Positions 1-64,000 of a DNA stretch of 64,000 nt are shown in pieces (the stretch's first letter is position 1; each line of letters begins with the position of its first letter). Position numbers and translations under genes: made by a program. Origin of the DNA: Anaerolineales bacterium (GTDB taxonomy: Bacteria > Chloroflexota > Anaerolineae > Anaerolineales > Villigracilaceae). Location of the stretch: contig JAUXUL010000007.1 in the NCBI GenBank assembly GCA_030680795.1, positions 62,001 through 126,000 of the forward strand, in the 5' to 3' direction. The notes under the pieces were generated by a model that saw only the letters and a program-made list of their open reading frames with translations, was not told the DNA's origin and ran no database searches.

Positions 1-813
1 GGGTCTCCCCTCGACCGTGAACCTGCTTCCGCTGAGCAAGCCTTTCTCTCCGCTGACAACGGATGCGCACATCACCTTGAGCGGATTCCCCATCCACTCA
101 AACCACGCGCCCGGCCAGGGATTCATCGCGCGCACGCGCCGCTCCAACTCAAGCGCAGGACGTGTGAAATTCAGCAAGCCATCTTCCTTCTTTAACATCG
201 GCGCGTAGGTTGCTCCCTCTGTGGGCTGCGGAATCGGGTTCAGTTTGCCGGAGAGATAATCGGGCAGGGTTTCGATCAGAAGATTCGCTCCCAGCGTGGA
301 TAATGCCTGAAGAACGGAACCAGCCGTATCGTCGCGCCGGATGCGGATGGATTTCTTCGCAAGCATGGGACCGGTATCCAATCCCTCATCCATTTTCATG
401 ATGGTTACACCGCTCTCTTCATCGCCTGCAAGAATGGCGGCGTTGATGGGCGCCGCGCCGCGCCAACGCGGCAGTAAAGATGCGTGGACGTTGATACATC
501 CATAACGCGGCAGATCGAGGATATCTTTTTGCAGGATCTGACCGAAAGCCGCCACAACGATGATCTCCGGCTTCCAGGCTTGAAGTTTCTGTATCCCTTC
601 GGTCCCGCGTAATTTTTCCGGTTGGAGGATGGGGAGGTTCAATTCAAGCGCAAGAGTTTTCACAGGCGGAGATTTCAATTCACGCCCGCGCCCTGAGGCG
701 CGATCTGGCTGGGTCACGACACCCACGACTTGATAATTTCGCGCAGCGACCAGCGCAGAAAGGCATGGCTGTGCAAAATCGGGCGACCCCATGAAAACAA
801 CTTTGATGGACAT
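1..813 (-). CDS. fmt: methionyl-tRNA formyltransferase, 3' part cut by window edge
   Basis: Transfers a formyl group from 10-formyl-THF to initiator Met-tRNA in the cytoplasm. The frame is open from the ATG at 811-813 on the minus strand to position 1, giving 271 residues of a family that is usually about 310 long, so only the end of the C-terminal tRNA-binding domain is missing. The N-terminus reads MSIKVVFMGSPDFA. The catalytic triad equivalents Asn108, His110 and Asp146 are present, in NVHASLLPRWRGAAPI and in the MDEGLDTGPML segment. No neighbouring gene is on the same strand here; def or a primosome gene may lie beyond the edge, but that cannot be seen. Confidence 0.96.
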   Translation of the reverse strand, partial: MSIKVVFMGSPDFAQPCLSALVAARNYQVVGVVTQPDRASGRGRELKSPPVKTLALELNLPILQPEKLRGTEGIQKLQAWKPEIIVVAAFGQILQKDILDLPRYGCINVHASLLPRWRGAAPINAAILAGDEESGVTIMKMDEGLDTGPMLAKKSIRIRRDDTAGSVLQALSTLGANLLIETLPDYLSGKLNPIPQPTEGATYAPMLKKEDGLLNFTRPALELERRVRAMNPWPGAWFEWMGNPLKVMCASVVSGEKGLLSGSRFTVEGRP

Positions 814-908
814 GCGATAATTTTACCGCTTGTTGCATAATTCACTAAACTTTCGTTGGGACATTATGAGTGAATATCATCGTTCCGGTTTGGCGCTCGG
901 TAGCATAC

Positions 909-972
909 AGTAGGGGCGACCCTTCATCGTTTATCAGGGAGCATGGTTGTGGCTGGGCGGGTCGCCCCTACT
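909..972. repeat. inverted repeat, GTAGGGGCGACCC family
   Basis: Perfect 14-bp arms AGTAGGGGCGACCC (909-922) and GGGTCGCCCCTACT (959-972) are separated by 36 bp in the fmt/DUF4870 intergenic region. A related palindrome built on GTAGGGGC lies at 6782-6810, so this is a dispersed repeat rather than a site specific to these genes. No T-run follows either arm, so it is not a convincing terminator. Confidence 0.7.
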
Positions 973-1055
973 CAGGGTGAATGGATCGGTTGCATGTTAC
1001 TGGGATTGGTTGTAAAATACTCCAAATCCAACCACCTTATTCGGAGGAATAAATC

Positions 1056-1367
1056 ATGTCTCAAGAATCGATGAATCCCGAAATCAGCAGTGATGACAAG
1101 CTTTGGGCAATGCTCGGTTATCTCATCCCCCTTATCGCTCTCGTTGTTCTTTTCATGGAAGATAAGAAAAACCGCCCCTATGTCAAGTTCAATGCTGTGC
1201 AGTCTCTCGTAGCCACGGTTGTGTTGTCCATTCTCTCAACGGTAACCTGCGGCTTCGGCGCTGTGCTCTTCCTGATCATGCTTTGGTGGGCCTATCAGGC
1301 TTATCAAGGCCAGGATGTCAAGATCCCGATGATCAGCGATTTCATTCGCAAGCAGGGCTGGGCATAA
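1056..1367 (+). CDS. DUF4870 (Tic20-like) small membrane protein
   Basis: A 103-residue protein of the DUF4870 family, whose function is unknown. The start is set by a good Shine-Dalgarno (CGGAGGAA) before the ATG. After a short polar N-terminus (DDKLWAMLGYLIPLIALVVLF) it has a first membrane helix, then the family-typical cytoplasmic loop EDKKNRPYVKFNAVQSL, then two closely spaced helices. The C-terminus YQGQDVKIPMISDFIRKQ is also typical. A second, longer family member follows at 1460, separated by a strong terminator, so the two are paralogues with separate transcripts. The role is probably in the envelope, but nothing in the sequence specifies it. Confidence 0.88.
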   Translation: MSQESMNPEISSDDKLWAMLGYLIPLIALVVLFMEDKKNRPYVKFNAVQSLVATVVLSILSTVTCGFGAVLFLIMLWWAYQAYQGQDVKIPMISDFIRKQGWA

Positions 1368-1381
1368 CTTTTCCCGCTCAC

Positions 1382-1416
1382 AAAAAAGACTCGCGGCGAA
1401 CCGCGAGTCTTTTTTG
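1382..1416 (+). terminator. Rho-independent terminator after first DUF4870 gene
   Basis: A 15-bp perfect stem AAAAAAGACTCGCGG / CCGCGAGTCTTTTTT closes on the tetraloop CGAA. The downstream arm ends in a run of six T. It lies 15 bp after the stop codon at 1367 and separates the two DUF4870 genes. Confidence 0.93.
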
Positions 1417-1459
1417 TTTATTATGATAGACTCGCCTCATTCCACAAAAGGAGCATCTG

Positions 1460-1894
1460 ATGAACGAACAAATGCCACAAAATCCAGCCATGTCCCTCAC
1501 TCCTGAAGAAGAACGACAATGGGCGATGGTCGCTCATTTGGGCGTGCTGGTGAATTTAGTCTCAGGTTTTTTGGGGCCGGCCGTGCCTTTGGGAATTTAT
1601 ATGATCTACAAAGACCGCTCGCGCTATGTTGCTTATCAATCCTTGCAAGCCTTGATCTTCCAACTGATCTGGTGGGTCGGCGGCGGCATCCTGGCGGGAA
1701 TTGCATGGGCGATCACCGGCGTATTGAGCGCGGTGTTCGTTGGCTTGTTATGCATTCCCTTTGCCTGCATTATCAGCGCCATGCCCTTGGCGGCCTTGGG
1801 CTTTGGAATTTATGGCGGCATTCAAACCAGCCAGGGACAGGATTTCAAATACTGGCTGGTCGGTGATTGGGTACGAAGCACGTTAACTGGCTAA
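1460..1894 (+). CDS. DUF4870 family membrane protein, longer paralogue
   Basis: A 144-residue DUF4870 protein of unknown function. The start is supported by AAAGGAG seven bases upstream of the ATG. The N-terminal motif EERQWAMVAHLGVLVNLVSGFLGPAVPLGIYMIYKDRSRYVAYQSLQALIFQL is the family signature: hydrophobic helix, charged loop, then an amphipathic QSLQAL segment. It continues into two long hydrophobic stretches and the C-terminal GQDFKYWLVGDWVR. It is more hydrophobic and about 40 residues longer than the paralogue at 1056. Just after the stop, another frame stays open for about 30 codons to TAA at 1977-1979 and looks like the tail of a lost gene. Confidence 0.87.
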   Translation: MNEQMPQNPAMSLTPEEERQWAMVAHLGVLVNLVSGFLGPAVPLGIYMIYKDRSRYVAYQSLQALIFQLIWWVGGGILAGIAWAITGVLSAVFVGLLCIPFACIISAMPLAALGFGIYGGIQTSQGQDFKYWLVGDWVRSTLTG

Positions 1895-2169
1895 CTTCCC
1901 CACCGAAATCAGCGAAGTAGAACGCACCTTCCGCCTTGACCGTATTATTGAGGTGGCTATGGAAGTTCAAAAGGAATAAAAGAAAAACAGGGCAAGCCGT
2001 GAAGCCTGCCCCGCTCTGAATAAGGGAAAATTTTGTTTTATAATGAATTCACTTGCTTGCGGGGAACAACGGTTGTTGTTTATGCCTTTGGGCAATTTGA
2101 TTTGCATAATTACTGTTATCGAAAACTGTACCATTTAATAACGTTAAGAAAATAATGAGACGATAACTA

Positions 2170-3054
2170 ATGCTAAAAATAATAAACCTTGATCATTGGG
2201 ATGAATTCGAACACGCTGTTAACCAGGCAATAATTGAAGAGATAGCCTATGATTCGCCTAGACATACTATTTTTAGAGGACAACCCGATGCAGAATGGCA
2301 CCTAAGAACTACATTGGAAAGAATGATTGGGGAAAATATGTCGGCCGAAACATATTTTAGATTAATTGAGGGAATTCAAATCAAAATTGAAACTTTCGCA
2401 AATCAAAGGTGGAAATTACCTGGTTATGAAGATTTCCAAAAAAACATCAAAGACCATTATAAAATGGACGAGCAAACCTTTTTTTACATGACATACTTGA
2501 GACACTTTGGGTTTCCATCTCCATTGCTTGATTGGACAAGATCACCTTTTATAGCGGCATATTTTGCTTTTAGAGACGTATCAAACTCTGCAGAAAAAAT
2601 AGCAATATATATGTGCTCAATAAGCTCTTCTGATGGGTTTGGGATACATGTTCCTGATTACCCTTATATTTCCACAATATTCAAATCACCTAGAAATAAC
2701 AAAAGACACGAACTTCAACAAGGCATTTATACAATTTGCCTTAGAGAGGAAAACGAAAGAATTTATTTTTCTGATCATGAAGATGGAGGTGTAAATGAAG
2801 AACTACGTGTCCCCTTTGTTACAAAATTTATCCTTCCTGCAAGTGAACGTGTAAATTCACTTCGTGCTCTGCAGACTTACAATATAAACCCTTATTCTTT
2901 GTTTGGAACTGAGGAAAGCCTCTTGGAAAGTTTGTTCTTAGAAAGATATAAATTAGCATTATTAAATAAAATGGTTATTGAAGATCGTGCTCGTGAATAT
3001 CCAGGTCATGATGTATATAATATTGATGTTAATGATGTAAACAATATATGGTAA
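2170..3054 (+). CDS. FRG-domain protein
   Basis: A 294-residue FRG-domain protein, named for its Phe-Arg-Gly motif. Residues 35-38 are FRGQ, within HTIFRGQPDAEWHLRTTLER, and residues 109-126 (YLRHFGFPSPLLDWTRSP) are the second conserved block, normally H-G-x-P-T-x-LLDWT. FRG proteins are often found in phage, plasmid and defence contexts and their activity is unproven. The gene is strikingly AT-rich compared with the DUF4870 genes upstream, the ribosome binding site is weak, and a tRNA T-arm-like sequence lies 120 bp downstream. Recent horizontal transfer is likely. No operon partner is visible; it stands alone between intergenic repeats. Confidence 0.85.
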   Translation: MLKIINLDHWDEFEHAVNQAIIEEIAYDSPRHTIFRGQPDAEWHLRTTLERMIGENMSAETYFRLIEGIQIKIETFANQRWKLPGYEDFQKNIKDHYKMDEQTFFYMTYLRHFGFPSPLLDWTRSPFIAAYFAFRDVSNSAEKIAIYMCSISSSDGFGIHVPDYPYISTIFKSPRNNKRHELQQGIYTICLREENERIYFSDHEDGGVNEELRVPFVTKFILPASERVNSLRALQTYNINPYSLFGTEESLLESLFLERYKLALLNKMVIEDRAREYPGHDVYNIDVNDVNNIW

Positions 3055-3159
3055 CTGTGTGCAACAAACACATTCAGAATGTAGCCCAACAGGAAAGAAA
3101 CCTAAATACGCTTGGTCATTAGTCTGGGTGCGAAAATTGTATGTCAATAGGAATTGAAC

Positions 3160-3200
3160 TGAACCCCGCTAGGTTCTAGGTTCAAATCCTAGGCAAGGAG
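3160..3200 (+). other. possible tRNA 3'-end remnant (T-arm)
   Basis: CTAGG-TTCAAAT-CCTAG (3176-3192) forms a perfect 5-bp stem with a seven-base TTCAAAT loop, exactly the geometry of a tRNA T-arm, and is followed by GCAAGGAG in the place of an acceptor strand. No matching acceptor 5' strand (TCCTTGC) or D-arm is visible upstream, so this is at most a remnant or an attachment-site half. Confidence 0.35.
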
Positions 3201-3302
3201 TCAAGCCTGTCCCGTTCAGGGTACCATGCGATCTGTTTTTTTAGTTAACCATTTTTCTTTTTCAATATCTGTGCCAGCGCCCTCTTGAATGCTTCATACG
3301 GC

Positions 3303-3398
3303 AAACCCTAAAGGTCTTTTTATTTGCCAGAATTTGCTGTTAAGAGTGAAAGTCTGCATTACAAGATACTTCCATTTACAGAAAGACCTTTAGGGTTT
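3303..3398. repeat. 17-bp inverted repeat, CCCTAAAGGT family
   Basis: Perfect arms AAACCCTAAAGGTCTTT (3303-3319) and AAAGACCTTTAGGGTTT (3382-3398) enclose 62 bp with no ORF. The CCTAAAGGT core recurs in the hairpin at 3432-3462 next to it, so at least two related palindromes cluster downstream of brnA. Confidence 0.8.
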
Positions 3399-3431
3399 CT
3401 GGCACGGCGGTTGGTTCGGTAGAGAATCAAA

Positions 3432-3462
3432 AGCCCCTAAAGGTTGGGAAACCTTTAGGGGC
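3432..3462 (-). terminator. terminator of brnT-brnA (minus strand)
   Basis: A 14-bp perfect stem AGCCCCTAAAGGTT / AACCTTTAGGGGCT closes on three bases. Read on the minus strand it ends in TTTTG and starts 18 bp after the brnA stop, so it fits a Rho-independent terminator for that operon. Its core is related to the repeat at 3303-3398. Confidence 0.7.
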
Positions 3463-3480
3463 TCTATCGTAACGATAAAC

Positions 3481-3720
3481 CTACCTGGTTGCCTGCAAAC
3501 GCTCCGCCAGCCAGACCTTGATGATGGATTGGCGCGTCACGCCCAGCCGTTTGGCTTCGCGGTCAAGGGCATCCACCATCCAGACGGGCACATCCATGTT
3601 AATGCGCTTTTGCTCCTCGGCGGGGCGGCGCGCTTTGGAAAGGTCAAGATGTCCAACGATGTTTTCGCCATCATCGAATTTTTTATCGAAATTAGAGGCT
3701 TTCGTTTTCATACAATTCAA
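3481..3720 (-). CDS. brnA: BrnA-like antitoxin (ribbon-helix-helix)
   Basis: A 79-residue antitoxin predicted to neutralise the BrnT-like toxin encoded just upstream and to repress the shared promoter. The C-terminal half, RINMDVPVWMVDALDREAKRLGVTRQSIIKVWLAERL (residues 40-76), is a ribbon-helix-helix DNA-binding fold; the N-terminal half would contact the toxin. The first ATG is used here; the internal Met at 3711 is an alternative. The 5' end overlaps the toxin's 3' end, the usual toxin-first order of brnTA. A palindromic terminator follows. Confidence 0.82.
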   Translation of the reverse strand: MNCMKTKASNFDKKFDDGENIVGHLDLSKARRPAEEQKRINMDVPVWMVDALDREAKRLGVTRQSIIKVWLAERLQATR

Positions 3721-3961
3721 TCTCCTCGTCTCTTGAACGCCGCACCGATATGATCCGAATGTTTTCGCCGCGATAGGTAATCACTGCCGACCAATGCTTG
3801 CCTGCAATCGTTCCGATCACCAGAAAACGCGGCTCGTCCAATTTCTTCGCAGGGACTTCAAGATAAAGTTCGTCGTCCCATAAACGCTGGGCTTCATCAA
3901 AATCAATCCCGTGCTTGGCGCGGTTCAAGACGCTTTTGTGCAAGTCATATTCAAAAGGCAT
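3692..3961 (-). CDS. brnT: BrnT-family toxin (predicted RNase)
   Basis: BrnT toxins are small RelE-fold ribonucleases. This 89-residue protein starts at MPFEYDLHKSVLNRAKHGIDFDEAQRLW and carries the family blocks KHGIDFDEA (near residues 17-25), EPRFLVIGTIAGKHWSAVITYRGENIRIISVRRS and a C-terminal DEEIELYE helix. A longer frame extends upstream to 4084, but it crosses the 3995-4052 inverted repeat and has no family similarity, so the internal ATG is preferred. The stop overlaps the brnA start. No key BrnT block appears to be missing, so the toxin is probably intact. Confidence 0.85.
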   Translation of the reverse strand: MPFEYDLHKSVLNRAKHGIDFDEAQRLWDDELYLEVPAKKLDEPRFLVIGTIAGKHWSAVITYRGENIRIISVRRSRDEEIELYENESL

Positions 3962-3994
3962 GAAATAAATTATACCAACAAAAACATTATGCAA

Positions 3995-4052
3995 AACGTC
4001 CCGAAGGTTTTCTTGAAAAACCTTGTTGAGCCGTTCAAACCTTCGGGACGTT
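3995..4052. repeat. 16-bp inverted repeat, CGTCCCG(A/C)AGGTTT family
   Basis: Perfect arms AACGTCCCGAAGGTTT (3995-4010) and AAACCTTCGGGACGTT (4037-4052) are spaced by 26 bp, 34 bp upstream of brnT. A near-identical arrangement lies at 12464-12521 beside tRNA-Glu. It is a dispersed element rather than a brnTA operator. Confidence 0.85.
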
Positions 4053-4077
4053 GAGTAAAATAACCGAGAAACTATAT

Positions 4078-4398
4078 ATGGCAAACCTACATAACCTGCT
4101 CAACGACATTCCATTTGGAGACCTGCCGCCCGCCTGGACGACCTTCGACCTTGCTTCCTTCTCGCGCGCCAAATCCCTGTGGGATTATCAACAGTCCGCT
4201 TTGCAAAATGCGCTTAAGACTTTGTGGAAATATTACAAAGATGATGTCGTTGCGAGGGGCGATAGCCCCGAAGCAACCTCATCGCAACAGTGGATTGCTC
4301 ACCTGCATGATTTGCTAAGCAAATCACGTGCGGCGCAAGTGTTGTCGCAAAGGCAAGAGCGCAGCTCGCAACGACATTGGCTAATCATAATAATATGA
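4078..4398 (+). pseudogene. N-terminal remnant of a DEAD/DEAH-type helicase
   Basis: The first 57 or so codons (MANLHNLLNDIPFGDL, then SLWDYQQSALQNALKTLWKYY) resemble the extreme N-terminus of large DEAD/DEAH helicases of restriction type, where a W-x-YQ motif precedes the first helicase block. At codon 56 the frame runs into a repeat element (4244-4377) and soon stops; no Walker A or later motif is present. The gene has therefore lost almost everything downstream. The remaining open frame is largely translated repeat and is unlikely to make a working protein. It lies head to head with brnT and ends against the stop of the DUF4173 gene. Confidence 0.55.
4244..4377. repeat. MITE-like element with 13-bp terminal inverted repeats
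   Basis: ATGTCGTTGCGAG (4244-4256) and CTCGCAACGACAT (4365-4377) are perfect inverted ends of a 134-bp element with internal small palindromes (GGGGCGATAGCCCC). It interrupts the helicase remnant. The ends resemble those of the element inside the methylase gene at 40843-40911 (GTCATTGCGAGG...). Confidence 0.75.
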
Positions 4399-5976
4399 CG
4401 AGCAGGAGAATTCATCGCCAGAGGGTGTTGTAACCATGGCGGGGTAATTTGTGTCGTTAATTTTGAATCCTTTGAGGTCGTTTCTTATATAAACCAGCGC
4501 CTTATCCGCGTTGATGCGCGCAAAGTGAAAAGACTGCCACGTCAATTTTCGGTCAGTGAGTCCGCGCTCGTAGTTGAAACATGCCAAAGACGCACCAACT
4601 TTCTCCCGCACGGAATCAGGCAGGGACGGAGTCTGATACGCTGAAACGAGTGCGGAAACTGCGTCGTCGGAGAGATCCAAAAAGTATTGTGCATCCAAAT
4701 CCACGCTATCAATTGCCTGGGCATTAATCTCGCGTTGAATATTTTGATTCACGATAAATGCATCCACATTGAGAATGGGCAGTGAAATTGCAAAGCCAAA
4801 CGAAGCGACCAAGGCCGCGAACATAAAGACGCGTTCTTTACGAAGGATTTCGAGCGCAATGGTCACGATGAGAAGCAGACCGATCCAGATCAGGAAGACG
4901 TGCGAGTACGTGCGCAAACGCGAGAAACCATAGGCCGCTTCATACAGCGTGAGACGCTGATAGGCAGAGACAAGCATGATCAGCAGCAGGGTAACGAGGG
5001 TCACGCCCAAGCCTGAAAAGATTTTGCGTTGAGTTTCAGTCTCGCGTTTTGTGATGGCGGTCAGCGTTAGAAGCATTAGCAATGCAAAGAAGGCCACAGC
5101 AACCAGTTCGCCGAAGCCGCGGCGCGCATACTCGGCGTAGGTATATCCGTCAATGTGAATGTTGGTTTGTCCGCCAAAGAAATATTGGAATTGGATCACC
5201 ACAAATGAGGCGAAAAGCGCAACCACACTTCCGAGCACAATTGTGGATTCTATATAACCAAGAAATGGAGGGATTGATGGTTTATCTTCAGTCGCAAGCT
5301 TTTCATCTTTTGATTCTGTGGAGGCATGGAGCACAACCCCCGCAAGCGCATATCCGATAACAACGATATAGACAAAACGAAAGATCAACTCAGGCAGGTT
5401 TTCAAGGTTGAACCATTTGATCAAATCTTCCAATCGCTGGCCGAAGATCACATCCGCCGAAGCCAGCAGGGATGCAAAGATGGCAATGACAGGTAACGCA
5501 ATCACAATGCCGCGCACCACCGGCCAGATGTTCCGCCTGGATGGTTGAATGCCCGCCTCTGTTTGTCCCTTACGAACATCGTTCATAAAAGTAATTGGCC
5601 GCGTGAGCATACTGCCAACGAGTTGTAGAGACTTGGTTACATAATCAGCGAGGGTGTACGAATACCAACGCCCGCCAAGATATGTGAAGGCAAGCAATGT
5701 CATCGCAAGAAGTGTGAATGTGTAGGCAAGGAAGGCCGTCATCGGCTCGGCGCGGATAAATGTGACAGCAGCGAAAATGCCAAATAACGGGAGCAGGCTC
5801 AGGCTGGCGCGATGCGGGCGAAGCCCAGCGCTCAATAAAAGATAGAAGGCCGCGATCAGGCAAGCCATCGCAAAAATAGCAAAGTTGACGCCGGGGGACT
5901 GTTTCCAAAATAGGAAATCGAACAGCCAGCCAAGGGCAAACACGAGGATCCAGAGTTTGTTCGGATTGGTTTTCAT
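4381..5976 (-). CDS. DUF4173 multi-spanning membrane protein
   Basis: A 531-residue integral membrane protein of the DUF4173 family, function unknown. The start at 5976 is chosen because CAGGAGAAAACC precedes the ATG of MKTNPNKLWILVFALGW; the longer frame to 6036 has no such signal. About ten hydrophobic helices fill residues 8-400 (for example WPVVRGIVIALPVIAIFASLLASADVIFG, a typical family segment, and the FGELVAVAFFALLMLLTLTAI helix). The C-terminal 130 residues are soluble (DLDAQYFLDLSDDAVSAL..., LTWQSFHFARINADKAL), as in relatives with an extracytoplasmic tail. It is monocistronic and faces the promoter/short-ORF region at 6.1 kb. Confidence 0.85.
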   Translation of the reverse strand: MKTNPNKLWILVFALGWLFDFLFWKQSPGVNFAIFAMACLIAAFYLLLSAGLRPHRASLSLLPLFGIFAAVTFIRAEPMTAFLAYTFTLLAMTLLAFTYLGGRWYSYTLADYVTKSLQLVGSMLTRPITFMNDVRKGQTEAGIQPSRRNIWPVVRGIVIALPVIAIFASLLASADVIFGQRLEDLIKWFNLENLPELIFRFVYIVVIGYALAGVVLHASTESKDEKLATEDKPSIPPFLGYIESTIVLGSVVALFASFVVIQFQYFFGGQTNIHIDGYTYAEYARRGFGELVAVAFFALLMLLTLTAITKRETETQRKIFSGLGVTLVTLLLIMLVSAYQRLTLYEAAYGFSRLRTYSHVFLIWIGLLLIVTIALEILRKERVFMFAALVASFGFAISLPILNVDAFIVNQNIQREINAQAIDSVDLDAQYFLDLSDDAVSALVSAYQTPSLPDSVREKVGASLACFNYERGLTDRKLTWQSFHFARINADKALVYIRNDLKGFKINDTNYPAMVTTPSGDEFSCSSYYYD

Positions 5977-6104
5977 GGTTTTCTCCTGATTGAATTTCAG
6001 AAAGGATACCCGCGGTAGTCTGGCGAAGTCTCTCAAAAGGTATCATAATTTTTCAGAAAGCGGGAAACCAAAATTACAGGTTTGTGAGAATCAGAATTGG
6101 GCTA

Positions 6105-6133
6105 TTGACATCCAATTTATTTTGTGACATACT
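6105..6133 (+). promoter_or_regulatory. strong sigma70-type promoter
   Basis: TTGACA (6105-6110), a 17-bp spacer, then CATACT (6128-6133), one step from the consensus TATAAT. It points rightward to the short ORF at 6200 and to no longer gene. Confidence 0.65.
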
Positions 6134-6199
6134 TTCGCTACTGTTCGGGGGCAAACAATCTAACCGCCATTTTATGAAATGGAGGAGGTGATGTCACTT

Positions 6200-6250
6200 A
6201 TGAAAAGTAGCAATAAACCCAGCGCTGTGGCATCCCTCTCCGTGATCTAA
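6200..6250 (+). CDS. candidate 16-residue small protein or leader peptide
   Basis: The ORF MKSSNKPSAVASLSVI is preceded by an unusually strong Shine-Dalgarno (GGAGGAGGTGATG, 6181-6193) seven bases from the ATG and by the promoter at 6105-6133. After the stop there is a stem TGCCATCC-GTAA-GGGTGGCA (6279-6298 approximately) with a GNRA loop. All genes downstream are on the other strand, so it is not the leader of a visible gene. It could be a stand-alone small protein, a dual-function sRNA, or the relic of an attenuated operon. Function unknown. Confidence 0.4.
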   Translation: MKSSNKPSAVASLSVI

Positions 6251-6317
6251 CGAAGAATTGCCACAGCGCGCCACGATTGCCATCCGTAAGGGTGGCAGTC
6301 TGGTTTAATGGACATTT

Positions 6318-6412
6318 AGTGTCACCCTGAGCGTAGCGAAGGGTCTCTACGCCAATATCAGAGATGCTACGCCGCACTCGCCATTTGAGGCTCGCGGCTC
6401 AGCATGACGAAC
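6318..6412. repeat. dispersed palindromic repeat (GTCACCCTGAG type)
   Basis: The ends GTCACCCTGAG and CTCAGCATGAC (6318-6328, approximately 6397-6407) are inverted with two mismatches and enclose CGTAGCGAAGGGTCT, a widespread intergenic repeat motif. It lies between the short ORF and the rhodanese gene's 3' end. Confidence 0.6.
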
Positions 6413-6421
6413 AAAAGTATC

Positions 6422-6778
6422 TTAATAAAATCCAACCGAAGGATCTACCTTACGCGCGTACGCGTCAATTCCTCCGCTGACGTTAAACACATTTTTATAT
6501 CCCTGCTGGGCAAGCCAACCCGTCACTTGCATACTGCGATTTCCGTGATGACAGATGACATACACAGGGATTTCCTGAGACTGGACGGACTCAGACAACT
6601 CTTTGACTCCCTCCTGCGCCAGGCGGCTCATCGGCGTGACCTCGAGCCTGCTGTCTGTTATTTTGGAACGCTCCAACTCTGACAATTCGCGCACGTCGAG
6701 CAGGATAAATTTTTCATCCGAATTAAGTTTTTCACCAAGTTCGGTGACGGCGATTTCGGGGAACATAATTTTTTCCAT
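6422..6778 (-). CDS. rhodanese-like domain protein
   Basis: A single-domain rhodanese of 118 residues, predicted to carry sulfur as a cysteine persulfide. The active-site loop is CHHGNRS with catalytic Cys76, followed by MQVTGWLAQQGYKNVFNVSGGIDAYA, the conserved C-terminal helix and G-G motif. The N-terminal FILLDVRE (24-31) is the conserved CH2-A block. The loop composition (HHGNRS) matches GlpE/PspE-like single-domain members. It sits 36 bp downstream of glgP on the same strand, separated by a perfect GC-rich palindrome (6782-6810), so co-transcription with glgP is doubtful. A physiological sulfur donor cannot be told from sequence. Confidence 0.92.
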   Translation of the reverse strand: MEKIMFPEIAVTELGEKLNSDEKFILLDVRELSELERSKITDSRLEVTPMSRLAQEGVKELSESVQSQEIPVYVICHHGNRSMQVTGWLAQQGYKNVFNVSGGIDAYARKVDPSVGFY

Positions 6779-6781
6779 TCA

Positions 6782-6810
6782 TGTAGGGGCGGGGTAACCC
6801 CGCCCCTACA
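6782..6810. repeat. GC-rich palindrome between glgP and rhodanese gene
   Basis: TGTAGGGGCGGGG and CCCCGCCCCTACA are inverted around TAA. It shares the GTAGGGGC core with the repeat at 909-972. It could act as a transcription barrier, but there is no T-run on the minus strand. Confidence 0.7.
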
Positions 6811-6813
6811 ACG

Positions 6814-8949
6814 TTATTTCTTCAACGCGGGTGCGTAGAACTTCTCCACATATTCCTTGACCATGCGGCGCGTGGAAAACTGAGGGATGACGGTTTTCAT
6901 CGTGTCTTTCATGTGTGCGATCCACTCGTGGGAAATCTCTTTCGGGTCGCGGTTGTAATACAACGGGATAATCTCATGCTCCAGCGTGTGATACAGGCTT
7001 TCGGCATCCGCCGCATCCTGGATTTCATTGGATGAATATTCCTTCTCATCACCAATTGACCAGCCGTTATGACCGTTGTACGCCTCGCGCCACCAGCCAT
7101 CCATCACGGAGAAGTTAAGCACGCCATTCACCGCGGCTTTCATACCTGAGGTGCCGCTGGCTTCCATGGGACGGCGCGGGGTGTTCATCCACACGTCCAC
7201 ACCCTGCACGAGATAGCGCGCGAGATTCATGTCGTAATCTTCGATGAAGACGAGGCGACCGCCTGTCTCAGCTTTCTTGACAGTGCGGTAAACCTTTTGA
7301 ATTAACTCTTTGCCAGGTTCATCAGCGGGATGCGCCTTGCCGGCAAATATAATTTGAACTGGCATATTCGGGCGATTGATCATATCAAGCAGGCGTTCCA
7401 GGTCAGAGAAGATCAAGTTGGCGCGTTTGTATGTGGCAAAGCGACGCGCGAATCCGATGGTCAGCGCGTAGGGATTGATCAGCACGCCGGAGGAAACGAC
7501 CTGCACAGGGTGAAACCCGCCCTGCATCCATCTATCGCGGACACGTTCTCTCATATAGAAAGCAAGTTTGCGTTTGAGGTGTAAACGCACCGCCCATAAT
7601 TCCGAGTCTGGGACACCATCCAATTTCGACCAAAAAGCGGGTTCGTCCAAATAATCGTACCAGTCAGCGCCTAAATAATTCTCGAACAAATTCTTCAAGC
7701 GGCGCGCCATCCAATTTGCGGTATGGACGCCATTGGTGACATGTTGAATTGGCACATCATTTTCCTCTTTATCGGGCCAGAGGAATTTCCACATCTCACG
7801 CGAGACTTGTCCGTGTAATTCTGAAACGCCGTTGCGTCCGCCGGAGAGTCTCAACGCAAGGATGGGCATGGAGAAAGTCTCACCGTGCGGCTGGTGATGC
7901 TTGGCAATGTCCACGAATTCTTCGCGGGTGAGTCCGAGTTCGGGCCAGAGTTTGGCGAGATATTTATCAAGAAGCCAAAGAGGGAATTCATCGTTACCCG
8001 CAGGGACGGGCGTGTGCGTGGTGAATACATTTTGTCCACGAGTCTTTTTGGCGGCCTCTGCAAAGGTGGAACCAGATGCCACCAGTTCACGTGCCCGCTC
8101 CAGGGTCAGGAAAGAGGCGTGGCCTTCGTTCATGTGCCAGACCGCCGGCGAGTAGTCCAACGCACGCAAGGCGCGCACGCCGCCGACTCCAAGCAAAACT
8201 TCCTGCATCACACGGCGGTCAAGATCAGACCAGTAAAGCCGCGCTGTCAACAAACGATCAAAATCTGTATTGCCTTCGACATTTGAATCAAGTAAATATA
8301 AAGGCACGCGGCCCACGCGCACTTCCCAAATTTGCGCGGTGAGATTGCGGTCTGGATATTCAATTTGAATGGTGACTGGCTTATTGTTTTTTGTAACCAG
8401 CGTCACGGGCAGATGCTCGAATACCAACGGGTTATTGAGCGCTTCCTGCCAGCCGTCTTCGCTGATGTGTTGGGAGAAATATCCCTGCCCATACATGAAA
8501 CCAACAGCGATCAAAGGCAAACCGAGATCGGAAGATTCTTTTAGATGATCGCCCGAGAGCACGCCGAGTCCGCCCGAATAAATGGGGAGTGTTTCATGCA
8601 AGCCAAACTCCATCGAAAAATATGCAACGGGCTTGTTATCAAATTCGGGATGCGCTTGCTCCGTCCACGTTTGTTTGGTGAAGTACGCATCAAATTTTTC
8701 GAAAAGCGCGTCATACAATACGAGATAATCCTTATCCTTCGCAGCCTGCTTCAAACGCGCATGCTCGATCTCTTCCAGCAAACGAATCGGGTTATGCCCA
8801 AGGCGTTCCCACAAGTCGTAATCGAGTCGTCCAAACAGGCGCGCAGCTTCGGGCCGCCATGTCCACCACAGGTTGTAGGCTAAATCGCCGAGGCGCGCAA
8901 TGCGCTTGGGCAAGTCGAATTTTAAGGAGGGTGAAGTTAAGAATTCCAT
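6814..8949 (-). CDS. glgP: alpha-glucan phosphorylase, short GT35 type
   Basis: Phosphorolyses the alpha-1,4 bonds of glycogen or maltodextrin to glucose-1-phosphate, with pyridoxal phosphate as cofactor. The 711-residue length and N-terminus (IARLGDLAYNLWWTWRPEAARLF) are those of the short bacterial/archaeal class rather than the 800-plus-residue mammalian-like class. The PLP-lysine motif is SGTSGMKAAVNGVLNFSVMDGWW near residues 595-617. The start at MEFLTSPSLKFDLPKR is chosen from family alignment and from a GGAGG-free but sensible spacing; the frame stays open for another 116 codons upstream through a tandem repeat, which gives non-protein-like sequence (CLLVYLSTCLLVSF) and is rejected. 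It is divergent from lutA. Confidence 0.94.
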   Translation of the reverse strand: MEFLTSPSLKFDLPKRIARLGDLAYNLWWTWRPEAARLFGRLDYDLWERLGHNPIRLLEEIEHARLKQAAKDKDYLVLYDALFEKFDAYFTKQTWTEQAHPEFDNKPVAYFSMEFGLHETLPIYSGGLGVLSGDHLKESSDLGLPLIAVGFMYGQGYFSQHISEDGWQEALNNPLVFEHLPVTLVTKNNKPVTIQIEYPDRNLTAQIWEVRVGRVPLYLLDSNVEGNTDFDRLLTARLYWSDLDRRVMQEVLLGVGGVRALRALDYSPAVWHMNEGHASFLTLERARELVASGSTFAEAAKKTRGQNVFTTHTPVPAGNDEFPLWLLDKYLAKLWPELGLTREEFVDIAKHHQPHGETFSMPILALRLSGGRNGVSELHGQVSREMWKFLWPDKEENDVPIQHVTNGVHTANWMARRLKNLFENYLGADWYDYLDEPAFWSKLDGVPDSELWAVRLHLKRKLAFYMRERVRDRWMQGGFHPVQVVSSGVLINPYALTIGFARRFATYKRANLIFSDLERLLDMINRPNMPVQIIFAGKAHPADEPGKELIQKVYRTVKKAETGGRLVFIEDYDMNLARYLVQGVDVWMNTPRRPMEASGTSGMKAAVNGVLNFSVMDGWWREAYNGHNGWSIGDEKEYSSNEIQDAADAESLYHTLEHEIIPLYYNRDPKEISHEWIAHMKDTMKTVIPQFSTRRMVKEYVEKFYAPALKK

Positions 8950-8962
8950 AGCGCCGAATGAT

Positions 8963-9010
8963 ACCAGCAAACAAGTAGACAGGTAAACAAGTAGACACGC
9001 GCAAGCGGAC
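8963..9010 (+). repeat. short tandem repeat, unit AAACAAGTAGACAGGT
   Basis: About three degenerate copies of a 16-bp unit lie between the divergent glgP and lutA genes. The same AAACAAGTAGACA word forms a longer tandem array inside lutB-lutC at 11907-11990. Confidence 0.75.
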
Positions 9011-9036
9011 AGGTGAATTGGATGTAAAATTGATTG

Positions 9037-9762
9037 ATGACCACTGTCCAGCTTTTCATCACCTGCCTGACCGATTCTTTCTTCCCGCAAACTGGTGAGG
9101 CCGTCTTGGACATCCTCCAGCGCCTCGGCATTCACGTGGACTTTGCCCGCGATCAAACTTGTTGCGGACAACCCGCATTCAACGCAGGTCTCCGTAAAGA
9201 TGCGCGCGCCATTGCGGAATATACAATTAAAGTTTTCGAGAATACAACAGGCGATATTGTCACGCCCTCTGGTTCGTGCGCGCATATGTTCAGGCATAAT
9301 TATCCCGAATTATTTGAAGGGGATTCAATCTGGCTTCCGCGCGCAAAGGCATTAGCCGCGCGGACATACGAATTCACCGAATATCTAGTGGATAAAATAG
9401 GCGTGACCGATGTCGGCGCAAAATGGGATGGTTTGCTGACTTATCATCCTTCGTGCCACACTCTGCGCGGAATCAACGTGGACAAACAACCGCACGCGTT
9501 ACTGGCTAATGTTCAGGGCGCAACAATCGTGGAATTGCCGCAAGCCGAAGAATGCTGCGGCTTCGGCGGCATCATGTCTGTGGAGCATCCTGAATTATCC
9601 GCAGAATGGTTGAAGCGCAAAATTATCAATTTTGAATCAACCAACTCCCCCACTATGGTCGTAACCGATGCGGGTTGTCTCATGCACATTGCGGGTGGAT
9701 TACATCGGCAGAAGAAAAAACAGAGAGTCATTCATATCGCAGAAGTGTTGAACCAAACATAA
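9037..9762 (+). CDS. lutA: LutA/YkgE-type CCG-domain Fe-S protein
   Basis: Predicted subunit of the L-lactate oxidising LutABC complex. This 241-residue protein has two cysteine-rich CCG blocks: CCGQPAFNAG with downstream SGSCAHMFRHNYPELF, and YHPSCHTLRGI with EECCGFGGIMSVEHPELS. These bind a noncubane [4Fe-4S] cluster as in heterodisulfide reductase HdrB. An in-frame TTG lies one codon upstream of the chosen ATG. The downstream partner lutB-lutC is separated by a methyltransferase gene that does not belong to the standard operon. Lactate or a related 2-hydroxyacid is the inferred substrate. Confidence 0.92.
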   Translation: MTTVQLFITCLTDSFFPQTGEAVLDILQRLGIHVDFARDQTCCGQPAFNAGLRKDARAIAEYTIKVFENTTGDIVTPSGSCAHMFRHNYPELFEGDSIWLPRAKALAARTYEFTEYLVDKIGVTDVGAKWDGLLTYHPSCHTLRGINVDKQPHALLANVQGATIVELPQAEECCGFGGIMSVEHPELSAEWLKRKIINFESTNSPTMVVTDAGCLMHIAGGLHRQKKKQRVIHIAEVLNQT

Positions 9763-9776
9763 ACTCTGAGGCACAC

Positions 9777-10496
9777 ATGAATTCAAAATCAGAAAAATAT
9801 TACGACAATATTTATGCTTCAATCGGCAAGGATTATCCTGCTGAAGCAAACAAAGCTCGCAAGTTCATTCAAAAATACAAGCAGTCAAAAGGCAACAGGC
9901 TGCTTGATGTAGGCTGTGGAACGGGCGTCCATGCAAACCTGCTTAGCAAACATTATCAGGTTGAAGGCCTGGATATTGACCCAAAGATGCTGGCTGTCGC
10001 TCGAAAGAAGTATCCCAAAATTCGGTTTCAGCAAGGCGACATGGTGCATTTCAAATTGAAGAGTAAATTCGATATTATCGTATGCCTGTTCAGCGCCATC
10101 GGTTATGTCAAGACAAAATCACACTTGCAAAGAACGATAAAGAATATGTGCCAGCACCTGTTCCCTGGAGGTGTTTTATTGGTTGAACCATGGTTCACAC
10201 CCAATCAATGGCACCCGGGGCGGGTCTTCACTACCCAGGTTAATAAAGCTGATTTAAAGATCGTTCGCATGAGCCATAGTTCGCAGAGAGGCAATATCTC
10301 CATCATTGAGTTCCAATACCTGATCGGAACACCAAAAGGAATAGAACGCGATACTGAATTCCTTGAACTGGGCTTGTTTACCAAAAAAGAATATCTTGAT
10401 ACATTTCGCTCGGCAGGATTGAAGGTAATCCATGATCTCTATGGCCTGGATGGACGCGGCTTGTATATTGGCATAAAACCTCTGGACAAAAAATGA
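9777..10496 (+). CDS. class I SAM-dependent methyltransferase
   Basis: A 239-residue Rossmann-fold methyltransferase. Motif I is LLDVGCGTGVHANLL (near residues 41-55), followed by the acidic loop EGLDIDPKMLAVARKKYP and motif II-like FDIIVCLFSAIGYV. The C-terminal part (RDTEFLELGLFTKKEYLDTFRSAGLKVIHDLYGLDGRGLYIG) resembles sugar-nucleotide or small-molecule methyltransferases, but the substrate is unknown. The ATG at 9777 is preferred because the longer frame reads back into lutA. It lies 14 bp after lutA and overlaps lutB by ATGA, so it is co-transcribed, yet its base composition is more AT-rich than its neighbours. Insertion into a pre-existing lut operon is likely. Confidence 0.85.
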   Translation: MNSKSEKYYDNIYASIGKDYPAEANKARKFIQKYKQSKGNRLLDVGCGTGVHANLLSKHYQVEGLDIDPKMLAVARKKYPKIRFQQGDMVHFKLKSKFDIIVCLFSAIGYVKTKSHLQRTIKNMCQHLFPGGVLLVEPWFTPNQWHPGRVFTTQVNKADLKIVRMSHSSQRGNISIIEFQYLIGTPKGIERDTEFLELGLFTKKEYLDTFRSAGLKVIHDLYGLDGRGLYIGIKPLDKK

Positions 10497-12463
10497 GCAC
10501 AGCTTCATTCCGTCAACGAATTCGTGAATCGATCAACAACGAAACTCTTCAAATCGCTTTGGATAACAATAGCGAACGCCGTTTGAAGGGACGCGCCCTC
10601 GCATTCGAATCGATTCCCGATTGGCGCGAGAGACGAAAACGCGCGCACGCGGTCCGCGCGGATGTGATTGATAACATCGACGAATATCTCGCGCAATTCA
10701 TTGCAAAGAATGAAGAAAATGGTGTCATTGTCCATCGCGCAAAAGATGCGGCGGAGGCGATTCAAATCACGTTAAACGTTGCACGTCAAACGTCGGCGCG
10801 TTTAATTGCAAAATCAAAATCAATGGTCTCCGAAGAGATCGAATTGAATCATGCCCTCGAAGCAGAAGGCCTCAAAGTCGTCGAAACCGACCTCGGCGAA
10901 TACATTGTGCAGTTGCGCCATGAAAAGCCAAGTCACATCATCACGCCCGCGGCGCATTTGCGTAAAGAACAAGTGGCGCAGCTCTTCCATGAAAAACTTG
11001 GTATCCCCTACACCGAAGATATTCCCACTCTCACTGCCGCCGCGCGTAAAGTTATGCGTGAAGTTTTTCTCACTGCCGATATCGGCATCAGCGGAGTCAA
11101 CTTTGGCGTGGCTGAAACAGGCGCGCTCTGTATTGTCTCCAATGAGGGCAATGTTCGCATGGTGGCGACCATCCCGCCCGTGCATATCGCGTTGATGGGC
11201 ATGGAACGCCTCCTTCCAAATCTCGACGATCTCTTCCTATTAATTTCACTGCTCGCGCGCTCTGCAACAGGACAAAAGATTTCCGTGTACACACAGATCT
11301 TGAACAAACCGTTAGCCGGTCAACAACGTCATCTCATCATCCTCGATAACGGACGTTCGCGCGTTCGCAACTCTCCGCTCAAAGAATCTTTATATTGCAT
11401 TCGCTGCGGCGCGTGCCTGAATGCCTGTCCCGTTTTTCGCGAACTCGGCGGTCATGCCTATATCGGCAGCGACCTTTCCATCGCGCCGTATCCTGGTCCG
11501 ATTGGCTCTATCGTTTCGCCAGGCTTGCTCGGCGAGAACTTTGTTCAGCTCGCGCAGGCCTCCTCGCTCTGCGGCGCGTGCAAGGATGTCTGTCCTGTTG
11601 ATATTGATCTGCCCAAATTGTTGACGCGTGTGAGGGCAGGGCAATCCCCCTCTCCTTCTGGGAGAGGGGTTAGGGGTGAGGGCGGTGCTGGACTTTCTCC
11701 CTCAACAAAATTTTTCTTGCAGATATACACCCGCCTCGCGACTCACCCGAGGCTGTATGCGGCCTCACAAAAATTCGCGGCGCTGGGAGGTTTTCTCCTC
11801 TCCCCTCGCTCGCAGTGGCTGCCTCTACCCGCATTTACTGGCTGGGGCTATAGCAAAGACTTGCCAAGATTTGCAGGGAAGACGTTTCGGGAGAGGTATA
11901 GAAGTAAACAAGTAGACATGTATACAGGTAAACAAGTGGATACTTATGCAGGTAAACAGGTAGATTCGTATGCAGGCAAACAAGCTGATGATCTTGTCTT
12001 TCAATTTACAAGTGAATTAACTGCTTTGAGCGGGAATGTGTATCGAACAAATAATGTCGCGCAAGACATTATCGAGTTTTTGAAAACACGCGGGATCAAT
12101 AAAATCCATCTTGAGCCGAAGACCCTCGACGAAAACCTTTTGCGCGAGGCAAACATTGACTTCACCCACGAGCCTGATCCGCAAATCCTCGTCGGCGTAA
12201 CGAATGCCCTTTGCGGGCTGGCGGATACCGGGTCCGTGCTTGCAGCGGACGGGGCGTTACATGCCTCGCTCTTGCCTGAAATCCACATCGCGGTCTTGAA
12301 ATCATCCAATATTCTTCCATCTCTATCTGCTGCAATGGATTTGGTTAAAGATAAAAAATCCGCTGTCTTTATCACAGGCCCTTCCCGCACCGCAGATATT
12401 GAAATGACGTTAACCATCGGCGTGCATGGGCCGAAGGAAATTCATGTGTTTATTTATGAATAG
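10493..12463 (+). CDS. lutB: LutB-LutC fusion, iron-sulfur and LUD-domain protein
   Basis: A 656-residue fusion. Residues 60-290 are the LUD domain of LutB (AETGALCIVSNEGNVRMVATIPPVH). Residues 301-380 hold two ferredoxin-type cluster motifs, CIRCGACLNACPVF (302-315) and CGACKDVCPVD (360-370). The last 130 residues (FTHEPDPQILVGVTNALCGLADTGSVL ... ITGPSRTADIEMTLTIGVHGPKEIHVFI) form a LutC-type LUD domain. Together with LutA it should oxidise lactate to pyruvate. The linker is odd: residues 384-400 are a translated palindromic repeat (QSPSPSGRGVRGEGG) and residues 472-500 are a translated 24-bp tandem repeat (GKQVDTYA units). Both keep frame, so the protein is probably still made. Confidence 0.92.
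   Translation: MSTASFRQRIRESINNETLQIALDNNSERRLKGRALAFESIPDWRERRKRAHAVRADVIDNIDEYLAQFIAKNEENGVIVHRAKDAAEAIQITLNVARQTSARLIAKSKSMVSEEIELNHALEAEGLKVVETDLGEYIVQLRHEKPSHIITPAAHLRKEQVAQLFHEKLGIPYTEDIPTLTAAARKVMREVFLTADIGISGVNFGVAETGALCIVSNEGNVRMVATIPPVHIALMGMERLLPNLDDLFLLISLLARSATGQKISVYTQILNKPLAGQQRHLIILDNGRSRVRNSPLKESLYCIRCGACLNACPVFRELGGHAYIGSDLSIAPYPGPIGSIVSPGLLGENFVQLAQASSLCGACKDVCPVDIDLPKLLTRVRAGQSPSPSGRGVRGEGGAGLSPSTKFFLQIYTRLATHPRLYAASQKFAALGGFLLSPRSQWLPLPAFTGWGYSKDLPRFAGKTFRERYRSKQVDMYTGKQVDTYAGKQVDSYAGKQADDLVFQFTSELTALSGNVYRTNNVAQDIIEFLKTRGINKIHLEPKTLDENLLREANIDFTHEPDPQILVGVTNALCGLADTGSVLAADGALHASLLPEIHIAVLKSSNILPSLSAAMDLVKDKKSAVFITGPSRTADIEMTLTIGVHGPKEIHVFIYE
11642..11688. repeat. in-frame palindromic repeat inside lutB-lutC
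   Basis: CCCCTCTCC-TTCTG-GGAGAGGGG (11647-11669) followed by TTAGGGGTGAGGG is a well-known type of dispersed intergenic repeat. Here it lies in frame in the inter-domain linker and encodes SPSPSGRGVRGEGG. Confidence 0.8.
11907..11990 (+). repeat. 24-bp tandem repeat inside lutB-lutC
   Basis: Three full degenerate units beginning GTAAACAAGTAGACA... plus a partial fourth encode repeats of GKQVDTYA. The period of 24 bp keeps the frame. The unit is related to the 16-bp array at 8963-9010. Confidence 0.85.
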
Positions 12464-12521
12464 AACGTCGCGCAGGTTTTCGCAAACTGTTTTGTCTTTA
12501 ATAAAAACCTGCGGGACGGTT
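12464..12521. repeat. inverted repeat, CGTCCCGCAGGTTTT family
   Basis: AACGTCGCGCAGGTTTT (12464-12480) and AAAACCTGCGGGACGGTT (12504-12521) pair with one mismatch and a one-base bulge around a 23-nt loop. It starts immediately after the lutB-lutC stop and is the sister of the element at 3995-4052. Confidence 0.75.
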
Positions 12522-12577
12522 ATGTTTGACGATTCAAATTTGGAATGATAGAATACAGCCCGCTTACGTAGACAAGC

Positions 12578-12650
12578 GCCCCCATCGTCTAGTGGCCCAG
12601 GACGAAGCCCTCTCAAGGCTTAAACCGGGATTCGAATTCCCGTGGGGGCA
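12578..12650 (+). tRNA. tRNA-Glu (anticodon CUC)
   Basis: A full cloverleaf: acceptor GCCCCCA paired with TGGGGGC, anticodon stem GAAGCC/GGCTT around loop CTCTCAA (anticodon CUC), T-arm CCGGG-ATTCGAAT-CCCG, discriminator A, and an encoded CCA at 12651-12653. A terminator follows at 12724-12748. Confidence 0.95.
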
Positions 12651-12723
12651 CCATTCTGTTCGGTAGTAAAGTGATTACAGTTGATTGGGGATAATTATCT
12701 CTGAATTTCTTACTCGAGAATAA

Positions 12724-12748
12724 AAAACGCCTAGGTAATAGGCGTTTT
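12724..12748 (+). terminator. Rho-independent terminator after tRNA-Glu
   Basis: Stem AAAACGCCTA / TAGGCGTTTT with loop GGTAA, ending in four T. It lies 74 bp after the tRNA. Confidence 0.85.
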
Positions 12749-12785
12749 GTTAGCAAACTTGTTGGACCTGTGTCAATAATCGAGT

Positions 12786-13490
12786 GTGTATCAAAGTCAC
12801 TACTACTCGGACATGTTTTGGATACCTTCTTTTCCAGTTTACAACTATTTACTCAATGAAGCACGCTTGGTTCGGTACAATTTGTTCGCTCACAAAACAC
12901 TGAGCGTGCGTAACCATTGCCCTTGTGGGTGGTATGGCGATTCACAAAAGCCATGCACCTGCGCCTCTGCGATGGTGACAAAATATCAAAAGCGAATCTC
13001 AGGTCCGCTGCTCGATAGAATTGGTATCCACATCGAAGTGCCAAGAGTTGATTATGAAAAGCTATGTGGAAACCAAATGAGTGAAACAAGTGAAGTGATT
13101 CGTCAACGGGTGCAAGCCGCACGCGAACGTCAACGAGTCCGCTTCTCACAAAACGGCTTATCTGACATTGTCTCCAACGCGGACATGTGCATCGGGGAGA
13201 TCCGCCGGTTTTGTCAGTTGCAGGATGAAGGTCAGAGCTTGATGCGGGCGGCGATGAGTCAACTCAACTTATTCGCTCGCGCCTATCATCGCATTTTGAA
13301 ATTAGCTCGAACCATTGCGGACCTGGCAGGGAACGATGAGGTTCAGTTAGCGCATCTGGCGGAGGCGCTGCACCTGCGGTCGCCCAAAAATCATGATGGA
13401 GTAGATGAACTGGGATCTTTATTAGATGCGAATGACATAAAAGTCTTTTGCGTGAAAATGCGAACAGTTTCTTTCCTGCATCAGTGCTAA
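12786..13490 (+). pseudogene. C-terminal remnant of ComM/YifB Mg-chelatase-like ATPase
   Basis: From about codon 39 the frame reads NHCPCGWYGDSQKPCTCASAMVTKYQKRISGPLLDRIGIHIEVPRV, the signature zinc-like Cys block and sensor region near the C-terminus of ComM/YifB ATPases, and continues through the C-terminal helical Mg-chelatase domain to HLAEALHLRSP (near 13386). Intact members are about 500 residues; the Lon-like N-terminal domain and the Walker A and B motifs are missing here. The first 38 codons and the last 35 look like non-homologous read-through. It is a decayed copy next to a tRNA gene. Confidence 0.8.
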
Positions 13491-13517
13491 AATGATGATT
13501 GTTATTATCCCTGCCCA

Positions 13518-14345
13518 ATGAACCGATTAAGTGCTCTGATCTTAATTCTGTTTGTATGTTTTATTCCGGCATGTATGCCGGCGCCAGCGAAATATACTGA
13601 ATTGGAATTTGGCGTGTTGGATGTGGAAGACTCGCAATCTATTCTCATTCAGGTCGATCATGGTGAAGTGATCGTTTTAGGAACGGAGGAACAACAAGCA
13701 CAAGTTAAAGGGCAGGTGTTGTTCATGGATGAGTTACAGTACCAGGTCAGATCCACAGAAAAACAAATTTCTATTAAGGCTTTTACACATCGGAAAGGTT
13801 TTTCAGATGTTCCCCTTCGGTTGGAAGTCCGCGTCCCGAAACAAATACAGGTCAAAATTGAAACAGACAGCGCTTCTGTATCTGTCCAGGATTATGAGGG
13901 TGTCCTGGAAGTTGATTCCACCTCTGGGATAATAACAATCGAACAGCTGGTTGGGAAGATAACTTTGTTCTCCAATCGCGGAAATATTACTGTTCGGGAG
14001 AGTTCGGGAAATATCAGCATTGTTGGAAATTATGGCGCACTGAATGTGCAAAATGTATATGGAGAAACAGCCGTCTCAACAATTATGGGAAATGTTGTCT
14101 TTAATGGATTGATCCAGACAGGGGACACTGTCCGCCTCGAAACGGACCATGGATCTGTTTCCGTTAATTTAAGTCCGGACTCAGCTTTGAGTCTTCAGGT
14201 CCGTTCCACGAGTGGAGACGTGGCATGCGTATTGCCCGATATTAATTCGTCCACCCGGACATGCGATGGGGAGATTCGTTCCGGTGGCGGCATATTGTCC
14301 ATCCGAACTGTCAGCGGCGCGGTGACTTTGCAAATGATTCCCTAA
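13518..14345 (+). CDS. DUF4097-type beta-strand repeat lipoprotein
   Basis: A 275-residue secreted protein. A hydrophobic signal sequence ends in the lipobox FIPAC, so Cys19 is the likely lipidated residue. The rest is a DUF4097-like right-handed beta-structure with short repeats such as VEVDSTSGIITIEQL, ITLFSNRGNITVRESSGNISIVG, AVSTIMGNVVFNG, VRLETDHGSVSVNL and VRSTSGDVACVL, where an S/T-x-x-G-x-(I/V) pattern recurs about every 20 residues. The family is widespread and its function is mostly unknown. The last 35 bp overlap the 3' end of the convergent rpe gene. Confidence 0.83.
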   Translation: MNRLSALILILFVCFIPACMPAPAKYTELEFGVLDVEDSQSILIQVDHGEVIVLGTEEQQAQVKGQVLFMDELQYQVRSTEKQISIKAFTHRKGFSDVPLRLEVRVPKQIQVKIETDSASVSVQDYEGVLEVDSTSGIITIEQLVGKITLFSNRGNITVRESSGNISIVGNYGALNVQNVYGETAVSTIMGNVVFNGLIQTGDTVRLETDHGSVSVNLSPDSALSLQVRSTSGDVACVLPDINSSTRTCDGEIRSGGGILSIRTVSGAVTLQMIP

Positions 14346-14979
14346 TTGATCTGATTGTCTTCGCCATATCAAACGATTGAAATAATGCTGTTCCGATAAT
14401 AAGATAATCCACCCCCGCTTCCACGAGGCTGGCGGCATTCCCAGGTTTGACTCCACCATCTACCGCGATTGTGAATCGACGATCTGGTTGATCTGCCAAA
14501 AGTCTCGCGGATGCGATCTTTTCAAGCATGCCTGCTTGCATGGCTTGCCCGCCAAAGCCAGGATAAACCCCCAGAAGCAGAAGCATGTCAATATCCCGAA
14601 AGAACCGCGCGGACTCATTAAATGTTTCATTAGGAGAAAGTCCCAATCCAACTTTTATATTTTGTGAACATATCCTGTCAAAGGTTCGAGCTGGATCTGT
14701 GAGTGTATTCCATTGGACGATGATCATATCCGCTTGTAACCCAGGGAATTTGGATAAGACATCGTCTGGATTGGAAAGTTCAAGATGCGCGTGAAATGGA
14801 AGATCTGAATATGCGCGCAGGCTTTTTAGATGATTGGGGGTAAAGGCGAAGTTAGGAACATAATGCCCATCCATCATGTCGAAGTGAAAAGAATCCACTC
14901 CTGCTTTTTCGGCGCGTATCACTTCGTCGCCCAGGCGGGCATAATCCGCAGCAAGCAGGGATGCGCTGATGTGTATCAT
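14311..14979 (-). CDS. rpe: ribulose-phosphate 3-epimerase
   Basis: Interconverts ribulose-5-phosphate and xylulose-5-phosphate. This 222-residue TIM barrel begins MIHISASLLAADYARLGDEV and shows the metal and acid residues in FHFDMMDGHYVPNFAF, HAHLE and AVDGGVKPGNA. The start at 14979 matches the family N-terminus; the longer frame overlaps the upstream gene and is rejected. One bp separates it from the KGPDC/HPS-like gene, so the two form an operon. Together they would turn a 3-keto-hexonate- or hexulose-phosphate-derived pentulose phosphate into xylulose-5-phosphate. It is probably not the only rpe in the genome. Confidence 0.92.
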   Translation of the reverse strand: MIHISASLLAADYARLGDEVIRAEKAGVDSFHFDMMDGHYVPNFAFTPNHLKSLRAYSDLPFHAHLELSNPDDVLSKFPGLQADMIIVQWNTLTDPARTFDRICSQNIKVGLGLSPNETFNESARFFRDIDMLLLLGVYPGFGGQAMQAGMLEKIASARLLADQPDRRFTIAVDGGVKPGNAASLVEAGVDYLIIGTALFQSFDMAKTIRSIRESFAKSPRR

Positions 14980-14980
14980 C

Positions 14981-15634
14981 TCAAGCAGGCCAGATCTGGC
15001 GAATACGGTGAGTGATTTTTTCTGCGGCCTGCGCGGGGTCAGGTTGTGCAGTGATACCGCGGCCAATTACGATTCCATAAATGGGTACGCCGCGCAGGAG
15101 TGTGAGGATGTCATAGTTAATACCACCCGCGATGACAACATCTAGACCGAGGTTGCACATTTCGAGAACTATGTTTACAGCCTTTTCATCCCATAATGCG
15201 CCCTGAGTAAGTTCTTCATCAATACTGCGATGAAAAAGCACAAGACTCACACCCACTGCCTGGACTTCTTTCGCACGCGCGATCGGATCTTTGACGCCTG
15301 TCATATCCACTTCCGCACGGCGTTTCCATTTGTCCGCTTCGCGCTGAACCTCGCAAATAGTTGCCAGGGTCGTGATACCCTGCGTCGTGACGATATCCGC
15401 GCCTGCTGTGAATGCCATGTTGGCTTCGTATGCGCCGACATCGCTAGACTTCAAGTCGGCGAGAACAATCTTTTCCGGGTGTGCCGATTTTAATTTCCTG
15501 ACGATGTTTATCCCCACAGATTTTATGAGCGGTGTGCCTGCTTCGAGAATATCTGCATAAGGTGCGACAGATGCTGCAAGTTTCAGCGCTTCATCGCCAT
15601 CGAGGGTGTCCATTGCCAACTGTAGGTTGATCAT
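14981..15634 (-). CDS. HPS/KGPDC-family decarboxylase or aldolase
   Basis: A 217-residue OMP-decarboxylase-suprafamily protein. Family members include 3-keto-L-gulonate-6-phosphate decarboxylase (UlaD/SgbH) and 3-hexulose-6-phosphate synthase. The signature D-x-K-x-x-D is present as ADLKSSD, preceded by YADILEAGTPLIKSVGINIVRKLK and followed by GADIVTTQGI. The start MINLQLAMDTLDGDEALKLA is chosen because GGAG lies seven bases upstream; an ATG six codons earlier is possible. It is transcribed with rpe from a promoter region containing the palindrome TCACATATGTGA. Sequence alone does not decide between KGPDC and HPS; the PTS and polyol context favours a sugar-acid or ketose phosphate. Confidence 0.85.
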   Translation of the reverse strand: MINLQLAMDTLDGDEALKLAASVAPYADILEAGTPLIKSVGINIVRKLKSAHPEKIVLADLKSSDVGAYEANMAFTAGADIVTTQGITTLATICEVQREADKWKRRAEVDMTGVKDPIARAKEVQAVGVSLVLFHRSIDEELTQGALWDEKAVNIVLEMCNLGLDVVIAGGINYDILTLLRGVPIYGIVIGRGITAQPDPAQAAEKITHRIRQIWPA

Positions 15635-15659
15635 ATAGTGGCTCCAATTCATAATCGTG

Positions 15660-15680
15660 AGTATAATATCACATATGTGA
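15660..15680. promoter_or_regulatory. divergent promoter region with operator TCACATATGTGA
   Basis: The perfect 12-bp palindrome TCACATATGTGA (15669-15680) lies between the leftward HPS/rpe operon and the rightward dehydrogenase gene. It is next to AGTATAAT (15660-15667), which gives a TATAAT-like -10 rightward and TATACT leftward. The same palindrome recurs at 16812-16823. A SorC-family regulator encoded in the cluster is the likely binder (inference). Confidence 0.6.
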
Positions 15681-15726
15681 ATTGTAGCGATGATACGCTA
15701 CTCTGTCAATTATCTGCGGAGGAAGG

Positions 15727-16767
15727 ATGGCGAAGAAAATGCTCGCCGCGGTTTATCTTGGTCCGGAAAAAATCGAATTGAGCACTGTTCCGATTCCTGA
15801 ACCGGCGGCCGGTGAGCTTCTGGTAAAAGTTCGCGCGGCAACAACCTGCGGCACAGACGTAAAGACGTATCGCCGTGGACATCCGAAATTTCCGCCGCCG
15901 TTTATTTTTGGTCACGAGTTTGGGGGAGATATCGTGAAAGTTGGCGAAGGTGTGGAACGGTATCATGAAGGGATGCGGGTAACGGCCAATGTCTTCGCTG
16001 AATGTGGGGAATGTTTTTACTGCAAAAAAGGACAGGGAAATATTTGTGAAAACCTTGTTTACAATTTTGGCGCTTTTGCGGAGTACATGATCATCCCCGC
16101 GTCAATTGTGCGACGGACTACTTTTGAGATCCCTGCTCATATTCCTTACGCGCATGCGGCATTGCTCGAACCATTAGTCACAGTGGTGCATGGATGGCAT
16201 AAAGTGGCGATCCAGCCGGGGGAAACGGTGGCAATCATCGGTGCGGGAGGACCGATCAGTCTTTTGTTTTTGCAATTGGCATTGCACGCCGGAGCAAGCC
16301 AGGTGATTGCAATCGGTCACAGTCCAGCGCGATTAGATGTGGCAAAAAAAATCGGTGCAACTCATCTGGTGAATGCAAAAGAGGCGGATACCATTACCAC
16401 CGTCCGCGAATTGACCCATGGCTATGGTGCGGATGTGGTCTTTGAGTGTGGTGGCACAAAAAAGACCTGGGAAACTTCTGTAGACGTTGTTCGCCGGGGT
16501 GGGCGGGTATTGTGGTTTGGTGGTTTGTCTAGCGGCACAAAGGTGGAGATCGATGCGGCCCGCGTTCATTATGGAGAGATTGCACTGCTCAATATACATG
16601 GCGGGACGGCTGAGGATGCGCGGGAGGCATTTGATCTGATCGTATCGGGTGCAATTAATGTTGCGCCGATGTTGAACGGAGTTCTTCCACTGGAGCAGGT
16701 GGAACTGGCCCTAAAAAAGATGATCGCCGGGGAGGTGGTCAAAGTGGTGATTACACCTGAATCTTGA
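15727..16767 (+). CDS. zinc-dependent polyol-type dehydrogenase (MDR family)
   Basis: A 346-residue medium-chain dehydrogenase of the sorbitol/galactitol-phosphate dehydrogenase type. The catalytic zinc ligands lie in TTCGTDVKTYRRG (Cys) and FGHEFGG (His-Glu), the structural zinc in ECGECFYCKKGQGNIC, and the NAD-binding Rossmann loop in AIIGAGGPISLLFLQLAL. It most likely oxidises the phosphorylated polyol delivered by the galactitol-type PTS encoded downstream to the ketose phosphate. GGAGGAAGG immediately precedes the ATG. The operator palindrome is about 45 bp upstream, and the cluster's second promoter starts right after its stop. Confidence 0.9.
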   Translation: MAKKMLAAVYLGPEKIELSTVPIPEPAAGELLVKVRAATTCGTDVKTYRRGHPKFPPPFIFGHEFGGDIVKVGEGVERYHEGMRVTANVFAECGECFYCKKGQGNICENLVYNFGAFAEYMIIPASIVRRTTFEIPAHIPYAHAALLEPLVTVVHGWHKVAIQPGETVAIIGAGGPISLLFLQLALHAGASQVIAIGHSPARLDVAKKIGATHLVNAKEADTITTVRELTHGYGADVVFECGGTKKTWETSVDVVRRGGRVLWFGGLSSGTKVEIDAARVHYGEIALLNIHGGTAEDAREAFDLIVSGAINVAPMLNGVLPLEQVELALKKMIAGEVVKVVITPES

Positions 16768-16783
16768 ATTCAGCGTAACCTTG

Positions 16784-16823
16784 TTGACACCCCAGTGTTT
16801 AAATGGTAAACTCACATATGTGA
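16784..16823 (+). promoter_or_regulatory. main operon promoter with overlapping operator
   Basis: TTGACA (16784-16789), a 17-bp spacer and TAAACT (16807-16812) form a near-consensus sigma70 promoter. TCACATATGTGA (16812-16823) overlaps the -10 box and the expected start site, a classic repressor position. A second pseudo-palindrome TTCATTTTTGTGAA (16831-16844) may be a weaker site. Confidence 0.75.
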
Positions 16824-16868
16824 AATCCAATTCATTTTTGTGAATTTGAGTTTGCCGGGAGTGTATCT

Positions 16869-18026
16869 GTGCCAGAAACAATGACGCCTCGTGAACGTGT
16901 AACTACTGCCCTGAACCATAAAGAACCAGACCGTGTTCCGATCACCTTGGGGGGATCTGCAAATCACCTGACGGAGCAAAGGTATGTTTTGCTCCGTGAC
17001 CACTTTGGGGTTCAGGATGTGCCGCGCAGAACATTGGTGGGTTTTTACACTACGCCAGATTACAACCCGATTCTCGACAAGCTTAGCACGGACTTCCGCT
17101 TTATCCACATCCGCTCACCAAAAAACTATATCGCGAATTCGATGATCGGGGAATTCAAAGAGTTCGTGGATGAGTGGGGAATCACCCACCGGCTGGTTTC
17201 GGGGTATTACGATCTCCACGGTGCTCCGCTGGGCAAGGATCTGACGATCGAGAAAATTGAGAAATATCCATGGCCGGACCCATATGACCCGGTTCGGTTG
17301 GAGGGGGTAAAGGAAGAAATTCAGCATCTGTACCACAATACAAATTATGCGATTGTTGCCCATCGTCCCGTTTACGGAAACCTGTGGGAAATGACGCGTG
17401 CGCTCGTTGGGATGGAAAATGCGTTACTCTTGACAATTGCAGATACCCACGTCTTTGATCACTTGCTTGGCAAGCTGGCGGAAGTGTTGGATGGTTTCTA
17501 CGATGTATTTCTCAGCGTGGTGGGTCCTTATGTGCAGATTGTGGAAATGGCTGATGATTATGGCACGAACGCCGGACCCATGTTCAATCCTGCAGTGTAC
17601 ACAAAATTCCTTAAGCCCCGCTATAAAAAATCAATTGAAATGATCAAGAAGAAAGCGCCGCAGGCGAAAGTGCTTCTACACAATGATGGCGCGATCCGCA
17701 AGTTCATCCCTGATTTGATTGACACTGGATTTGATATCCTCAATCCCATTGAAGGTCACCTGCGTGGGATGGATCCTGTTGAATTGAAACGCGATTTTGG
17801 CAGGGATCTCACCTTCCAGGGCGGCGTGGATGTAAAAACCGTTCTCAATAACGGCACGATCGAAGATGTGCGCCGCGAAGTTCGTTTGCGAATCGAACAG
17901 ATGGGTGAGGGCGGCGGTTATATTCTTGCGCCAGCTCATAATTTTAGCAACGATATTCCGCTTGAAAACATGCTGGCCTTTTTTGAAGCCGGGCATGAAC
18001 TTGGAAGGTATCCTTTGAAACCATGA
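16869..18026 (+). CDS. UROD-superfamily corrinoid methyltransferase-like protein
   Basis: A 385-residue member of the uroporphyrinogen-decarboxylase superfamily, but longer than and unlike HemE. The opening TPRERVTTALNHKEPDRVPITLGG and the C-terminal pattern VLLHNDGAIRKFIPDLIDTGFDILNPIE then GGVDVKTVL are typical of the methyltransferase branch (MtaA/MtbA/CmuA relatives). Such proteins move methyl groups to or from a corrinoid protein. A matching corrinoid protein is encoded at the end of the cluster (29595). GTG is chosen as start because GGGAG lies seven bases upstream; ATG at 16881 is the alternative. It is the first gene after the main promoter and overlaps the aldolase by ATGA. Substrate unknown. 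Confidence 0.83.
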   Translation: MPETMTPRERVTTALNHKEPDRVPITLGGSANHLTEQRYVLLRDHFGVQDVPRRTLVGFYTTPDYNPILDKLSTDFRFIHIRSPKNYIANSMIGEFKEFVDEWGITHRLVSGYYDLHGAPLGKDLTIEKIEKYPWPDPYDPVRLEGVKEEIQHLYHNTNYAIVAHRPVYGNLWEMTRALVGMENALLLTIADTHVFDHLLGKLAEVLDGFYDVFLSVVGPYVQIVEMADDYGTNAGPMFNPAVYTKFLKPRYKKSIEMIKKKAPQAKVLLHNDGAIRKFIPDLIDTGFDILNPIEGHLRGMDPVELKRDFGRDLTFQGGVDVKTVLNNGTIEDVRREVRLRIEQMGEGGGYILAPAHNFSNDIPLENMLAFFEAGHELGRYPLKP

Positions 18027-18676
18027 TCCTCGAAGAATTACGTGCTCACGTTCTCCAAACGGCACTGTTCCTGCCAAAATACAACCTAGTCTGGATGGCT
18101 GGAGGTACGGTCTGCGCACGTGATCCGCAAACCGGATATGTTGTCGTCACACCCAGCGGGTTGGACTATGAACGCCTCACACCAAACGACATGATTGTTA
18201 CCGATTTGGATGCGAATCTGGTCGAAGGCAAATTTCGCCCGTCTGTAGCGCTCAATCTTTGGATTGGTTTCATGCGCGCCCGTTCTGAACTGAACGCGGT
18301 CGTCCATACGCACTCACCGTATGCGACCGCGTTTTCTGTTGTATATCAATCGATCCCGGTCATTACAGAGACCATGGCAGACTGGTTTGGTCAGCCTGTG
18401 CCTGTGACACGTTACTTGAGCGTGGAGGATCCTGACTTCCCAACCTTACCAGTTGAAGTAATGGGTAATGGTTATGCTATTCTGCTTGGCAACCACGGAC
18501 CCATCACTGTCGGTAAAACACTAGAACATGCCCTCGAACGTGCCGTGACATTGGAAGAGGCCGCCCGGACTTATTCCATCGCGCAAACGATCAGCGTACC
18601 TGTACCTTTGACTGACGAACAAGCGCGTGCTTCATTTGATTATTACCACAACCGATACGGTCAGAGGAAATCATAG
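18023..18676 (+). CDS. class II (zinc) aldolase, FucA/AraD-like
   Basis: A 217-residue class II aldolase/adducin-domain enzyme. The zinc ligands lie in VVHTHSPYATAFSV (two His), and a third His in LLGNHGPITVGKTLEHALERAVTLEEAA, as in L-fuculose-1-phosphate aldolase. It would cleave a ketose-1-phosphate-like product to DHAP or glycolaldehyde-type products, or epimerise a pentulose phosphate (AraD branch); the two cannot be separated by eye. Its start overlaps the UROD gene stop (ATGA) and the PTS EIIA gene follows by 10 bp, placing it in the sugar pathway. Confidence 0.87.
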   Translation: MILEELRAHVLQTALFLPKYNLVWMAGGTVCARDPQTGYVVVTPSGLDYERLTPNDMIVTDLDANLVEGKFRPSVALNLWIGFMRARSELNAVVHTHSPYATAFSVVYQSIPVITETMADWFGQPVPVTRYLSVEDPDFPTLPVEVMGNGYAILLGNHGPITVGKTLEHALERAVTLEEAARTYSIAQTISVPVPLTDEQARASFDYYHNRYGQRKS

Positions 18677-18686
18677 GAGAGTAGTT

Positions 18687-19148
18687 GTGCTGGAATTCTA
18701 TGAGTCATTGATCGCATTTGATTTGCAAGCAAAGGATGCAAAAGAAGTGATCGGTCTATTGGCAGGCAATATGAACGCACAGGGATTGGTTTCCGCGGAA
18801 TATGGCGCGCAGACTTGGGCTCGTGAAATGGATCATCCAACGGGGTTGCCAACCAAACCGTTTTGTATTGCCTTCCCACATGCAGATGCGGAGGGAGTCA
18901 ACAAGTCCGCGTTGGGAGTGGCGGTGATGCGTCAGCCAGTGAAATTTCAAAATATGGCGGACCCGGATGAAAGTTTGGATGTGGAGCTGGTCTTTATGCT
19001 TGCGAACCGCGATCCACAGGAGCAGATCCAAACATTAAGAAATCTGGCTGTGTTGTTTGGTCAGCCTGAAAAATTAGTTGAACTGCGAGACCAGGCTACT
19101 CTGCATGGGGTGGCATCCTGGCTCAGGCATGAGCTCAACCTGAGCTAA
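18687..19148 (+). CDS. PTS EIIA component, galactitol/fructose type
   Basis: A 153-residue EIIA of the PtsN/mannitol-fructose fold. The phosphorylated residue is His65, in FCIAFPHADAEGVNKSALGVAV. The start is the GTG at 18687, five bases after AGGAGAG; the frame is open 20 codons further but that part overlaps the aldolase. It accepts phosphate from HPr and passes it to EIIB (19259). EIIA, EIIB and EIIC are separate genes, as in galactitol systems. Confidence 0.88.
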   Translation: MLEFYESLIAFDLQAKDAKEVIGLLAGNMNAQGLVSAEYGAQTWAREMDHPTGLPTKPFCIAFPHADAEGVNKSALGVAVMRQPVKFQNMADPDESLDVELVFMLANRDPQEQIQTLRNLAVLFGQPEKLVELRDQATLHGVASWLRHELNLS

Positions 19149-19258
19149 GGATACAAGATGCTGGACTGTTTTCGAGAAGGAGGAAGGCCACTGGAGATGT
19201 TTCTGCTTGTTCACCCCGATAGTCGTCTATCTTGTGTGGAAGGAGGTAAAACGTATAT

Positions 19259-19558
19259 ATGAGTAAATTGATTGTAGTTGCATGTGGTGCAGGGATCAAT
19301 ACCTCAACAATTGCTGAAGATTCCATAAAAGAGCGTGTGGCCCAGGAAGGGTTTTCCGATGTTGAAGTTAAACGGATTTTGATAGCTGACATCGAAGGCT
19401 TTCTTGGCCGTACGGATCTGATTATGGTTGTCTCAATGATGAAAATCTTCCGCACCTTTGACGTGCCCGTTTTCCAGGGTATGCCTTTCCTGATCGGCTC
19501 AAAACAGGAAAGGGATGCCCTATTAGACAAGATCGTCGAAGTAATCAAGAAAGTTTAA
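19259..19558 (+). CDS. gatB: PTS galactitol-type EIIB component
   Basis: A 99-residue GatB-like protein. The phosphorylatable cysteine is Cys9 in VVACGAGINTSTIAEDSIKERV, the characteristic P-loop-like start of galactitol EIIB. GGAAGGAGG precedes the ATG. A 34-codon ORF (19158-19262) ends in TGA overlapping this ATG, but is not otherwise supported. It transfers phosphate from EIIA to the substrate bound by EIIC. Confidence 0.9.
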   Translation: MSKLIVVACGAGINTSTIAEDSIKERVAQEGFSDVEVKRILIADIEGFLGRTDLIMVVSMMKIFRTFDVPVFQGMPFLIGSKQERDALLDKIVEVIKKV

Positions 19559-19605
19559 TCTGGATCACTTGATCCATAATCAGATTCACAAAAGGAGAAT
19601 GTGAA

Positions 19606-20892
19606 ATGGGATTCTTATCTACTTCTGTTGGTTGGTTTCTTGGCCTCGGCTCGTCGTTGATCGTAATGGTCGTTCTGATCATCCTCGGCCTGGTCTTCCG
19701 GGTAGGCTGGCAGAAAGCTGTCCGCGGTGGTATCACTACCGGCGTAGGACTGGCTGGTTTGTTCCTGGTGGTAAATGTAATCATCGGTGCCTTGCAGCCG
19801 GCTGTAGCCGAAATGGCCACTCGTTTTGGATTGGCTAAGACAATTGTCGATGTCAACTGGGCTGATGCGGGCATTGCCTGGGGTTGGCCTGGTGTTGCAG
19901 CGTTGATCGTTACACTGCTCACCGTCAATATCTTGATGGTCGTTCTGAAGCTCACCAAAACCCTGTGGACCGATGTCTGGTCCTATTGGCATGGTTCTGC
20001 ACTCGCCGGCTTCGTCTGGGCGCTGACGGGTGGTAACGTTTTTCTTGGCGTCCTGGCTGGTGTATTGTACCTGGTGGCAGGCAGCCTGATGAGTGATATG
20101 ACGGCTAAGAAATTCCAGGAATTCAATGACATGCCGGGTATCGGCGTACCCTGCGGTACCACAGTACAAGCCAGCCTGTTTGCGATGCCGGTTGTCTGGC
20201 TGTTGGACCGTATTCCTGGGCTTAAGGATTGGGATGCATCCCCCGATGGCATCAAGAAACGCTTTGGTTTAGTAGGTGAACCCGGCGTTCTGGGTTTCGT
20301 GCTGGGTGTCATCATCGGCATCGTTGCCTATGGCACCGGCACGGGTGATCTGGGCATTTCCATGATCCTTGGTTTGGGCATGAATGTTGCGATCATGATG
20401 ATGCTCCTCCCCCGCATGGTCTCGATCATCGCCGAAGGCATCGTACCGATCACGATGTCCATCGTCCAGTACATGCGTGAACGCTTCAAAGACCGCGAGA
20501 TCTATGTCGCTGTTGACTGTGCCGTGCTGCTGGGTCATCCTGCGGTCATGGCTTCATCTGTCATCCTGTTCCCGCTGCTTGTGCTGCTGGCGGCGATCCT
20601 GCCCGGCGTGCAAATGCTGCCCATTGCATCTCTAGCTGTCGTTCCCTTCTGGGCTGGCGCGGTGGTGCCTTACACCAAAGGTAACGTGGTCAAGACCGTG
20701 ATCGTGCTTCTGCTCTATGCGATCCCCTTCATGTATTTCTCAACATTGACTGTTGACGCTCATACAGAGGCCTTCAAGATGATGGGCCAGTATGGTGATC
20801 TTATTGACCAGGGCCTGAAATTAGGGAGCTGGGACATGGGCGGCGACATCCTCGGCTTCTTCATTCAGAAGCTTTTTGGATTGTTCGGCTAA
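19606..20892 (+). CDS. gatC: PTS galactitol-type EIIC permease
   Basis: A 428-residue membrane permease of the galactitol (GatC) family with around ten hydrophobic helices, starting with LGLGSSLIVMVVLIILGLVFRVGWQKAVRGGITTGVGLAGLFLVV. Family landmarks include the GxPCGTTVQASLFAMPV-type loop near residue 185 and ...DCAVLLGHPAVMASSVILFPLLVLLAAILPG. It binds and translocates the hexitol or related sugar while EIIB phosphorylates it. AAAGGAGAA precedes the start. A stable hairpin (20913-20947) after the stop may limit transcription or translation of later genes. Confidence 0.93.
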   Translation: MGFLSTSVGWFLGLGSSLIVMVVLIILGLVFRVGWQKAVRGGITTGVGLAGLFLVVNVIIGALQPAVAEMATRFGLAKTIVDVNWADAGIAWGWPGVAALIVTLLTVNILMVVLKLTKTLWTDVWSYWHGSALAGFVWALTGGNVFLGVLAGVLYLVAGSLMSDMTAKKFQEFNDMPGIGVPCGTTVQASLFAMPVVWLLDRIPGLKDWDASPDGIKKRFGLVGEPGVLGFVLGVIIGIVAYGTGTGDLGISMILGLGMNVAIMMMLLPRMVSIIAEGIVPITMSIVQYMRERFKDREIYVAVDCAVLLGHPAVMASSVILFPLLVLLAAILPGVQMLPIASLAVVPFWAGAVVPYTKGNVVKTVIVLLLYAIPFMYFSTLTVDAHTEAFKMMGQYGDLIDQGLKLGSWDMGGDILGFFIQKLFGLFG

Positions 20893-20912
20893 ACCTTACA
20901 ACTGAATATTGA

Positions 20913-20947
20913 GGTGGCTTCCACTCACCAAATGGGTGGAAGCCACC
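20913..20947 (+). terminator. stable hairpin after gatC, possible attenuator
   Basis: A 14-bp stem GGTGGCTTCCACTC / GGGTGGAAGCCACC (one G-T pair) closes on ACCAAAT. Only a weak CCTTTAG follows, so it may act as a processing or partial termination site inside the operon rather than as a full terminator. Confidence 0.6.
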
Positions 20948-20974
20948 CCTTTAGTGAATGATCGAGAGGCAGAC

Positions 20975-21277
20975 ATGTCAAAATACAAGGTTTGTGTGGT
21001 TGGTGGTCATTGCAGCAATCGGGTCATGATTGTTGCGGAACAACTCACCGAGTTCTTTGATAAGCAGGGTATCAATTGCCAAGTCTTCACGCACCTCGCA
21101 GCAAGTGAATACGGTTTTCCTCCACGCTCAAACCTCATCTTGCAATTGCTCCCTGCCTTCACCGAAGAGGATGCCGGCGTCCCGGTCATTAATATTAAAC
21201 CACTTATTGGCGATCCTGCCCACCCGGCCACGATCGAGAAAATACTGAAACAGGTACAGGCTTATTACGCTATGTAA
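20975..21277 (+). CDS. second PTS EIIB-like small protein
   Basis: A 100-residue protein with the EIIB fold pattern MSKYKVCVVGGHCSNRVMIVAEQLTEFFDKQGINCQVFTHLAAS. The beta-strand-loop-helix start resembles GatB-like domains, but the loop is GGHCSNR instead of the CGxGxxTS of a standard P-loop, so the phosphorylatable Cys would be Cys13 or Cys7. It might be a divergent EIIB for a second substrate, a regulator, or a non-phosphorylated paralogue. ATG at 20975 is used; the longer frame runs through the upstream hairpin. It is followed 40 bp later by the cysteine desulfurase gene. Confidence 0.6.
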   Translation: MSKYKVCVVGGHCSNRVMIVAEQLTEFFDKQGINCQVFTHLAASEYGFPPRSNLILQLLPAFTEEDAGVPVINIKPLIGDPAHPATIEKILKQVQAYYAM

Positions 21278-21317
21278 TCATCCAGTACATGTCTCTATAG
21301 ATTTTATTGGAGCATTC

Positions 21318-22463
21318 ATGAGATCTCGGATTTATTTGGATTATTGTGCAACGACTCCTGTTCACCCGAAGGTGCGGAACTCAATGTTGCGTTGTCTGGA
21401 TACGGACTTCGGTAACCCATCCAGCATGCATTGGGCGGGAAATGATTCGAGGCAAATCCTAACCCGGGCCCGTACGGAAGTGGCGGAAGGTATCGGCTGC
21501 CGTCCCGGCGAAATCATTTTTACCAGCGGAGCAACCGAGGCTGACAATCTCGCTTTCTTTGGGACCATGCGCCTGTTCCCGCCAAAGAAAGCTCATCTCA
21601 TCACTTCTGCCATCGAACATCACGCCATCCTGCATGCGGCAAAACGTCTTGAGCACGAAGGGTATTCCGTGACGTATCTGCCGGTAGATGGACGTGGCTT
21701 GGTCGAACCTGAAGATGTGAGGCGGGCGATTCGACCTGAGACGAAGTTGATCTCGATCATGTATGTGAACAATGAAGTCGGCTCTGTCCAACCGATCGCT
21801 GAGATCGGCAGGATCGCCCGTGAGAGTAATATCAAATTTCATACAGACGCCGTTCAGGCAATCGGATTGTTCGATGTGAATGTGGACGACCTGAACGTGG
21901 ACTTGCTCTCCCTCTCCGCGCATAAAATATACGGTCCCAAAGGGATCGGCGCGTTATACGTAAGATCGGGTCTTGAATTGACCCCAATGATTGTTGGGGG
22001 ACCACAGGAGCACTCGCTTCGCGCGGGGACCGAAAATGTTCCCGGTATTGTCGGCTTGGGAGCGGCGATGAATCTGGTCCGCCAACATCGGGCAGGTGAG
22101 CGCACTCACCTGCTTGGGCTAAGGAAATATTTGGTCAACGGCTTGCAGACCATCAGTCCGGCTGTGATCGTGAATGGGCTGGAAGAAAAGATCGCATCAC
22201 ATATTCTATCCATCAGTTTTGTTGGCGCTGACACGGAAATGATGCTCATCCGCCTGAATGGTGAAGGTATCGCAGTCTCGTTGGGCTCTGCTTGTAATTC
22301 GAAATCCATTGAGCCTTCTCATGTATTGACCGCGATGAAGTTGCCGCAGGAACAAATCGAGTCAACGTTGCGGATCTCGCTGGGTATGCCGACGACCCAG
22401 GAGGAGCTCGACCTATTCTTGAAGGCAGTTGCACTAGTGTTGCCGCGCGTGATGGTTCAATAA
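21318..22463 (+). CDS. cysteine desulfurase, NifS/IscS family
   Basis: A PLP enzyme of 381 residues that releases sulfur from cysteine as an enzyme-bound persulfide. PLP-binding Lys203 lies in LSLSAHKIYGPKGIGALYV; the N-terminal YLDYCATTPVHPKVRNSM and TSGATEADNLAFFG are typical. The catalytic Cys326 is in SLGSACNSKSIEPSHVL with a short loop, as in the group II-like SGSAC type. It is embedded between PTS genes and the SorC regulator, far from any iscU or tRNA-thiolation gene. It may supply sulfur for Fe-S or for lipoyl synthesis needed by the E2 enzyme encoded next (inference), or serve a thio-compound. Confidence 0.88.
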   Translation: MRSRIYLDYCATTPVHPKVRNSMLRCLDTDFGNPSSMHWAGNDSRQILTRARTEVAEGIGCRPGEIIFTSGATEADNLAFFGTMRLFPPKKAHLITSAIEHHAILHAAKRLEHEGYSVTYLPVDGRGLVEPEDVRRAIRPETKLISIMYVNNEVGSVQPIAEIGRIARESNIKFHTDAVQAIGLFDVNVDDLNVDLLSLSAHKIYGPKGIGALYVRSGLELTPMIVGGPQEHSLRAGTENVPGIVGLGAAMNLVRQHRAGERTHLLGLRKYLVNGLQTISPAVIVNGLEEKIASHILSISFVGADTEMMLIRLNGEGIAVSLGSACNSKSIEPSHVLTAMKLPQEQIESTLRISLGMPTTQEELDLFLKAVALVLPRVMVQ

Positions 22464-22483
22464 TTTTATTGTTGGAGACCAAG

Positions 22484-23452
22484 TTGGAAAAAAAACCTTT
22501 ACATGATCGTGCTGATTTATTAGCCGATGTGGCAGAGATGTACTATCTCGAAGAACAGAATCAGGCCGAGATCGCCAAAGCCATTGGCGTAACGCGCTCG
22601 ATGGTCTCGCGCATTCTGACCGAGGCGCGTGAAAGCGGCATTGTGGAAATTCGCATCCAGCGTCCGCTTCAATCTGATCCCGAACTTGAAGGTGCGCTTA
22701 AAGAGAAATTTGATCTCAAGGATGCTTATGTGGTGGTCAGCAACCATCGCAACGGCGACAGACTTACCCGCACTCTTGGAAATGCAGGTGCGCAGATGCT
22801 CGCTCGCCACGTCGCGCTTCAAAAAACCCTGGGATTGGCATGGGGCACATCCATCTGCGCCACGGTGGATGCGTTCGAAGCTGCCGAGACGATACCAATC
22901 AAAGTTGTGCAATTGGTTGGAGCCATGGGCGCCCACAACATGGAATACGACGGCCATGACCTGGTGTCGCGGATTACCGAGAAACTTGGTGGTGAGGCTT
23001 ACTATCTAAATGCGCCTTATCTTTGCCAGAGTCCTGAAATGGCAAAGTCGCTATTGGAGACGAAAAGCGTTAGAGAAACCATCAATGTGGGGAAGAAAAC
23101 AGATCTTGCGTTATTGGGGATCGGTACGACATCACCCGATTATTCAAGTTTTTATCTTGCAGGTTACGTAACCCGCCGCGAACTTGATGAATTACGGAAA
23201 GCAGGGGCCATTGGTGATGTTTGTGGGTTGCACTTTGATATAAATGGCCAACCCGCCTGTGATGATTTTTGCGAACGCCTGGTCTCCATCCGCAGGCAGG
23301 ATCTGTTATCAATTCCGATGCGTTTGGGAGTGGCAGGCGGCGAAGGGAAAACAGAAGCCATTCTAGGTGCTTTGCGAAGCAAATATGTGAATATATTGGT
23401 GATTGACAGTCTGACTGCCAAAAAGGTGCTTGAAATGGCAAAACCAAAATAA
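22484..23452 (+). CDS. SorC/DeoR-type sugar-responsive transcription regulator
   Basis: A 322-residue SorC-family regulator. The N-terminal HTH (EMYYLEEQNQAEIAKAIGVTRSMVSRILTEARESGIVEIRI) is followed by the sugar-phosphate-binding isomerase-like domain (LGLAWGTSICATVDAF, VQLVGAMGAHN, LALLGIGTTSPDYSSFYLAGYVT, GVAGGEGKTEAILGALRSKYVNILVIDSLTAKKVL). The TTG at 22484 is preferred since GGAG lies six bases upstream; TTG at 22469 has no such signal. It is the only dedicated regulator in the cluster and the likely binder of TCACATATGTGA at 15669 and 16812. Its ligand is probably a phosphorylated intermediate. Confidence 0.9.
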   Translation: MEKKPLHDRADLLADVAEMYYLEEQNQAEIAKAIGVTRSMVSRILTEARESGIVEIRIQRPLQSDPELEGALKEKFDLKDAYVVVSNHRNGDRLTRTLGNAGAQMLARHVALQKTLGLAWGTSICATVDAFEAAETIPIKVVQLVGAMGAHNMEYDGHDLVSRITEKLGGEAYYLNAPYLCQSPEMAKSLLETKSVRETINVGKKTDLALLGIGTTSPDYSSFYLAGYVTRRELDELRKAGAIGDVCGLHFDINGQPACDDFCERLVSIRRQDLLSIPMRLGVAGGEGKTEAILGALRSKYVNILVIDSLTAKKVLEMAKPK

Positions 23453-24502
23453 ATGAGGGTCTCGATGTCCAAAGACAAAGGAAAAACAAAAGAGAAAGAT
23501 ACCGGTACACGCGAGCAGTTTGAGAAGCGCGTGACACGGTTGGGGTTATCCGACGATAACTTGATCGGTCTATATCGGACGATGTGCACGGTCCGTCAAT
23601 TCGAGTATATGGCCGATAGGCTCTATGCGGGGGGAAAAGTCCATGGGACGATGCATCTTTCGGCCGGGCAGGAGGCGGTGGCGGCAGGCATTAGCCTGGC
23701 AGTCCATCCCGATGATTATTTGATCAATCATCATCGCGGCCACGGACATTTCATTGCCAAGGGCGCCGACATCAATTTGATGATGGCGGAATTCCTTGGC
23801 AAGGACACGGGCTATAACCGCGGCCGCGGCGGTTCGATGCATATCGCTGATTTTCAGTCCAACAATCTGGGCGCGAATGGAATTGTGGGCGGGGGAATTC
23901 CTCAAGCGGTCGGTGTGGGACTTGCACTTCAAATGCAAAAACGGAAAGAGATTTGTATTTGCATCTTCGGTGACGGAGCAGCCAATGAAGGCGTCTTCCA
24001 TGAAGCCATGAATATGGTCGCGTTGTGGAAACTGCCAGTTCTCTACATTTGTGAGAATAACAAGTACGGCATGTCCATGGATGTGGAACGCGCGACCGCA
24101 AAACTGCCGATCGCTCAACGTGCCGATGCCTATGGAATTCCCTGGGCGTGCGTGGATGGCAATGACGTGGTCGAAGTTTACGACGCGATGAAGATCGCCG
24201 CTGAACATGTCCGTTCAGGCAAGGGACCCTATTTCGTTGAGACGATCACATATCGATATTTCGGCCACTCCAAGAGCGATCGCAATTTATATCGCTCAAA
24301 GGAAGAGATCGAAGACTGGAAACAGAACCGCGATCCCATCATGCGCTTTACAAAGCATTTGCTCCAATCCGAAATTTTGGATGAAGGCCGGGCTCAGGAA
24401 ATTGATGGTCAGGCTGAACAAGTCATCCTCAAAGCCGTGGAATTCGCTGAAGCATCCCCTGAACCCGATCTATCAACACTGATGGAGTTTGTGTATGCCT
24501 GA
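23453..24502 (+). CDS. pdhA: pyruvate/acetoin-type dehydrogenase E1 alpha
   Basis: A thiamine-diphosphate-dependent E1 alpha subunit (349 residues). It contains [37 protein letters not shown] and the TPP/Mg motif [37 protein letters not shown] (GDG...N). Together with E1 beta it decarboxylates a 2-oxoacid and acylates the lipoyl group of E2. The sequence fits the pyruvate/acetoin group. ATG at 23453 abuts the SorC stop; ATG at 23465 (MSKDKGK) is equally plausible. It overlaps pdhB by eight bases. Confidence 0.93.
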
Positions 24503-25481
24503 GATATCCTATCTTGAAGCCATTCGCCAGGCATTATGGCAGGAGATGAAACGGGATGAACGCGTCTTCCTGCTAGGGGAAGATATTGGCCGTTACGGCG
24601 GCGCGTTTGGATTAACGCACGATATGTTGGATGAATTTGGTCCTGAGCGCGTACGCGAAACGCCGATCTCGGAAGCAACGATTGTTGCGACAGCCATCGG
24701 TGCATCTTTGCTCGGAATGCGACCCGTAGCCGAGATCATGTTCATGGATTTCGTCATGCTGGCGCTCGATCAAATTGCTAATCAAGCCGCTAAGATGCAT
24801 TTTATGTTCGGCGGGCACACGACAGTTCCGATCGTCATTCGCATGCCAGGTGGTTCTGGTGCCGGCGCTGCGTCTCAACATTCACAATCGCTTGAAAGTG
24901 TCTTGATGCATTTCCCTGGTTTGAAGGTGGTCAATCCTTCAACACCGTACGATGCCAAAGGATTGATGCTCGCATCCCTCCGCGACCCAAACCCGGTTTG
25001 TTTTGTTGAACACAAGGTTCTTTACAAAACAAAAGGCGAGGTGCCCGAAGGCGATTACACCATCCCGATCGGTGTTGCTGATATCAAACGTCCCGGTCAC
25101 GATATCACGGTTGTTGCCAACAATATTATGGTCATGAAGACACTCAATGTTGCAGAAAAACTTTCCAAGGATGGTATCGAAGTGGAAGTGATCGATCCGC
25201 GCACGCTGTTGCCTCTTGATACAGAGACCATCATCAATTCTGTTGCGCACACCGGCCGTCTGCTCGTCGTGCATGAGGCCTGTCTGACAGGCGGCTGGGC
25301 AGGAGAGGTCATCGCCTGTGTAGTTGGCAGTCCGGCTTTCGATTACATTGACTCGCCCGTGCGGCGTCTCGGCGGGAAAGATATTCCCATTCCTTACAAT
25401 CGTGGTCTCGAAAAATTTGCCATTCCGCAGGAAGCCGATATCGAACAGGAAATCCGCGCACTGGTGGAAGGAAAGATATAA
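24495..25481 (+). CDS. pdhB: pyruvate/acetoin-type dehydrogenase E1 beta
   Basis: E1 beta subunit, 328 residues, starting [36 protein letters not shown]. Conserved blocks are [60 protein letters not shown] and, near the C-terminus, [18 protein letters not shown]. The catalytic His is expected in the HSQSLE block. The start codon lies inside the end of pdhA, implying translational coupling, and the E2 gene begins one base after its stop. Confidence 0.93.
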
Positions 25482-25482
25482 C

Positions 25483-26820
25483 ATGCCAGTCCCATTCATT
25501 ATGCCCAAGTTCGATATGGACCAGGAAAAAGCCACCATCATTTCATGGTCTAAAAAAGAGGGTGACCTTGTAAAGTTCGATGAAACCGTCCTAACTGTTG
25601 AAACTGAAAAAGTTGCGATCGACGTCCCCGCGCCTGCTTCTGGAATTCTGGCGGGAATTCTATATAAAGATGGCGATGTTGTCCCTGTTACGAAAGTGAT
25701 CGCCTATATTTTAAAGGAAGGTGAATCGATTGCCGACCTGCCCAAAGCGGATTCGCCAACGCTTCACTCCAAGCCTGAGGCTGCTCCCGTTTTGCAAACC
25801 ACAGTCGCCGCTCAAGCCGCTTCAGTGAATGCCACACCTGTTGCGCTACGCATGGCAAAAGAGGAAGGCGTTGATCTGTCCAAGGTGCTTGCTTCAGGGG
25901 ACAGGATCACGCGTGAAGACGTACAACACTATATTGAAGAACAAAAGAAACCAGCCGCCCGTGCCACGCTCCCAGCGACGCCCGCCGCGCGCCGAATGTC
26001 GCAAGAGACAGGTATCCCCCTCGAAACAGTAGCAGGTTCCGGACCGCGCGGACGCGTTCAGTCTGCTGATGTGTTGGCAAAAGCCAATTCAGTCCCATCA
26101 TCAGTAACAGCAATCAATGGCCGAGAGGCGGAGGTCGTTCCACTTAGCAGTATCCGCCGTACGATTGCCGAGCGAATGCAAAAAAGTTTTCAAGAGTCAC
26201 CGCATATCGCCCTGACCGTTGATGTGGATATGACCGAAATTGAAAACACCAAAAATCGCTTCAATGTACAGGTGGAGAAATTTGGCCAACCCCGCATCAC
26301 GATCACGGCTTTGATGATCAAGGTGGTTGCCTGGGCATTAGTTCGTAATCCATACATCAATGCTTCTTTCAATGGCGACTCAATTTTGCTCTGGAAAGAT
26401 GTGAACATCGGGGTCGCGACTGCGGTGCCTCAGGGATTGGTTGTTCCTGTACTTAAACGTGTCGACCAGTTGGGCGTTAACGAGATCAATGTGCGCTTGA
26501 GCGAGCTGGCTGAGAAGGCGCGCGAAAACAAACTCAAACTCGAAAATGTTCAGGGAGGAACGTTCACTATATCCAACCTGGGTATGTTTGGGATTCGCCA
26601 ATTCAGGGCTGTCATCAATCCCCCTGAAAGCGCGATCCTTGCGGTTGGGAGTGTAGTGCGGAAGCCAGTGGTAGTGGACGATCAAGATCGCGTTGAGGTT
26701 CGCCCCATGCTTTCACTGACCCTTTCTGCTGACCATCGTGTGATTGACGGAGTCGTTGCCGCCCGCTTCCTTTCTGATCTCGTGGCAGGCCTTGAATCAC
26801 CGAGCCTGCTTTTATTTTAG
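25483..26820 (+). CDS. pdhC: dihydrolipoamide acetyltransferase (E2) with two subunit-binding domains
   Basis: A 445-residue E2. The N-terminal lipoyl domain carries the lipoylated Lys43 in TVETEKVAIDVPAP. Two consecutive peripheral-subunit-binding domains follow, at about 117-151 (ATPVALRMAKEEGVDLSKVLASGDRITREDV) and 165-200 (ATPAARRMSQETGIPLETVAGSGPRGRV), where most E2 proteins have one. The catalytic domain ends with SADHRVIDGVVAARFL (HxxxDG). It transfers the acetyl group from lipoyl to CoA. The start at 25483 follows pdhB by one base. No E3 gene is in the window, so a genomic E3 must be shared. Confidence 0.93.
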   Translation: MPVPFIMPKFDMDQEKATIISWSKKEGDLVKFDETVLTVETEKVAIDVPAPASGILAGILYKDGDVVPVTKVIAYILKEGESIADLPKADSPTLHSKPEAAPVLQTTVAAQAASVNATPVALRMAKEEGVDLSKVLASGDRITREDVQHYIEEQKKPAARATLPATPAARRMSQETGIPLETVAGSGPRGRVQSADVLAKANSVPSSVTAINGREAEVVPLSSIRRTIAERMQKSFQESPHIALTVDVDMTEIENTKNRFNVQVEKFGQPRITITALMIKVVAWALVRNPYINASFNGDSILLWKDVNIGVATAVPQGLVVPVLKRVDQLGVNEINVRLSELAEKARENKLKLENVQGGTFTISNLGMFGIRQFRAVINPPESAILAVGSVVRKPVVVDDQDRVEVRPMLSLTLSADHRVIDGVVAARFLSDLVAGLESPSLLLF

Positions 26821-26911
26821 AAAGGTTATTTGTTTGTGTAAGATTTCTTGTCTGGGTTTGATGCACTTTTGAATCCTTCGAATAACATCATCAAGGAGTA
26901 AATAGATCCTC

Positions 26912-27187
26912 ATGGCTGAAGCAACGATTCAAGTAAAACATAAAATAGGTTTGCACGCGCGTCCTGCCTCATTATTCGTTCAAACTGCTAACAAGTTCTC
27001 TTCAAAGATCAAAGTGAGGAACCTGACGGCAAAAGTCGATTTTGTAGATGCAAAAAGCATCATTATGGTCTTGACATTGGGCGTGATGAAGGATCACGAA
27101 GTTCTCATCCAGACCGACGGCGTTGATGCTGATACCGCCCTGGGTGCACTGACATCGCTTATCAAAAATAATTTTGGTGAGACTTAG
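26912..27187 (+). CDS. ptsH: PTS phosphocarrier protein HPr
   Basis: A 91-residue HPr. The phosphorylated residue is His15 in KIGLHARPASLFVQTA; the regulatory-serine region is DAKSIIMVLTLGV. It carries phosphate from Enzyme I (next gene) to EIIA. AAGGAG lies rather far (13 bases) upstream of the ATG. The presence of a Ser in the Ser46-like position does not prove HPr-kinase control. Its clustering with ptsI and one EII set suggests a dedicated phosphorelay. Confidence 0.95.
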   Translation: MAEATIQVKHKIGLHARPASLFVQTANKFSSKIKVRNLTAKVDFVDAKSIIMVLTLGVMKDHEVLIQTDGVDADTALGALTSLIKNNFGET

Positions 27188-27201
27188 CTCGTTGCAAAGA
27201 G

Positions 27202-28938
27202 ATGAGAGAACCCGTGCCAGAAAAAACTTTTATAGGAATACCCGCAAGCGATGGAATTGCAATCGGTCCAGCCTTTTGCTATATTCCCGCCGAATTGACC
27301 ATCCCTGTTTGCGCCGCTGGCACAGTAGATGAAGAGATGACTCGCTTCGATATGGCCTGTAAGCGCGCCCGCGTTGAGTTGCAAAGTTTATATGAAGCCA
27401 TCGAGAAAAGGGCAGGCAAAGAGGAAGCCTCCATTTTTGAAGCTCATCAAGAGATGTTGTCCGATCCTGCGCTCGAAGGGAAAGTCCGTGCAGAGGTGGA
27501 GATCGGAGAAACGGTTGAGCAGGCATTGGTCAAAGCCACTAAAGAACTCGCCAGTTTATTAGCGGGTATGGATAATGAACTCTTTGCAGCACGCGCGCTG
27601 GATGTGAAAGATGTCGGTCATCGTATTCTGCGGATCCTGCTGGGTTTGCCAGACACTGCCTTGAGCGCGGTCACGGAAACATCCATCATTATCGCCGAAG
27701 ATCTAACACCTTCTGATACAGCCAGCCTTGATCCTAAACTTACGCTTGGATTCATCACCGCACAGGGCGGTCTTACTTCACACAGCGCCATCCTTGCGCG
27801 AACACTTGGCTTGCCCGCGATCGTGGGGATGGGGGCCGGGTTGCTCGAAAAGGTTCCCAGTGGCACCTCGATCATCCTGGATGGACGCACAGGTGAAATG
27901 ATCTTTGCGCCTGGTGGTGAAACTATTGCGCGATACAAACAGATCAAAGCAAAACGCGAGTCACATTTACTGAGTCTCAAAGCCGCCGTGGAAAAAGATG
28001 CACATACTGCGAACGGCCGCCGTGTAGAAGTAACCGCGAATGTTGGTGAGGCAGCATCTGCTCGTGATGCAATGGAACATGGTGCCGAAGGCATCGGCTT
28101 GCTTCGTACGGAATTCCTCTATCTCGAAGATACTCAACCTCCCAGCGAGGAGAAGCAATATCACATCTATCGCGAAATATTTGCAGTGATGTCCGGTCGC
28201 CCGGTGATCGTCCGCACGCTCGATATCGGTGGGGATAAGCCGCCATCTTATTTTCCCTTTCCCAATGAGATGAATCCATTCCTGGGCTGGCGTGCGATCC
28301 GCATCAGCCTGGATGAGCCGGAACTGTTCAAGACCCAATTGCGCGCCATTTTACGCGCGGCAGTTGGACATCACGCCCGCATCATGTTCCCCATGGTTTC
28401 GGATCTGGATGAACTGCGGCGCGCGCGCGAAATCGTTGAAGTGGTCAAACGGGGTCTTGAAGTTGCTTCCGTTGAATTTGCAGGTGACGTCCCTGTAGGG
28501 ATCATGGTTGAGACTCCCGCCGCGGCCGTGCTGGTCGATGTGCTTGCCGAAGCTTCTGATTTCTTCAGCCTAGGCACCAATGATCTGACTCAATACACGA
28601 TGGCAGTCGACCGCGGCAACGCGAAAGTGTCCGGACTTTTCCAGCCATTACATCCTGCTGTGTTGCGTCTCATCAGACAGACAATTGATGCGGGTCACGC
28701 AAAGGGGAAATGGGTGGGTATGTGCGGCGAACTGGCTGGTATGACGAAAGCCATCCCGATCCTGCTTGGCTTTGGCTTGGACGAGTTCAGCATGAACCCG
28801 CGTGCCATCCCTGAAGCCAAATATCTGATCGGCAAATTGACGGATGAAAAAGCACGCGATATCGCGGGTCAAGCCATGTCCTTTGGCACCGCTGCTGAAA
28901 TAGAGACATATATGAAGGGCGTCCTGGCTTTGTTGTAA
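27202..28938 (+). CDS. ptsI: PTS Enzyme I (PEP-protein phosphotransferase)
   Basis: A 578-residue Enzyme I, full length. The active-site His194 is in TAQGGLTSHSAILARTLGLPAIVG. The PEP-binding barrel shows GIGLLRTEFLYL, GGDKPPSYFPFPNEMNPFLGWRAIRISL, and GTNDLTQYTMAVDRGN followed by GMCGELAGM with the catalytic Cys. It autophosphorylates from PEP and donates to HPr. ATG at 27202 is used; GTG at 27214 (VPEKTFIGIPAS) is the alternative and agrees slightly better with the family N-terminus. The next gene starts two bases after the stop. Confidence 0.95.
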   Translation: MREPVPEKTFIGIPASDGIAIGPAFCYIPAELTIPVCAAGTVDEEMTRFDMACKRARVELQSLYEAIEKRAGKEEASIFEAHQEMLSDPALEGKVRAEVEIGETVEQALVKATKELASLLAGMDNELFAARALDVKDVGHRILRILLGLPDTALSAVTETSIIIAEDLTPSDTASLDPKLTLGFITAQGGLTSHSAILARTLGLPAIVGMGAGLLEKVPSGTSIILDGRTGEMIFAPGGETIARYKQIKAKRESHLLSLKAAVEKDAHTANGRRVEVTANVGEAASARDAMEHGAEGIGLLRTEFLYLEDTQPPSEEKQYHIYREIFAVMSGRPVIVRTLDIGGDKPPSYFPFPNEMNPFLGWRAIRISLDEPELFKTQLRAILRAAVGHHARIMFPMVSDLDELRRAREIVEVVKRGLEVASVEFAGDVPVGIMVETPAAAVLVDVLAEASDFFSLGTNDLTQYTMAVDRGNAKVSGLFQPLHPAVLRLIRQTIDAGHAKGKWVGMCGELAGMTKAIPILLGFGLDEFSMNPRAIPEAKYLIGKLTDEKARDIAGQAMSFGTAAEIETYMKGVLALL

Positions 28939-28939
28939 T

Positions 28940-29584
28940 ATGGCGATCTATCTGGACTCGGCAAAGCTCGATGAAGCGCGCCAGGCGAAGGATCTTGGCT
29001 GGGTACATGGTGTAACGACCAACCCATCCCTGCTGGCGAAGGCTGGTGTTGAACCCGAAGTTGTTCTGAAGGAACTGGCTGTACTTGAGTTCCATCAGGT
29101 GTATTACCAACTCGTCTCACAAAACGTAGAAGACATGTTGATCGAGGCGCGCAAAGCCGCTGAGATCGTCAAAACCGGATTGATCCTCAAGATCGCACCG
29201 ACAGATAATGGATTTCGTTTCGTCGCGAAACATGCGAATGAATTTCCATGTTGTGTGACTGCCGTCTTTAATCCCGCCCAGGCTTTGATAGCGCGTGAAG
29301 CAGGAGCAAGATATGTCGCTGTATATGTCAATCGTGCGACCAAACAAATGGGAGATGGACTGTGCCTGGTGAGGGGGCTGGCAAATGTCCTCGCCGGGAG
29401 TCAGACCGAGATACTGGCAGCCAGTTTGAAGTCCACGAAAGAGGCGGTGGATGCTTTCCTGGCAGGCGCACAACATATCACGGTCCCGTTTGATCTATTG
29501 GCGAGTCTGCCAATCCATCCACTATCCACCCAGGCTGTTGAACAATTCAATGCAGAAGATTTTGGAATTCGTTTGAAACCATAA
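28940..29584 (+). CDS. transaldolase / fructose-6-phosphate aldolase family (TalC-like)
   Basis: A 214-residue short transaldolase-family enzyme. The Schiff-base Lys is in GLILKIAPTDNGFRFVA; the N-terminal IYLDSAKLDEARQAKDLGWVHGVTTNPSLLAKAG and C-terminal AQHITVPFDLLASLPIHPLSTQAVEQF are typical of FSA/TalC. It could transfer dihydroxyacetone units between sugar phosphates or cleave fructose-6-phosphate. In context it would process the ketose formed after polyol oxidation. It follows ptsI by one base. Confidence 0.88.
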   Translation: MAIYLDSAKLDEARQAKDLGWVHGVTTNPSLLAKAGVEPEVVLKELAVLEFHQVYYQLVSQNVEDMLIEARKAAEIVKTGLILKIAPTDNGFRFVAKHANEFPCCVTAVFNPAQALIAREAGARYVAVYVNRATKQMGDGLCLVRGLANVLAGSQTEILAASLKSTKEAVDAFLAGAQHITVPFDLLASLPIHPLSTQAVEQFNAEDFGIRLKP

Positions 29585-29594
29585 GGAGATAAAA

Positions 29595-30233
29595 ATGGAA
29601 GAGATTTTGAAGAAACTATTTGATTCGGTATTGGAGGGAGACTTTGAAGGTGTAAAATCTAATTTGCAGACCGCGTTGGATGCCAAACTGGACCCAACGG
29701 TCGTTTTGAATGACGGCATGATTGCGGCAATGCGTGAGGTTGGGTGCCGGTTCGAAGCAGGTGATTATTATGTGCCAGAGATGTTGATTGCTGCTCGCGC
29801 CATGCAAAGTGGGATGGCGATCATAAAGCCTTATTTGCAACAAACAGACAGAAAATCGAGCGGCAAGGTTGTGATTGGCACGGTCAAAGGCGACCTACAT
29901 GATATTGGAAAGAATCTGGTGGCGCTGATGCTGGAGGGCGCAGGGTTTGAGATCATTGATCTGGGTGTGGATGTGCCAATTGAGGAGTTTATCCGCGTAG
30001 TGCGGGAAGAGAAGCCTGATATTGTGGGAATGTCCGCGTTGCTGACCACAACCATGCAAATGATGAAACAGACAATTGATGCCTTCGAAGCCGCTGGTTT
30101 GCGGGATAAGGTGAAGTTCATCATTGGCGGTGCGCCTGTAACGGAGTCATATGCCAACAAGATCGGTGCGGATGGTTTCTCCTCAGATGCAAGCCGCGCA
30201 GTCAATGTGGCGAAGTCATTGATCGGCGAATAA
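29595..30233 (+). CDS. corrinoid-binding methyltransferase protein (MtbC/MtaC-like)
   Basis: A 212-residue corrinoid protein with a helical cap (1-85) and a B12-binding Rossmann domain. The lower-ligand motif is D100-x-H102-x-x-G105 within GTVKGDLHDIGKNLVALML. The downstream pattern (SALLTTTMQMMKQTIDAFEAAGL and FIIGGAPVTESYANKIGADGFS) is that of one-carbon methyl-transfer proteins. It would shuttle a methyl group, most plausibly with the UROD-family protein encoded at 16869. AAGGAGAT precedes the ATG. It is the last gene of the cluster. No separate substrate-specific methyltransferase (MttB/MtaB type) or corrinoid reductive activator is seen nearby. Confidence 0.9.
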   Translation: MEEILKKLFDSVLEGDFEGVKSNLQTALDAKLDPTVVLNDGMIAAMREVGCRFEAGDYYVPEMLIAARAMQSGMAIIKPYLQQTDRKSSGKVVIGTVKGDLHDIGKNLVALMLEGAGFEIIDLGVDVPIEEFIRVVREEKPDIVGMSALLTTTMQMMKQTIDAFEAAGLRDKVKFIIGGAPVTESYANKIGADGFSSDASRAVNVAKSLIGE

Positions 30234-30850
30234 GAATTTCCGGTCAATCACTATTCTCATCTTATGACAATGAGCCTATTATGGAACCAGTTCCGCATTA
30301 CTTTTTTTTCTTAGGAGTGCGCAACGCTTTCCTGTAATAAAGTTTTTAAATAACTTGGGTGCTGGCTTTGAGCCAGTATATCTCAAAACCAGCATCCTAT
30401 CCTTTTACTGAGCATGAAACATATGTCCGATTGTGTTTATCCCTGCCCGTGCAGGTTTTGACTATGGCAATTTAGAGATAACTAAGAAGTGGGAGAGAGG
30501 TCACTAATTAACTGCTGCAGCAGAAGGGTTATTGATCAGGCGTCCACCGAAAGGGGTTGAAATATCTTGGAGAACGGCTGGTGTCCGCCCTCTCACCGTC
30601 TTGGGAAATGCAGTGTGGTATTTTAGGAAACATCAGTAAAAATGGGGGGATAGCCAGGCATCATCATTTATTACTCAACCCTCATACCCCATTTTTTCAG
30701 AGTTTCCGTATATTCCTATGTCACTTTTATCGGGTAGTTTTTTCGGGCGAACGCCGAAAAATCGCCGAGGCCAATGGCCGCGGCGCGCTTGGATTCTCTA
30801 AAGGGTGGTGTGCCACCCAGCGCCGACCAGCGGGAGGCCCAAATTTTGTG
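30234..30850. other. intergenic region, no convincing gene
   Basis: About 600 bp between the corrinoid-protein gene and the accessory island. It holds an inverted pair GGTGCTGG/CCAGCATCC (approximately 30358-30398) and, from 30740, a GC-rich structured stretch with GGGTGG-TGTG-CCACCC and the word CCACCCAGCGCCG, which resembles part of the repeats at 32.1 and 33.3 kb. A 108-codon frame at 30557 has no protein-like character. Confidence 0.5.
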
Positions 30851-30856
30851 TGCAGC

Positions 30857-30892
30857 AAATCAGCCCTTCTCATCATTGGGTAGGGCTGATTT
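30857..30892 (+). terminator. Rho-independent terminator
   Basis: Stem AAATCAGCCCT / AGGGCTGATTT around a 14-base loop, followed by TTTTTCT. It would end rightward transcription just before the leftward ArdC-like gene, and also follows a CCCAGCG(C)CG word as the hairpins of the repeats at 32.4 and 33.5 kb do. Confidence 0.8.
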
Positions 30893-30907
30893 TTTCTGTC
30901 TTGTTTT

Positions 30908-31711
30908 CTATTGTTCGCAGGCGTCAATCAGCTGGCTGGCGCATTTGATGATCCTTTGCCCCGACTCTTTGATCTGCTCGGGGCTTGACCAGTGCGCGAG
31001 ATAATTCGGGGCGTTGGTCTCGATCTCAAAATGCTCACAAACGATAAAGGCGGTGGCTTCGGCTTCGGTCTCTTTTTGTTCACTGCCCATCCCGTAGCGG
31101 CCTTCATGTAAAAGCATGTGGGCGGCTTCGTGAATGAGTGCTGATGTGCCTGCGTTGGGACGTGATACGATCTCGCGGACTTTGTAATTTACATGGGCTT
31201 CTTCCCTCATTCCATCCTGTTCGCGGTAGCTGTATCCGTTTTCCTTTGCAAGTTCGATCAAGGCTGTGTGTATTTTTGCGTTTCGTTCTTCGGTGCGCCA
31301 TTGCAGTGACGCGGGCAGGGGCTCGCCTTCGGTTTGTTCGATGTCGAAAACGCTCACGACTCTAAAGCGGTTCGCGTTCCCGTATACCTTGCGCTCTTTT
31401 CCGGTCTCTTCGTCCGTCTCGGTATGGTGTGAGGCAAAGCCACAAGGCGCAAGGATCGCGATCCCATGTTCTCCCTTCCTGACCTGTCTTTTGAGCTCCT
31501 TCCAGCGGTTGTATCCTGCGACGCGGGAGGCTGTCGGTTTCTGGAAGAGGATCAACCAGATATTCGAGGCGCTGTATTTGTGGAATTTGGCCGCGGTCTT
31601 GAGGTAGGCGATAAACTGCGCGGATTTCTGGGCCGCGTCCGTCAGTTCTGCCAGTCCTTTCAGGCGTTCTTCAAAATCGGCTTTTACTTCCTGGGCTTTT
31701 TCGGTGTGCAT
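30908..31711 (-). CDS. ArdC-like antirestriction protein with metallopeptidase motif
   Basis: A 267-residue protein with an ArdC-type ssDNA-binding N-terminal domain (FIAYLKTAAKFHKYSASNIWLILFQKPTASRVAGYNRWKELKRQVRKGEHGIAILAP, about 33-90) and a C-terminal zinc-peptidase segment with HEAAH at 194-198 followed by a distant Glu-rich helix (ETEAEATAFIVCEHF), as in ImmA/IrrE relatives. ArdC proteins protect incoming plasmid DNA against restriction or act during conjugation. It marks the left part of the accessory island, 3 kb from a restriction-like operon. GGAGAAAACACC precedes the ATG. Confidence 0.85.
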   Translation of the reverse strand: MHTEKAQEVKADFEERLKGLAELTDAAQKSAQFIAYLKTAAKFHKYSASNIWLILFQKPTASRVAGYNRWKELKRQVRKGEHGIAILAPCGFASHHTETDEETGKERKVYGNANRFRVVSVFDIEQTEGEPLPASLQWRTEERNAKIHTALIELAKENGYSYREQDGMREEAHVNYKVREIVSRPNAGTSALIHEAAHMLLHEGRYGMGSEQKETEAEATAFIVCEHFEIETNAPNYLAHWSSPEQIKESGQRIIKCASQLIDACEQ

Positions 31712-32102
31712 GGTGTTTTCTCCTTTTGGGTTGTGTGGTGTCGGGGGCGATGAAATTCAAATTCCATCACCCACACTTTCCAAAAAGCACCAAAAAAGCA
31801 AAGGCGTACCCGCCGTAAAAATGCAAGGTTGGTGAGACGCCCAAAAACGAAAAATTGGTGGGCGAAGGCACCATCCAATTTTTATGTACTCCCTATGAAG
31901 ATTGCGCGGCGCGAGCCCGGAAACCTTGTATTTTTTAGCTTGGTGCTATGCCGACAGTCGCAACGTGCCGTAGGAATTGCAATAGTTTTTGAGCAAGGGC
32001 AAAGGCCGTGCGCGGAGGCGTTCCTACAAAACCCCCCGACGCCATGCACTTAAAGATCGGTGGAAAATCCCTGGGAACCACACAAGTGAGCAGGGAAGAA
32101 GC
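31712..32102. other. non-coding stretch upstream of ArdC-like gene
   Basis: Contains the presumed ArdC-like promoter and several short GC-rich palindromic words, but no supported ORF. Small open frames here lack family similarity and ribosome binding sites. Confidence 0.4.
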
Positions 32103-32436
32103 GTCAAACGAGGACTTAGCTTGGTGGACATGCCGGGCGGCTGTGCGCTGGCGAATGTCCGTTGAGCTTCCGCAAGAAAGGGAATTGCTGAACGTTTGGC
32201 TTGTCTCTTACCACCCAAGCCCTTGAATAAAAATCAAGGGACTGCCCGTCAGGGATGGCGTTCGTCCACCCTTTATTTTTTATGGGCGGGTGGTAATGCC
32301 AAACGTGATCAAGGAAATGAATTGCGGCTGCGCTCTGCTGTCCCGTGTTCGCATGCACACCCAGCGACGGCGAAAATAAAACAGCTATGCAATGGAATAG
32401 CTGTTTTTTGGCCGGAAGCCGAAGTTTGAACGCGGA
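32103..32436 (+). ncRNA. structured repeat, copy A (possible ncRNA or cassette site)
   Basis: About 330 bp closely matching copy B at 33256-33590. The first 100 bp are bounded by TCAAACG...CGTTTGG. Further predicted stems are CCCTTGA/TCAAGGG, CCACCC/GGGTGG and, near the end, AAAACAGCTAT-GCAATGGA-ATAGCTGTTTT (32378-32407). Compared with copy B the last stem is completely different in sequence while the 8-base loop is conserved. No convincing protein is encoded. It lies downstream of the HigA-like antitoxin gene's stop, on the plus strand. Confidence 0.55.
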
Positions 32437-32573
32437 TGACCGCGAACGCTTCTTGAGTGTGGAGTATCTCAATGGCAGGATGGTTTGGATCTTGTGACTA
32501 TTAATAAAAAAACAGCAACCGCCTCTACTATAAAGACAGTTGCTGCACGCTTTTGTTCTTAAGATTCTATTGC

Positions 32574-32861
32574 TTATGCTAATTTCGTAAATACTTCCGG
32601 CTTCTGCTCTGCAATACGCAACAATGCAACGGCGGGACCACTTGGTTTGCGTCTTCCTTGTTCCCAATCTTGAATTGTACGCAAACTAACGCCCATCAAT
32701 CCGGCAAAAGCCGATTGCGATAACTTTAATTTGGAACGAATAATTTGCGGAGGTGCGGGCTCTTTCAAGCTATGGACACGCAGAACTTTTGTGCCAACTT
32801 TGAAAGCCTTCACATCACGAATACCTTCGAGAATTTCCTGACCAATATCACGCTTAGACAT
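32574..32861 (-). CDS. HigA/NadS-type antitoxin (XRE family)
   Basis: A 95-residue antitoxin. The helix-turn-helix lies at about residues 40-75 (IIRSKLKLSQSAFAGLMGVSLRTIQDWEQGRRKPSGPAVALLRIAEQKP), with a conserved W in QDWEQGRR. The N-terminal part would contact the toxin. The ATG overlaps the stop of the upstream toxin gene by eight bases, the toxin-first order of higBA. It should repress its own operon. Confidence 0.9.
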   Translation of the reverse strand: MSKRDIGQEILEGIRDVKAFKVGTKVLRVHSLKEPAPPQIIRSKLKLSQSAFAGLMGVSLRTIQDWEQGRRKPSGPAVALLRIAEQKPEVFTKLA

Positions 32862-33165
32862 TTTTAATTTCCTTTGCTATCTGACGCAGAATATGAGCGG
32901 GAATACTTTCTGCTTCATTTTTACTGTAAATGGTTAAAAGCCAGATCTCATCATCCTGTTTCTTGAAGTAGTAGATTACCCGTACGCTGCCGCTTTTCCC
33001 TCTACCCGACATTGCCCAGCGAATTTTTCGAACGCCGCCGGAACCGCGAACGATTTTGCCTGATTCTGGATATTGGAGCAAAAAACTTTGCAAGCCTAAA
33101 AATTCATCTTCTGACAAATAATCGTAAAGATACTTTGTAAAGGCAGTGGCTTCGATGAACTCCAT
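32854..33165 (-). CDS. HigB/RelE-family toxin (predicted mRNA interferase)
   Basis: A 103-residue RelE/HigB-type toxin. The start MEFIEATAFTKYLYDYLSEDEF is typical. Core strands are GKIVRGSGGVRKIRWAMSGRGKSGSVRVIYYFKKQDDEIWLLTIYSKNE, with basic residues of the predicted active surface, and the C-terminal helix IPAHILRQIAKEIK. The open frame extends upstream to 33390, but that part is translated repeat B and is excluded. It forms one operon with the XRE antitoxin. Confidence 0.88.
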   Translation of the reverse strand: MEFIEATAFTKYLYDYLSEDEFLGLQSFLLQYPESGKIVRGSGGVRKIRWAMSGRGKSGSVRVIYYFKKQDDEIWLLTIYSKNEAESIPAHILRQIAKEIKNV

Positions 33166-33255
33166 AAACAGATTATACGGCAAAGCCGTACAATCTGCAA
33201 GACCTGATTTTACGCGAGTATGTAACAGTAGGAGGAGAGTGAGTAGTGAGTACGC

Positions 33256-33590
33256 GCCAAACGATGGCTTAGCGTGTGGGCATGCCGGGCGGCTGTGCGC
33301 TAGCGAATGTCCGTTGAGCTTCCGCAAGAAAGGGAATTGTGGCGCGTTTGGCTTGTCTCTAACCACCCAAGCCCTTGAATAAAAAATCAAGGGACCGCCC
33401 GTAGGGATGGCGTTCGTCCACCCTTTATTTTTTATGGGTGAGTGGTAATGCCAAACGTGATCAAGGAAATGAATTGCGGCTGCGCTCTGCTGTCCCGTGC
33501 TTGCATGACTACCCAGCGACGGCGAAAATAAAACAACCCATGCACTGGAATGGGTTGTTGTTTGGCCGTATGCCGAAGTTTGAGCGTGGA
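33256..33590 (+). ncRNA. structured repeat, copy B (possible ncRNA or cassette site)
   Basis: Second copy of the 32103 element, roughly 85-90% identical by eye. The first domain is bounded by GCCAAACG (33256-33263) and CGTTTGGC (about 33346-33353). Inside are TAGCG/CGCTA and TTCC/GGAA stems, then CCCTTGA/TCAAGGG. The end hairpin is AACAACCCAT-GCACTGGA-ATGGGTTGTT (33532-33559), whose arms differ from those of copy A but still pair, with the loop conserved in seven of eight bases. It lies between the toxin gene of one TA pair and the antitoxin gene of the next. Confidence 0.55.
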
Positions 33591-33652
33591 CGAACGTTTT
33601 TCATCTCATCTCCAAATGGTATAATCATTTTACCAACAGAAAGAAGGTTAAA

Positions 33653-33889
33653 ATGACTATGGTAGATTTCAAATTATCGTTACCTGATCAATTACGTAAA
33701 GAAGCAGAGGCGGCTGGACTATTAAGCCCAAGGGCAATCGAGCGACTTTTGCGCGAAGAAATTCGCCGCCGCCGCGTGGACAAATTTTTTGCCGCGGCTG
33801 ACCGACTCGCGGCCTTGGATTTGCCCATCCTGTCCGACGAAGAAATCGCGCAGGAAATTCACTTAGCCCGCAGACCAACTGCCGCATGA
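33653..33889 (+). CDS. antitoxin of PIN-domain TA pair
   Basis: A 78-residue antitoxin. FKLSLPDQLRKEAEAAGLLSPRAIERLLREEIRRRRVDKFFAAADRLAALDLPILSDEEIAQEIHLARR resembles short antitoxins of PIN toxins, with an N-terminal DNA-binding part and an acidic C-terminal tail for toxin binding. AGAAGG precedes the ATG; ATG at 33659 is possible. It overlaps the PIN gene by ATGA. Confidence 0.8.
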   Translation: MTMVDFKLSLPDQLRKEAEAAGLLSPRAIERLLREEIRRRRVDKFFAAADRLAALDLPILSDEEIAQEIHLARRPTAA

Positions 33890-34299
33890 ACATTGTCCTG
33901 GATACCAACACGGTAATCTCTGGTTTGTTTTGGAGAGGCGCGCCTCGTCAAGTTCTTGACCTGGCGCGTTCTGATACATTTAAGCTTTTTACGAGTCCCG
34001 ACTTGCTTGCAGAATTGGCGGATGTGCTCGGGCGGAAAAAATTCTCTGCAAGGCTGGAACAAGCCGATACAAGTGTTGATGAATTGGTTTTCGGTTACGC
34101 GGCGCTGGCAAAAACAGTGCGCCCAAACAAAATTGAGGCTGTAATTAAGGCTGACCCTGACGATGATAAAGTGCTGGCATGTGCCAAAGCCGCAAACGCG
34201 GAGATCATTGCCTCAGGCGACACCCACTTGCTCGACCTGAATGAATATGAGGGGATAAAAATCATAACAGTCAACCAACTTCTTGAACAATTCACATAA
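33886..34299 (+). CDS. PIN-domain toxin (VapC-like RNase)
   Basis: A 137-residue PIN-domain protein of the 'putative toxin component, PIN family' type. Acidic metal-site residues are Asp6 in VLDTNTVISGLFW, Glu in DLLAELADVLGRKKF, and the pair in KADPDDDKVLACAKAANAEIIASGDTHLLDL. It probably cleaves RNA unless bound by the upstream antitoxin. It is the last plus-strand gene before the leftward restriction-like operon. Confidence 0.9.
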   Translation: MNIVLDTNTVISGLFWRGAPRQVLDLARSDTFKLFTSPDLLAELADVLGRKKFSARLEQADTSVDELVFGYAALAKTVRPNKIEAVIKADPDDDKVLACAKAANAEIIASGDTHLLDLNEYEGIKIITVNQLLEQFT

Positions 34300-34311
34300 C
34301 TTCTTTCACAT

Positions 34312-34511
34312 TCATCCTTGCCCTTGACCATCCCACTCCGCCAGCATCAGCCTGGACGTCCGATACTCCCCATACAAGCGGACTTCCCTCTCCTTCAGCA
34401 CTCGGAAGGTTCCCCCAGGATAATTATCGCCGTGGACATTTTTCGAATCTAAATTGCAGTGCAGTTCGTCGCGGGTGAGATCGTAGAGATGAAGCAGAAG
34501 TTTATCCTCAT
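34312..34511 (-). pseudogene. short ORF or 3' remnant after DUF2779 gene
   Basis: The minus strand carries about 60 protein-like codons (KLLLHLYDLTRDELHCNLDS, then VHGDNYPGGTFRVLKEREVRLYGEYRTSRLMLAEWDGQ) ending in TGA at 34312-34314. No ATG, GTG or TTG lies between the preceding in-frame stop and the conserved-looking part. It begins immediately after the DUF2779 stop. It is either a gene fragment or starts from an unusual codon. I do not recognise the family. Confidence 0.35.
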
Positions 34512-34516
34512 ATGAC

Positions 34517-36316
34517 TTACTTCGCGTTCAATTTCTCTTTCCAGTGGGAAAAGATCATTACCATTGCCAGGGTATCCAATTCGCAGTATTGCAGGAGCAG
34601 ACGTTTCCATTGCTCGCGAGCAGACATGTTCGATTTCTGCGAACCGTACAGCATGGACTGGTAGGCGGTGATGGCGCCAGTGCCTTCGTTGACGAAGACA
34701 TCTTTTCCATCGATCACCAGTGGCGGCAGGGATTTGTGCGGACTAAGTAGCTCGCCATTTTCTTCCTTCACATATGCAGGGAAGCGGCTGCGCAAAGATG
34801 GGTTCGCCTGCCAGATGGCATCGAGCACTTTCTTGATTGAAGTCCTGCCCTTCATCAGCGGATGAAAGTAGTGGTTCAATGTCAGTGCATTCATATCCAC
34901 TATCTGCGGTGCGGTGATCCATGTTAACCAATCCTTCAATATTTCGTTCTTGTACAACCCATCCATTTGGCGCAGGATATCCTTGAGGATGGTGTTCTCA
35001 TGCGTTGCCCACATGAAGACTGTACCTTGTTGTCCGAGTTGTTTCATCAACGATTCGGCAAATGCAAAGTTAGGGAAGGATTCATCAAGGTTGATCCATT
35101 CGGTGTGTTCAGGTTTAGCATTGGGCGCGGGGATGGTGTGGCAGCTCCATTGAAATGCAACGTTCTCGAATGGATGCATTCCCGCATGATATGGCACAAC
35201 CAGGGCGGAGGTCTCAAAGTCAATGAAGTGCAGTGGATAGGCATACGAATCAAGGATTCCGCCTAGCGTGGGATCGATCCATTCGGTATTGGCTTTGGTA
35301 TTGTGTATCTGAATTAACTGACGCTGGCCTCGTTTACCCGTCGAGCCATCTTTTTTCGCGAGGGCAGATTCGGGTAGATCGAACAGACTGGTCTTGCCTG
35401 CGGTGATGAGGTCATTGATTTCCTTTACAGTCCCGCCAAAATACAAATCCAGAATGTGCGGCTTGGAGTCTGCCAGCGTGCCCCAGCATTCACGAAAACC
35501 ATCGCGCTCTTCGTCTTCCGCGCTTTGATATTCACAGTCCTTGCAGGCGAATGAGATCGGAACAGGAAGTTTCTTCAGCGGATTCATGCTCTGGAGAAAA
35601 ATCCCAGCCTGATGGGAAATCTCTGGGATCAGGTCATCAACTTCGAGGTCCACATTGACGCGCGTGAGGAAGTGATCGCTGCGCAGTTGTTCCACATCGC
35701 CCGCGAAGGTGCAGCGGGCACGCGGATAACCGCTATCGTCTTCCGCGATCTGGTTGAGTTCAAAGAGGGAGTGCAGGTTATCAATGGAGGTAGTGCGCGA
35801 CTTGTCAGGCATCATCAGTTCGCAGGTGAGCGGAGATGCGGGGAAGAGTTCGCGCAGGATGAGCGCCTGGAAGGCAATGTCTTCGAGGTAAGGCTGCCAG
35901 CCTGAAATGATTCCGCCTTTTTTGCTTCGGAAGGGACTGGGCTCGGATGAATCAAAAGATTTTGCCTTGACTTCAATCAGGGTGAGGTGAATGCCTTTCT
36001 TGATGAGAATATCGGGGCGGGCAAATTTACCATTACTCTCAAAGGCGGCTTCGAGCAAAATGACATTTTCTTTTTTCAGATGTTCCCGCGTGATCTGCAC
36101 TGCCTTTACGTGATCTGGTTCATACACAGGGATGGCTTCGGGGAAGAGCAGGCCGGCGATGCCGCCGATCATGTAACCGCCTTGAGCCAGAAGCTCCATA
36201 TACTCATTCCCATCCTGATTGGACGGGTACTTGAGCATCCGATAATACAATTTGGCGGGACAGCCCCGCGCAGTTTTATAGTCGGTTTTGGAGAGGGCAA
36301 GCGGGCGTTTGGGCAT
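34517..36316 (-). CDS. DUF2779 protein: Cas4-like nuclease plus RNase H-like domain
   Basis: A 599-residue DUF2779-family protein. The N-terminal third looks like a RecB/Cas4 PD-(D/E)XK nuclease: Cys19 (ARGCPAKLYYR), Asp102 in ARPDILIKKG and EVKAKS (115-120), with three further Cys at 258, 261 and 277 (ACKDCEY, ECW), matching the one-plus-three cysteine layout of Cas4 [4Fe-4S] nucleases. The DUF2779 core (LHFIDFETSALVVPYHAGMHPFENVAFQWSCHTI, about 370-400) is RNase H-like with an early Asp-x-Glu, followed by DMNALTLNHYFHPLMKGRTSIKKVL and a late QYCELDTLAMVMIF acidic block. It probably degrades nucleic acid. It belongs to the leftward defence-like operon, 17 bp after the PC4-like gene. Confidence 0.85.
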   Translation of the reverse strand: MPKRPLALSKTDYKTARGCPAKLYYRMLKYPSNQDGNEYMELLAQGGYMIGGIAGLLFPEAIPVYEPDHVKAVQITREHLKKENVILLEAAFESNGKFARPDILIKKGIHLTLIEVKAKSFDSSEPSPFRSKKGGIISGWQPYLEDIAFQALILRELFPASPLTCELMMPDKSRTTSIDNLHSLFELNQIAEDDSGYPRARCTFAGDVEQLRSDHFLTRVNVDLEVDDLIPEISHQAGIFLQSMNPLKKLPVPISFACKDCEYQSAEDEERDGFRECWGTLADSKPHILDLYFGGTVKEINDLITAGKTSLFDLPESALAKKDGSTGKRGQRQLIQIHNTKANTEWIDPTLGGILDSYAYPLHFIDFETSALVVPYHAGMHPFENVAFQWSCHTIPAPNAKPEHTEWINLDESFPNFAFAESLMKQLGQQGTVFMWATHENTILKDILRQMDGLYKNEILKDWLTWITAPQIVDMNALTLNHYFHPLMKGRTSIKKVLDAIWQANPSLRSRFPAYVKEENGELLSPHKSLPPLVIDGKDVFVNEGTGAITAYQSMLYGSQKSNMSAREQWKRLLLQYCELDTLAMVMIFSHWKEKLNAK

Positions 36317-36333
36317 CAGGCGGGCGCAAGTAA

Positions 36334-36555
36334 TTACAGTTCGATACTGTTGAGCAACTCTTTCAACGCGGACAACTCTTCCTTTGACAGGGTTACGCCT
36401 TTGCCCATGTTCTCATGGTCTGCGGACCAATCGCGAAGATCATACTTCGGCTCGCGGTCATTCCAACTGATCAGGTTGAGTTCCTTTTGCCAACCGCTGG
36501 CGGATGTGGACAGAATACCGATCTTTTTGATGATCTTATATTTGATTTCGGACAT
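36334..36555 (-). CDS. YdbC/PC4-like ssDNA-binding protein
   Basis: A 73-residue protein with the YdbC/PC4 pattern: KYKIIKKIGILSTSASGWQKELNLISWNDREPKYDLRDWSADHENMGKGVTLSKEELSALKELL. PC4-like proteins bind single-stranded DNA through a curved beta-sheet; YdbC members are small stand-alone forms. It lies between the HARE-HTH and DUF2779 genes with 12 and 17 bp gaps, so it should be co-expressed with nuclease and helicase proteins, where handling single strands would make sense. Confidence 0.88.
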   Translation of the reverse strand: MSEIKYKIIKKIGILSTSASGWQKELNLISWNDREPKYDLRDWSADHENMGKGVTLSKEELSALKELLNSIEL

Positions 36556-36567
36556 GGAATGGTTTCC

Positions 36568-37485
36568 TTACTTTATAGACTTGATTAGTTCTTCTCTATC
36601 GAGAACGCGATCATACATTTCTTTGCGTATTTCATTGCTTTTCATATCTGTTTTCACCCGCTTTAGAAACTCACGGAAATCGGAGTTAATACCAGCAAGT
36701 TTATTCACGGTTTCCCAGTCTACCAAGTCTTTTGACCTAGCAGGGAAAATTACTTCGCTTGAATCAGGGTCTTCCACATCAATCCTGATGACCCCAATTC
36801 CAAATGAGGTGGAAAGACGTTTTAGTTCGTTTTGGAATTCTTCGTCGGTATCAATCTCGGCAGCAGCTAGGTATCCTTCGTTTGCCCAGGATGAATTTGA
36901 TACAGCCTGAAAAAAAGCCTCCCGCAAATTCGAAAGTGATAAACCCCTCTTGAGTTCGAAAGAAAATAGTTTGACGGGTGGATTTCCTGCAAGGGAACTG
37001 ACTGCAACAACCTCTTCTTTCCAGTCACTAAATGAATAGTAGCATCCTACTATATCTGGATGCAACCATTCGCCAAACTCGCGCTTACCGGATTTGGTAT
37101 GTTGGATGGTTTTTAGGTAAGCTTTCAGATAATAAAAGCCGTAATAAACCATGAATGGATGCAAGTTCTTTTCAAGATATTCAAGATGTTTTTTCGTATC
37201 AACCAGGGGTATAACGTTCAGTATTTCTTCGCCGCTACTCTCCACCAAGGATTTTAGAACAAATCTTTTGGGACGTGTGCCTGTTGCAATGAATAAAGAA
37301 TTGGGATTGTCGCGCACATCAACGCCAATCATGGCGCTCAAAGTTGCCCAGGGCGTTTTTCCAGTAGTAGATAGTTCTTTGTCGTAGCCCTTTTCTTTGG
37401 CGATTTCCCAAATTTCATTGACCGTTAAAGGGCGTTTTTCAGCTTCAAGAACTTTGTAAGCGAGTTGAATAAATACACTAGCCAT
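36568..37485 (-). CDS. HARE-HTH domain protein of restriction-operon type
   Basis: A 305-residue protein. Residues 1-80 form a HARE-type winged helix (SVFIQLAYKVLEAEKRPLTVNEIWEIAKEKGYDKELSTTGKTPWATLSAMIGVDVRDNPNSLFIATG), a domain shared by restriction endonucleases and chromatin proteins. The C-terminal part (EFGEWLHPDIVGCYYSFSDW, VVAVSSLAGNPPVKLFSFELKRGLSLSNLREAFFQAVSNSSWANEGYLAAAEID) has the D...E-x-K pattern of a PD-(D/E)XK-like nuclease domain (FELKRG), seen in COG2958-type proteins. The latter is inference. It sits 25 bp downstream of the orphan methylase tail. Confidence 0.8.
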   Translation of the reverse strand: MASVFIQLAYKVLEAEKRPLTVNEIWEIAKEKGYDKELSTTGKTPWATLSAMIGVDVRDNPNSLFIATGTRPKRFVLKSLVESSGEEILNVIPLVDTKKHLEYLEKNLHPFMVYYGFYYLKAYLKTIQHTKSGKREFGEWLHPDIVGCYYSFSDWKEEVVAVSSLAGNPPVKLFSFELKRGLSLSNLREAFFQAVSNSSWANEGYLAAAEIDTDEEFQNELKRLSTSFGIGVIRIDVEDPDSSEVIFPARSKDLVDWETVNKLAGINSDFREFLKRVKTDMKSNEIRKEMYDRVLDREELIKSIK

Positions 37486-37510
37486 ATTGTTTATCCTTTA
37501 TTGGGAAGTG

Positions 37511-37654
37511 TTACTTCCCCTCCACAATCTTGACCTCATCCTCCGTCAACCCATACAACTCATACACCAACTGATCAATCTTGGACTCTAACTTGCTCGT
37601 ATCCGCCTGCGGATTGACACTCTTCGCATCACACAATTTCGCTCTAAGATTCAT
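37511..37654 (-). pseudogene. orphan C-terminal tail of an Eco57I-class methylase
   Basis: A 47-codon frame starting ATG at 37652-37654 and ending SKLESKIDQLVYELYGLTEDEVKIVEGK. It aligns with the last residues of the large methylase at 38682-41972 (ALEREIDQLVYELYGLSAEEIDIVKGR). The two share a 33-bp identical stretch but differ elsewhere, so this is a tail of a related, not identical, methylase. It overlaps the stop of the membrane-protein gene by four bases (ATGA). Probably the stump of a replaced methylase allele. Confidence 0.75.
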
Positions 37655-38052
37655 TTGTGAAAATACCTAAGCTTTATTAACTTGATGGACAGTACAAGAA
37701 CATGAAGACCTATTCCAATTGTTAATATTTCGACCACACAAAAGGCTATCCCTACAGAATCGTAATTTCTGAAAAAGGTAGCTACATCGCTTGTTGCGAT
37801 TTGGTTATATATTTTATACGATATTTTTAGAGTGTCTGGCGTGAAAATTAGCGACACAATTAAAGCAAGAATTGCAAGCGGCAAAGAACGAGTCCATAAA
37901 ACTCCACTGATCGCCTTATTAATCTTAACTCTATCCTCTTTGAACTTTGGGACCTGTTCGTCAAGCGCCTTTTGTATTTCTGGATACCATAAACTATACA
38001 GCATCCCTACTACAACCAAAATAAGGCTTGTTGCCGATAGAAGGTCGCCCAT
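37651..38052 (-). CDS. small membrane protein of unknown function
   Basis: A 133-residue protein with three clear hydrophobic helices (LLSATSLILVVVGMLYSLWY, about 4-23; LPLAILALIVSLIFTP; VGIAFCVVEILTIGIGLHVLVLSIKLI) and a charged stretch EIQKALDEQVPKFKEDRVKINKAISG after the first. No known family recognised. It is AT-rich, lies in the middle of the restriction-like operon between the 187-residue protein and the methylase tail, and could be a membrane effector of the system. That role is a guess from position. Confidence 0.7.
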   Translation of the reverse strand: MGDLLSATSLILVVVGMLYSLWYPEIQKALDEQVPKFKEDRVKINKAISGVLWTRSLPLAILALIVSLIFTPDTLKISYKIYNQIATSDVATFFRNYDSVGIAFCVVEILTIGIGLHVLVLSIKLIKLRYFHK

Positions 38053-38076
38053 AATATTTCCTTTCTACTATTCTTG

Positions 38077-38640
38077 TTATTTATCTTTTGGAAGCGTGCC
38101 TTTCAGTTTCTTGTACGAAGATGGCTTTATTACAAATGTTGAGACACTTCCACGTTGTTTGGAAACCAAAGGTAAGTTTCCGTCTATTTTTGCAAGCATT
38201 TGATTGAGTTCGTCAACTAAATTTTGGCTGTTTATTACAACTGTATAATCGGCATCGGTCGATTCTTGAGTTGCAGATTCTATGATGTTTTTTAGCGACA
38301 TCTCAATAGCAACTTTTAACTTGTATTGATATTTAGACAAGATGGATCGTATCAAGGATCTGCTCTCTGTGGCAGTTGTTTGAAACAGATTTGAAACTTT
38401 GTTTTCGTCTGGAATGAGGTTGTTGAATACTTCCTCAATCATCAAAAACAAACGATATTCAAGTATGTCTGAGCCACGCTTGAATACTTTTTGACCAATA
38501 ATCATGTCTATATATTCCCGAGAAGCAGCAGTGGCATACAGCGTTATTATATTTGGCAAATCCTTTTGACTGCATTGCAATATGGCAGTGAGATTATTAA
38601 CCTCTGGTGCCGAAAGGTTGATATTTACCTGAATGTTCAT
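38077..38640 (-). CDS. unknown protein next to methylase
   Basis: A 187-residue soluble, alpha-helical protein with no family I recognise. It is rich in Asn, Ser and Thr, starts MNIQVNINLSAPEVNNLTAILQCSQKDLPNIITLYATAASREYIDMIIGQKVF and ends in a basic KPSSYKKLKGTLPKDK. GGAGAAAACATG gives a strong start. AT-rich like the membrane protein that follows it by 24 bp. The two genes together separate the methylase from the orphan methylase tail and may have arrived as one unit. Confidence 0.65.
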   Translation of the reverse strand: MNIQVNINLSAPEVNNLTAILQCSQKDLPNIITLYATAASREYIDMIIGQKVFKRGSDILEYRLFLMIEEVFNNLIPDENKVSNLFQTTATESRSLIRSILSKYQYKLKVAIEMSLKNIIESATQESTDADYTVVINSQNLVDELNQMLAKIDGNLPLVSKQRGSVSTFVIKPSSYKKLKGTLPKDK

Positions 38641-38681
38641 GTTTTCTCCTTTTAGAAATCCTAGTGAATACTGAATACAAA

Positions 38682-41600
38682 TTACCTACCTTTAACAATA
38701 TCTATCTCCTCAGCGGATAACCCATACAACTCATACACCAACTGATCAATCTCCCTCTCCAAAGCGGACGTATCCGCCTGCCGCAGGTCCCGCTGCCCTT
38801 GGCGGGGCGGATTGCCCCCCTTCGCCGCCAGTATCCGATCTACAGTTGAAACTATTTTTTTGCGAATATTCCCGTTTATCTTTGGAAATGGAATACCGTT
38901 TATCATATCCTTTGTGAAAGTAGTTCCTTGGTTATAACTAGAAGAAGAATACTTCTCTTTGATATAGTAAAAAATTAATGAGCTATTTATGACTGCAAGC
39001 AAAAATATCAACTCATCCTGATTATTATCTTTGTTTGTGATAACCAATGTTGTTTTTCCAGGTATGGTAGTGCCATCGTCGTCCAGAAAAGCATCCAGCA
39101 AGTTCAAGCCCTTCATAATTAATTTGGGGCGAAGAGTTTTATTGGAATATGAGTTATTGAAGTTCTTAAAAAACTCATCTCGCTTAATAACTGGGCATGT
39201 GTAGTCGTCACCTAAATAAACCATCGGGCGTAACGCCCATTTTGAAAAATACTTACCTATGGTGCCAGTATTAACCACCTTAAAAAACATAGCAGAGTTT
39301 AGCGTGTCGCCTTTATTTTCTCGGACGAAAGGCTTTAATTTATAGGCATCTGATGTAGCGCAAGCATTCTCGCATAAGAAGTTATCTGACAATCTAACTT
39401 CTGTGTCATCAATCTTTTGTATTAACTCCAACCCGCTGGAAAACAAGGCATCTAAAGTGTAGGGTGAATTTAATTCTTTCTTTTGAACTCTACCTTTCAA
39501 GACAATCTCGGTTTCATAAAGATAAACATCAATATATTCTTGTTTTACATTGCTAAACATAGATACGATAGCATCTACTTTTGCATCCTCAAAGACCGCT
39601 CTTCCTGCTTTTAATAATGCTGCGAAATTTGATATTTTGCTTATTCTCAAAGCATCACCAAAAGGCTTGGAAATCCATTTATCAGGAGTAATAAAAATTA
39701 GTGTTCCTTTAGAATTCAGAAGATTGAAACCCTTCTCAAAGAATGCAATGTAAATATCCCAATTACCTTTAGTAAGTTTATAGGTTTTTGCTATTGTTTT
39801 ACGAAGCTCTAACAGTCCTTTCCCTACCATTCGTTCTGAGTCTATATATGGCGGATTAGCAATTACGATGTCAAACCCACCATTTTGTTGAAATACAACT
39901 GAAAACACTGTTTTGAAATCAAAGTTGATTTGATAGCCGAAAGCCTTCAAGGAATTCTTGTAGCGGCTATCAATCTTTTCGTTAATTTGTGTTTTGAGTT
40001 CGTTTTTTAGTTGCGAATTGGTTTCATTAAAATGCTTATGAATAAGAGACTCAATTTCCTTTTCAATTGAAGACCCCCAATTATCAGGGAAACCAACAAG
40101 TGAATTGCCACATACAATCTTGTAGTCCAAATTAGGCAAAGGCTTGATGTTCAATGGGTCTTCCTCATCCACGATCAACGAGAGCCATAGGCGCAGTTTG
40201 GCAATCTCCACCGCGCCCGCGTCAATATCCACGCCGTAGAGTGAGTTTTCAATACACTGACGCTTGAAGTCGTAGATAGTCTTCTTGGTCTTTGTCCATG
40301 TTCTCAACACGTCACGGGCGCGCACGATCTCGCTCATCATGCCCACGGGGAACGCGCCACTCCCCACCGCAGGGTCACAGACTTTGATGGCTGCCAGTTT
40401 GTTATCCACCATCACGGCATGTTCGCGTATTTCTTCCGAGATGATCGGCTTATACTTTTTGGATGGATTCGACTCGGCGCGGGCTTCATGTTCGCGCAGG
40501 TTTTCGCCCTGTTGGATGAGCGTGGCAAGGTCATCCTTGCTGACCGTATCTTCCAATTCCGTCGCCAGATAATTGATCAGACTTTGCTGGCACATGTAAT
40601 GCACGATCTCGCGCGGAGTGTAATACACGCCGTATTGCTTATTGAACTTGCTTTCATCACCCTTCTTGCCAGTATTCAATGCTTTCTTGAACTCATCGTA
40701 ATTATCAGGGCGGATGGCGTTGAACTTCTCGTATGCCTTGCCGAGCAGTTCGGGGTCAATTGCCACTTCTTTTTCAAACGGCTCGTCTTCATTCACCGTA
40801 AAGTTATACAGATCGAAGACATCCAGAATGCCTGTGCCTTCCGTCATTGCGAGGGTGCTTTGCGAAGCAATCTTCCTGCCATCATGAGACTGCTTCGTTC
40901 CTCGCAGTGACATGCCTTTATTAGAAAACAAATCATTCGATAAATTGATGACCGTCTTTTCCCAGTTGTAATTTCCCATCGGGTCGAACAGTCCGCCGTT
41001 CAGGAAGGGGATCTTGCACTTGAAACGCTTGTAATAATAATCTTCGTCACTGCGGTCCATGCGCAGGGCGTCATAAAACAAAGGCTCCAGCACATCGTTG
41101 AAGAAATCTTCGTAATCGCCATGCTTCTTCTCGAACAGTTCGCGCAAAAAGTTCTTCGAGCCTTCGCCCCACTTGCCGTCCTTCGGCACGCCAAACCAGC
41201 CCTTCTTTTGCAGGTAATACAAAAAGACGATCTGCCCCATCAGTTTCTTGGCAAGGTTTACTGTGTCAATGCCCTTGCTTTCAAAATCCGCTTTGGTCTT
41301 CGGATTCGCCTTCACCGCCTTATCCAGCGCGCTTTTTACGTCAATGAACAACCTGCGATATTCCCTGAAGAACTCATCCGTCACCTTCTCGATATTGAAG
41401 GCGCCCTCCAAATCTTCCAGAGTCGGATTATTTTCAATATCCTCCAGAATGGGCTGGAACTGTCTTTGGGCGGTATGACTCTTTTCATGATTCCCCACCA
41501 GGAATGACCAACGCTTCGCGGGAGTTAACTCATCTACGAGTTTTATCTTCCCCTCATCATCCGCATCCAACTTAACCTCAAGCTTGACCAGCGAAAAACG

Positions 41601-41972
41601 CCAATCCTCCCTTTTGGGTGATACAAAAGCCACCAGCGCCGCATCCTTGCGTGATCTTGAACCATAATTACCATTCAAATATCCCGCGATGAAATTTCTC
41701 TGCATCGAACGCGCCCGCTCAATCGAATTCTCTTTCTTCAAATAAACGATCAGGATATCAATCCGCTTCTCATCGCCGTCTTCGTACTTCCCGATCCGCT
41801 CATACTTGCTGACATAATCGCTGTAAGCATCAGGAATATATTGCCCTGTACGTGTGATAGGCGCATCCTCATATTCATTCAGCAGGTTTTTGACGAAAGG
41901 CACAAAGCGCGCCTTATCAAAAGCAGACTCGAAAGTTTCTCTGACCGTGTTGATAGAACTTATTTTGCTCAT
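38682..41972 (-). CDS. Eco57I-class N6-adenine methylase/restriction protein (BrxX/DrmM-like)
   Basis: A 1096-residue protein of the Eco57I/type IIG or BrxX/DrmMI methylase type. SAM motif I is KVCDPAVGSGAFPVGMM (about 530-546) and the catalytic motif IV NPPYID lies near residue 706. The N-terminal 350 residues may hold nuclease or recognition functions, and the C-terminal 350 a target-recognition domain ending in EREIDQLVYELYGLS. It should methylate adenines in specific sites for self-recognition. Two translated repeats interrupt it in frame: residues 354-376 (SLRGTKQSHDGRKIAS) and a Pro/Arg/Gln-rich stretch (GGNPPRQGQRDLRQ) near the C-terminus. Its ATG abuts the stop of the PLD-helicase gene, so the pair is coupled. 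Confidence 0.9.
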   Translation of the reverse strand: MSKISSINTVRETFESAFDKARFVPFVKNLLNEYEDAPITRTGQYIPDAYSDYVSKYERIGKYEDGDEKRIDILIVYLKKENSIERARSMQRNFIAGYLNGNYGSRSRKDAALVAFVSPKREDWRFSLVKLEVKLDADDEGKIKLVDELTPAKRWSFLVGNHEKSHTAQRQFQPILEDIENNPTLEDLEGAFNIEKVTDEFFREYRRLFIDVKSALDKAVKANPKTKADFESKGIDTVNLAKKLMGQIVFLYYLQKKGWFGVPKDGKWGEGSKNFLRELFEKKHGDYEDFFNDVLEPLFYDALRMDRSDEDYYYKRFKCKIPFLNGGLFDPMGNYNWEKTVINLSNDLFSNKGMSLRGTKQSHDGRKIASQSTLAMTEGTGILDVFDLYNFTVNEDEPFEKEVAIDPELLGKAYEKFNAIRPDNYDEFKKALNTGKKGDESKFNKQYGVYYTPREIVHYMCQQSLINYLATELEDTVSKDDLATLIQQGENLREHEARAESNPSKKYKPIISEEIREHAVMVDNKLAAIKVCDPAVGSGAFPVGMMSEIVRARDVLRTWTKTKKTIYDFKRQCIENSLYGVDIDAGAVEIAKLRLWLSLIVDEEDPLNIKPLPNLDYKIVCGNSLVGFPDNWGSSIEKEIESLIHKHFNETNSQLKNELKTQINEKIDSRYKNSLKAFGYQINFDFKTVFSVVFQQNGGFDIVIANPPYIDSERMVGKGLLELRKTIAKTYKLTKGNWDIYIAFFEKGFNLLNSKGTLIFITPDKWISKPFGDALRISKISNFAALLKAGRAVFEDAKVDAIVSMFSNVKQEYIDVYLYETEIVLKGRVQKKELNSPYTLDALFSSGLELIQKIDDTEVRLSDNFLCENACATSDAYKLKPFVRENKGDTLNSAMFFKVVNTGTIGKYFSKWALRPMVYLGDDYTCPVIKRDEFFKNFNNSYSNKTLRPKLIMKGLNLLDAFLDDDGTTIPGKTTLVITNKDNNQDELIFLLAVINSSLIFYYIKEKYSSSSYNQGTTFTKDMINGIPFPKINGNIRKKIVSTVDRILAAKGGNPPRQGQRDLRQADTSALEREIDQLVYELYGLSAEEIDIVKGR
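40843..40911. repeat. in-frame palindromic repeat inside methylase gene
   Basis: GTCATTGCGAGG (40843-40854) and CCTCGCAGTGAC (40900-40911) are inverted with one mismatch. The 69-bp length is a multiple of three and the insert encodes SLRGTKQS...STLAMT, a well-known translated dispersed repeat. Related to the element at 4244-4377. Confidence 0.85.
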
Positions 41973-44900
41973 TTATTCTCCCGCCAAATACATGGATAAG
42001 ATAACTTCACGTTTACCTGCCGCGCGTGGATTTTCTTCCACATAATGAGGTTGCAAAAGCCCCGCGGGGATATTAACTTGTAAAACAGCCAAGACCTTCA
42101 TCTGGTTCAACATATCTGACTTCAATCCATCCACGGCTTTAAGAGCAGTCTTAATGGTCTGCTTTGGAAAGCCGCCTTCTTTCAACTGATCAGTCACTTT
42201 CCGCAAATATTCTTCCTGTTCCTCAGTCAATTGCCTTTTATCTTTGAAGACCGCCTGCAAAGTTCTCAGCATCTTAACCGTGCTATCTCTCCCTTTTTTC
42301 GTTTGCGGCTCAATGCCATCTTCTGTGGTGACAAGCACAAAAGCATTCTTGTTCTTGTCCATAAGATCAAAGAAGGTATCAGGTAATTTTTTCTTCCTCT
42401 CCTGCGCCTCACATTCCAAAGTCTCCGCGGCAGTCATGAAGTCTAATTCCTTCGCTCGTAGTTCATCGCCAGCCATAAAGAACTTCTGCACCTTCCCCTT
42501 GCGGAAATAGGTGACAAGAGATCCTGTGATTTCGGACGCGCTAATCCGTTTTCCAGACCTGCCCTTTTTCGGAAGTTTCTTAATCGCGTTGAACAAATCG
42601 GGGTCATTATCGCGAATATCCTTGATCAGTGTCAAATACTTCAACTCACTGACCTCGGTTTCATCTTCACCGATGATCGTCTTTTTGGAAATCAAGCGCT
42701 CAAATAATTCATGCGAACCGATCGGTTCTCCCTCAGTCAAGAGTGCCGCGTCTCCGCCAAGCAAAGACAGAAAGGCGTTAATTTTCACTTCCGCCGCTTC
42801 CCTCAACTTGATCTGGTCATTCGATTGTTTGGTGGGGAAAAAGGTGAATGTATAAATGGTGTCGAATTTCGTGTCCACGCGGTTGATACGTCCCACACGC
42901 TGCATCATGCGGGTGGGATTCCACGGAATATCGTAATTGATGACCACGTTCGAGCGGTGCAGATTTACACCTTCGGAAAGCACTTCTGTGGCAATCAAAA
43001 TGCGATAATCGTTCCTTTGATTCTTTGCTTTTGCATCGAAATTCTTAATGACAATTTCGCGTACCCCTTCCCCTGAACTGCCTGTAAAACATAATGCCTG
43101 ATCTTTGTATTTTTCGTTGACATTCTTGGCAAGGTACTCCGCTGTTTCCTTTGACTCTGTGAATAAGATGATCTTATTGCTTTTCAGAAAAGCGTTTTTA
43201 GAAAGCTGCTTCAATAGCTCAAGTAGTTTGGGGTCGCGTTCCACTTTTGCCCAAAGTTTTTGAACCTTCCTGAGAATAGCCAGGTCGCTTTCCAAGTAAG
43301 TAAGAAGTTCAGGCGTGAAATCACTGCTGTTATATCGGGCAGCCTTGCCTTCTTCGATGAGTTGGTCAATCGATTCGTCGTCGTCCTTATCGAGATATTC
43401 AAAAATTTTGGCGGCATGTTTCTTGCTGATATAAACATTGCCCTTCTCAAACTCTTTGATGAACAACTCATACGAATGAATGAACCTGCCCACCGAATTT
43501 CGGAAGGCAAAGAAACTGCTTTCCAATCTCTTGATCAGCAATATCTTCATGAACTTGCCCATGTTCTTCTGGGCTTGCTCTTCCAATTGATCCAGCTTTT
43601 TATTTAAATACAGCAGCGGGGTATAGCGCGCATATTTGAAACTTTCGGATGTGATTAACTCTATGGTTGCGGTAAACACCTTATCTTCTTCATCATTCAA
43701 CTCATAAAGCAATGGAACAGGCGCAGCGACTTCGGGGAAGCGCAGTTTTTGTTGTTCGAGGTCTTTCTTGAAATATTTAATAATTTCAGTTCTGGTTCGG
43801 CGCACCATTAAATACTTTAATACTTTTTCACGTATCTCTCGTGAATTCTCTTTGACGACCCTTAGGTACTCTTCGTTATCTTCCTGACGATCCAGGTCTT
43901 TCAGGTTCTTTGCTAAACCATTGAAGAAATTATCTAAATCAGGCAGGTTGGGAATGGTACTTTTCTTTGAGTTCTGGAACAGTTTGATCTCACTCAAAAT
44001 ATCCCAGGGCGAATTATTGTAAGGTGTTGCTGTAACAAGAATGACCCGTTTTTCCCTGCATATTTCCGCCAGCATTTCATAAGTTCTATTGCCCTGATTC
44101 CTGAATCGGTGAGCTTCGTCAATAATGATGTTCTTATATTTCGCAGTTCCCTTTTCAAGGATATCCTCAAGTTTTCCAATGGATTCAAAATCTGCTGCAA
44201 CTTTGAAATCAGAAAACGCATTCCGCCATGAGCCAGGATTATCCTCATCCAACAGCACTGGCGGCGCGATGACTAAGGTCCTCCCGTCTAACTGCCCAGC
44301 GAGTCTTGTTGCAATATAAGTCTTGCCCAAACCAACCACATCCGCTATAAAAACGCCGCCATATTCTTCAAGAATTTTCTTGGCGTTTAATACTGCCTCA
44401 TCCTGGTATTCCAATTTCATATAATTTTCAGGAGTATAGCTTTCGATGATCTCGCCTGTTTGATTCAACTGATCATTGAAATATTCATACAAAAGTTTCA
44501 AATAAAGTTGATACGGCGTAATATCCTGATTGAGCCATGTGTTGGTTTCAATGGTCTCAATATATTTTTCGCTTATATCAACTGCACCAATCCATAGTTC
44601 ATTGAACTTATCAAGGGCAAATTGGTAATCGTTTGGTCGCTCAAGTTCCACATTAAATTCGAGATTATCAGCCAGCCCTGCTTGAGTCAAGTTGCTTGAA
44701 CCAGTAATAACGCGTCCTCTATCGCGGTCTCCCTCTCTAAAGGACATCACATACAGTTTCGCGTGAATTCTTTGCGATGGATAAACCTTGATCTCGAGTT
44801 TCCCGCTTTTGATCCATTCAATAAATTTGACAACGCCCCGCTCAACATTCTGGCTATCCTGGGATTCCTCGAGTTCCTTTGCAACCATTCCAACGTAAAT

Positions 44901-45176
44901 TTCTTTTACTTCTTTTTGCGAAGGGTCGGCAAGCTCCAACTGTTTTTCTTCTTTTGCTGGGGTAAACAAATCAACGGTTTTTCTGTCCGTACTGATCCCC
45001 ACAAGAATTCTGATTTTCTCTGTATTTTCCAGAGATTTATAAATTGCATAAAACCCACTCGTGTAAAAATAACCAACCAACGCGTCAAAAAAACGTGCGT
45101 CTTTAATCAAGACGTTGAATCTGTCTTTTAGGCTTTGTCCATTTTCGTTGGTGATGAAAGTGAGGTCTGTAGTCAT
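41973..45176 (-). CDS. SNF2/DEAD helicase with N-terminal PLD nuclease domain
   Basis: A 1067-residue helicase. Residues 10-190 are a phospholipase-D-like domain with one HxK motif (His138-x-Lys140 in QRIHAKLYVM) followed by GSSNLTQAGL, the PLDc_N_Snf2 type. The SF2 helicase follows: Walker A VVGLGKTYIA (about 285-294), DEAHRFRN (about 353), VTATPYNN, and motifs V/VI in ILIATEVLSEGVNL and QRVGRINRV. Such proteins accompany Eco57I-class methylases in restriction-like systems and resemble DrmD of class 1 DISARM. It is the first gene of the leftward operon. It likely translocates on DNA and may cut it. Confidence 0.9.
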   Translation of the reverse strand: MTTDLTFITNENGQSLKDRFNVLIKDARFFDALVGYFYTSGFYAIYKSLENTEKIRILVGISTDRKTVDLFTPAKEEKQLELADPSQKEVKEIYVGMVAKELEESQDSQNVERGVVKFIEWIKSGKLEIKVYPSQRIHAKLYVMSFREGDRDRGRVITGSSNLTQAGLADNLEFNVELERPNDYQFALDKFNELWIGAVDISEKYIETIETNTWLNQDITPYQLYLKLLYEYFNDQLNQTGEIIESYTPENYMKLEYQDEAVLNAKKILEEYGGVFIADVVGLGKTYIATRLAGQLDGRTLVIAPPVLLDEDNPGSWRNAFSDFKVAADFESIGKLEDILEKGTAKYKNIIIDEAHRFRNQGNRTYEMLAEICREKRVILVTATPYNNSPWDILSEIKLFQNSKKSTIPNLPDLDNFFNGLAKNLKDLDRQEDNEEYLRVVKENSREIREKVLKYLMVRRTRTEIIKYFKKDLEQQKLRFPEVAAPVPLLYELNDEEDKVFTATIELITSESFKYARYTPLLYLNKKLDQLEEQAQKNMGKFMKILLIKRLESSFFAFRNSVGRFIHSYELFIKEFEKGNVYISKKHAAKIFEYLDKDDDESIDQLIEEGKAARYNSSDFTPELLTYLESDLAILRKVQKLWAKVERDPKLLELLKQLSKNAFLKSNKIILFTESKETAEYLAKNVNEKYKDQALCFTGSSGEGVREIVIKNFDAKAKNQRNDYRILIATEVLSEGVNLHRSNVVINYDIPWNPTRMMQRVGRINRVDTKFDTIYTFTFFPTKQSNDQIKLREAAEVKINAFLSLLGGDAALLTEGEPIGSHELFERLISKKTIIGEDETEVSELKYLTLIKDIRDNDPDLFNAIKKLPKKGRSGKRISASEITGSLVTYFRKGKVQKFFMAGDELRAKELDFMTAAETLECEAQERKKKLPDTFFDLMDKNKNAFVLVTTEDGIEPQTKKGRDSTVKMLRTLQAVFKDKRQLTEEQEEYLRKVTDQLKEGGFPKQTIKTALKAVDGLKSDMLNQMKVLAVLQVNIPAGLLQPHYVEENPRAAGKREVILSMYLAGE

Positions 45177-45354
45177 ATACCATCCAAGGTTGTTGACTGG
45201 GGAGCAATACCAAAGATTACTTAAAGAATGACCACGAAATATGTTGGTGAGTTGTTTTTGTTTTGTTTTTGATATAGATGTTATACATAACTAAATATAG
45301 ATATGAGCAGTTAATCTAACTGTTTTCAATCCGAAACGAGTAGATTCTAACATA

Positions 45355-46665
45355 GTGGGGGTCGTGGAAACATTCATTGATATTGCGAATGAAGAAAAGA
45401 GACGCCAGACTTCTCGTGATGTGAAGCGGGCTTTGACCGCCCTGGTGCGCCAGGGATATGCTTCCGGTGGCTTTCCACCGCGTGGGTACAAAGCTGAACA
45501 GGTGATCATTGGCACTAAACGGGATGGGAGACCTCGCATTGTCAGCAAGTGGGTGCCCGATCCGAAGCTGTGGAAGTTGGTGCAATTGTCCTGGGAGATG
45601 CGCGCAGAAGGAAAATCCTATTCTGAGATCACCCGTGCGACTGGGGGGAAGATTTACAAATCCATAAATTGCTGGCCAACTTTTTTCAATAACAAGACTT
45701 ATCTTGGAATTGGAAAATGCGGCGATCTTGAAGTTTCTGATCATCATGAAGCGGCGATCACACAAAAGAAGTGGGACGCAGTGCAGTCTTTGATAGAAGC
45801 CAGTCCATGGTATGGGAAGAAAGGACACCCCAATCATCCCAGGAGAATGGGAAATCCATCACTACTCTCGGGTATGGCTGTTTGCGCGCGCTGTGGGGCG
45901 GCCATCATTCATCACACTGGTCACAAGGATCATCAATGGCCGTATTATGTGTGTGGTGACAAAGACAGGAAAAAGGGGTTCAATGATTGCAAGGCGAGAA
46001 GAGTGGGGGCAAAAAAGGCGGATGAAGCAATCCTGGATACAGTTTTGAACCGTGTTCTGACCCCAACTTATTTCGAAGAATTAATGGCAGAGCTTCGCTC
46101 ACGCATGGAAAATTCAGAAAGTTTGGAAGCTGAGATTTCAGAGAAACAAATAGCCTTGCGGGACATTGATCGGGGTATTCAAAATCTGCTTGATCTGGCG
46201 GAATCATTTGGGGCTGGGGCGGCTTTGGGGAGATTGAAACAACGAGAAGTTGAACGAGTTGGGGTCGTAGCAGAACTTAATCAATTGGAAGCCAAGAAAG
46301 ATATCTCCAAGGTGGAAATATCTTCAGAAGCTTTGTCCTTGGCTTTAGACACTTGGCGGAATCAGGTCTTGGAAAGGTTGGAAAAAGGCGAAATTCCTGC
46401 CATGAAGATTGTACTCCGTCGTTTTGTTTCCAAAATTGAATTGGGGTACAAGCAAGCCCGAATCGAGTATACATATCCCCTGGACACTACAACACCCTTT
46501 GTAGTGTACTCAGGTGGGGGCACAAAAAAGAACTGCTCATGCAAGCAGTTCTTTTTATTATTCATACCCGCACTATCGCACGGTATTATTAACCAGCATC
46601 ACTCCTTCCATGTTTACTACATGAATGGGGGTATACACCCGATTATCTATAATCAACACATTTAG
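45355..46665 (+). pseudogene. large serine recombinase lacking its catalytic domain
   Basis: The frame begins in the middle of a large serine recombinase: the Recombinase domain (ALTALVRQGYASGGFPPRGYKAEQ ... WELRAEGKSY-like helix), the zinc ribbon (CARCGAAIIHH ... YYVCGDKDRKKGFNDC) and the coiled coil (ESLEAEISEKQIALRDIDRGIQNLL) are present, but the N-terminal resolvase domain with the catalytic Ser is absent. An in-frame TAG at 45340 closes the frame upstream. The real C-terminus probably lies near 46520; the last 45 codons read through a terminator. This is a dead integrase that marks the right edge of the island. Confidence 0.88.
46525..46556. terminator. bidirectional terminator
   Basis: Stem AAAAAGAACTGCT / AGCAGTTCTTTTT with loop CATGCA; A-run and T-run on both sides let it work for the recombinase (plus) and the beta-helix gene (minus), which converge here. 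Confidence 0.9.
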
Positions 46666-47637
46666 ATTGAACCACTCAAGGGAGATACTCCGATGAGTCC
46701 CATTGGTTATAGTATTATCTTTTACAATCAGGTTTATTTCCATGCCTTCCGGCTCTTCAGGGTCCCACGAAGCAATCCCGTCGTAGCATCCATCCACCAT
46801 GTTGTTCAGGAGGCTGGTATTATGCCGCTGAGCTCCCCAGCCATCATAAGACTCTTCAGCAACGGCAATGCCTGTTGGCCTGCGTCCGTCACGAAGATAA
46901 ATGCCGGTGCATAAAACTGTGTTTCCCTGCACTGTGGAGAAGGGAGAGTTGTCAATATATATATTGACTGAAAAATTATCCCTGACAATATTATCCTCTA
47001 TGAGGGTGTTTACTCCTTGTGTTACTGCAATACCTTCACCGCAGTTCTCATAGACAGAATTTCTTCGAAAAATGATATCTTCCCCCCCAACCATAACTTT
47101 TAGCGCACTTCCCCAGGAACCAGAGTCGTTGCAATATACCCTGCCATTCTCTGTTACGCTGTGGTGAATGCTCGAATCCTCCACGATAACATGCTTGCCG
47201 CTGACCAATATTCCATGAGATATGGTTCCTTCTACTTCCACACTCGAAACGACGATATAGTCCCCGGATATAACCATACCGTTCAAAACGGCATTATGAC
47301 CAACGATTGATATGTAATTTGGGGCCGTGCCTGATTTGGAAATTGTAAACGGTTCCGAATAATAACCTTCCAAAATATGGATAACATCCCCAGGCTGTGA
47401 AATGGAAACAACTTTATTGAATGTTTGACACGGCTCAGCGCGAGTACAGGCGTTTGAATCATTCCCAACAGGGGAAACATAAATTCCTGCGGCCCCCCAG
47501 AAAGTGCCTCCATTTGTGCCTAACGACGATTTTTGGACATTATCTGTCCCTATCAGGAAGTATGCGGCAGATGCCGAAATTAATATTAATATTAATATAA
47601 TAAGAATCACAAACAGAATTTTGTTTTTCATAATCAC
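46573..47637 (-). CDS. secreted right-handed parallel beta-helix protein
   Basis: A 354-residue protein with an N-terminal signal anchor (residues 5-27, very rich in Ile and Leu) and then a pectate-lyase-like beta-helix. After IYVSPVGNDSNACTRAEPCQTFNKVVSISQPGDVIHILEGYYSEPFTIS, a DUF1565-type start, short coils repeat: YISIVGHNAVLNGM, YIVVSSVEVEG, HVIVEDSSIHH, DIIFRRNSVYENCGEGIAVTQG, NTLIEDNIVRDN. Surface-exposed or secreted; perhaps binds or cleaves a polysaccharide, but no catalytic residues can be assigned. It converges with the recombinase remnant. Confidence 0.85.
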   Translation of the reverse strand: MIMKNKILFVILIILILILISASAAYFLIGTDNVQKSSLGTNGGTFWGAAGIYVSPVGNDSNACTRAEPCQTFNKVVSISQPGDVIHILEGYYSEPFTISKSGTAPNYISIVGHNAVLNGMVISGDYIVVSSVEVEGTISHGILVSGKHVIVEDSSIHHSVTENGRVYCNDSGSWGSALKVMVGGEDIIFRRNSVYENCGEGIAVTQGVNTLIEDNIVRDNFSVNIYIDNSPFSTVQGNTVLCTGIYLRDGRRPTGIAVAEESYDGWGAQRHNTSLLNNMVDGCYDGIASWDPEEPEGMEINLIVKDNTITNGTHRSISLEWFNLNVLIIDNRVYTPIHVVNMEGVMLVNNTVR

Positions 47638-47670
47638 TTCCCTGCAATTTTATCGGGACATATAGAGGGT

Positions 47671-48435
47671 TTAACGATTGAGCTCCCAGATCATGCGCAG
47701 TCCATCCAGTGTAAGCCAAGGGGCGATCACATCAATGACTTTCGTCTCTTTGGCGACCACTTCCGCCATTCCACCCGTTGCAATGACTTTCATATCGCTT
47801 CCCAATTCGGACCTGAATCTTGCCACCATGCCCTCGACCATGCTCACATACCCGAACAGCAACCCCGATTGCATGGCGTGGACCGTGTTGCGCCCAATGA
47901 CGGAGGGTGGAACTTGCAAGTCAATGTGCGGCAATTTTGCGGCGCGCGTATACAAAGCTTCGGCGGCAAGATTAATTCCAGCAGTGATCGCTCCGCCAAG
48001 ATATTCGCCTTCTTTTGTGATGGCATTGAATGTTGTGGCAGTCCCGAAATCCACCACGCAGGCGGGGCCGCCATAATACTTCATTACTGCGACGGCATCG
48101 CAGACACGGTCTGCGCCCACGGCGCGCGGGTCTTCATAGCGGATCTTGATCCCTGTTTTGATTCCCGCATCCACAACGAGCGGCTCTTGTTTGAGATATT
48201 CGCGGCAGGCTTGAATGACACGCCCCGTCAACGGCGGCACAACCGAGGCAAGCGAAATGCCTGTGATCTCATCCAGCGTTTTGCTTGCATTTTGCAGGAG
48301 TCCTAAAAACTGCAAGCCGTATTCGTCAGGCATGCGGTTATGATCAGTGGCAAGACGCCAGTGCGCGCCGAGATGATCGCCTTCGAATAAACCAAGTGTC
48401 AGGTTGGTATTGCCAATATCAATGGTGAGCAGCAT
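47671..48435 (-). CDS. coaX: type III pantothenate kinase
   Basis: First step of CoA synthesis: phosphorylates pantothenate with ATP. This 254-residue ASKHA-fold protein shows DIGNTNLTLGLFEGD (phosphate 1), DPRAVGADRVCDAVAVMKYYGGPACVVDFGTATTFNAI (pantothenate and phosphate 2 sites) and GGAITAGINLAAEAL. All three type III kinase motifs are intact. Type III enzymes are K+-dependent and insensitive to CoA feedback. It lies between the beta-helix gene and a large membrane protein with no obvious functional partner. Confidence 0.96.
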   Translation of the reverse strand: MLLTIDIGNTNLTLGLFEGDHLGAHWRLATDHNRMPDEYGLQFLGLLQNASKTLDEITGISLASVVPPLTGRVIQACREYLKQEPLVVDAGIKTGIKIRYEDPRAVGADRVCDAVAVMKYYGGPACVVDFGTATTFNAITKEGEYLGGAITAGINLAAEALYTRAAKLPHIDLQVPPSVIGRNTVHAMQSGLLFGYVSMVEGMVARFRSELGSDMKVIATGGMAEVVAKETKVIDVIAPWLTLDGLRMIWELNR

Positions 48436-48463
48436 GTCTTTATTTTACACCGTTCATGGAATG

Positions 48464-50353
48464 TTATGAAGAAACGTAAAACGGAGCAAGTCCGCGCAGG
48501 ATGGTGAAGATGAACCAGAAGTTATTGGCCATCAATGCCAATACAATCATTGCCAGCGCGGATTCAAACCATTTTTTATCCGCAAATTCTGCCAGCGCAA
48601 GTGCGATGAAAAAGACCAGAGCATAGATCCAATATGGAGTGTAGAGGAAGAGTTCCGTGCCGTAGACCATGTGCATGAGAAAATTGAAGACCAGCGTTCC
48701 AAGCAGGGCAAGCATCATCGGCAGATGTCTGGATGAATGGATATTTTTTGCAAATGCGATGAACGAACCTGCAAGCAAAACCAGCCACAATGCCAATGGA
48801 ATATTGCCAAATCCTCTGTATGAAGCCAGGCGGTGCGTGTGGACATCAAAAGTTTTGAGGTCAATGGTGGGGAACGGGTCTTTATTCGATATTGCCTCAA
48901 TGGGACCAGGGCCCAGCGCGCCGTACAAGAACATCGTGCGGCTGACCACTTGAAATTTTTCAAGCATATTCGCTGCGGGAGATGCTGGCGTTGTTTTCAC
49001 GAAATTGAACTCAAAGGCAAGGTCAGCGGGGACGAAGAAGAAAGTCTGTGCGTTGGGATATAAAACGCCGGTGATGGTAGTAAACATTACACCTGAGGCG
49101 ATCACTAGCAGGCTATATTGCACCAGGCGGCGAAGCCCAAATTTGTTGAAGAACAAACCAATCATGCCCTGCACGATGTTGGTAATGGTAATGCCAAAAA
49201 GGAGCCATCCAGCAGGCACGAGAACGGAAAAGCGCTTTTCATCCGCCTGGATCAATAAGAAGAAAAAGATCAAGGCAGCAGCGCCAAAAATATAGTTCTC
49301 GGTGAGCGAGCCGAAGAGCAGATGCGATGCAGTGGAGCCCAGCAGAATCGCAAAAACGAACGCGTAGGTTTTTGATTCCGTTGCGCGTTTGACGAAGAGC
49401 CATGCCATGAAAACGCATAATCCGCTTGTCGCAGCGGCGACCAACATCCCAGCGAGATTCCAATGCTCGCCCATGAATCCTGCCACAAATCGAATGAGCG
49501 GACGCAGGGTGATCAGCACCAGGGGATGCACGGAGCGATTGATAACATCCCCCTCAGGGCTGGCGAGGATGGTCATCCACGGGCCTGCGTCAGATTCAAA
49601 TAACACACTGTTGATACTTAATGCAGGTTGATTCAATGCCCGCGCAAGGATCAGATTGATTAGAAAGAACATCCCACCTGCATAAAGCCCAGGCAGGTTT
49701 TGCAGGATGAAACTCTGGAGTCCAGAAGTTTGCTTCTGGAAAGTGGAACAGCAAGCTGTTCCACTCCAGAAATCTAAAACGAAAAGTCCGCCAACTCCTG
49801 CTGCCAATGCAGTGATGATGAACAAGGCCATCCATTCCTGCGGGACGATTATATATTCCCAAACAAACATGGAGGGGAACTGTACACCTGCATAAATGAC
49901 CGCAGACAAAAGCAAAGGTAAAGCAAAAGCAAGGATGACATTCAACAGCTTGCTTAAAAACCCGTCACGGAAGGAACGCGCGGCGCGGCGGATGAGGTAA
50001 TATCCTGTCACACTGCCGATGGTGATAAAAACGGCAGTAAACATGACCATGCCGAAGGGAGTGCGAAGTACTTTGCTCAGGAATCCAACCGCGCCATAAG
50101 TAAAGTTCAGGCTCAACAGGAAACCGAGGAGATAATATAGGAAAGAATAACGCGCCGAAATTCGCTTTGTCCATTGCGAGATGGTTGGCAGTGTTTCAAA
50201 CAGGAGAATGCCGATTGCCAGAGCAGGCACAACGGTTAGAAAGAAGCGGTCTGTGTTCGACGAGTAATCAGCATAGTTGAAGAAAGTCACCGCCAGGAAA
50301 TAGCTGACGGCGAATCCAATCAACAAACTGACGACTGCGCGCAGGATTTTCAT
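48464..50353 (-). CDS. multi-spanning membrane protein, glycosyltransferase-like
   Basis: A 629-residue integral membrane protein with about 13-14 hydrophobic helices spread over the whole length. It lacks a clear DD or DE motif after the first helix, so assignment to the GT39/GT-C superfamily is tentative; topology and the two similar genes upstream support it. The region of residues 195-214 (WSGTACCSTFQKQTSGLQ) is the translation of a palindromic repeat inserted in frame (49714-49770), unlike the flanking membrane sequence. The gene is followed by coaX 28 bp later. Confidence 0.65.
   Translation of the reverse strand: MKILRAVVSLLIGFAVSYFLAVTFFNYADYSSNTDRFFLTVVPALAIGILLFETLPTISQWTKRISARYSFLYYLLGFLLSLNFTYGAVGFLSKVLRTPFGMVMFTAVFITIGSVTGYYLIRRAARSFRDGFLSKLLNVILAFALPLLLSAVIYAGVQFPSMFVWEYIIVPQEWMALFIITALAAGVGGLFVLDFWSGTACCSTFQKQTSGLQSFILQNLPGLYAGGMFFLINLILARALNQPALSINSVLFESDAGPWMTILASPEGDVINRSVHPLVLITLRPLIRFVAGFMGEHWNLAGMLVAAATSGLCVFMAWLFVKRATESKTYAFVFAILLGSTASHLLFGSLTENYIFGAAALIFFFLLIQADEKRFSVLVPAGWLLFGITITNIVQGMIGLFFNKFGLRRLVQYSLLVIASGVMFTTITGVLYPNAQTFFFVPADLAFEFNFVKTTPASPAANMLEKFQVVSRTMFLYGALGPGPIEAISNKDPFPTIDLKTFDVHTHRLASYRGFGNIPLALWLVLLAGSFIAFAKNIHSSRHLPMMLALLGTLVFNFLMHMVYGTELFLYTPYWIYALVFFIALALAEFADKKWFESALAMIVLALMANNFWFIFTILRGLAPFYVSS
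49714..49770. repeat. three-stem palindromic element inside membrane-protein gene
   Basis: Outer arms TCTGGAGT / ACTCCAGA enclose two hairpins, CCAGAAG-TTTG-CTTCTGG and AGTGGAACAGC-AA-GCTGTTCCACT. The 57-bp length (19 codons) keeps the frame. A related, shorter copy is at 50370-50404. Confidence 0.85.
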
Positions 50354-50369
50354 AAGGTTTATTTTCAGT

Positions 50370-50404
50370 TCTGGACTCCATCAGCAAGCTGCCCGACTCC
50401 AGAG
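50370..50404. repeat. related palindromic element upstream of membrane-protein gene
   Basis: TCTGGACTCC, AGCAAGCT and GACTCCAGA occur in the same order as the outer arm, inner loop and closing arm of the 49714-49770 element. It lies in the 59-bp gap between the homocysteine methyltransferase/MTHFR stop and the membrane-protein start. Confidence 0.65.
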
Positions 50405-50412
50405 GTTTGGAT

Positions 50413-52263
50413 TTATTCTTTTACCGCCACAATGATTTCAGAGATCATATCGTAACGATGAAATTGCGGCATGATGTAAATCCCGCTTGCCCAGCCTTTG
50501 ATGCCCTCAATCAATTCCACAGCAAGTTCCACACCGACCATTGCGCCGCGCTCCGTGTCGCCAGCAGACTCGATCTGCTTGCGCGCTTCTTCAGGAATGA
50601 AAATGCCTGGCACTTCGTTATGCAGGAAGTTCGCATGTTTCGCGCTGACCAATGGCAGGATACCCGCGAGGATCGGCTTGTTTAATTTTCCGTATTTGGC
50701 TTCGTAGGCTTTGATCAATTTAGGTCCATCATCGGCGCGATAAATGGGCTGTGTCAGGAAAAAGTCCGCGCCGGCTTTGATCTTGCGATGCAGATTTTTT
50801 ACTTCCGTATCCATCTCCTGCGGGCAAAGGTTCAACGCTGCGCCGACAAAAAAGGTTGTGGGTTGACCGATGCTGGTGCCTGAATGATCCATACCCATAT
50901 TGAATCCCTGCTTGATCAATTTGATCAATCCAGAAGGCACGAGGTCGTAATTATCCGTTGCTTCGGGATAATCCCCAATCGAAGTGGGGTCGCCCATGAC
51001 GACAAAAACATTCCGCAAACCAATGGCATGCGCAGCCAGCAGATCACCTTGCACGCGCAGGAGGTTGCGCCCGCGGGTGGGGAAATGCAAAGTGGTTTCC
51101 ACGCCGATTTGACGCTGGACCACATCACACACGGCCCAGGCGGACATTCTCATGCGCGCCATCGGGCTGTCTGCCACATTGATGATATCCGCGCCAGAAT
51201 CGTACAACAAGGATGCGCCCTCAAGAAGTTTATGAGTTGAAAGTCCGCGCGGCGGATTCATCTCCACACAGATCAAAAATTTTCCATCGCTAAGTTTTTG
51301 GGCAAGCTGTGTCGGTTGTTCGGCTGGCTCGGCGGAATCCTCATCCGAAACTTCCAAGGTCTCCAAGACCTCGGAAGCTTGAACGGGAGCAGATTCCAAT
51401 GCTTTCTTCATTGCCGCAATGTGCTGAGGTGTGGTTCCACAACAGCCGCCCACAATGTTCGCGCCTGCCGCACGGAAGGAAAGCGCATAATCGCCGAAAT
51501 ATTCCGCATCCGCAGGATACATGATTCGTCCACCGACCTGTTCGGGCCAGCCTGCGTTTGGCTTTACCCAAAATTTTCCATGAGGCACAGCCTGCCGCAT
51601 TTGTTTTAAGATACGCAATAACTGCGAAGGCCCGCCAGAGCAGTTGACACCGATCACATCCGCGCCTGCCTCTGCAAGCCCGCGCGCAACTTTGGCAGGG
51701 GCATCGCCAAGCAAAGTACGGCCATCGCGCGTATAAGTCACAGAGGCCACAACCGGCAACTTACATGATTCCTTGGCCGCCTTGATGGCCTCCTGAATTT
51801 CATATAAGTCGCTCATCGTTTCGATGACGATTAAATCCGCGCCCGCCTCAGCTAAAGCGCGGACCTGCTCCGCAAACGCTTCACGCGCCTCCCCCAGCTT
51901 GACCCTGCCATACGGAGCGATCCTCACCCCGAGCGGACCAACATCCCCCGCAATCAGAACATCCTTGTAGGAAGCCGAAACCACGCGCCTTGCAAGCTCC
52001 ACACCCGCGCGATTGATCTCAGCCATATCATCCTGCAAACCATGCTTGCTTAACTTGAAGCGGTTCGCGCTGAATGTGTTGGTGATGATCAACTGCGCGC
52101 CTGCTTCAATATACTCACGATGGATTTCAGCCACAGCAACGGGATTGGTCAGATTCAACTCATCAAAGCATTTATCAAAGCCAATACCGCGCGCATGCAG
52201 CATGGTGCCCATTGCGCCGTCAGCAAGCAGGGTCTTTTTGGAAATTGATTCGATCAGATTCAT
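50413..52263 (-). CDS. bifunctional homocysteine S-methyltransferase / methylenetetrahydrofolate reductase
   Basis: A 616-residue fusion. Residues 1-290 are a homocysteine methyltransferase barrel with zinc cysteines in GVNCSGGPSQLL and GGCCGTTPQHIAAMKKAL. Residues 315-616 are an MTHFR-type FAD barrel (FLICVEMNPPRGLSTHKLLEGASLLYDSGADIINVADSPMARMRMSAWAVCDVVQR, HFPTRGRNLLRVQGDLLAAHAIGLRNVFVVMGDPTSIGDYPEATD, FFLTQPIYRADD). It couples formation of methyl-THF to methionine synthesis or one-carbon flow, as in YitJ-type proteins. It is transcribed leftward after two membrane glycosyltransferase-like genes, with which it has no obvious functional link. Confidence 0.94.
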   Translation of the reverse strand: MNLIESISKKTLLADGAMGTMLHARGIGFDKCFDELNLTNPVAVAEIHREYIEAGAQLIITNTFSANRFKLSKHGLQDDMAEINRAGVELARRVVSASYKDVLIAGDVGPLGVRIAPYGRVKLGEAREAFAEQVRALAEAGADLIVIETMSDLYEIQEAIKAAKESCKLPVVASVTYTRDGRTLLGDAPAKVARGLAEAGADVIGVNCSGGPSQLLRILKQMRQAVPHGKFWVKPNAGWPEQVGGRIMYPADAEYFGDYALSFRAAGANIVGGCCGTTPQHIAAMKKALESAPVQASEVLETLEVSDEDSAEPAEQPTQLAQKLSDGKFLICVEMNPPRGLSTHKLLEGASLLYDSGADIINVADSPMARMRMSAWAVCDVVQRQIGVETTLHFPTRGRNLLRVQGDLLAAHAIGLRNVFVVMGDPTSIGDYPEATDNYDLVPSGLIKLIKQGFNMGMDHSGTSIGQPTTFFVGAALNLCPQEMDTEVKNLHRKIKAGADFFLTQPIYRADDGPKLIKAYEAKYGKLNKPILAGILPLVSAKHANFLHNEVPGIFIPEEARKQIESAGDTERGAMVGVELAVELIEGIKGWASGIYIMPQFHRYDMISEIIVAVKE

Positions 52264-52273
52264 GTTAACTCTT

Positions 52274-54094
52274 TCAAGGTTTTTTTATCACAGCCAGCAA
52301 AGCATCGCCTCGCATAATTTTATGAACGATCTCTGCCTCCGGGTAGGCTGTTTTATCAAAATCGTAACGTGTTGATGCAATTACATACTCATACCGATCC
52401 GCCCGCTCCACTTCATGCCAGGAATAAATCTTCAAATCTTCTCTTGCAAAAAGTGCGAACAAATGCGAAGGACCTTCCACCCAGACAGCCGCGTTGGGCG
52501 AAGCCACCGAATTTACATATTCCGCCGCCTCGCGATACGAGATGACCCAATAATCGAGATCAAAGCGCTCCTGTGCACCATTCATGCCGCCGACGAAACG
52601 GTTGTAATAAATATATTCGTACGGATGCAAAGATACGATCCCCATCACGCCGGGGATCAAACACACAATCACCAGCGCAATCTGCCACTTTGTATTTTTT
52701 ATCTTTTCAAACGCAACCCCAGCCATTAAGAAAATCGGCGGCAGAATAAATAAGACCTGCCTGAAGTTATCATACAAAGCCGTGCGCATGACGACAAATC
52801 CAATCAACGGGATCACAAACCACAGGAGCGCCAGCTCGACCAATCCGCGCTTCCCGTTCACCTGCACTGGCGTGCGGCGCAAGTGTCGCGCCCCGCTGAC
52901 AATTGCCACTGTCCATCCGGCAAGGGACAAAGCCCAAACAGGCTCAGTCAACTGGATGGCGAACAGCACAGGCAAATAGAAATAAGGCAGACCGGTGGAT
53001 TGATAATTAACGCCATTGAAGAGAACTGCTCCCTGCCAGGGATATAAAGACATTACCTTCAAGCTTTCAAAGAAATGCCCGACGGGATCCATCCACAGAT
53101 AGGGCCAGGTAAGATACATTGCCATGATCGCGATCACGGCATAAATTGTAAGGGCAGGGACAGCCTGCCTGCCTCTGTTGCGTAATGCGTAATACGTAAC
53201 GAGCAACCCTGCAAACGGACCTAAAATCCGCGTGGATGTTGTGAACCCGAGCAGAAGGGCGGCTGGAAGGATGATGAACAAAAGTCTAAACAAGTTGGGT
53301 TGAAGGCGATACCAGATGAAAATAAGAAAGAAAGAGGAAAGAAGAAAGAGGAATGCGCGCGCTTGGAGGAAGAGAAGAAAGTAGCGTTGGACGTATGTCT
53401 CTGCAGGAACTTCGTTTATATTCTTGGCGATGAGGCTGATAATGTTTGTCCCACCAGATTGTGCCGAGACGACAAGGCTGGTGATGTAATTGTGAAAAGC
53501 CTGAGTAAAGATAAACAACGAGAAAACAGAAACAAGCCAGAGGGTAGTGAGAAGCGCGAGAGTCCGCCTGGAGGAAGGCGTCAGGTCATTGGGTTGAATC
53601 GGCTTGAGCGGGTCAAAAAGTCTTAATCCAAAATAAAGGGAAAGAAGAAAGAGGGAAAGAAAGGGGGTATCTTTTGGATTAATGAAGGCGTGTCCCCACA
53701 AAAGCGGCTGGGTCATAAAAAGCAGGGTTGCGCCGATGGCGGGGATTTCACTCAGCCAGCGTTTGGCGAGCGCGTAAAAAGCCCAAACGCCAGCGATATA
53801 GGTAATGAAATAAATCAGGTGGCGAAGATCGGGAAAACTGAAAGAAAGAAACGTGCTGAGAAATTGCGTGACACGCTCCACCAGCATGATATAAAACGGA
53901 CCGTAGTTTCCAAGATCATCCTGCGCGAGTGAAACGATGCCTTGTTGAGACCAGGTTGCATATGCGTTGATAGATTTGACCGCATATTTTTGAAGGGACT
54001 TATCGTCCCAGCTTTCACCGTACTGATCAAAGGTAAAAAAACCGACGAGCAAGCTTAACACAAAGATAATGAGAATGGGGTAATTTTTTTTCAT
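52274..54094 (-). CDS. GT39-like membrane glycosyltransferase
   Basis: A 606-residue GT-C-fold protein, about 11 membrane helices. After the first helix the motif FDQYGESWDDKSLQKYA provides the acidic residues (Glu-Ser-Trp-Asp-Asp) expected in the first extracytoplasmic loop of GT39/ArnT-like enzymes that use polyprenyl-phosphate sugars. The C-terminal soluble segment ends RYDFDKTAYPEAEIVHKIMRGDALLAVIKKP. It probably modifies a cell-surface polymer or protein; acceptor unknown. It lies 15 bp downstream of another membrane glycosyltransferase-like gene and 10 bp before the homocysteine methyltransferase/MTHFR gene, so the three form an operon. Confidence 0.85.
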   Translation of the reverse strand: MKKNYPILIIFVLSLLVGFFTFDQYGESWDDKSLQKYAVKSINAYATWSQQGIVSLAQDDLGNYGPFYIMLVERVTQFLSTFLSFSFPDLRHLIYFITYIAGVWAFYALAKRWLSEIPAIGATLLFMTQPLLWGHAFINPKDTPFLSLFLLSLYFGLRLFDPLKPIQPNDLTPSSRRTLALLTTLWLVSVFSLFIFTQAFHNYITSLVVSAQSGGTNIISLIAKNINEVPAETYVQRYFLLFLQARAFLFLLSSFFLIFIWYRLQPNLFRLLFIILPAALLLGFTTSTRILGPFAGLLVTYYALRNRGRQAVPALTIYAVIAIMAMYLTWPYLWMDPVGHFFESLKVMSLYPWQGAVLFNGVNYQSTGLPYFYLPVLFAIQLTEPVWALSLAGWTVAIVSGARHLRRTPVQVNGKRGLVELALLWFVIPLIGFVVMRTALYDNFRQVLFILPPIFLMAGVAFEKIKNTKWQIALVIVCLIPGVMGIVSLHPYEYIYYNRFVGGMNGAQERFDLDYWVISYREAAEYVNSVASPNAAVWVEGPSHLFALFAREDLKIYSWHEVERADRYEYVIASTRYDFDKTAYPEAEIVHKIMRGDALLAVIKKP

Positions 54095-54109
54095 GTTGGA
54101 ACGGTTTGC

Positions 54110-55480
54110 TTAGCCAGCCAGTTTTGCAAGCCAGTGATTGGCATTTGTGAAAAAACGCGATGGCTCATCTTTTTTAGCGGCAAACCACATCAAAGCCAGC
54201 ACGATCATCGGCGCAATCAGGCGGCCATAAGACCAGGGGAAGAAATCAAACGAAGGCATGACGAATTCGAGGACATACGCAAAGCCAAACCAAATCCACA
54301 TGGCTGGTGCTTCCATGCGCTTTAACATCAGCAAAAATGATAAAGTGACAAAAATGCCATGATGATCCCAAACGATGGGAGATGCCAAAGTCATCAAAAC
54401 GAAAAGAGGCGGGAGGGCATTTAGCATTTTATTTTCACCGATTACAAATGATTGATTGCGTAGGTTCTTTAGCATGACAGTGATGGTTGCAAATAAAAGC
54501 GTGGCTTTGGCAGTGTAGATCATGATGCGCGTCCACAAAATATTTATACCGAAGAAGGGATTAAGGAAACGCAGGAATGAATCAAATGAAGTATCGTGGA
54601 AGTTCGTATCTGGGATGTGGGTCAAAATGGCGATGTTATTCAAATAATCATAGTAAGGCAAAATGCCGTTGATCGCAACTGGAATTGCTGCAATGACGAG
54701 GAAGCTAAGAGCCAACCATGCCAGCCAGCGCCAATTAAGTTCCAGCAGGAAAGCCAGAACAAGCACTGCTGGGGAGGTCTTCAAATGGATGGCAAGTGCC
54801 AGAGTCAGGGCGGAGAGGAGTGTGTTTTTGGGATATGTCAGAATGCTGAGGAAGACGAGATCCATCACCAGCAAATTGACTTGTACGAATCCCAAGGTGC
54901 GCTGGATAGGGGCGTTGATCAGAATGAATAAGACGGCAACGAGCACGGCGAAACGATTTGAAAACTTATATCGTTCGAGAACACCGATAAGTAAAACAAA
55001 AAATGCTCCAAGCGCGAACATGTTGACGGTCCACAAGATTGCCAAAACGCCCTGATCTCCAAGCGGGAGGATGAATTGCAACAATGTCGCCCAAAGAGGT
55101 AAATATAAATAGGTATCTGGCAAGGTTTGGTTATTCAGTAAAGCAGTCGCCGCTTCGATGTAGTAGGCATAATCTCCATAGCGGAATCGTTCGCGCAGGA
55201 TGTTGAGATAAACGAACATAACAAGAAAGAACCCCGCAACCATGAAAACATTGCCCGCATTAATTTTTTCATTGACGAGCAGGTAAAGCAACGTGCCCAG
55301 CAATATCCAGGTCAGTGTTGTTGCCGCCAGGGTGACAACCAGGTTGGATAAAGGCCATTGCTGAATAAAAAGATCAAGGCCTGCCATGCCATTTCGAAGA
55401 TAGATGGCAGCAAGGCTGGCGATGACCAGCAGCGTCAGTCCAATCCATATTTTGAGTGTAGTTTGCAGGGAACGTTTCAT
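54110..55480 (-). CDS. GT87/DUF2029-type membrane glycosyltransferase
   Basis: A 456-residue integral membrane protein of the GT87 (DUF2029) type, with nine or so helices. Typical features are the early loop FRYGDYAYYIEAATALLNNQTLPDTYLYLPLWATLLQFILPLGDQG, where a D-x-x-x-Y stretch precedes a PPL-like loop, and LALAIHLKTSPAVLVLAFLLELNWRWLAW (the K-x-x-P motif of the family). GT87 enzymes are polyprenyl-dependent, often mannosyl, transferases. It is first in the leftward three-gene unit. Confidence 0.83.
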   Translation of the reverse strand: MKRSLQTTLKIWIGLTLLVIASLAAIYLRNGMAGLDLFIQQWPLSNLVVTLAATTLTWILLGTLLYLLVNEKINAGNVFMVAGFFLVMFVYLNILRERFRYGDYAYYIEAATALLNNQTLPDTYLYLPLWATLLQFILPLGDQGVLAILWTVNMFALGAFFVLLIGVLERYKFSNRFAVLVAVLFILINAPIQRTLGFVQVNLLVMDLVFLSILTYPKNTLLSALTLALAIHLKTSPAVLVLAFLLELNWRWLAWLALSFLVIAAIPVAINGILPYYDYLNNIAILTHIPDTNFHDTSFDSFLRFLNPFFGINILWTRIMIYTAKATLLFATITVMLKNLRNQSFVIGENKMLNALPPLFVLMTLASPIVWDHHGIFVTLSFLLMLKRMEAPAMWIWFGFAYVLEFVMPSFDFFPWSYGRLIAPMIVLALMWFAAKKDEPSRFFTNANHWLAKLAG

Positions 55481-55803
55481 TGTGTGTTCCAGTTAATTTA
55501 CTGGCAGTAAGTTTATCATAAGGGAATTACAGGCTTGGCGGCTTCTTCCGATGAAAGTTGCGTTAATGGCATTGAAACTCGTAACAATTCACGCGGATTG
55601 GATATCCTTATACCAGACCTGCGTTTCGGGTATTTTTTCAATCACCAGTCGATCATCTTTTACCTGTAATACGACGGTTTTTCGTCCACTCGGCATCTCG
55701 CTGAATACTCAGATGCTTGGGTTATAATCACACTGATCTGACCGTTATCCTCATCATAGAATTCGTTAAATTCCGTTTCCTGATTTCTTAAAAGGAAGAA
55801 CCG
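55481..55803. other. intergenic region with possible 35-codon remnant
   Basis: Divergent promoters for the GT87 gene and coxG must lie here. On the minus strand 55589-55696 an ATG frame of 35 codons reads KTVVLQVKDDRLVIEKIPE and ends QVWYKDIQSA; it looks protein-like but has no recognised family or ribosome binding site and may be a gene stump. Confidence 0.35.
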
Positions 55804-56253
55804 ATGTTATTAAAAGGCGACGTTACAATTCATGCACCACGAAAAAAAGTTTGGGATTTTCTCACAGACCCAAACCAGATAGGTCAGTGTGTTCCCGGGG
55901 TCGAGAAGATCGAAACCATCGAACCGTTGAAAAAATATCGCGGGGTTGTGTCTGTTGGGCTGGGTTCAGTGAAGGCTCGATTCAATGGTGACGTCGAGGT
56001 CCTGGAACTGGATCAACCCAATCGCGCAAAATTAAAAGCGCATGGCACGGCAACTGGCAGTGCGGCAGATGCGATCAGTGAAGTGAGTCTGAGTGATGCG
56101 CCGGATAATTCGACCCTCGTGCAATGGACGGCCGACATCAACGTCTCCGGACAATTGGCGAGTCTGGTCTCCCGCTTGATGGTGCCTGTCTCGCAAAAAC
56201 TGGCTGGGGTGTTTTATGACGAAGTGCGCAAGAGGATCGAAAGAGAAGAATAA
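55804..56253 (+). CDS. coxG: CoxG-like SRPBCC protein
   Basis: A 149-residue SRPBCC-fold protein of the carbon monoxide dehydrogenase subunit G family. MLLKGDVTIHAPRKKVWDFLTDPNQIGQCVPGVEKIETIEPLKKYRGVVSVGLGSVKARFNGDVEVLELDQPNRAKLKAHGTATGSAADAISEVSLSD covers nearly the full fold. CoxG-like proteins accompany molybdenum hydroxylases and may bind quinones or hydrophobic ligands or anchor the enzyme at the membrane. Followed six bases later by the XdhC/CoxI-like gene. GGAAGAACC precedes the ATG. Confidence 0.92.
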   Translation: MLLKGDVTIHAPRKKVWDFLTDPNQIGQCVPGVEKIETIEPLKKYRGVVSVGLGSVKARFNGDVEVLELDQPNRAKLKAHGTATGSAADAISEVSLSDAPDNSTLVQWTADINVSGQLASLVSRLMVPVSQKLAGVFYDEVRKRIEREE

Positions 56254-56259
56254 GTAGTT

Positions 56260-57348
56260 TTGAGCGAAGTTACCATGCGCGATATTTTATCTGACGTGGA
56301 TCGTTGGCAAAAGGCTGGTGGGGCAATTGCGCTTGCAACTGTCATTCAAACATGGGGATCGTCGCCTCGCAGGGTGGGATCAAAAATGGCGTTAACGTTG
56401 GATGGCAAAATCACCGGCTCGGTCAGCGGTGGGTGCGTGGAGAACGCAGTCTTTGAAGCTGGAGTCGAATCTTTAAAAACGAAGCAGCCCCAGCTTTTGC
56501 ATTTTGGGATAACCGATGAAACCGCCTGGCAGGCGGGACTTGCCTGTGGGGGCAGCATAGACATCTTTGTCAATCCGCTTGATATGGAATTTTATCAATC
56601 ATTGCATTCAACCTTGACGAATGAATCGCAAGCAGTGCATGTTACGCTGATTCGCGGTCCAGGTGAAATTCTGGGGCGCGAGATGTTGATCCTGGAGGAT
56701 GGAGATAACATCGGCTCGATTGGCAACGAATGGAAAGACGCGGTGTTAAAGATTGGCGAAGAAACCCTTGCCCAGGGAATCTCAGGCCGTGTGATGTTGA
56801 GCGAGTCCGTTGAAGTTTTTCTGGAAGCGATTTTGCCGCCACCGACTTTGATCATCGTTGGCGGGGTTCATATCGCTGTCTCATTAACTTCAATAGCGAA
56901 AACGCTTGGGTATCGCACGATCCTCGTTGATCCGCGCAAGGCCTGGGGAAACGCAGGGCGATTCCCTCATGTGGATCAACTCATTCAAGCCTGGCCAGAA
57001 GAGGCCTTTGGGCAGATTAAGATTAACCGCTCAACTGCCATAGCCATGCTTACCCACGATCCGAAATTGGATGACCCAGCCTTGAAGATCGCTTTATCCA
57101 GTTCGGCGTTTTATGTCGGCGCATTGGGAAGCAAGTCCACTCATGCAGCACGCCGCGCAAGATTATTGGATGACGGCCTGAGCGTGGCTCAACTGTCAGG
57201 CCTGCGCGCGCCCATCGGCCTGGACATCGGCGCGCAATTGCCTGAGGAGATCGCCCTCGCGATCATGGCAGAGGTGGTTGAGGCTCATCGAAAACAGAAT
57301 CAGTTGTCGGCTGAGGGAGAAGCGCACGCAGTCTCCAATTATGAATGA
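56260..57348 (+). CDS. XdhC/CoxI-family molybdenum-cofactor maturation protein
   Basis: A 362-residue XdhC family protein. The N-terminal XdhC domain (GAIALATVIQTWGSSPRRVGSKMALTLDGKITGSVSGGCVENAVFEAG; ACGGSIDIFV-like LACGGSIDIFVNPL) binds Moco, and the C-terminal Rossmann domain (TLIIVGGVHIAVSLTSIAKTLGYRTILVDPR ... AIAMLTHDPKLDDPALKIAL ... YVGALGSKSTHAARRARLL) is typical. It inserts sulfurated molybdenum cofactor into xanthine/CO dehydrogenase-type enzymes. TTG at 56260 is taken as start; ATG at 56275 (MRDILSDV) matches the family N-terminus and is equally likely. Confidence 0.9.
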   Translation: MSEVTMRDILSDVDRWQKAGGAIALATVIQTWGSSPRRVGSKMALTLDGKITGSVSGGCVENAVFEAGVESLKTKQPQLLHFGITDETAWQAGLACGGSIDIFVNPLDMEFYQSLHSTLTNESQAVHVTLIRGPGEILGREMLILEDGDNIGSIGNEWKDAVLKIGEETLAQGISGRVMLSESVEVFLEAILPPPTLIIVGGVHIAVSLTSIAKTLGYRTILVDPRKAWGNAGRFPHVDQLIQAWPEEAFGQIKINRSTAIAMLTHDPKLDDPALKIALSSSAFYVGALGSKSTHAARRARLLDDGLSVAQLSGLRAPIGLDIGAQLPEEIALAIMAEVVEAHRKQNQLSAEGEAHAVSNYE

Positions 57349-57369
57349 CTTATTTCACAAGGCTTATCC

Positions 57370-58251
57370 ATGAAACCTGCTCCCTTTGAATATCACGCTC
57401 CCGATTCACTCGAACAGGTATTGGACTTAATCAGTCAACATGCAGACGAAGCCAAAATCCTAGCGGGCGGACAAAGCCTTGTGCCGGCGATGAATTTTCG
57501 CGTGGTTCAGCCGAGCGTAGTGATTGATTTGAATCGAGTGGCGGAGTTGAGTTATATCCGCGAAAATGGGAATGTGATTCGAATTGGATCAATGGCGCGC
57601 GAAAGACATTTGGAATTTGACCTTTCCATCGCAAAACGGATTCCGCTTATGACGGAGACGGTTCCGTTTATCGCGCACCCGCAAATCCGAAATCGGGCCA
57701 CGATTGGCGGGAGCATTGTCCATGCCGACCCCGCCGCAGAGCTGCCTGTGTTGATGCTGGCGTTGAGCGCGCGCTTGAAAGCAAAAAAGGTTTCGGGCGA
57801 GCGCTGGATCGACGCGCAGGATTTTTTTGCCGGCATGTTTACCACCGCGCTTGAACCAGATGAAATATTGGCTGAGATTGAATTGCCATTCATGCCGCCG
57901 CGAACAGGCTGGTCTTTTATGGAGGTTGCGCCGCGCGCCGGCGATTATGCCTTGATGGGTGTCGCCGCGCTCGTGACTTTGGAAAAGAATGCAAAGTGCA
58001 AACAAGCGAAGCTGGTTTACTTGAACGCGGGTGACGGTCCTGTGGATGCAAAAGAAGCCGCGAAAATTTTGGAGGGCGAAAAGCTAAATGACAAGTTGAT
58101 CGAATCTTCGGCAAGGTTGGCCAGTGAAAAGGAGATCAATCCCTTTGGAAATATTCACACTTCTCCCGATTTTCAGCGTCATCTGGCGAATGTTTTGACC
58201 AAGAAAGCCTTGAAGCAAGCAATCCACCGCGCGGAGGAAAACCTGCAATGA
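57370..58251 (+). CDS. coxM: CoxM-type FAD-binding subunit of a molybdenum hydroxylase
   Basis: A 293-residue FAD subunit. FAD-binding motifs are AKILAGGQSLVPAMNFRVVQPSVVIDLNRV and HPQIRNRATIGGSIVHADPAAELPVLMLAL (the TIGG loop), then GWSFMEVAPRAGDYALMGVAALV. It passes electrons from the [2Fe-2S] subunit to an acceptor. It overlaps coxS by ATGA. No large molybdopterin subunit (coxL) is present in the window; all plus-strand genes after coxS are unrelated, so coxL must lie elsewhere. Confidence 0.92.
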   Translation: MKPAPFEYHAPDSLEQVLDLISQHADEAKILAGGQSLVPAMNFRVVQPSVVIDLNRVAELSYIRENGNVIRIGSMARERHLEFDLSIAKRIPLMTETVPFIAHPQIRNRATIGGSIVHADPAAELPVLMLALSARLKAKKVSGERWIDAQDFFAGMFTTALEPDEILAEIELPFMPPRTGWSFMEVAPRAGDYALMGVAALVTLEKNAKCKQAKLVYLNAGDGPVDAKEAAKILEGEKLNDKLIESSARLASEKEINPFGNIHTSPDFQRHLANVLTKKALKQAIHRAEENLQ

Positions 58252-58751
58252 CCCAAACACTTCCTGTGACGATCACAGTCAACGAAAAGGAATACAAGTG
58301 CGAAGTGGAGTCGCGCTTATTGCTCAGCGATTTCCTGCGCCACGAACTCGGTCTCACCGGCACGCACGTCGGCTGCGAACATGGCGCGTGCGGAGCCTGT
58401 ACGATCTTATTCGACGGCGAGTCTGCGCGCTCGTGTTTGATGTTCGCTGTGCAAGCGGATGGGCATACACTCACAACTGTCGAGGGGTTGGCGCCCTCCC
58501 TTTCATCCTCCCCTGCCGGGGGGAAAGAGGGGGAGTTACATCCCCTGCAACAATCCTTTTGGGAAGCGCATGGTTTGCAATGCGGTTATTGCACGCCGGG
58601 AATATTGATGTCCATGATTCCATTTTTGCAGAAGAACCCAAATCCAACCGAAGATGAGATTCGTCACGCGCTTTCCGGCAATCTATGTCGTTGCACTGGC
58701 TATCAACATATTGTGGATGCGGTGAAACTTGCGGCGGAGAAGATGAAGTAA
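58248..58751 (+). CDS. coxS: CoxS-type [2Fe-2S] subunit
   Basis: A 167-residue two-cluster ferredoxin subunit. The plant-type cluster is in GCEHGACGACTILFDGESARSCLMF, the second in CGYCTPGILMSMIPFLQ and NLCRCTGYQHIVDAVKLAA. All cysteines of the family are present. Between GLAP and ELHPLQ, where relatives have one or two residues, there are about 13 additional residues (PSLSSSPAGGKEG) encoded by a palindromic repeat (58494-58532). Electron transfer could still work because the insertion lies in the loop between the two domains. Confidence 0.93.
   Translation: MTQTLPVTITVNEKEYKCEVESRLLLSDFLRHELGLTGTHVGCEHGACGACTILFDGESARSCLMFAVQADGHTLTTVEGLAPSLSSSPAGGKEGELHPLQQSFWEAHGLQCGYCTPGILMSMIPFLQKNPNPTEDEIRHALSGNLCRCTGYQHIVDAVKLAAEKMK
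58494..58532. repeat. in-frame palindromic repeat inside coxS
   Basis: A 39-bp insertion with CCCTCCCTTTC...GGAAAGAGGG and CCCC-TGCC-GGGG pairings, 13 codons long, frame kept. It resembles the CCCTCTCC...GGAGAGGG repeat in lutB-lutC. Confidence 0.75.
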
Positions 58752-58754
58752 GTT

Positions 58755-59750
58755 ATGAAACTGGATGCCGCACTTCCTCCTGTTGCATTAAAAGATGTCC
58801 CTGCGATTGCGAAAGCCGCCGAAGAGATCGGCTTCGCCGCGCTGTGGACTCAAGAGACCCAGCACGATCCTTTCCTGCCCTGTGCGTTGATCGCGGAGCA
58901 TTCATCCGCCATGCAATTTGGCACGGCCATCGCAGTCTCTTTTGCGCGCTCACCTGCCAACCTGGCCTACACCGCCTGGGACTTGGCCGCGCAATCCGGG
59001 GGCAGGTTCATTCTTGGGCTTGGCACGCAGGTCAAGGCGCATATTGAGCGCAGGTTCGGCATGGCCTGGCCCGAATCTGTGACCGGAAAATTGCGCGAGC
59101 AGATCCAGGTCATGCGCGCGTTTTGGGATTGCTGGCAGAACGGCACGAAATTAAATTTTCGCGGCGAGTATTACAAAGCGACTTTAATGTCGCCGTTCTT
59201 TAATCCAGGTGCGATTGAACATCCAAATATTCCAATTTATATCGCAGGTGTGAACACGGGGCTGGCAAAACTGGCCGGCGAATTATGCGATGGATTCCAT
59301 GCACACCCGTTCAATAGTCCGCGATATATGAGGGAGGTGATTTTGCCTGCCATTGAAGAAGGCTTGAAGAAAGAAGAAAGAAAGAGGGAAGATATCAGTG
59401 TGTCGGTAACAGCGTTTGTAGCGACATCTCCGGAAGAAGAATCTTTCGCGCGGATGCAGATCGCATTTTACGCATCCACACCGTCGTACAAAGCCGTGAT
59501 GGACTTGCACGGCTGGGGCAAGATTGCTGAGAAATTATCGGGTATCGCCGCCAAAGGCGAGTGGGCTGAGATGCCCATGCTCATCACAGATGAGATGTTG
59601 CATGAGTTTTGTCTGGTGACCACGCAGGAAAAGCTGACAGATGATTTAAAGAAACGCTACGATGGAATTGCTGATCGGCTGACGTTGTACACACCATTTG
59701 TTCCGAACGAGAAGGATGAGTGGTGGCTAGGGTTGGCGAAGAGTTTCTAA
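58755..59750 (+). CDS. luciferase-like (LLM class) F420-type oxidoreductase
   Basis: A 331-residue luciferase-like monooxygenase-superfamily protein of the TIGR03617-like, F420-dependent group. MKLDAALPPVALKDVPAIAKAAEEIGFAALWTQETQHDPFLPCALIAEHSSAMQFGTAIAVSFARSPANLAYTAWDLAAQSGGRFILGLGTQVKAHIERRFGMAW is the typical barrel start. FMN or F420 may be the cofactor; the organism's ability to make F420 is not shown here. It follows coxS by three bases, so it shares the operon, which suggests a role in a redox step related to the molybdenum enzyme. Confidence 0.85.
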   Translation: MKLDAALPPVALKDVPAIAKAAEEIGFAALWTQETQHDPFLPCALIAEHSSAMQFGTAIAVSFARSPANLAYTAWDLAAQSGGRFILGLGTQVKAHIERRFGMAWPESVTGKLREQIQVMRAFWDCWQNGTKLNFRGEYYKATLMSPFFNPGAIEHPNIPIYIAGVNTGLAKLAGELCDGFHAHPFNSPRYMREVILPAIEEGLKKEERKREDISVSVTAFVATSPEEESFARMQIAFYASTPSYKAVMDLHGWGKIAEKLSGIAAKGEWAEMPMLITDEMLHEFCLVTTQEKLTDDLKKRYDGIADRLTLYTPFVPNEKDEWWLGLAKSF

Positions 59751-59761
59751 CAGGAAATGCC

Positions 59762-60334
59762 ATGAAAAGAAAAGTCAAAGTTAAAACGGCTACAACTGTA
59801 TACACATTTGCTTATCTTCGAGCCGCAGGCTGGCGCGCATTAGAAGAAGCAAAGAAAAACGAAAAAGGGAGATTTTATCAATGTATGATTTCCCAATTAT
59901 TCTCCGCTTTTTGTTTAGAAGCTTATCTCAATCATATTGGCAAAGAAAAACTTCCTTATTGGGAAAAGATAGAAAGAAAGCTTGGCCCAAAAGAAAAACT
60001 TGAAATCATTTCTCATGAAATTGGACTTAAGATAAATTATGGAAAAAGACCATTTCAGGGTTTCGACGCAATATTCAAATTGAGAAATCTACTGGCTCAT
60101 GGAAAAACAGAACATACTAATAAAGTAAACGATCAACTACTTGAAGAAGGTGAAGAACCTGCTATTTCACAAGCTAATTGGCAAAAGAACATAAACATTG
60201 AAACGGCAACTAAATTTTCAGAAGATTCCAAAGAAATACTTGAGATACTGAATTCAAAAGCAAGGTTTGATCCCAGTGTTTTACATGTCCAAGAAACAAA
60301 TGATTGGTGGGTCTTACCTGCTGATATTGAATAA
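59762..60334 (+). CDS. HEPN-like protein with RX4H motif
   Basis: A 190-residue, AT-rich, helical protein. KLRNLLAHGKTE carries R108-N-L-L-A-H113, the R-X4-6-H motif of HEPN ribonucleases and related non-catalytic HEPN proteins. Upstream helices (FYQCMISQLFSAFCLEAYLNHIGKE) fit the HEPN four-helix pattern. ATG at 59762 is preferred, since the longer frame overlaps the LLM gene and AGGA lies upstream. It could be an RNase toxin without a visible MNT partner, or an uncharacterised plasmid/phage-type HEPN protein. Confidence 0.65.
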   Translation: MKRKVKVKTATTVYTFAYLRAAGWRALEEAKKNEKGRFYQCMISQLFSAFCLEAYLNHIGKEKLPYWEKIERKLGPKEKLEIISHEIGLKINYGKRPFQGFDAIFKLRNLLAHGKTEHTNKVNDQLLEEGEEPAISQANWQKNINIETATKFSEDSKEILEILNSKARFDPSVLHVQETNDWWVLPADIE

Positions 60335-60353
60335 ATCTATTATAGGAAATCAT

Positions 60354-60390
60354 ATGAACTTCACCGACTATCAAACCAAATCCCGCGCCA
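60354..60390 (+). repeat. 37-bp duplicated 5' end of the MazG-like gene (left copy)
   Basis: These 37 bases match 61157-61193 with two mismatches and encode MNFTDYQTKSRA, the first twelve codons of the downstream MazG-like gene. After that the left copy runs into unrelated sequence and stops at TGA four codons later. The two copies flank the AbrB/PIN module exactly. Confidence 0.92.
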
Positions 60391-60453
60391 TTCTTTTATG
60401 ATATACTCCCAAAAGTACAACTTTCATGAAGGTATGACTTTAGGAGAATTATC

Positions 60454-60732
60454 ATGACGAACTATGTTCGCATTCAGGAAAAAGGCCAAGTTACCATCCC
60501 AACAAAAATCCGCAAGAAACTAAATCTGCGGAAAGGGGATATGGTCATGTTTGTGGAAACAGAAGCGGGGGTGCTGATCAAACCTGCTGAAGTCCTTGTT
60601 TCGCAGGCATTGGATAAAATCGGCGAATCCCTTAGGGCAGATGGAATCACACCCGAAAAATGGAATAAACGAAGCCGCGACATTCGTAAACAACTGCTTG
60701 AAGATATGTATGGATTAAAAGTCGAATCATGA
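60454..60732 (+). CDS. AbrB/MazE-type antitoxin
   Basis: A 92-residue antitoxin with an N-terminal AbrB swapped-hairpin DNA-binding domain (YVRIQEKGQVTIPTKIRKKLNLRKGDMVMFVETEAGVLIKP, 4-43) and a C-terminal helix for toxin contact. AGGAG lies seven bases upstream of the ATG. It overlaps the PIN gene by ATGA and likely represses the operon. A TATACT-like -10 (near 60400) lies inside the sequence acquired next to the left duplicated copy. Confidence 0.9.
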   Translation: MTNYVRIQEKGQVTIPTKIRKKLNLRKGDMVMFVETEAGVLIKPAEVLVSQALDKIGESLRADGITPEKWNKRSRDIRKQLLEDMYGLKVES

Positions 60733-61160
60733 CGCTTCGTATCTTTATTGATTCAAGCGTTTTGTTTTCAGCCGCAAATTCGGCAAAAGGACATTCGCGT
60801 GACCTTCTGCTCATGGGCGCAAGCGGGGAAATAAAAATCATCATCAGCAACTTTGTTCTTCAAGAAACCGTTCGTAACCTCTCTGGTTTAAAAAAACCGC
60901 TATTGGAAGAATTGGATCAAATTGTTCAAAACGCAAATATTGAACTTGTTGACGCGACAAAACAATCCGTTCTGGATGCGGCAAAATTGATCGTTTTGAA
61001 AGACGCACCGATTATCGCCGCCGCAAAAACAGCAAAAGTCAATATGCTTGTTTCGTTGGATAAAAAACATGTTTTAGGACGCGCAGATTTGGAAGTCTAC
61101 ATCAACGCATCCATTGTGACACCGCTTATTGCATATCAAACAATCAGGATACCCAAATGA
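60729..61160 (+). CDS. PIN-domain toxin
   Basis: A 143-residue PIN-domain RNase toxin. Acidic positions are Asp8 in RIFIDSSVLFSAAN, Glu in NFVLQETVRNL and Asp in LKDAPIIAAAKTAKVNMLVSLDKKHVLG. The last bases overlap the ATG of the MazG-like gene by four bases (ATGA), so the inserted module is now translationally coupled to its host gene. Confidence 0.9.
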   Translation: MTLRIFIDSSVLFSAANSAKGHSRDLLLMGASGEIKIIISNFVLQETVRNLSGLKKPLLEELDQIVQNANIELVDATKQSVLDAAKLIVLKDAPIIAAAKTAKVNMLVSLDKKHVLGRADLEVYINASIVTPLIAYQTIRIPK

Positions 61161-61486
61161 ACTTCACCGACTACCAAACCAAATCCCGTGCCACCGCAAA
61201 ATATCCCGCCATCGGGCACGCCGTCATCTACCCCACCCTGGGACTGGTCAACGAAGCCGGCGAAGTGGCGGGCAAGATCAAAAAAGTCTTTCGTGATAAT
61301 AGCGGCGAGATCGGCCCCGAAACCCGCGCAGCCCTCCAAGCCGAATTGGGCGACGTGCTCTGGTATCTCGCCCAAACCTGCACCGAATTGGGTATTTCCC
61401 TCGACGAAGTCGCAGAATCCAACATCGCTAAACTTTTGGATAGACAGGCGCGTGGTAAGATACAAGGTGATGGGGACAACCGATAA
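61157..61486 (+). CDS. MazG-like nucleotide pyrophosphohydrolase
   Basis: A 109-residue single-domain MazG-type NTP pyrophosphohydrolase. Metal-binding acidic residues lie in GLVNEAGEVAGKIKK (E-x-x-E) and LQAELGDVLWYLAQTCTELGISLDEVAESNIAKL (E-x-x-D). It hydrolyses (d)NTPs to NMPs in a housecleaning role. The gene's first 37 bp are duplicated before the TA module at 60354. Restoration of an intact 5' end means it is still expressible, probably from the TA promoter. Confidence 0.92.
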   Translation: MNFTDYQTKSRATAKYPAIGHAVIYPTLGLVNEAGEVAGKIKKVFRDNSGEIGPETRAALQAELGDVLWYLAQTCTELGISLDEVAESNIAKLLDRQARGKIQGDGDNR

Positions 61487-61494
61487 GATGTTAG

Positions 61495-61560
61495 GTGCGA
61501 GGTTTCAGGTGTCAGGGAAACCCAAAACCTGATACTTGAGACGTGAAACCTGACACTTTC
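61495..61560. repeat. dispersed palindromic repeat
   Basis: AGGTTTCAGGTGTCAGG pairs imperfectly with CCTGATACTTGAGAC and the region ends TGAAACCTGACACT. It fills most of the gap between the MazG-like gene and clpC. Confidence 0.55.
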
Positions 61561-61652
61561 TCTCGAACTCGTTAAGAAACTCTAACCTGTTTCCAACACC
61601 GAGTCGCCCCGCTTTTTGGTAGAATCCCCAGCAGGAATTTAGGAGATAAACT

Positions 61653-64000
61653 ATGGCTGGTATGGAAAGATTTACTCAGCGAGCAAGGCGTGTTCTCAGC
61701 CTCGCACATCAAGAAGCCGAACGCGCTCGCCAAAACAATATTGGAACCGAACACTTGCTGCTTGGATTAATGGACGAAGAAGGCGGAGTTGCCGGCCGCG
61801 TCCTGCGCGACCTCGGCATGACCTCCGACCGCGTCGGCGAAGTCGTGCAGCGTGTTTCGGGAATCCCCGCCGGCTTTGATCCCAACAAAATCGAACTCGC
61901 CGCAGAAACCCAGCAAGTGCTCGAATTTGCCGTGGACGAAGCACGCCGCCTTGGACATCACTACATCGGCACCGAACATATTTTACTGGCGCTTGTGCGC
62001 GCTGAATCAACTGGGCTGGAAGTGCTGCGCAGACTCGGCGTCACCCCTGACCAGATCCGCCGCCAGACACGCCGCGTGCTGAATGAATCCGCATCGTCCT
62101 CACCGACGCCTGCCGGCCCCCAACCAGGCGGACGCGGCGCCTCGGCAGCCAACCCCAAAACCCCCCTCGTCGATCAACTCGCCTCCGACCTGACCAGCAA
62201 GGCCGAGGAAAAGAAACTTGACCCCGTCATTGGGCGTCAAATGGAAATCGAGCGCGTCATTCAAATCCTGGCGCGCCGCACAAAGAACAACCCCGCCCTG
62301 ATCGGCGAACCCGGCGTCGGCAAGACCGCCATCGTCGAAGGACTCGCCCAGCGCATCGTCGAAGGCGATGTGCCTGCGCCGCTGATGAACAAGCGCGTGC
62401 TGCAACTGGACGTGGGCTCCCTCGTCGCTGGCACCATGTATCGCGGCCAGTTCGAGGAAAGACTCAAACGGATCATAGACGAGTTAAAACAATCAGGGTC
62501 GATCCTGTTCATTGACGAGGTGCATATGCTGGTCGGGGCGGGAGCCGCAGGTTCATCCGTAGATGCGGCCAACATCCTCAAGCCCGCTCTTTCGCGCGGC
62601 GAACTCCAGGTCATCGGCGCGACCACGATGGATGAATATCGCAAATATATTGAGTCTGATGCCGCGCTTGAGCGCCGCTTCCAACCCGTGCAAGTGGACG
62701 AACCCTCCGAGGAAGAGACCATTCAAATCCTCAAGGGCATTCGCGGCGCATACGAAGAACACCATCATTTGGTGATTTCCGATGAAGCGCTCGAAGCCGC
62801 CGCGCATTTATCCACGCGTTATGTCACCGAAAGATTTTTACCCGACAAAGCCATAGATTTGATTGACGAATCATCGTCACGCGTGCGCATGTACAAGAGT
62901 CCCGCCGCAAAACATGCCAAGGATCTATTTGGTCAATTAAGGCTGGCGCGCCAAAACCGCACCCTCGCATTGGAAGAGGGTAACAACGAAGACATCAAGG
63001 AATGGGAAGAGCGCGAAATGGATCTGGGCCAGCAAATTGAACGTTTGCGCACCGGCTGGGATCGTGCCAACAGCCCCGTTGTTTCCGCGGAAGATATTGC
63101 CGAAGTCGTTTCCATGTGGACGGGCGTGCCGCTGATGCAATTGGCAGAGGCCGAATCACAACGCCTGATCAAGATGGAAGATGAACTACGCAAGGGCATC
63201 GTCGGGCAGGAAGATGCGATCATTGCCATCTCCCGCGCAGTCCGACGCGCGCGCGCTGGCTTGAAAGACCCCAAACGCCCGATCGGTTCCTTCATGTTCC
63301 TCGGACCCACAGGCGTGGGCAAGACCGAGCTTACCAAGACTTTAGCCAAATTCATGTTCGGCAGTGAAGATGCCGCCGTGCAATTGGATATGTCCGAGTT
63401 CATGGAACGTCACACCGCCGCTCGTTTGGTGGGCGCACCTCCTGGATACGTCGGCTACGAAGATGCAGGTCAACTGACCGAAGCCCTGCGCCGCAGACCT
63501 TATTCGATTGTTGTCTTCGACGAGATCGAAAAGGCGCATCCTGAAGTCCACAATATGCTGCTGCAGATCATGGAAGAAGGTCACCTGAGCGATGCGAAGG
63601 GCCGCAAGGTGGATTTCCGCAACGCCATCATCGTCATGACCTCCAACATCGGCGCAGACATGATCAAGAATCAAACTTCGCTTGGTTTCGCAACGAAGCG
63701 TGATGAAGCCACCGAAGAACGCATCTCTTATGAAGACATGCGCAAGAAGTTGAACGAATCGCTTAAACGCGCCTTCCGCCCTGAGTTTATCAACCGTTTG
63801 GATTCTGTTGTCATCTTCCGCTCGCTCAACAGGGAAGATATTCAGAAGATCGTCTCGCTCGAACTGGCTAAGGTTTCAGAAAGACTCAAAGACCACAACC
63901 TTATACTCAATGCTTCAACTGACGCATTAGCCTCCATCGCTGAACTGGGCTACGATGCCGAGTTTGGCGCGCGTCCATTACGCCGCGTCATCCAGCAAAA
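61653..64000 (+). CDS. clpC: ClpC-type AAA+ unfoldase, 3' end cut by window edge
   Basis: Hsp100 unfoldase, partner of ClpP. The start follows AGGAG by seven bases. Residues 1-145 are the double Clp-N domain ([34 protein letters not shown], a ClpC signature). D1 Walker A is GEPGVGKT (about 220), D2 Walker [12 protein letters not shown] (about 551), and [37 protein letters not shown] follows. The middle domain is short ([17 protein letters not shown]), as in ClpC and not ClpB. The frame stays open through 64000; the D2 small domain is just entered ([16 protein letters not shown]). Confidence 0.95.

Follow-up and report, generated by a model that had tools for sequence, protein, structure and literature searches.

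The 64-kb stretch of Anaerolineales DNA analyzed here (the window, numbered from its first letter) carries two long repeats that lie among toxin–antitoxin and anti-restriction genes, each ending in a hairpin whose arms differ between the copies. What are these repeats: a structured RNA, a DNA strand that folds when single, a boundary between mobile modules, or a relic of recombination? Our analysis establishes the copies, their fold and its covariation, a wider family and, for five close copies, a position upstream of operons. The repeats are instances of a real, covariation-supported structured element of one bacterial family; it is unregistered in Rfam, and we read it as associated with mobile islands.

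Copies and distribution of the repeat

Copy W1 spans positions 32084–32448 of the plus strand, the stretch common to all copies, and copy W2, a short form of the structured element, spans 33237–33596 (plus strand). The two copies, which the first-pass annotation had described as near-identical, are about 90% identical (90% by blastn over positions 7–348 of a 351-base query) and reach 94–95% identity in ungapped blocks. A DNA search of the window's genome (G000; 3.45 Mb, 54 contigs) identified four copies, namely W1, W2 and two on contig C41 (C41a and C41b). A relative of the same genus (G023) has one copy, devoid of an inner hairpin of roughly 85 nt, plus a 31-bp end fragment. We refer to W1, W2, C41a, C41b and the G023 copy as the five close copies.

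Read in plus orientation, all copies have the same right end (...GGACGAAYGTGAACG), apart from small differences and a shortening in W2. On the left, W2 and C41b start with AAGTGAGCAG or a similar sequence, and W1, C41a and G023 have about 80–100 bp more in common; the leftward similarity of W1 to C41a and G023 continues to about 32001. W1 and C41a belong to one block duplicated at 92% identity (window 30800–32553) with both ends in common, and the middle part of C41a is nearer to W2, the copies being mosaic.

The distribution of the element is narrow. With W1 and its upstream part as the query, the DNA search of 152 family genomes gave matches in eight at E up to 0.01, and we accepted close copies in G000 and G023 only. 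The remaining matches were dropped by eye: the one in G034 lay within a transporter-like gene, those in G156, G146, G143 (contig C140), G142 and G009 were judged from their flanks to be due to chance, and a self-inverted match of W1 was discarded from its flanking sequence. An exact 20-mer found its sole match among 84,980 species genomes in the G023 contig, in a collection from which the window's own record is possibly absent. W1 had no match in 72,556 plasmid records or in phage records, the same held for the stretch around a more distant copy described below (G151) in phage and plasmid records, and an exact 19-mer returned 0 matches in viral contigs. No target-site duplication of the MITE type was seen by eye at the copies. 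A search for the empty site of the window island showed colinearity of G026 and G001 with the window as far as 30234/30235, and nothing matches rightward of this point in the stretches compared. A search of 60 relatives for an empty site corresponding to G023 did not find the flanks, the matches being to the HigBA unit or short.

A fold supported by covariation

W1 and W2 each fold better than all 100 of their shuffles (z −4.4 and −4.2, respectively). RNAalifold predicted 119 pairs for the five close copies, with standard pairs in 94.0% of the pair cells, and sliding one strand by 1–3 columns lowers pairing to 38–43%. Both sides have changed in 11 of the 119 pairs, distributed over six helices, compared with 5.8 in shuffles (1 of 500 as high), and none of 500 shuffles attained the covariation score; the number of further pair types was ordinary (85 of 500 shuffles as high). 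The double changes fall in the basal stem (four pairs, three in the outer portion, which is less certain), the rod (two), the inner hairpin (two, in two helices) and the final hairpin (three, in two helices), and covariation thus extends to stems other than the one to which the first-pass annotation had drawn attention. Columns 295/327 hold A-U in three copies and C-G in C41a and are unpaired in W2, which looks like a half-way step, albeit in a manner that depends on the alignment.

Refolding with 80-nt flanks retained the inner basal stem in all four copies treated in this way (W1, W2, C41a and C41b), with 32105–32117 pairing with 32416–32428 in W1 and 33253–33268 with 33572–33588 in W2. The outermost basal pairs changed in W1, C41a and C41b and overran the limit in W2. 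We accordingly dropped a reading in which the fold ends at the repeat ends, since the folded alignments had been cut there and the flanks alter the outer stem; in these predictions, the choice of cutting points determines how the outer basal stem pairs.

A final hairpin with alternative stems and a nearly fixed octaloop

The final hairpin (P3) occupies 32369–32414 of the plus strand in W1 (GGCGAAAATAAAACAGCTAT-GCAATGGA-ATAGCTGTTTTTTGGCCG) and, as another stem allele, 33521–33568 of the plus strand in W2. In W1, the arms CAGCTAT (32382–32388) and ATAGCTG (32397–32403) enclose the loop GCAATGGA, and in W2 the arms CAACCCAT (33534–33541) and ATGGGTTG (33550–33557) enclose the loop GCACTGGA, confirming the earlier observation that the arms are swapped with pairing and an 8-base loop preserved. 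The window holds 16 GCANTGGA octamers on its two strands, and only those of W1 and W2 are closed by a stem of at least 5 pairs (G-T allowed); the two hairpins are therefore more than chance.

W1 and C41a carry different final hairpins despite their 92% block duplication, and for this reason two hairpin alleles have probably been exchanged between copies. Such exchange leaves few independent events within G000, and because the hairpin forms act as exchanged alleles, the two window copies on their own are weaker evidence than they look. The proposal of selection on a folded nucleic acid, which had been built on these two copies, is instead carried by the covariation in other stems and by the relatives described next.

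Relatives in other genera

A covariance model of the 3′ domain of the five close copies only (R1) matched five of 400 order genomes at E up to 0.01. Besides G000 and G023, these are G151 (E 3e-12) and G143 (E 5e-5), which represent two other genera of the same family as the window, and G409, whose match we rejected as a lone terminator-like hairpin. Within the window, R1 found only the two copies at E up to 0.001. It thus returned no match at 30857–30892, where a weaker third relative had been suggested; by eye, this sequence is the intrinsic terminator of an ArdC-like gene (30857–30895, minus strand), with the stem AAATCAGCCCT/AGGGCTGATTT and a loop without GCANTGGA.

A search of the 152 family genomes with model R3 gave matches in seven at E up to 0.05, and we accepted those in G000, G023, G143 and G151. 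The G146 match was rejected as it lies inside a DeoR-like gene, and the G118 match (22 bits) was also rejected. We left G159 (27 bits) undecided and uncounted; its hairpin is flanked by GACGGCGAA, the loop ends in TTGGA, and TTTGGCCG is absent. Nothing new was accepted from 396 class genomes and 400 phylum genomes, searched with strict filters that may lose weak matches. In viral contigs, R1 gave 0 matches at E up to 1 and R3 gave three weak ones (E 0.08–0.37); a relaxed hairpin pattern hit 48 loci, none with a closing stem of more than 3 pairs, and a second pattern hit three loci (best E 0.93).

G151 and G143 keep the arrangement GRCGGCGAA–stem–GCNNTGGA–stem′–TTTGGCCG with new stem letters, the hairpin being preceded by GACGGCGAA or GGCGGCGAA and followed by TTTGGCCG, and their octaloops are similar (GCATTGGA; GCTATGGA). 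Over the seven copies, the octaloop conforms to GCANTGGA in five and reads GCAGTGTA in C41b and GCTATGGA in G143, and 9 of the 11 P3 pairs have changed on both sides; P3 is the most conserved part of the element. Taking the whole seven-sequence alignment, which was fitted to the model and is hence biased towards it, 19 of 46 pairs have changed on both sides (0 of 500 shuffles as high).

The G151 sequence alone folds into a basal stem, a short rod and P3. The rod therefore varies in length between copies, from about 60 nt in G151 to longer in G023 and longest in W1 and W2. The 661-nt non-coding G151 stretch with the element folds strongly (z −9.6 against 20 shuffles). The G143 copy is 5′-truncated, as judged by eye, and lies about 150 bp from a contig end. 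Model R2, which describes the rod, gave weak matches in G151 only, and the 5′ parts of W compared with G151 scored no better than shuffles (476 to 1119 of 2000 as high); as far as sequence comparison goes, the homology of W to G151 rests on the 3′ domain. These data support selection on a folded nucleic acid.

Rfam 15 at gathering score returned only a tRNA from the whole window and tRNAs only from six loci. No match at E up to 5 was found for window 31950–33650, and the G151 stretch gave a tRNA plus sub-threshold matches to other families. In the literature covered, mostly titles and abstracts, nothing names this motif.

Gene setting

W1 stands upstream of a minus-strand gene for an ArdC-like anti-restriction protein (30908–31711; PF08401, ArdcN, E 6.7e-13; phrog_7245, anti-restriction, E 1.1e-16), in which we read a HEAAH motif by eye. 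The first minus-strand gene downstream of W2 encodes a RelE/HigB-like toxin (32854–33165; PF06296, E 5.5e-6, with 27 bits for a cut-off of 27), and the adjoining minus-strand gene a HigA/MqsA-like HTH antitoxin (32574–32861; PF01381, E 9.3e-8). On the plus strand, a PIN-domain toxin with a small upstream partner that has no Pfam match occupies 33653–34299 (PF13470, E 5.9e-21). Both pairs are located where the first-pass annotation had placed them.

All five close copies have a minus-strand operon downstream. W1 and C41a each precede an ArdC-like gene, W2 and the G023 copy precede a HigBA-like pair, and C41b precedes Panacea, MazF-like, methyltransferase and HNH (EndoVII) genes. The five settings are not independent, as W1 and C41a form one block and W2 and G023 share one HigBA unit. 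A position upstream of toxin–antitoxin pairs, as initially proposed, needs correcting: with ArdC-like genes behind two of the copies and a mixed operon behind C41b, a specific tie to such pairs is not supported. The PIN pair recurs in G036 between other repeats, with homology starting at window 33597, and the searches of G036 gave no copy of the element; judging from these sequences, the pair follows W2 without being linked to it.

Further features surround these modules. A second repeat, about 80% identical, is present at window 30438–30586 and at L008:13752–13900, and sits to the left of the ArdC block in the window and to the left of C41b. Window 34311–34489 appears by eye to be the 3′ end of a restriction-methylase-type gene, and fragments of such gene ends surround toxin–antitoxin modules in relatives (G036, L086; G006, L088), as if module insertion had duplicated the gene end. 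C41a and C41b have a tRNA gene at distances of 1.5 kb and 5 kb, respectively, and a second one is located within the C41 island (L008:10993–11065) directly behind a remnant of the HigBA unit.

The G151 copy stands in a non-coding stretch behind an excisionase-like HTH gene, with a tRNA gene at 0.6 kb. Capsid-protease and terminase genes are found 22–28 kb beyond it, and an integrase was absent from the proteins scanned around this copy. On the opposite strand, the nearest gene that matches a family (SWIM) starts about 2.6 kb from the element, and G151 is therefore only compatible with the upstream rule. Around the G151 copy extend about 2 kb of non-coding-looking DNA with a 49-bp tandem and further internal repeats (L119:9660–11900). 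A pentapeptide-TIR gene follows the G143 copy at about 0.5 kb, and such genes occur near the element in both genomes (G143, L120:4439–5485, minus strand; G151, L119:16247–17347, plus strand).

Integron-integrase-like genes are present in G023, in G034 and, split into pieces, in G000; the best E is 2e-100, and all three fall below the curated family cut-off. The 14 control genomes also match, none above this cut-off. The pieces in G000 lie near the ends of contigs C24, C16 and C27 (L028, L029 and L030), the C16 end, C27 end and C24 start having one sequence in common, and the G023 gene is on contig C11 (L031). By eye, attC-like sites of about 120–130 bp are visible beside the C27 and G023 genes, with a sequence different from that of the element.

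Strand, coding capacity and promoter signals

In each of the five close copies, the RNA fold of the plus strand is 16–35 kcal/mol better than that of the minus strand. As single-stranded DNA, the plus strand departs from window tiles by −2.9 to −6.9 sd, compared with −1.5 to −4.2 sd for the minus strand. The folding predictions favor the plus strand as the working strand, although the choice is not settled because W1 also folds strongly on the minus strand when set against its own shuffles (z −5.4, versus −4.4 for the plus strand). Among pairs that are mostly of Watson–Crick type, G-U cells exceed A-C cells by 15 to 7, a difference that is not significant and comes from a structure fitted on the plus strand.

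Single-base indels shift the reading frames between copies, and in one open frame the most variable codon position is not the third (with the phase set by hand); there is thus no conserved reading frame. One minus frame is open in three of the five copies. We rejected a protein-coding reading on the basis of the shifting frames and the unsuitable codon-position pattern.

In a linear scan, which is not a model of the fold, the −35/−10 pairs of the five copies were no better than dinucleotide shuffles on either strand (16 to 98 of 100 as good). Sigma-70-type boxes are readable nearby, at the PIN module (10/12), and a weak divergent plus-strand promoter-like site precedes W2 (33165–33194, 9/12). 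The HigBA-like pair has, by eye, a TATAAT with TTGCAG 17 nt before it, between the element and the gene; this site is absent from the promoter-scan list as its first hexamer is too weak. P3 looks like a bidirectional terminator, and the inner basal stem uses bases past its U-run. A transcript ending at P3 would consequently lack this stem, and single-stranded DNA or a read-through RNA fits better.

A model for the element and its alternatives

We tentatively favor, with somewhat less than even confidence, a structured element that acts as plus-strand RNA and serves mobile islands, of which W1 and W2 are copies; RNA is more likely than single-stranded DNA. The predicted fold of the plus strand has a basal stem, a rod that differs in length between copies, and P3 with its nearly fixed octaloop, this hairpin being set between GRCGGCGAA and TTTGGCCG. 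The working RNA would be made divergently from the island gene, and the P3 octaloop and its flanks may be contacted by a partner, protein or RNA, of the mobile element. We infer that the element could serve the island through regulation or through protection against host defence, and that homologous exchange between copies would allow modules to be swapped.

The best-surviving alternative, which we consider possible but unlikely, is that the element works as folded single-stranded DNA. It would then be an Frpo- or ssi-like promoter or a single-strand origin, within the leading region of an element that is conjugative or mobilized, the plus strand being both transferred and used as template. 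The position of the five close copies upstream of a minus-strand operon agrees with this idea, as the better-folding plus strand is the template, and so does a rod and hairpin closed by the inner basal stem. Plasmid leading regions, in the parts of the published accounts drawn upon here, likewise carry similar genes together with several Frpo copies (PMC11541004, PMC9849209). An Frpo-type mechanism nevertheless leaves unexplained that the most conserved part is the P3 hairpin, and it is at odds with −35/−10 pairs that do not exceed shuffles on either strand of any copy, with the phage-type genes 22–28 kb from the G151 copy and with the absence of a relaxase among the Pfam-scanned proteins.

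It is improbable, in our view, that the repeats are passive or transposable boundaries, that is attC-like sites or MITE-like repeats that mark module ends and recombine. The first-pass annotation had compared them to cassette boundaries, a comparison that is apt in a weak sense, since modules and repeats alternate and segments have been exchanged between copies. The repeats also have sharp ends, the G023 HigBA unit is flanked by a full copy upstream and the 31-bp element end downstream, and integron-integrase-like genes are present in G000, G023 and G034. This order of site and gene is, however, the reverse of that in a cassette. Close copies occur in only 2 of the 152 family genomes (G000 and G023), conservation continues past the R-box-like pairs, the boxes are CAAAC/GTTTG, the local attC-like sites differ, and a boundary would not account for an octaloop kept while its stem changes.

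We hold it for very improbable that the downstream operons carry the element as a minus-strand leader RNA, such as an attenuator or a processive antitermination element. P3 is terminator-like on the minus strand in W2, the W1 minus strand folds better than shuffles, and the place upstream of operons is constant in the five close copies. The distance from the element limit to the first gene varies, however, from 71 to 410 nt (about 372, 71, 376, 410 and 145 nt for W1, W2, C41a, C41b and G023, respectively), the TATAAT and TTGCAG read by eye for HigBA lie between element and gene, and it is the plus strand that folds better in five of five copies.

Finally, the covariation could have arisen incidentally, through shared ancestry and recombination of two palindromic alleles with each other, with no present function. 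This would suit the mosaic copies, few independent lineages and narrow distribution but is barely credible, given that G151 and G143 keep P3 with unrelated stems and a similar loop and flanks, and that columns 295/327 are C-G in C41a, unpaired in W2 and A-U in the others.

Beyond the preferred plus-strand RNA element, a broader and rather doubtful proposal is that the repeats define a new class of single-strand-folding control elements, which would be characterized by a recognition hairpin with a GCANTGGA-type octaloop, lie before anti-restriction, toxin–antitoxin and restriction–modification operons of Chloroflexi islands, and activate these operons upon arrival in a new host, either as RNA or in the form of incoming single-stranded DNA, independently of the Frpo type. 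The result as it stands is a covariation-backed motif with a searchable model and an obvious candidate for a recognition loop; the mobile elements of these bacteria have, to our knowledge, received little study. If the element is active at the entry step, independent origins of single-strand control of anti-defence genes become testable; if it is an RNA, it adds one more family tied to anti-restriction islands.

Comparison with known systems

Frpo repeats are about 300 nt long. In the leading regions of plasmids, Frpo and ssi elements function as promoters in single-stranded DNA (Masai and Arai 1997, as related in PMC9849209 and PMC11541004), and several Frpo copies accompany genes for anti-restriction, HigBA and methyltransferases there, according to the portions of the two accounts used here (PMC11541004, PMC9849209); the portion of PMC11541004 on leading regions does not name ArdC. 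Compared with this partial description, our element is alike in being non-coding, in folding on one strand, in occurring several times per mobile element and in standing upstream of anti-restriction, toxin–antitoxin or methyltransferase genes. The template strand folds upstream of genes of leading-region type in five of five copies, which are not independent. The element differs in its conserved octaloop hairpin, in the absence of adjoining transfer genes among those seen and in the phage-type genes near G151. As −35 and −10 boxes in the linear scan are no better than shuffles, we rejected membership of the Frpo type and kept it as a rival mechanism.

In attC sites, the R″/R′ boxes are RYYYAAC/GTTRRRY. 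Our element resembles such sites as an imperfect palindrome between gene modules, in a genus with integron-integrase-like genes, and as a folded, covarying single strand. Its boxes CAAAC/GTTTG are, however, not of the GTTRRRY type, conservation extends about 20 bp or more outside them on both sides, and it is over twice as long as the local attC-like sites. In the one case available, G023, the full site lies upstream of HigBA and the 31 bp downstream, the reverse of a cassette. An integron cassette reading, at first favored because of the integrase-like genes and the G023 end repeat, was rejected on boundaries, boxes and site/gene order.

The CUP repeats of IncN plasmids are repeated upstream elements of anti-restriction genes, to which our element can be likened in general terms; W1 is unmatched in the plasmid records searched. 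GOLLD and ROOL RNAs are tied to phages and mobile elements. Both are large, non-coding and strongly folded in the part of the published description considered here (PMC12286853), and the element, which has no Rfam match, is like them in general character only. It shares with structured RNA motifs at large the compensatory changes across diverged homologues by which such motifs are recognized.
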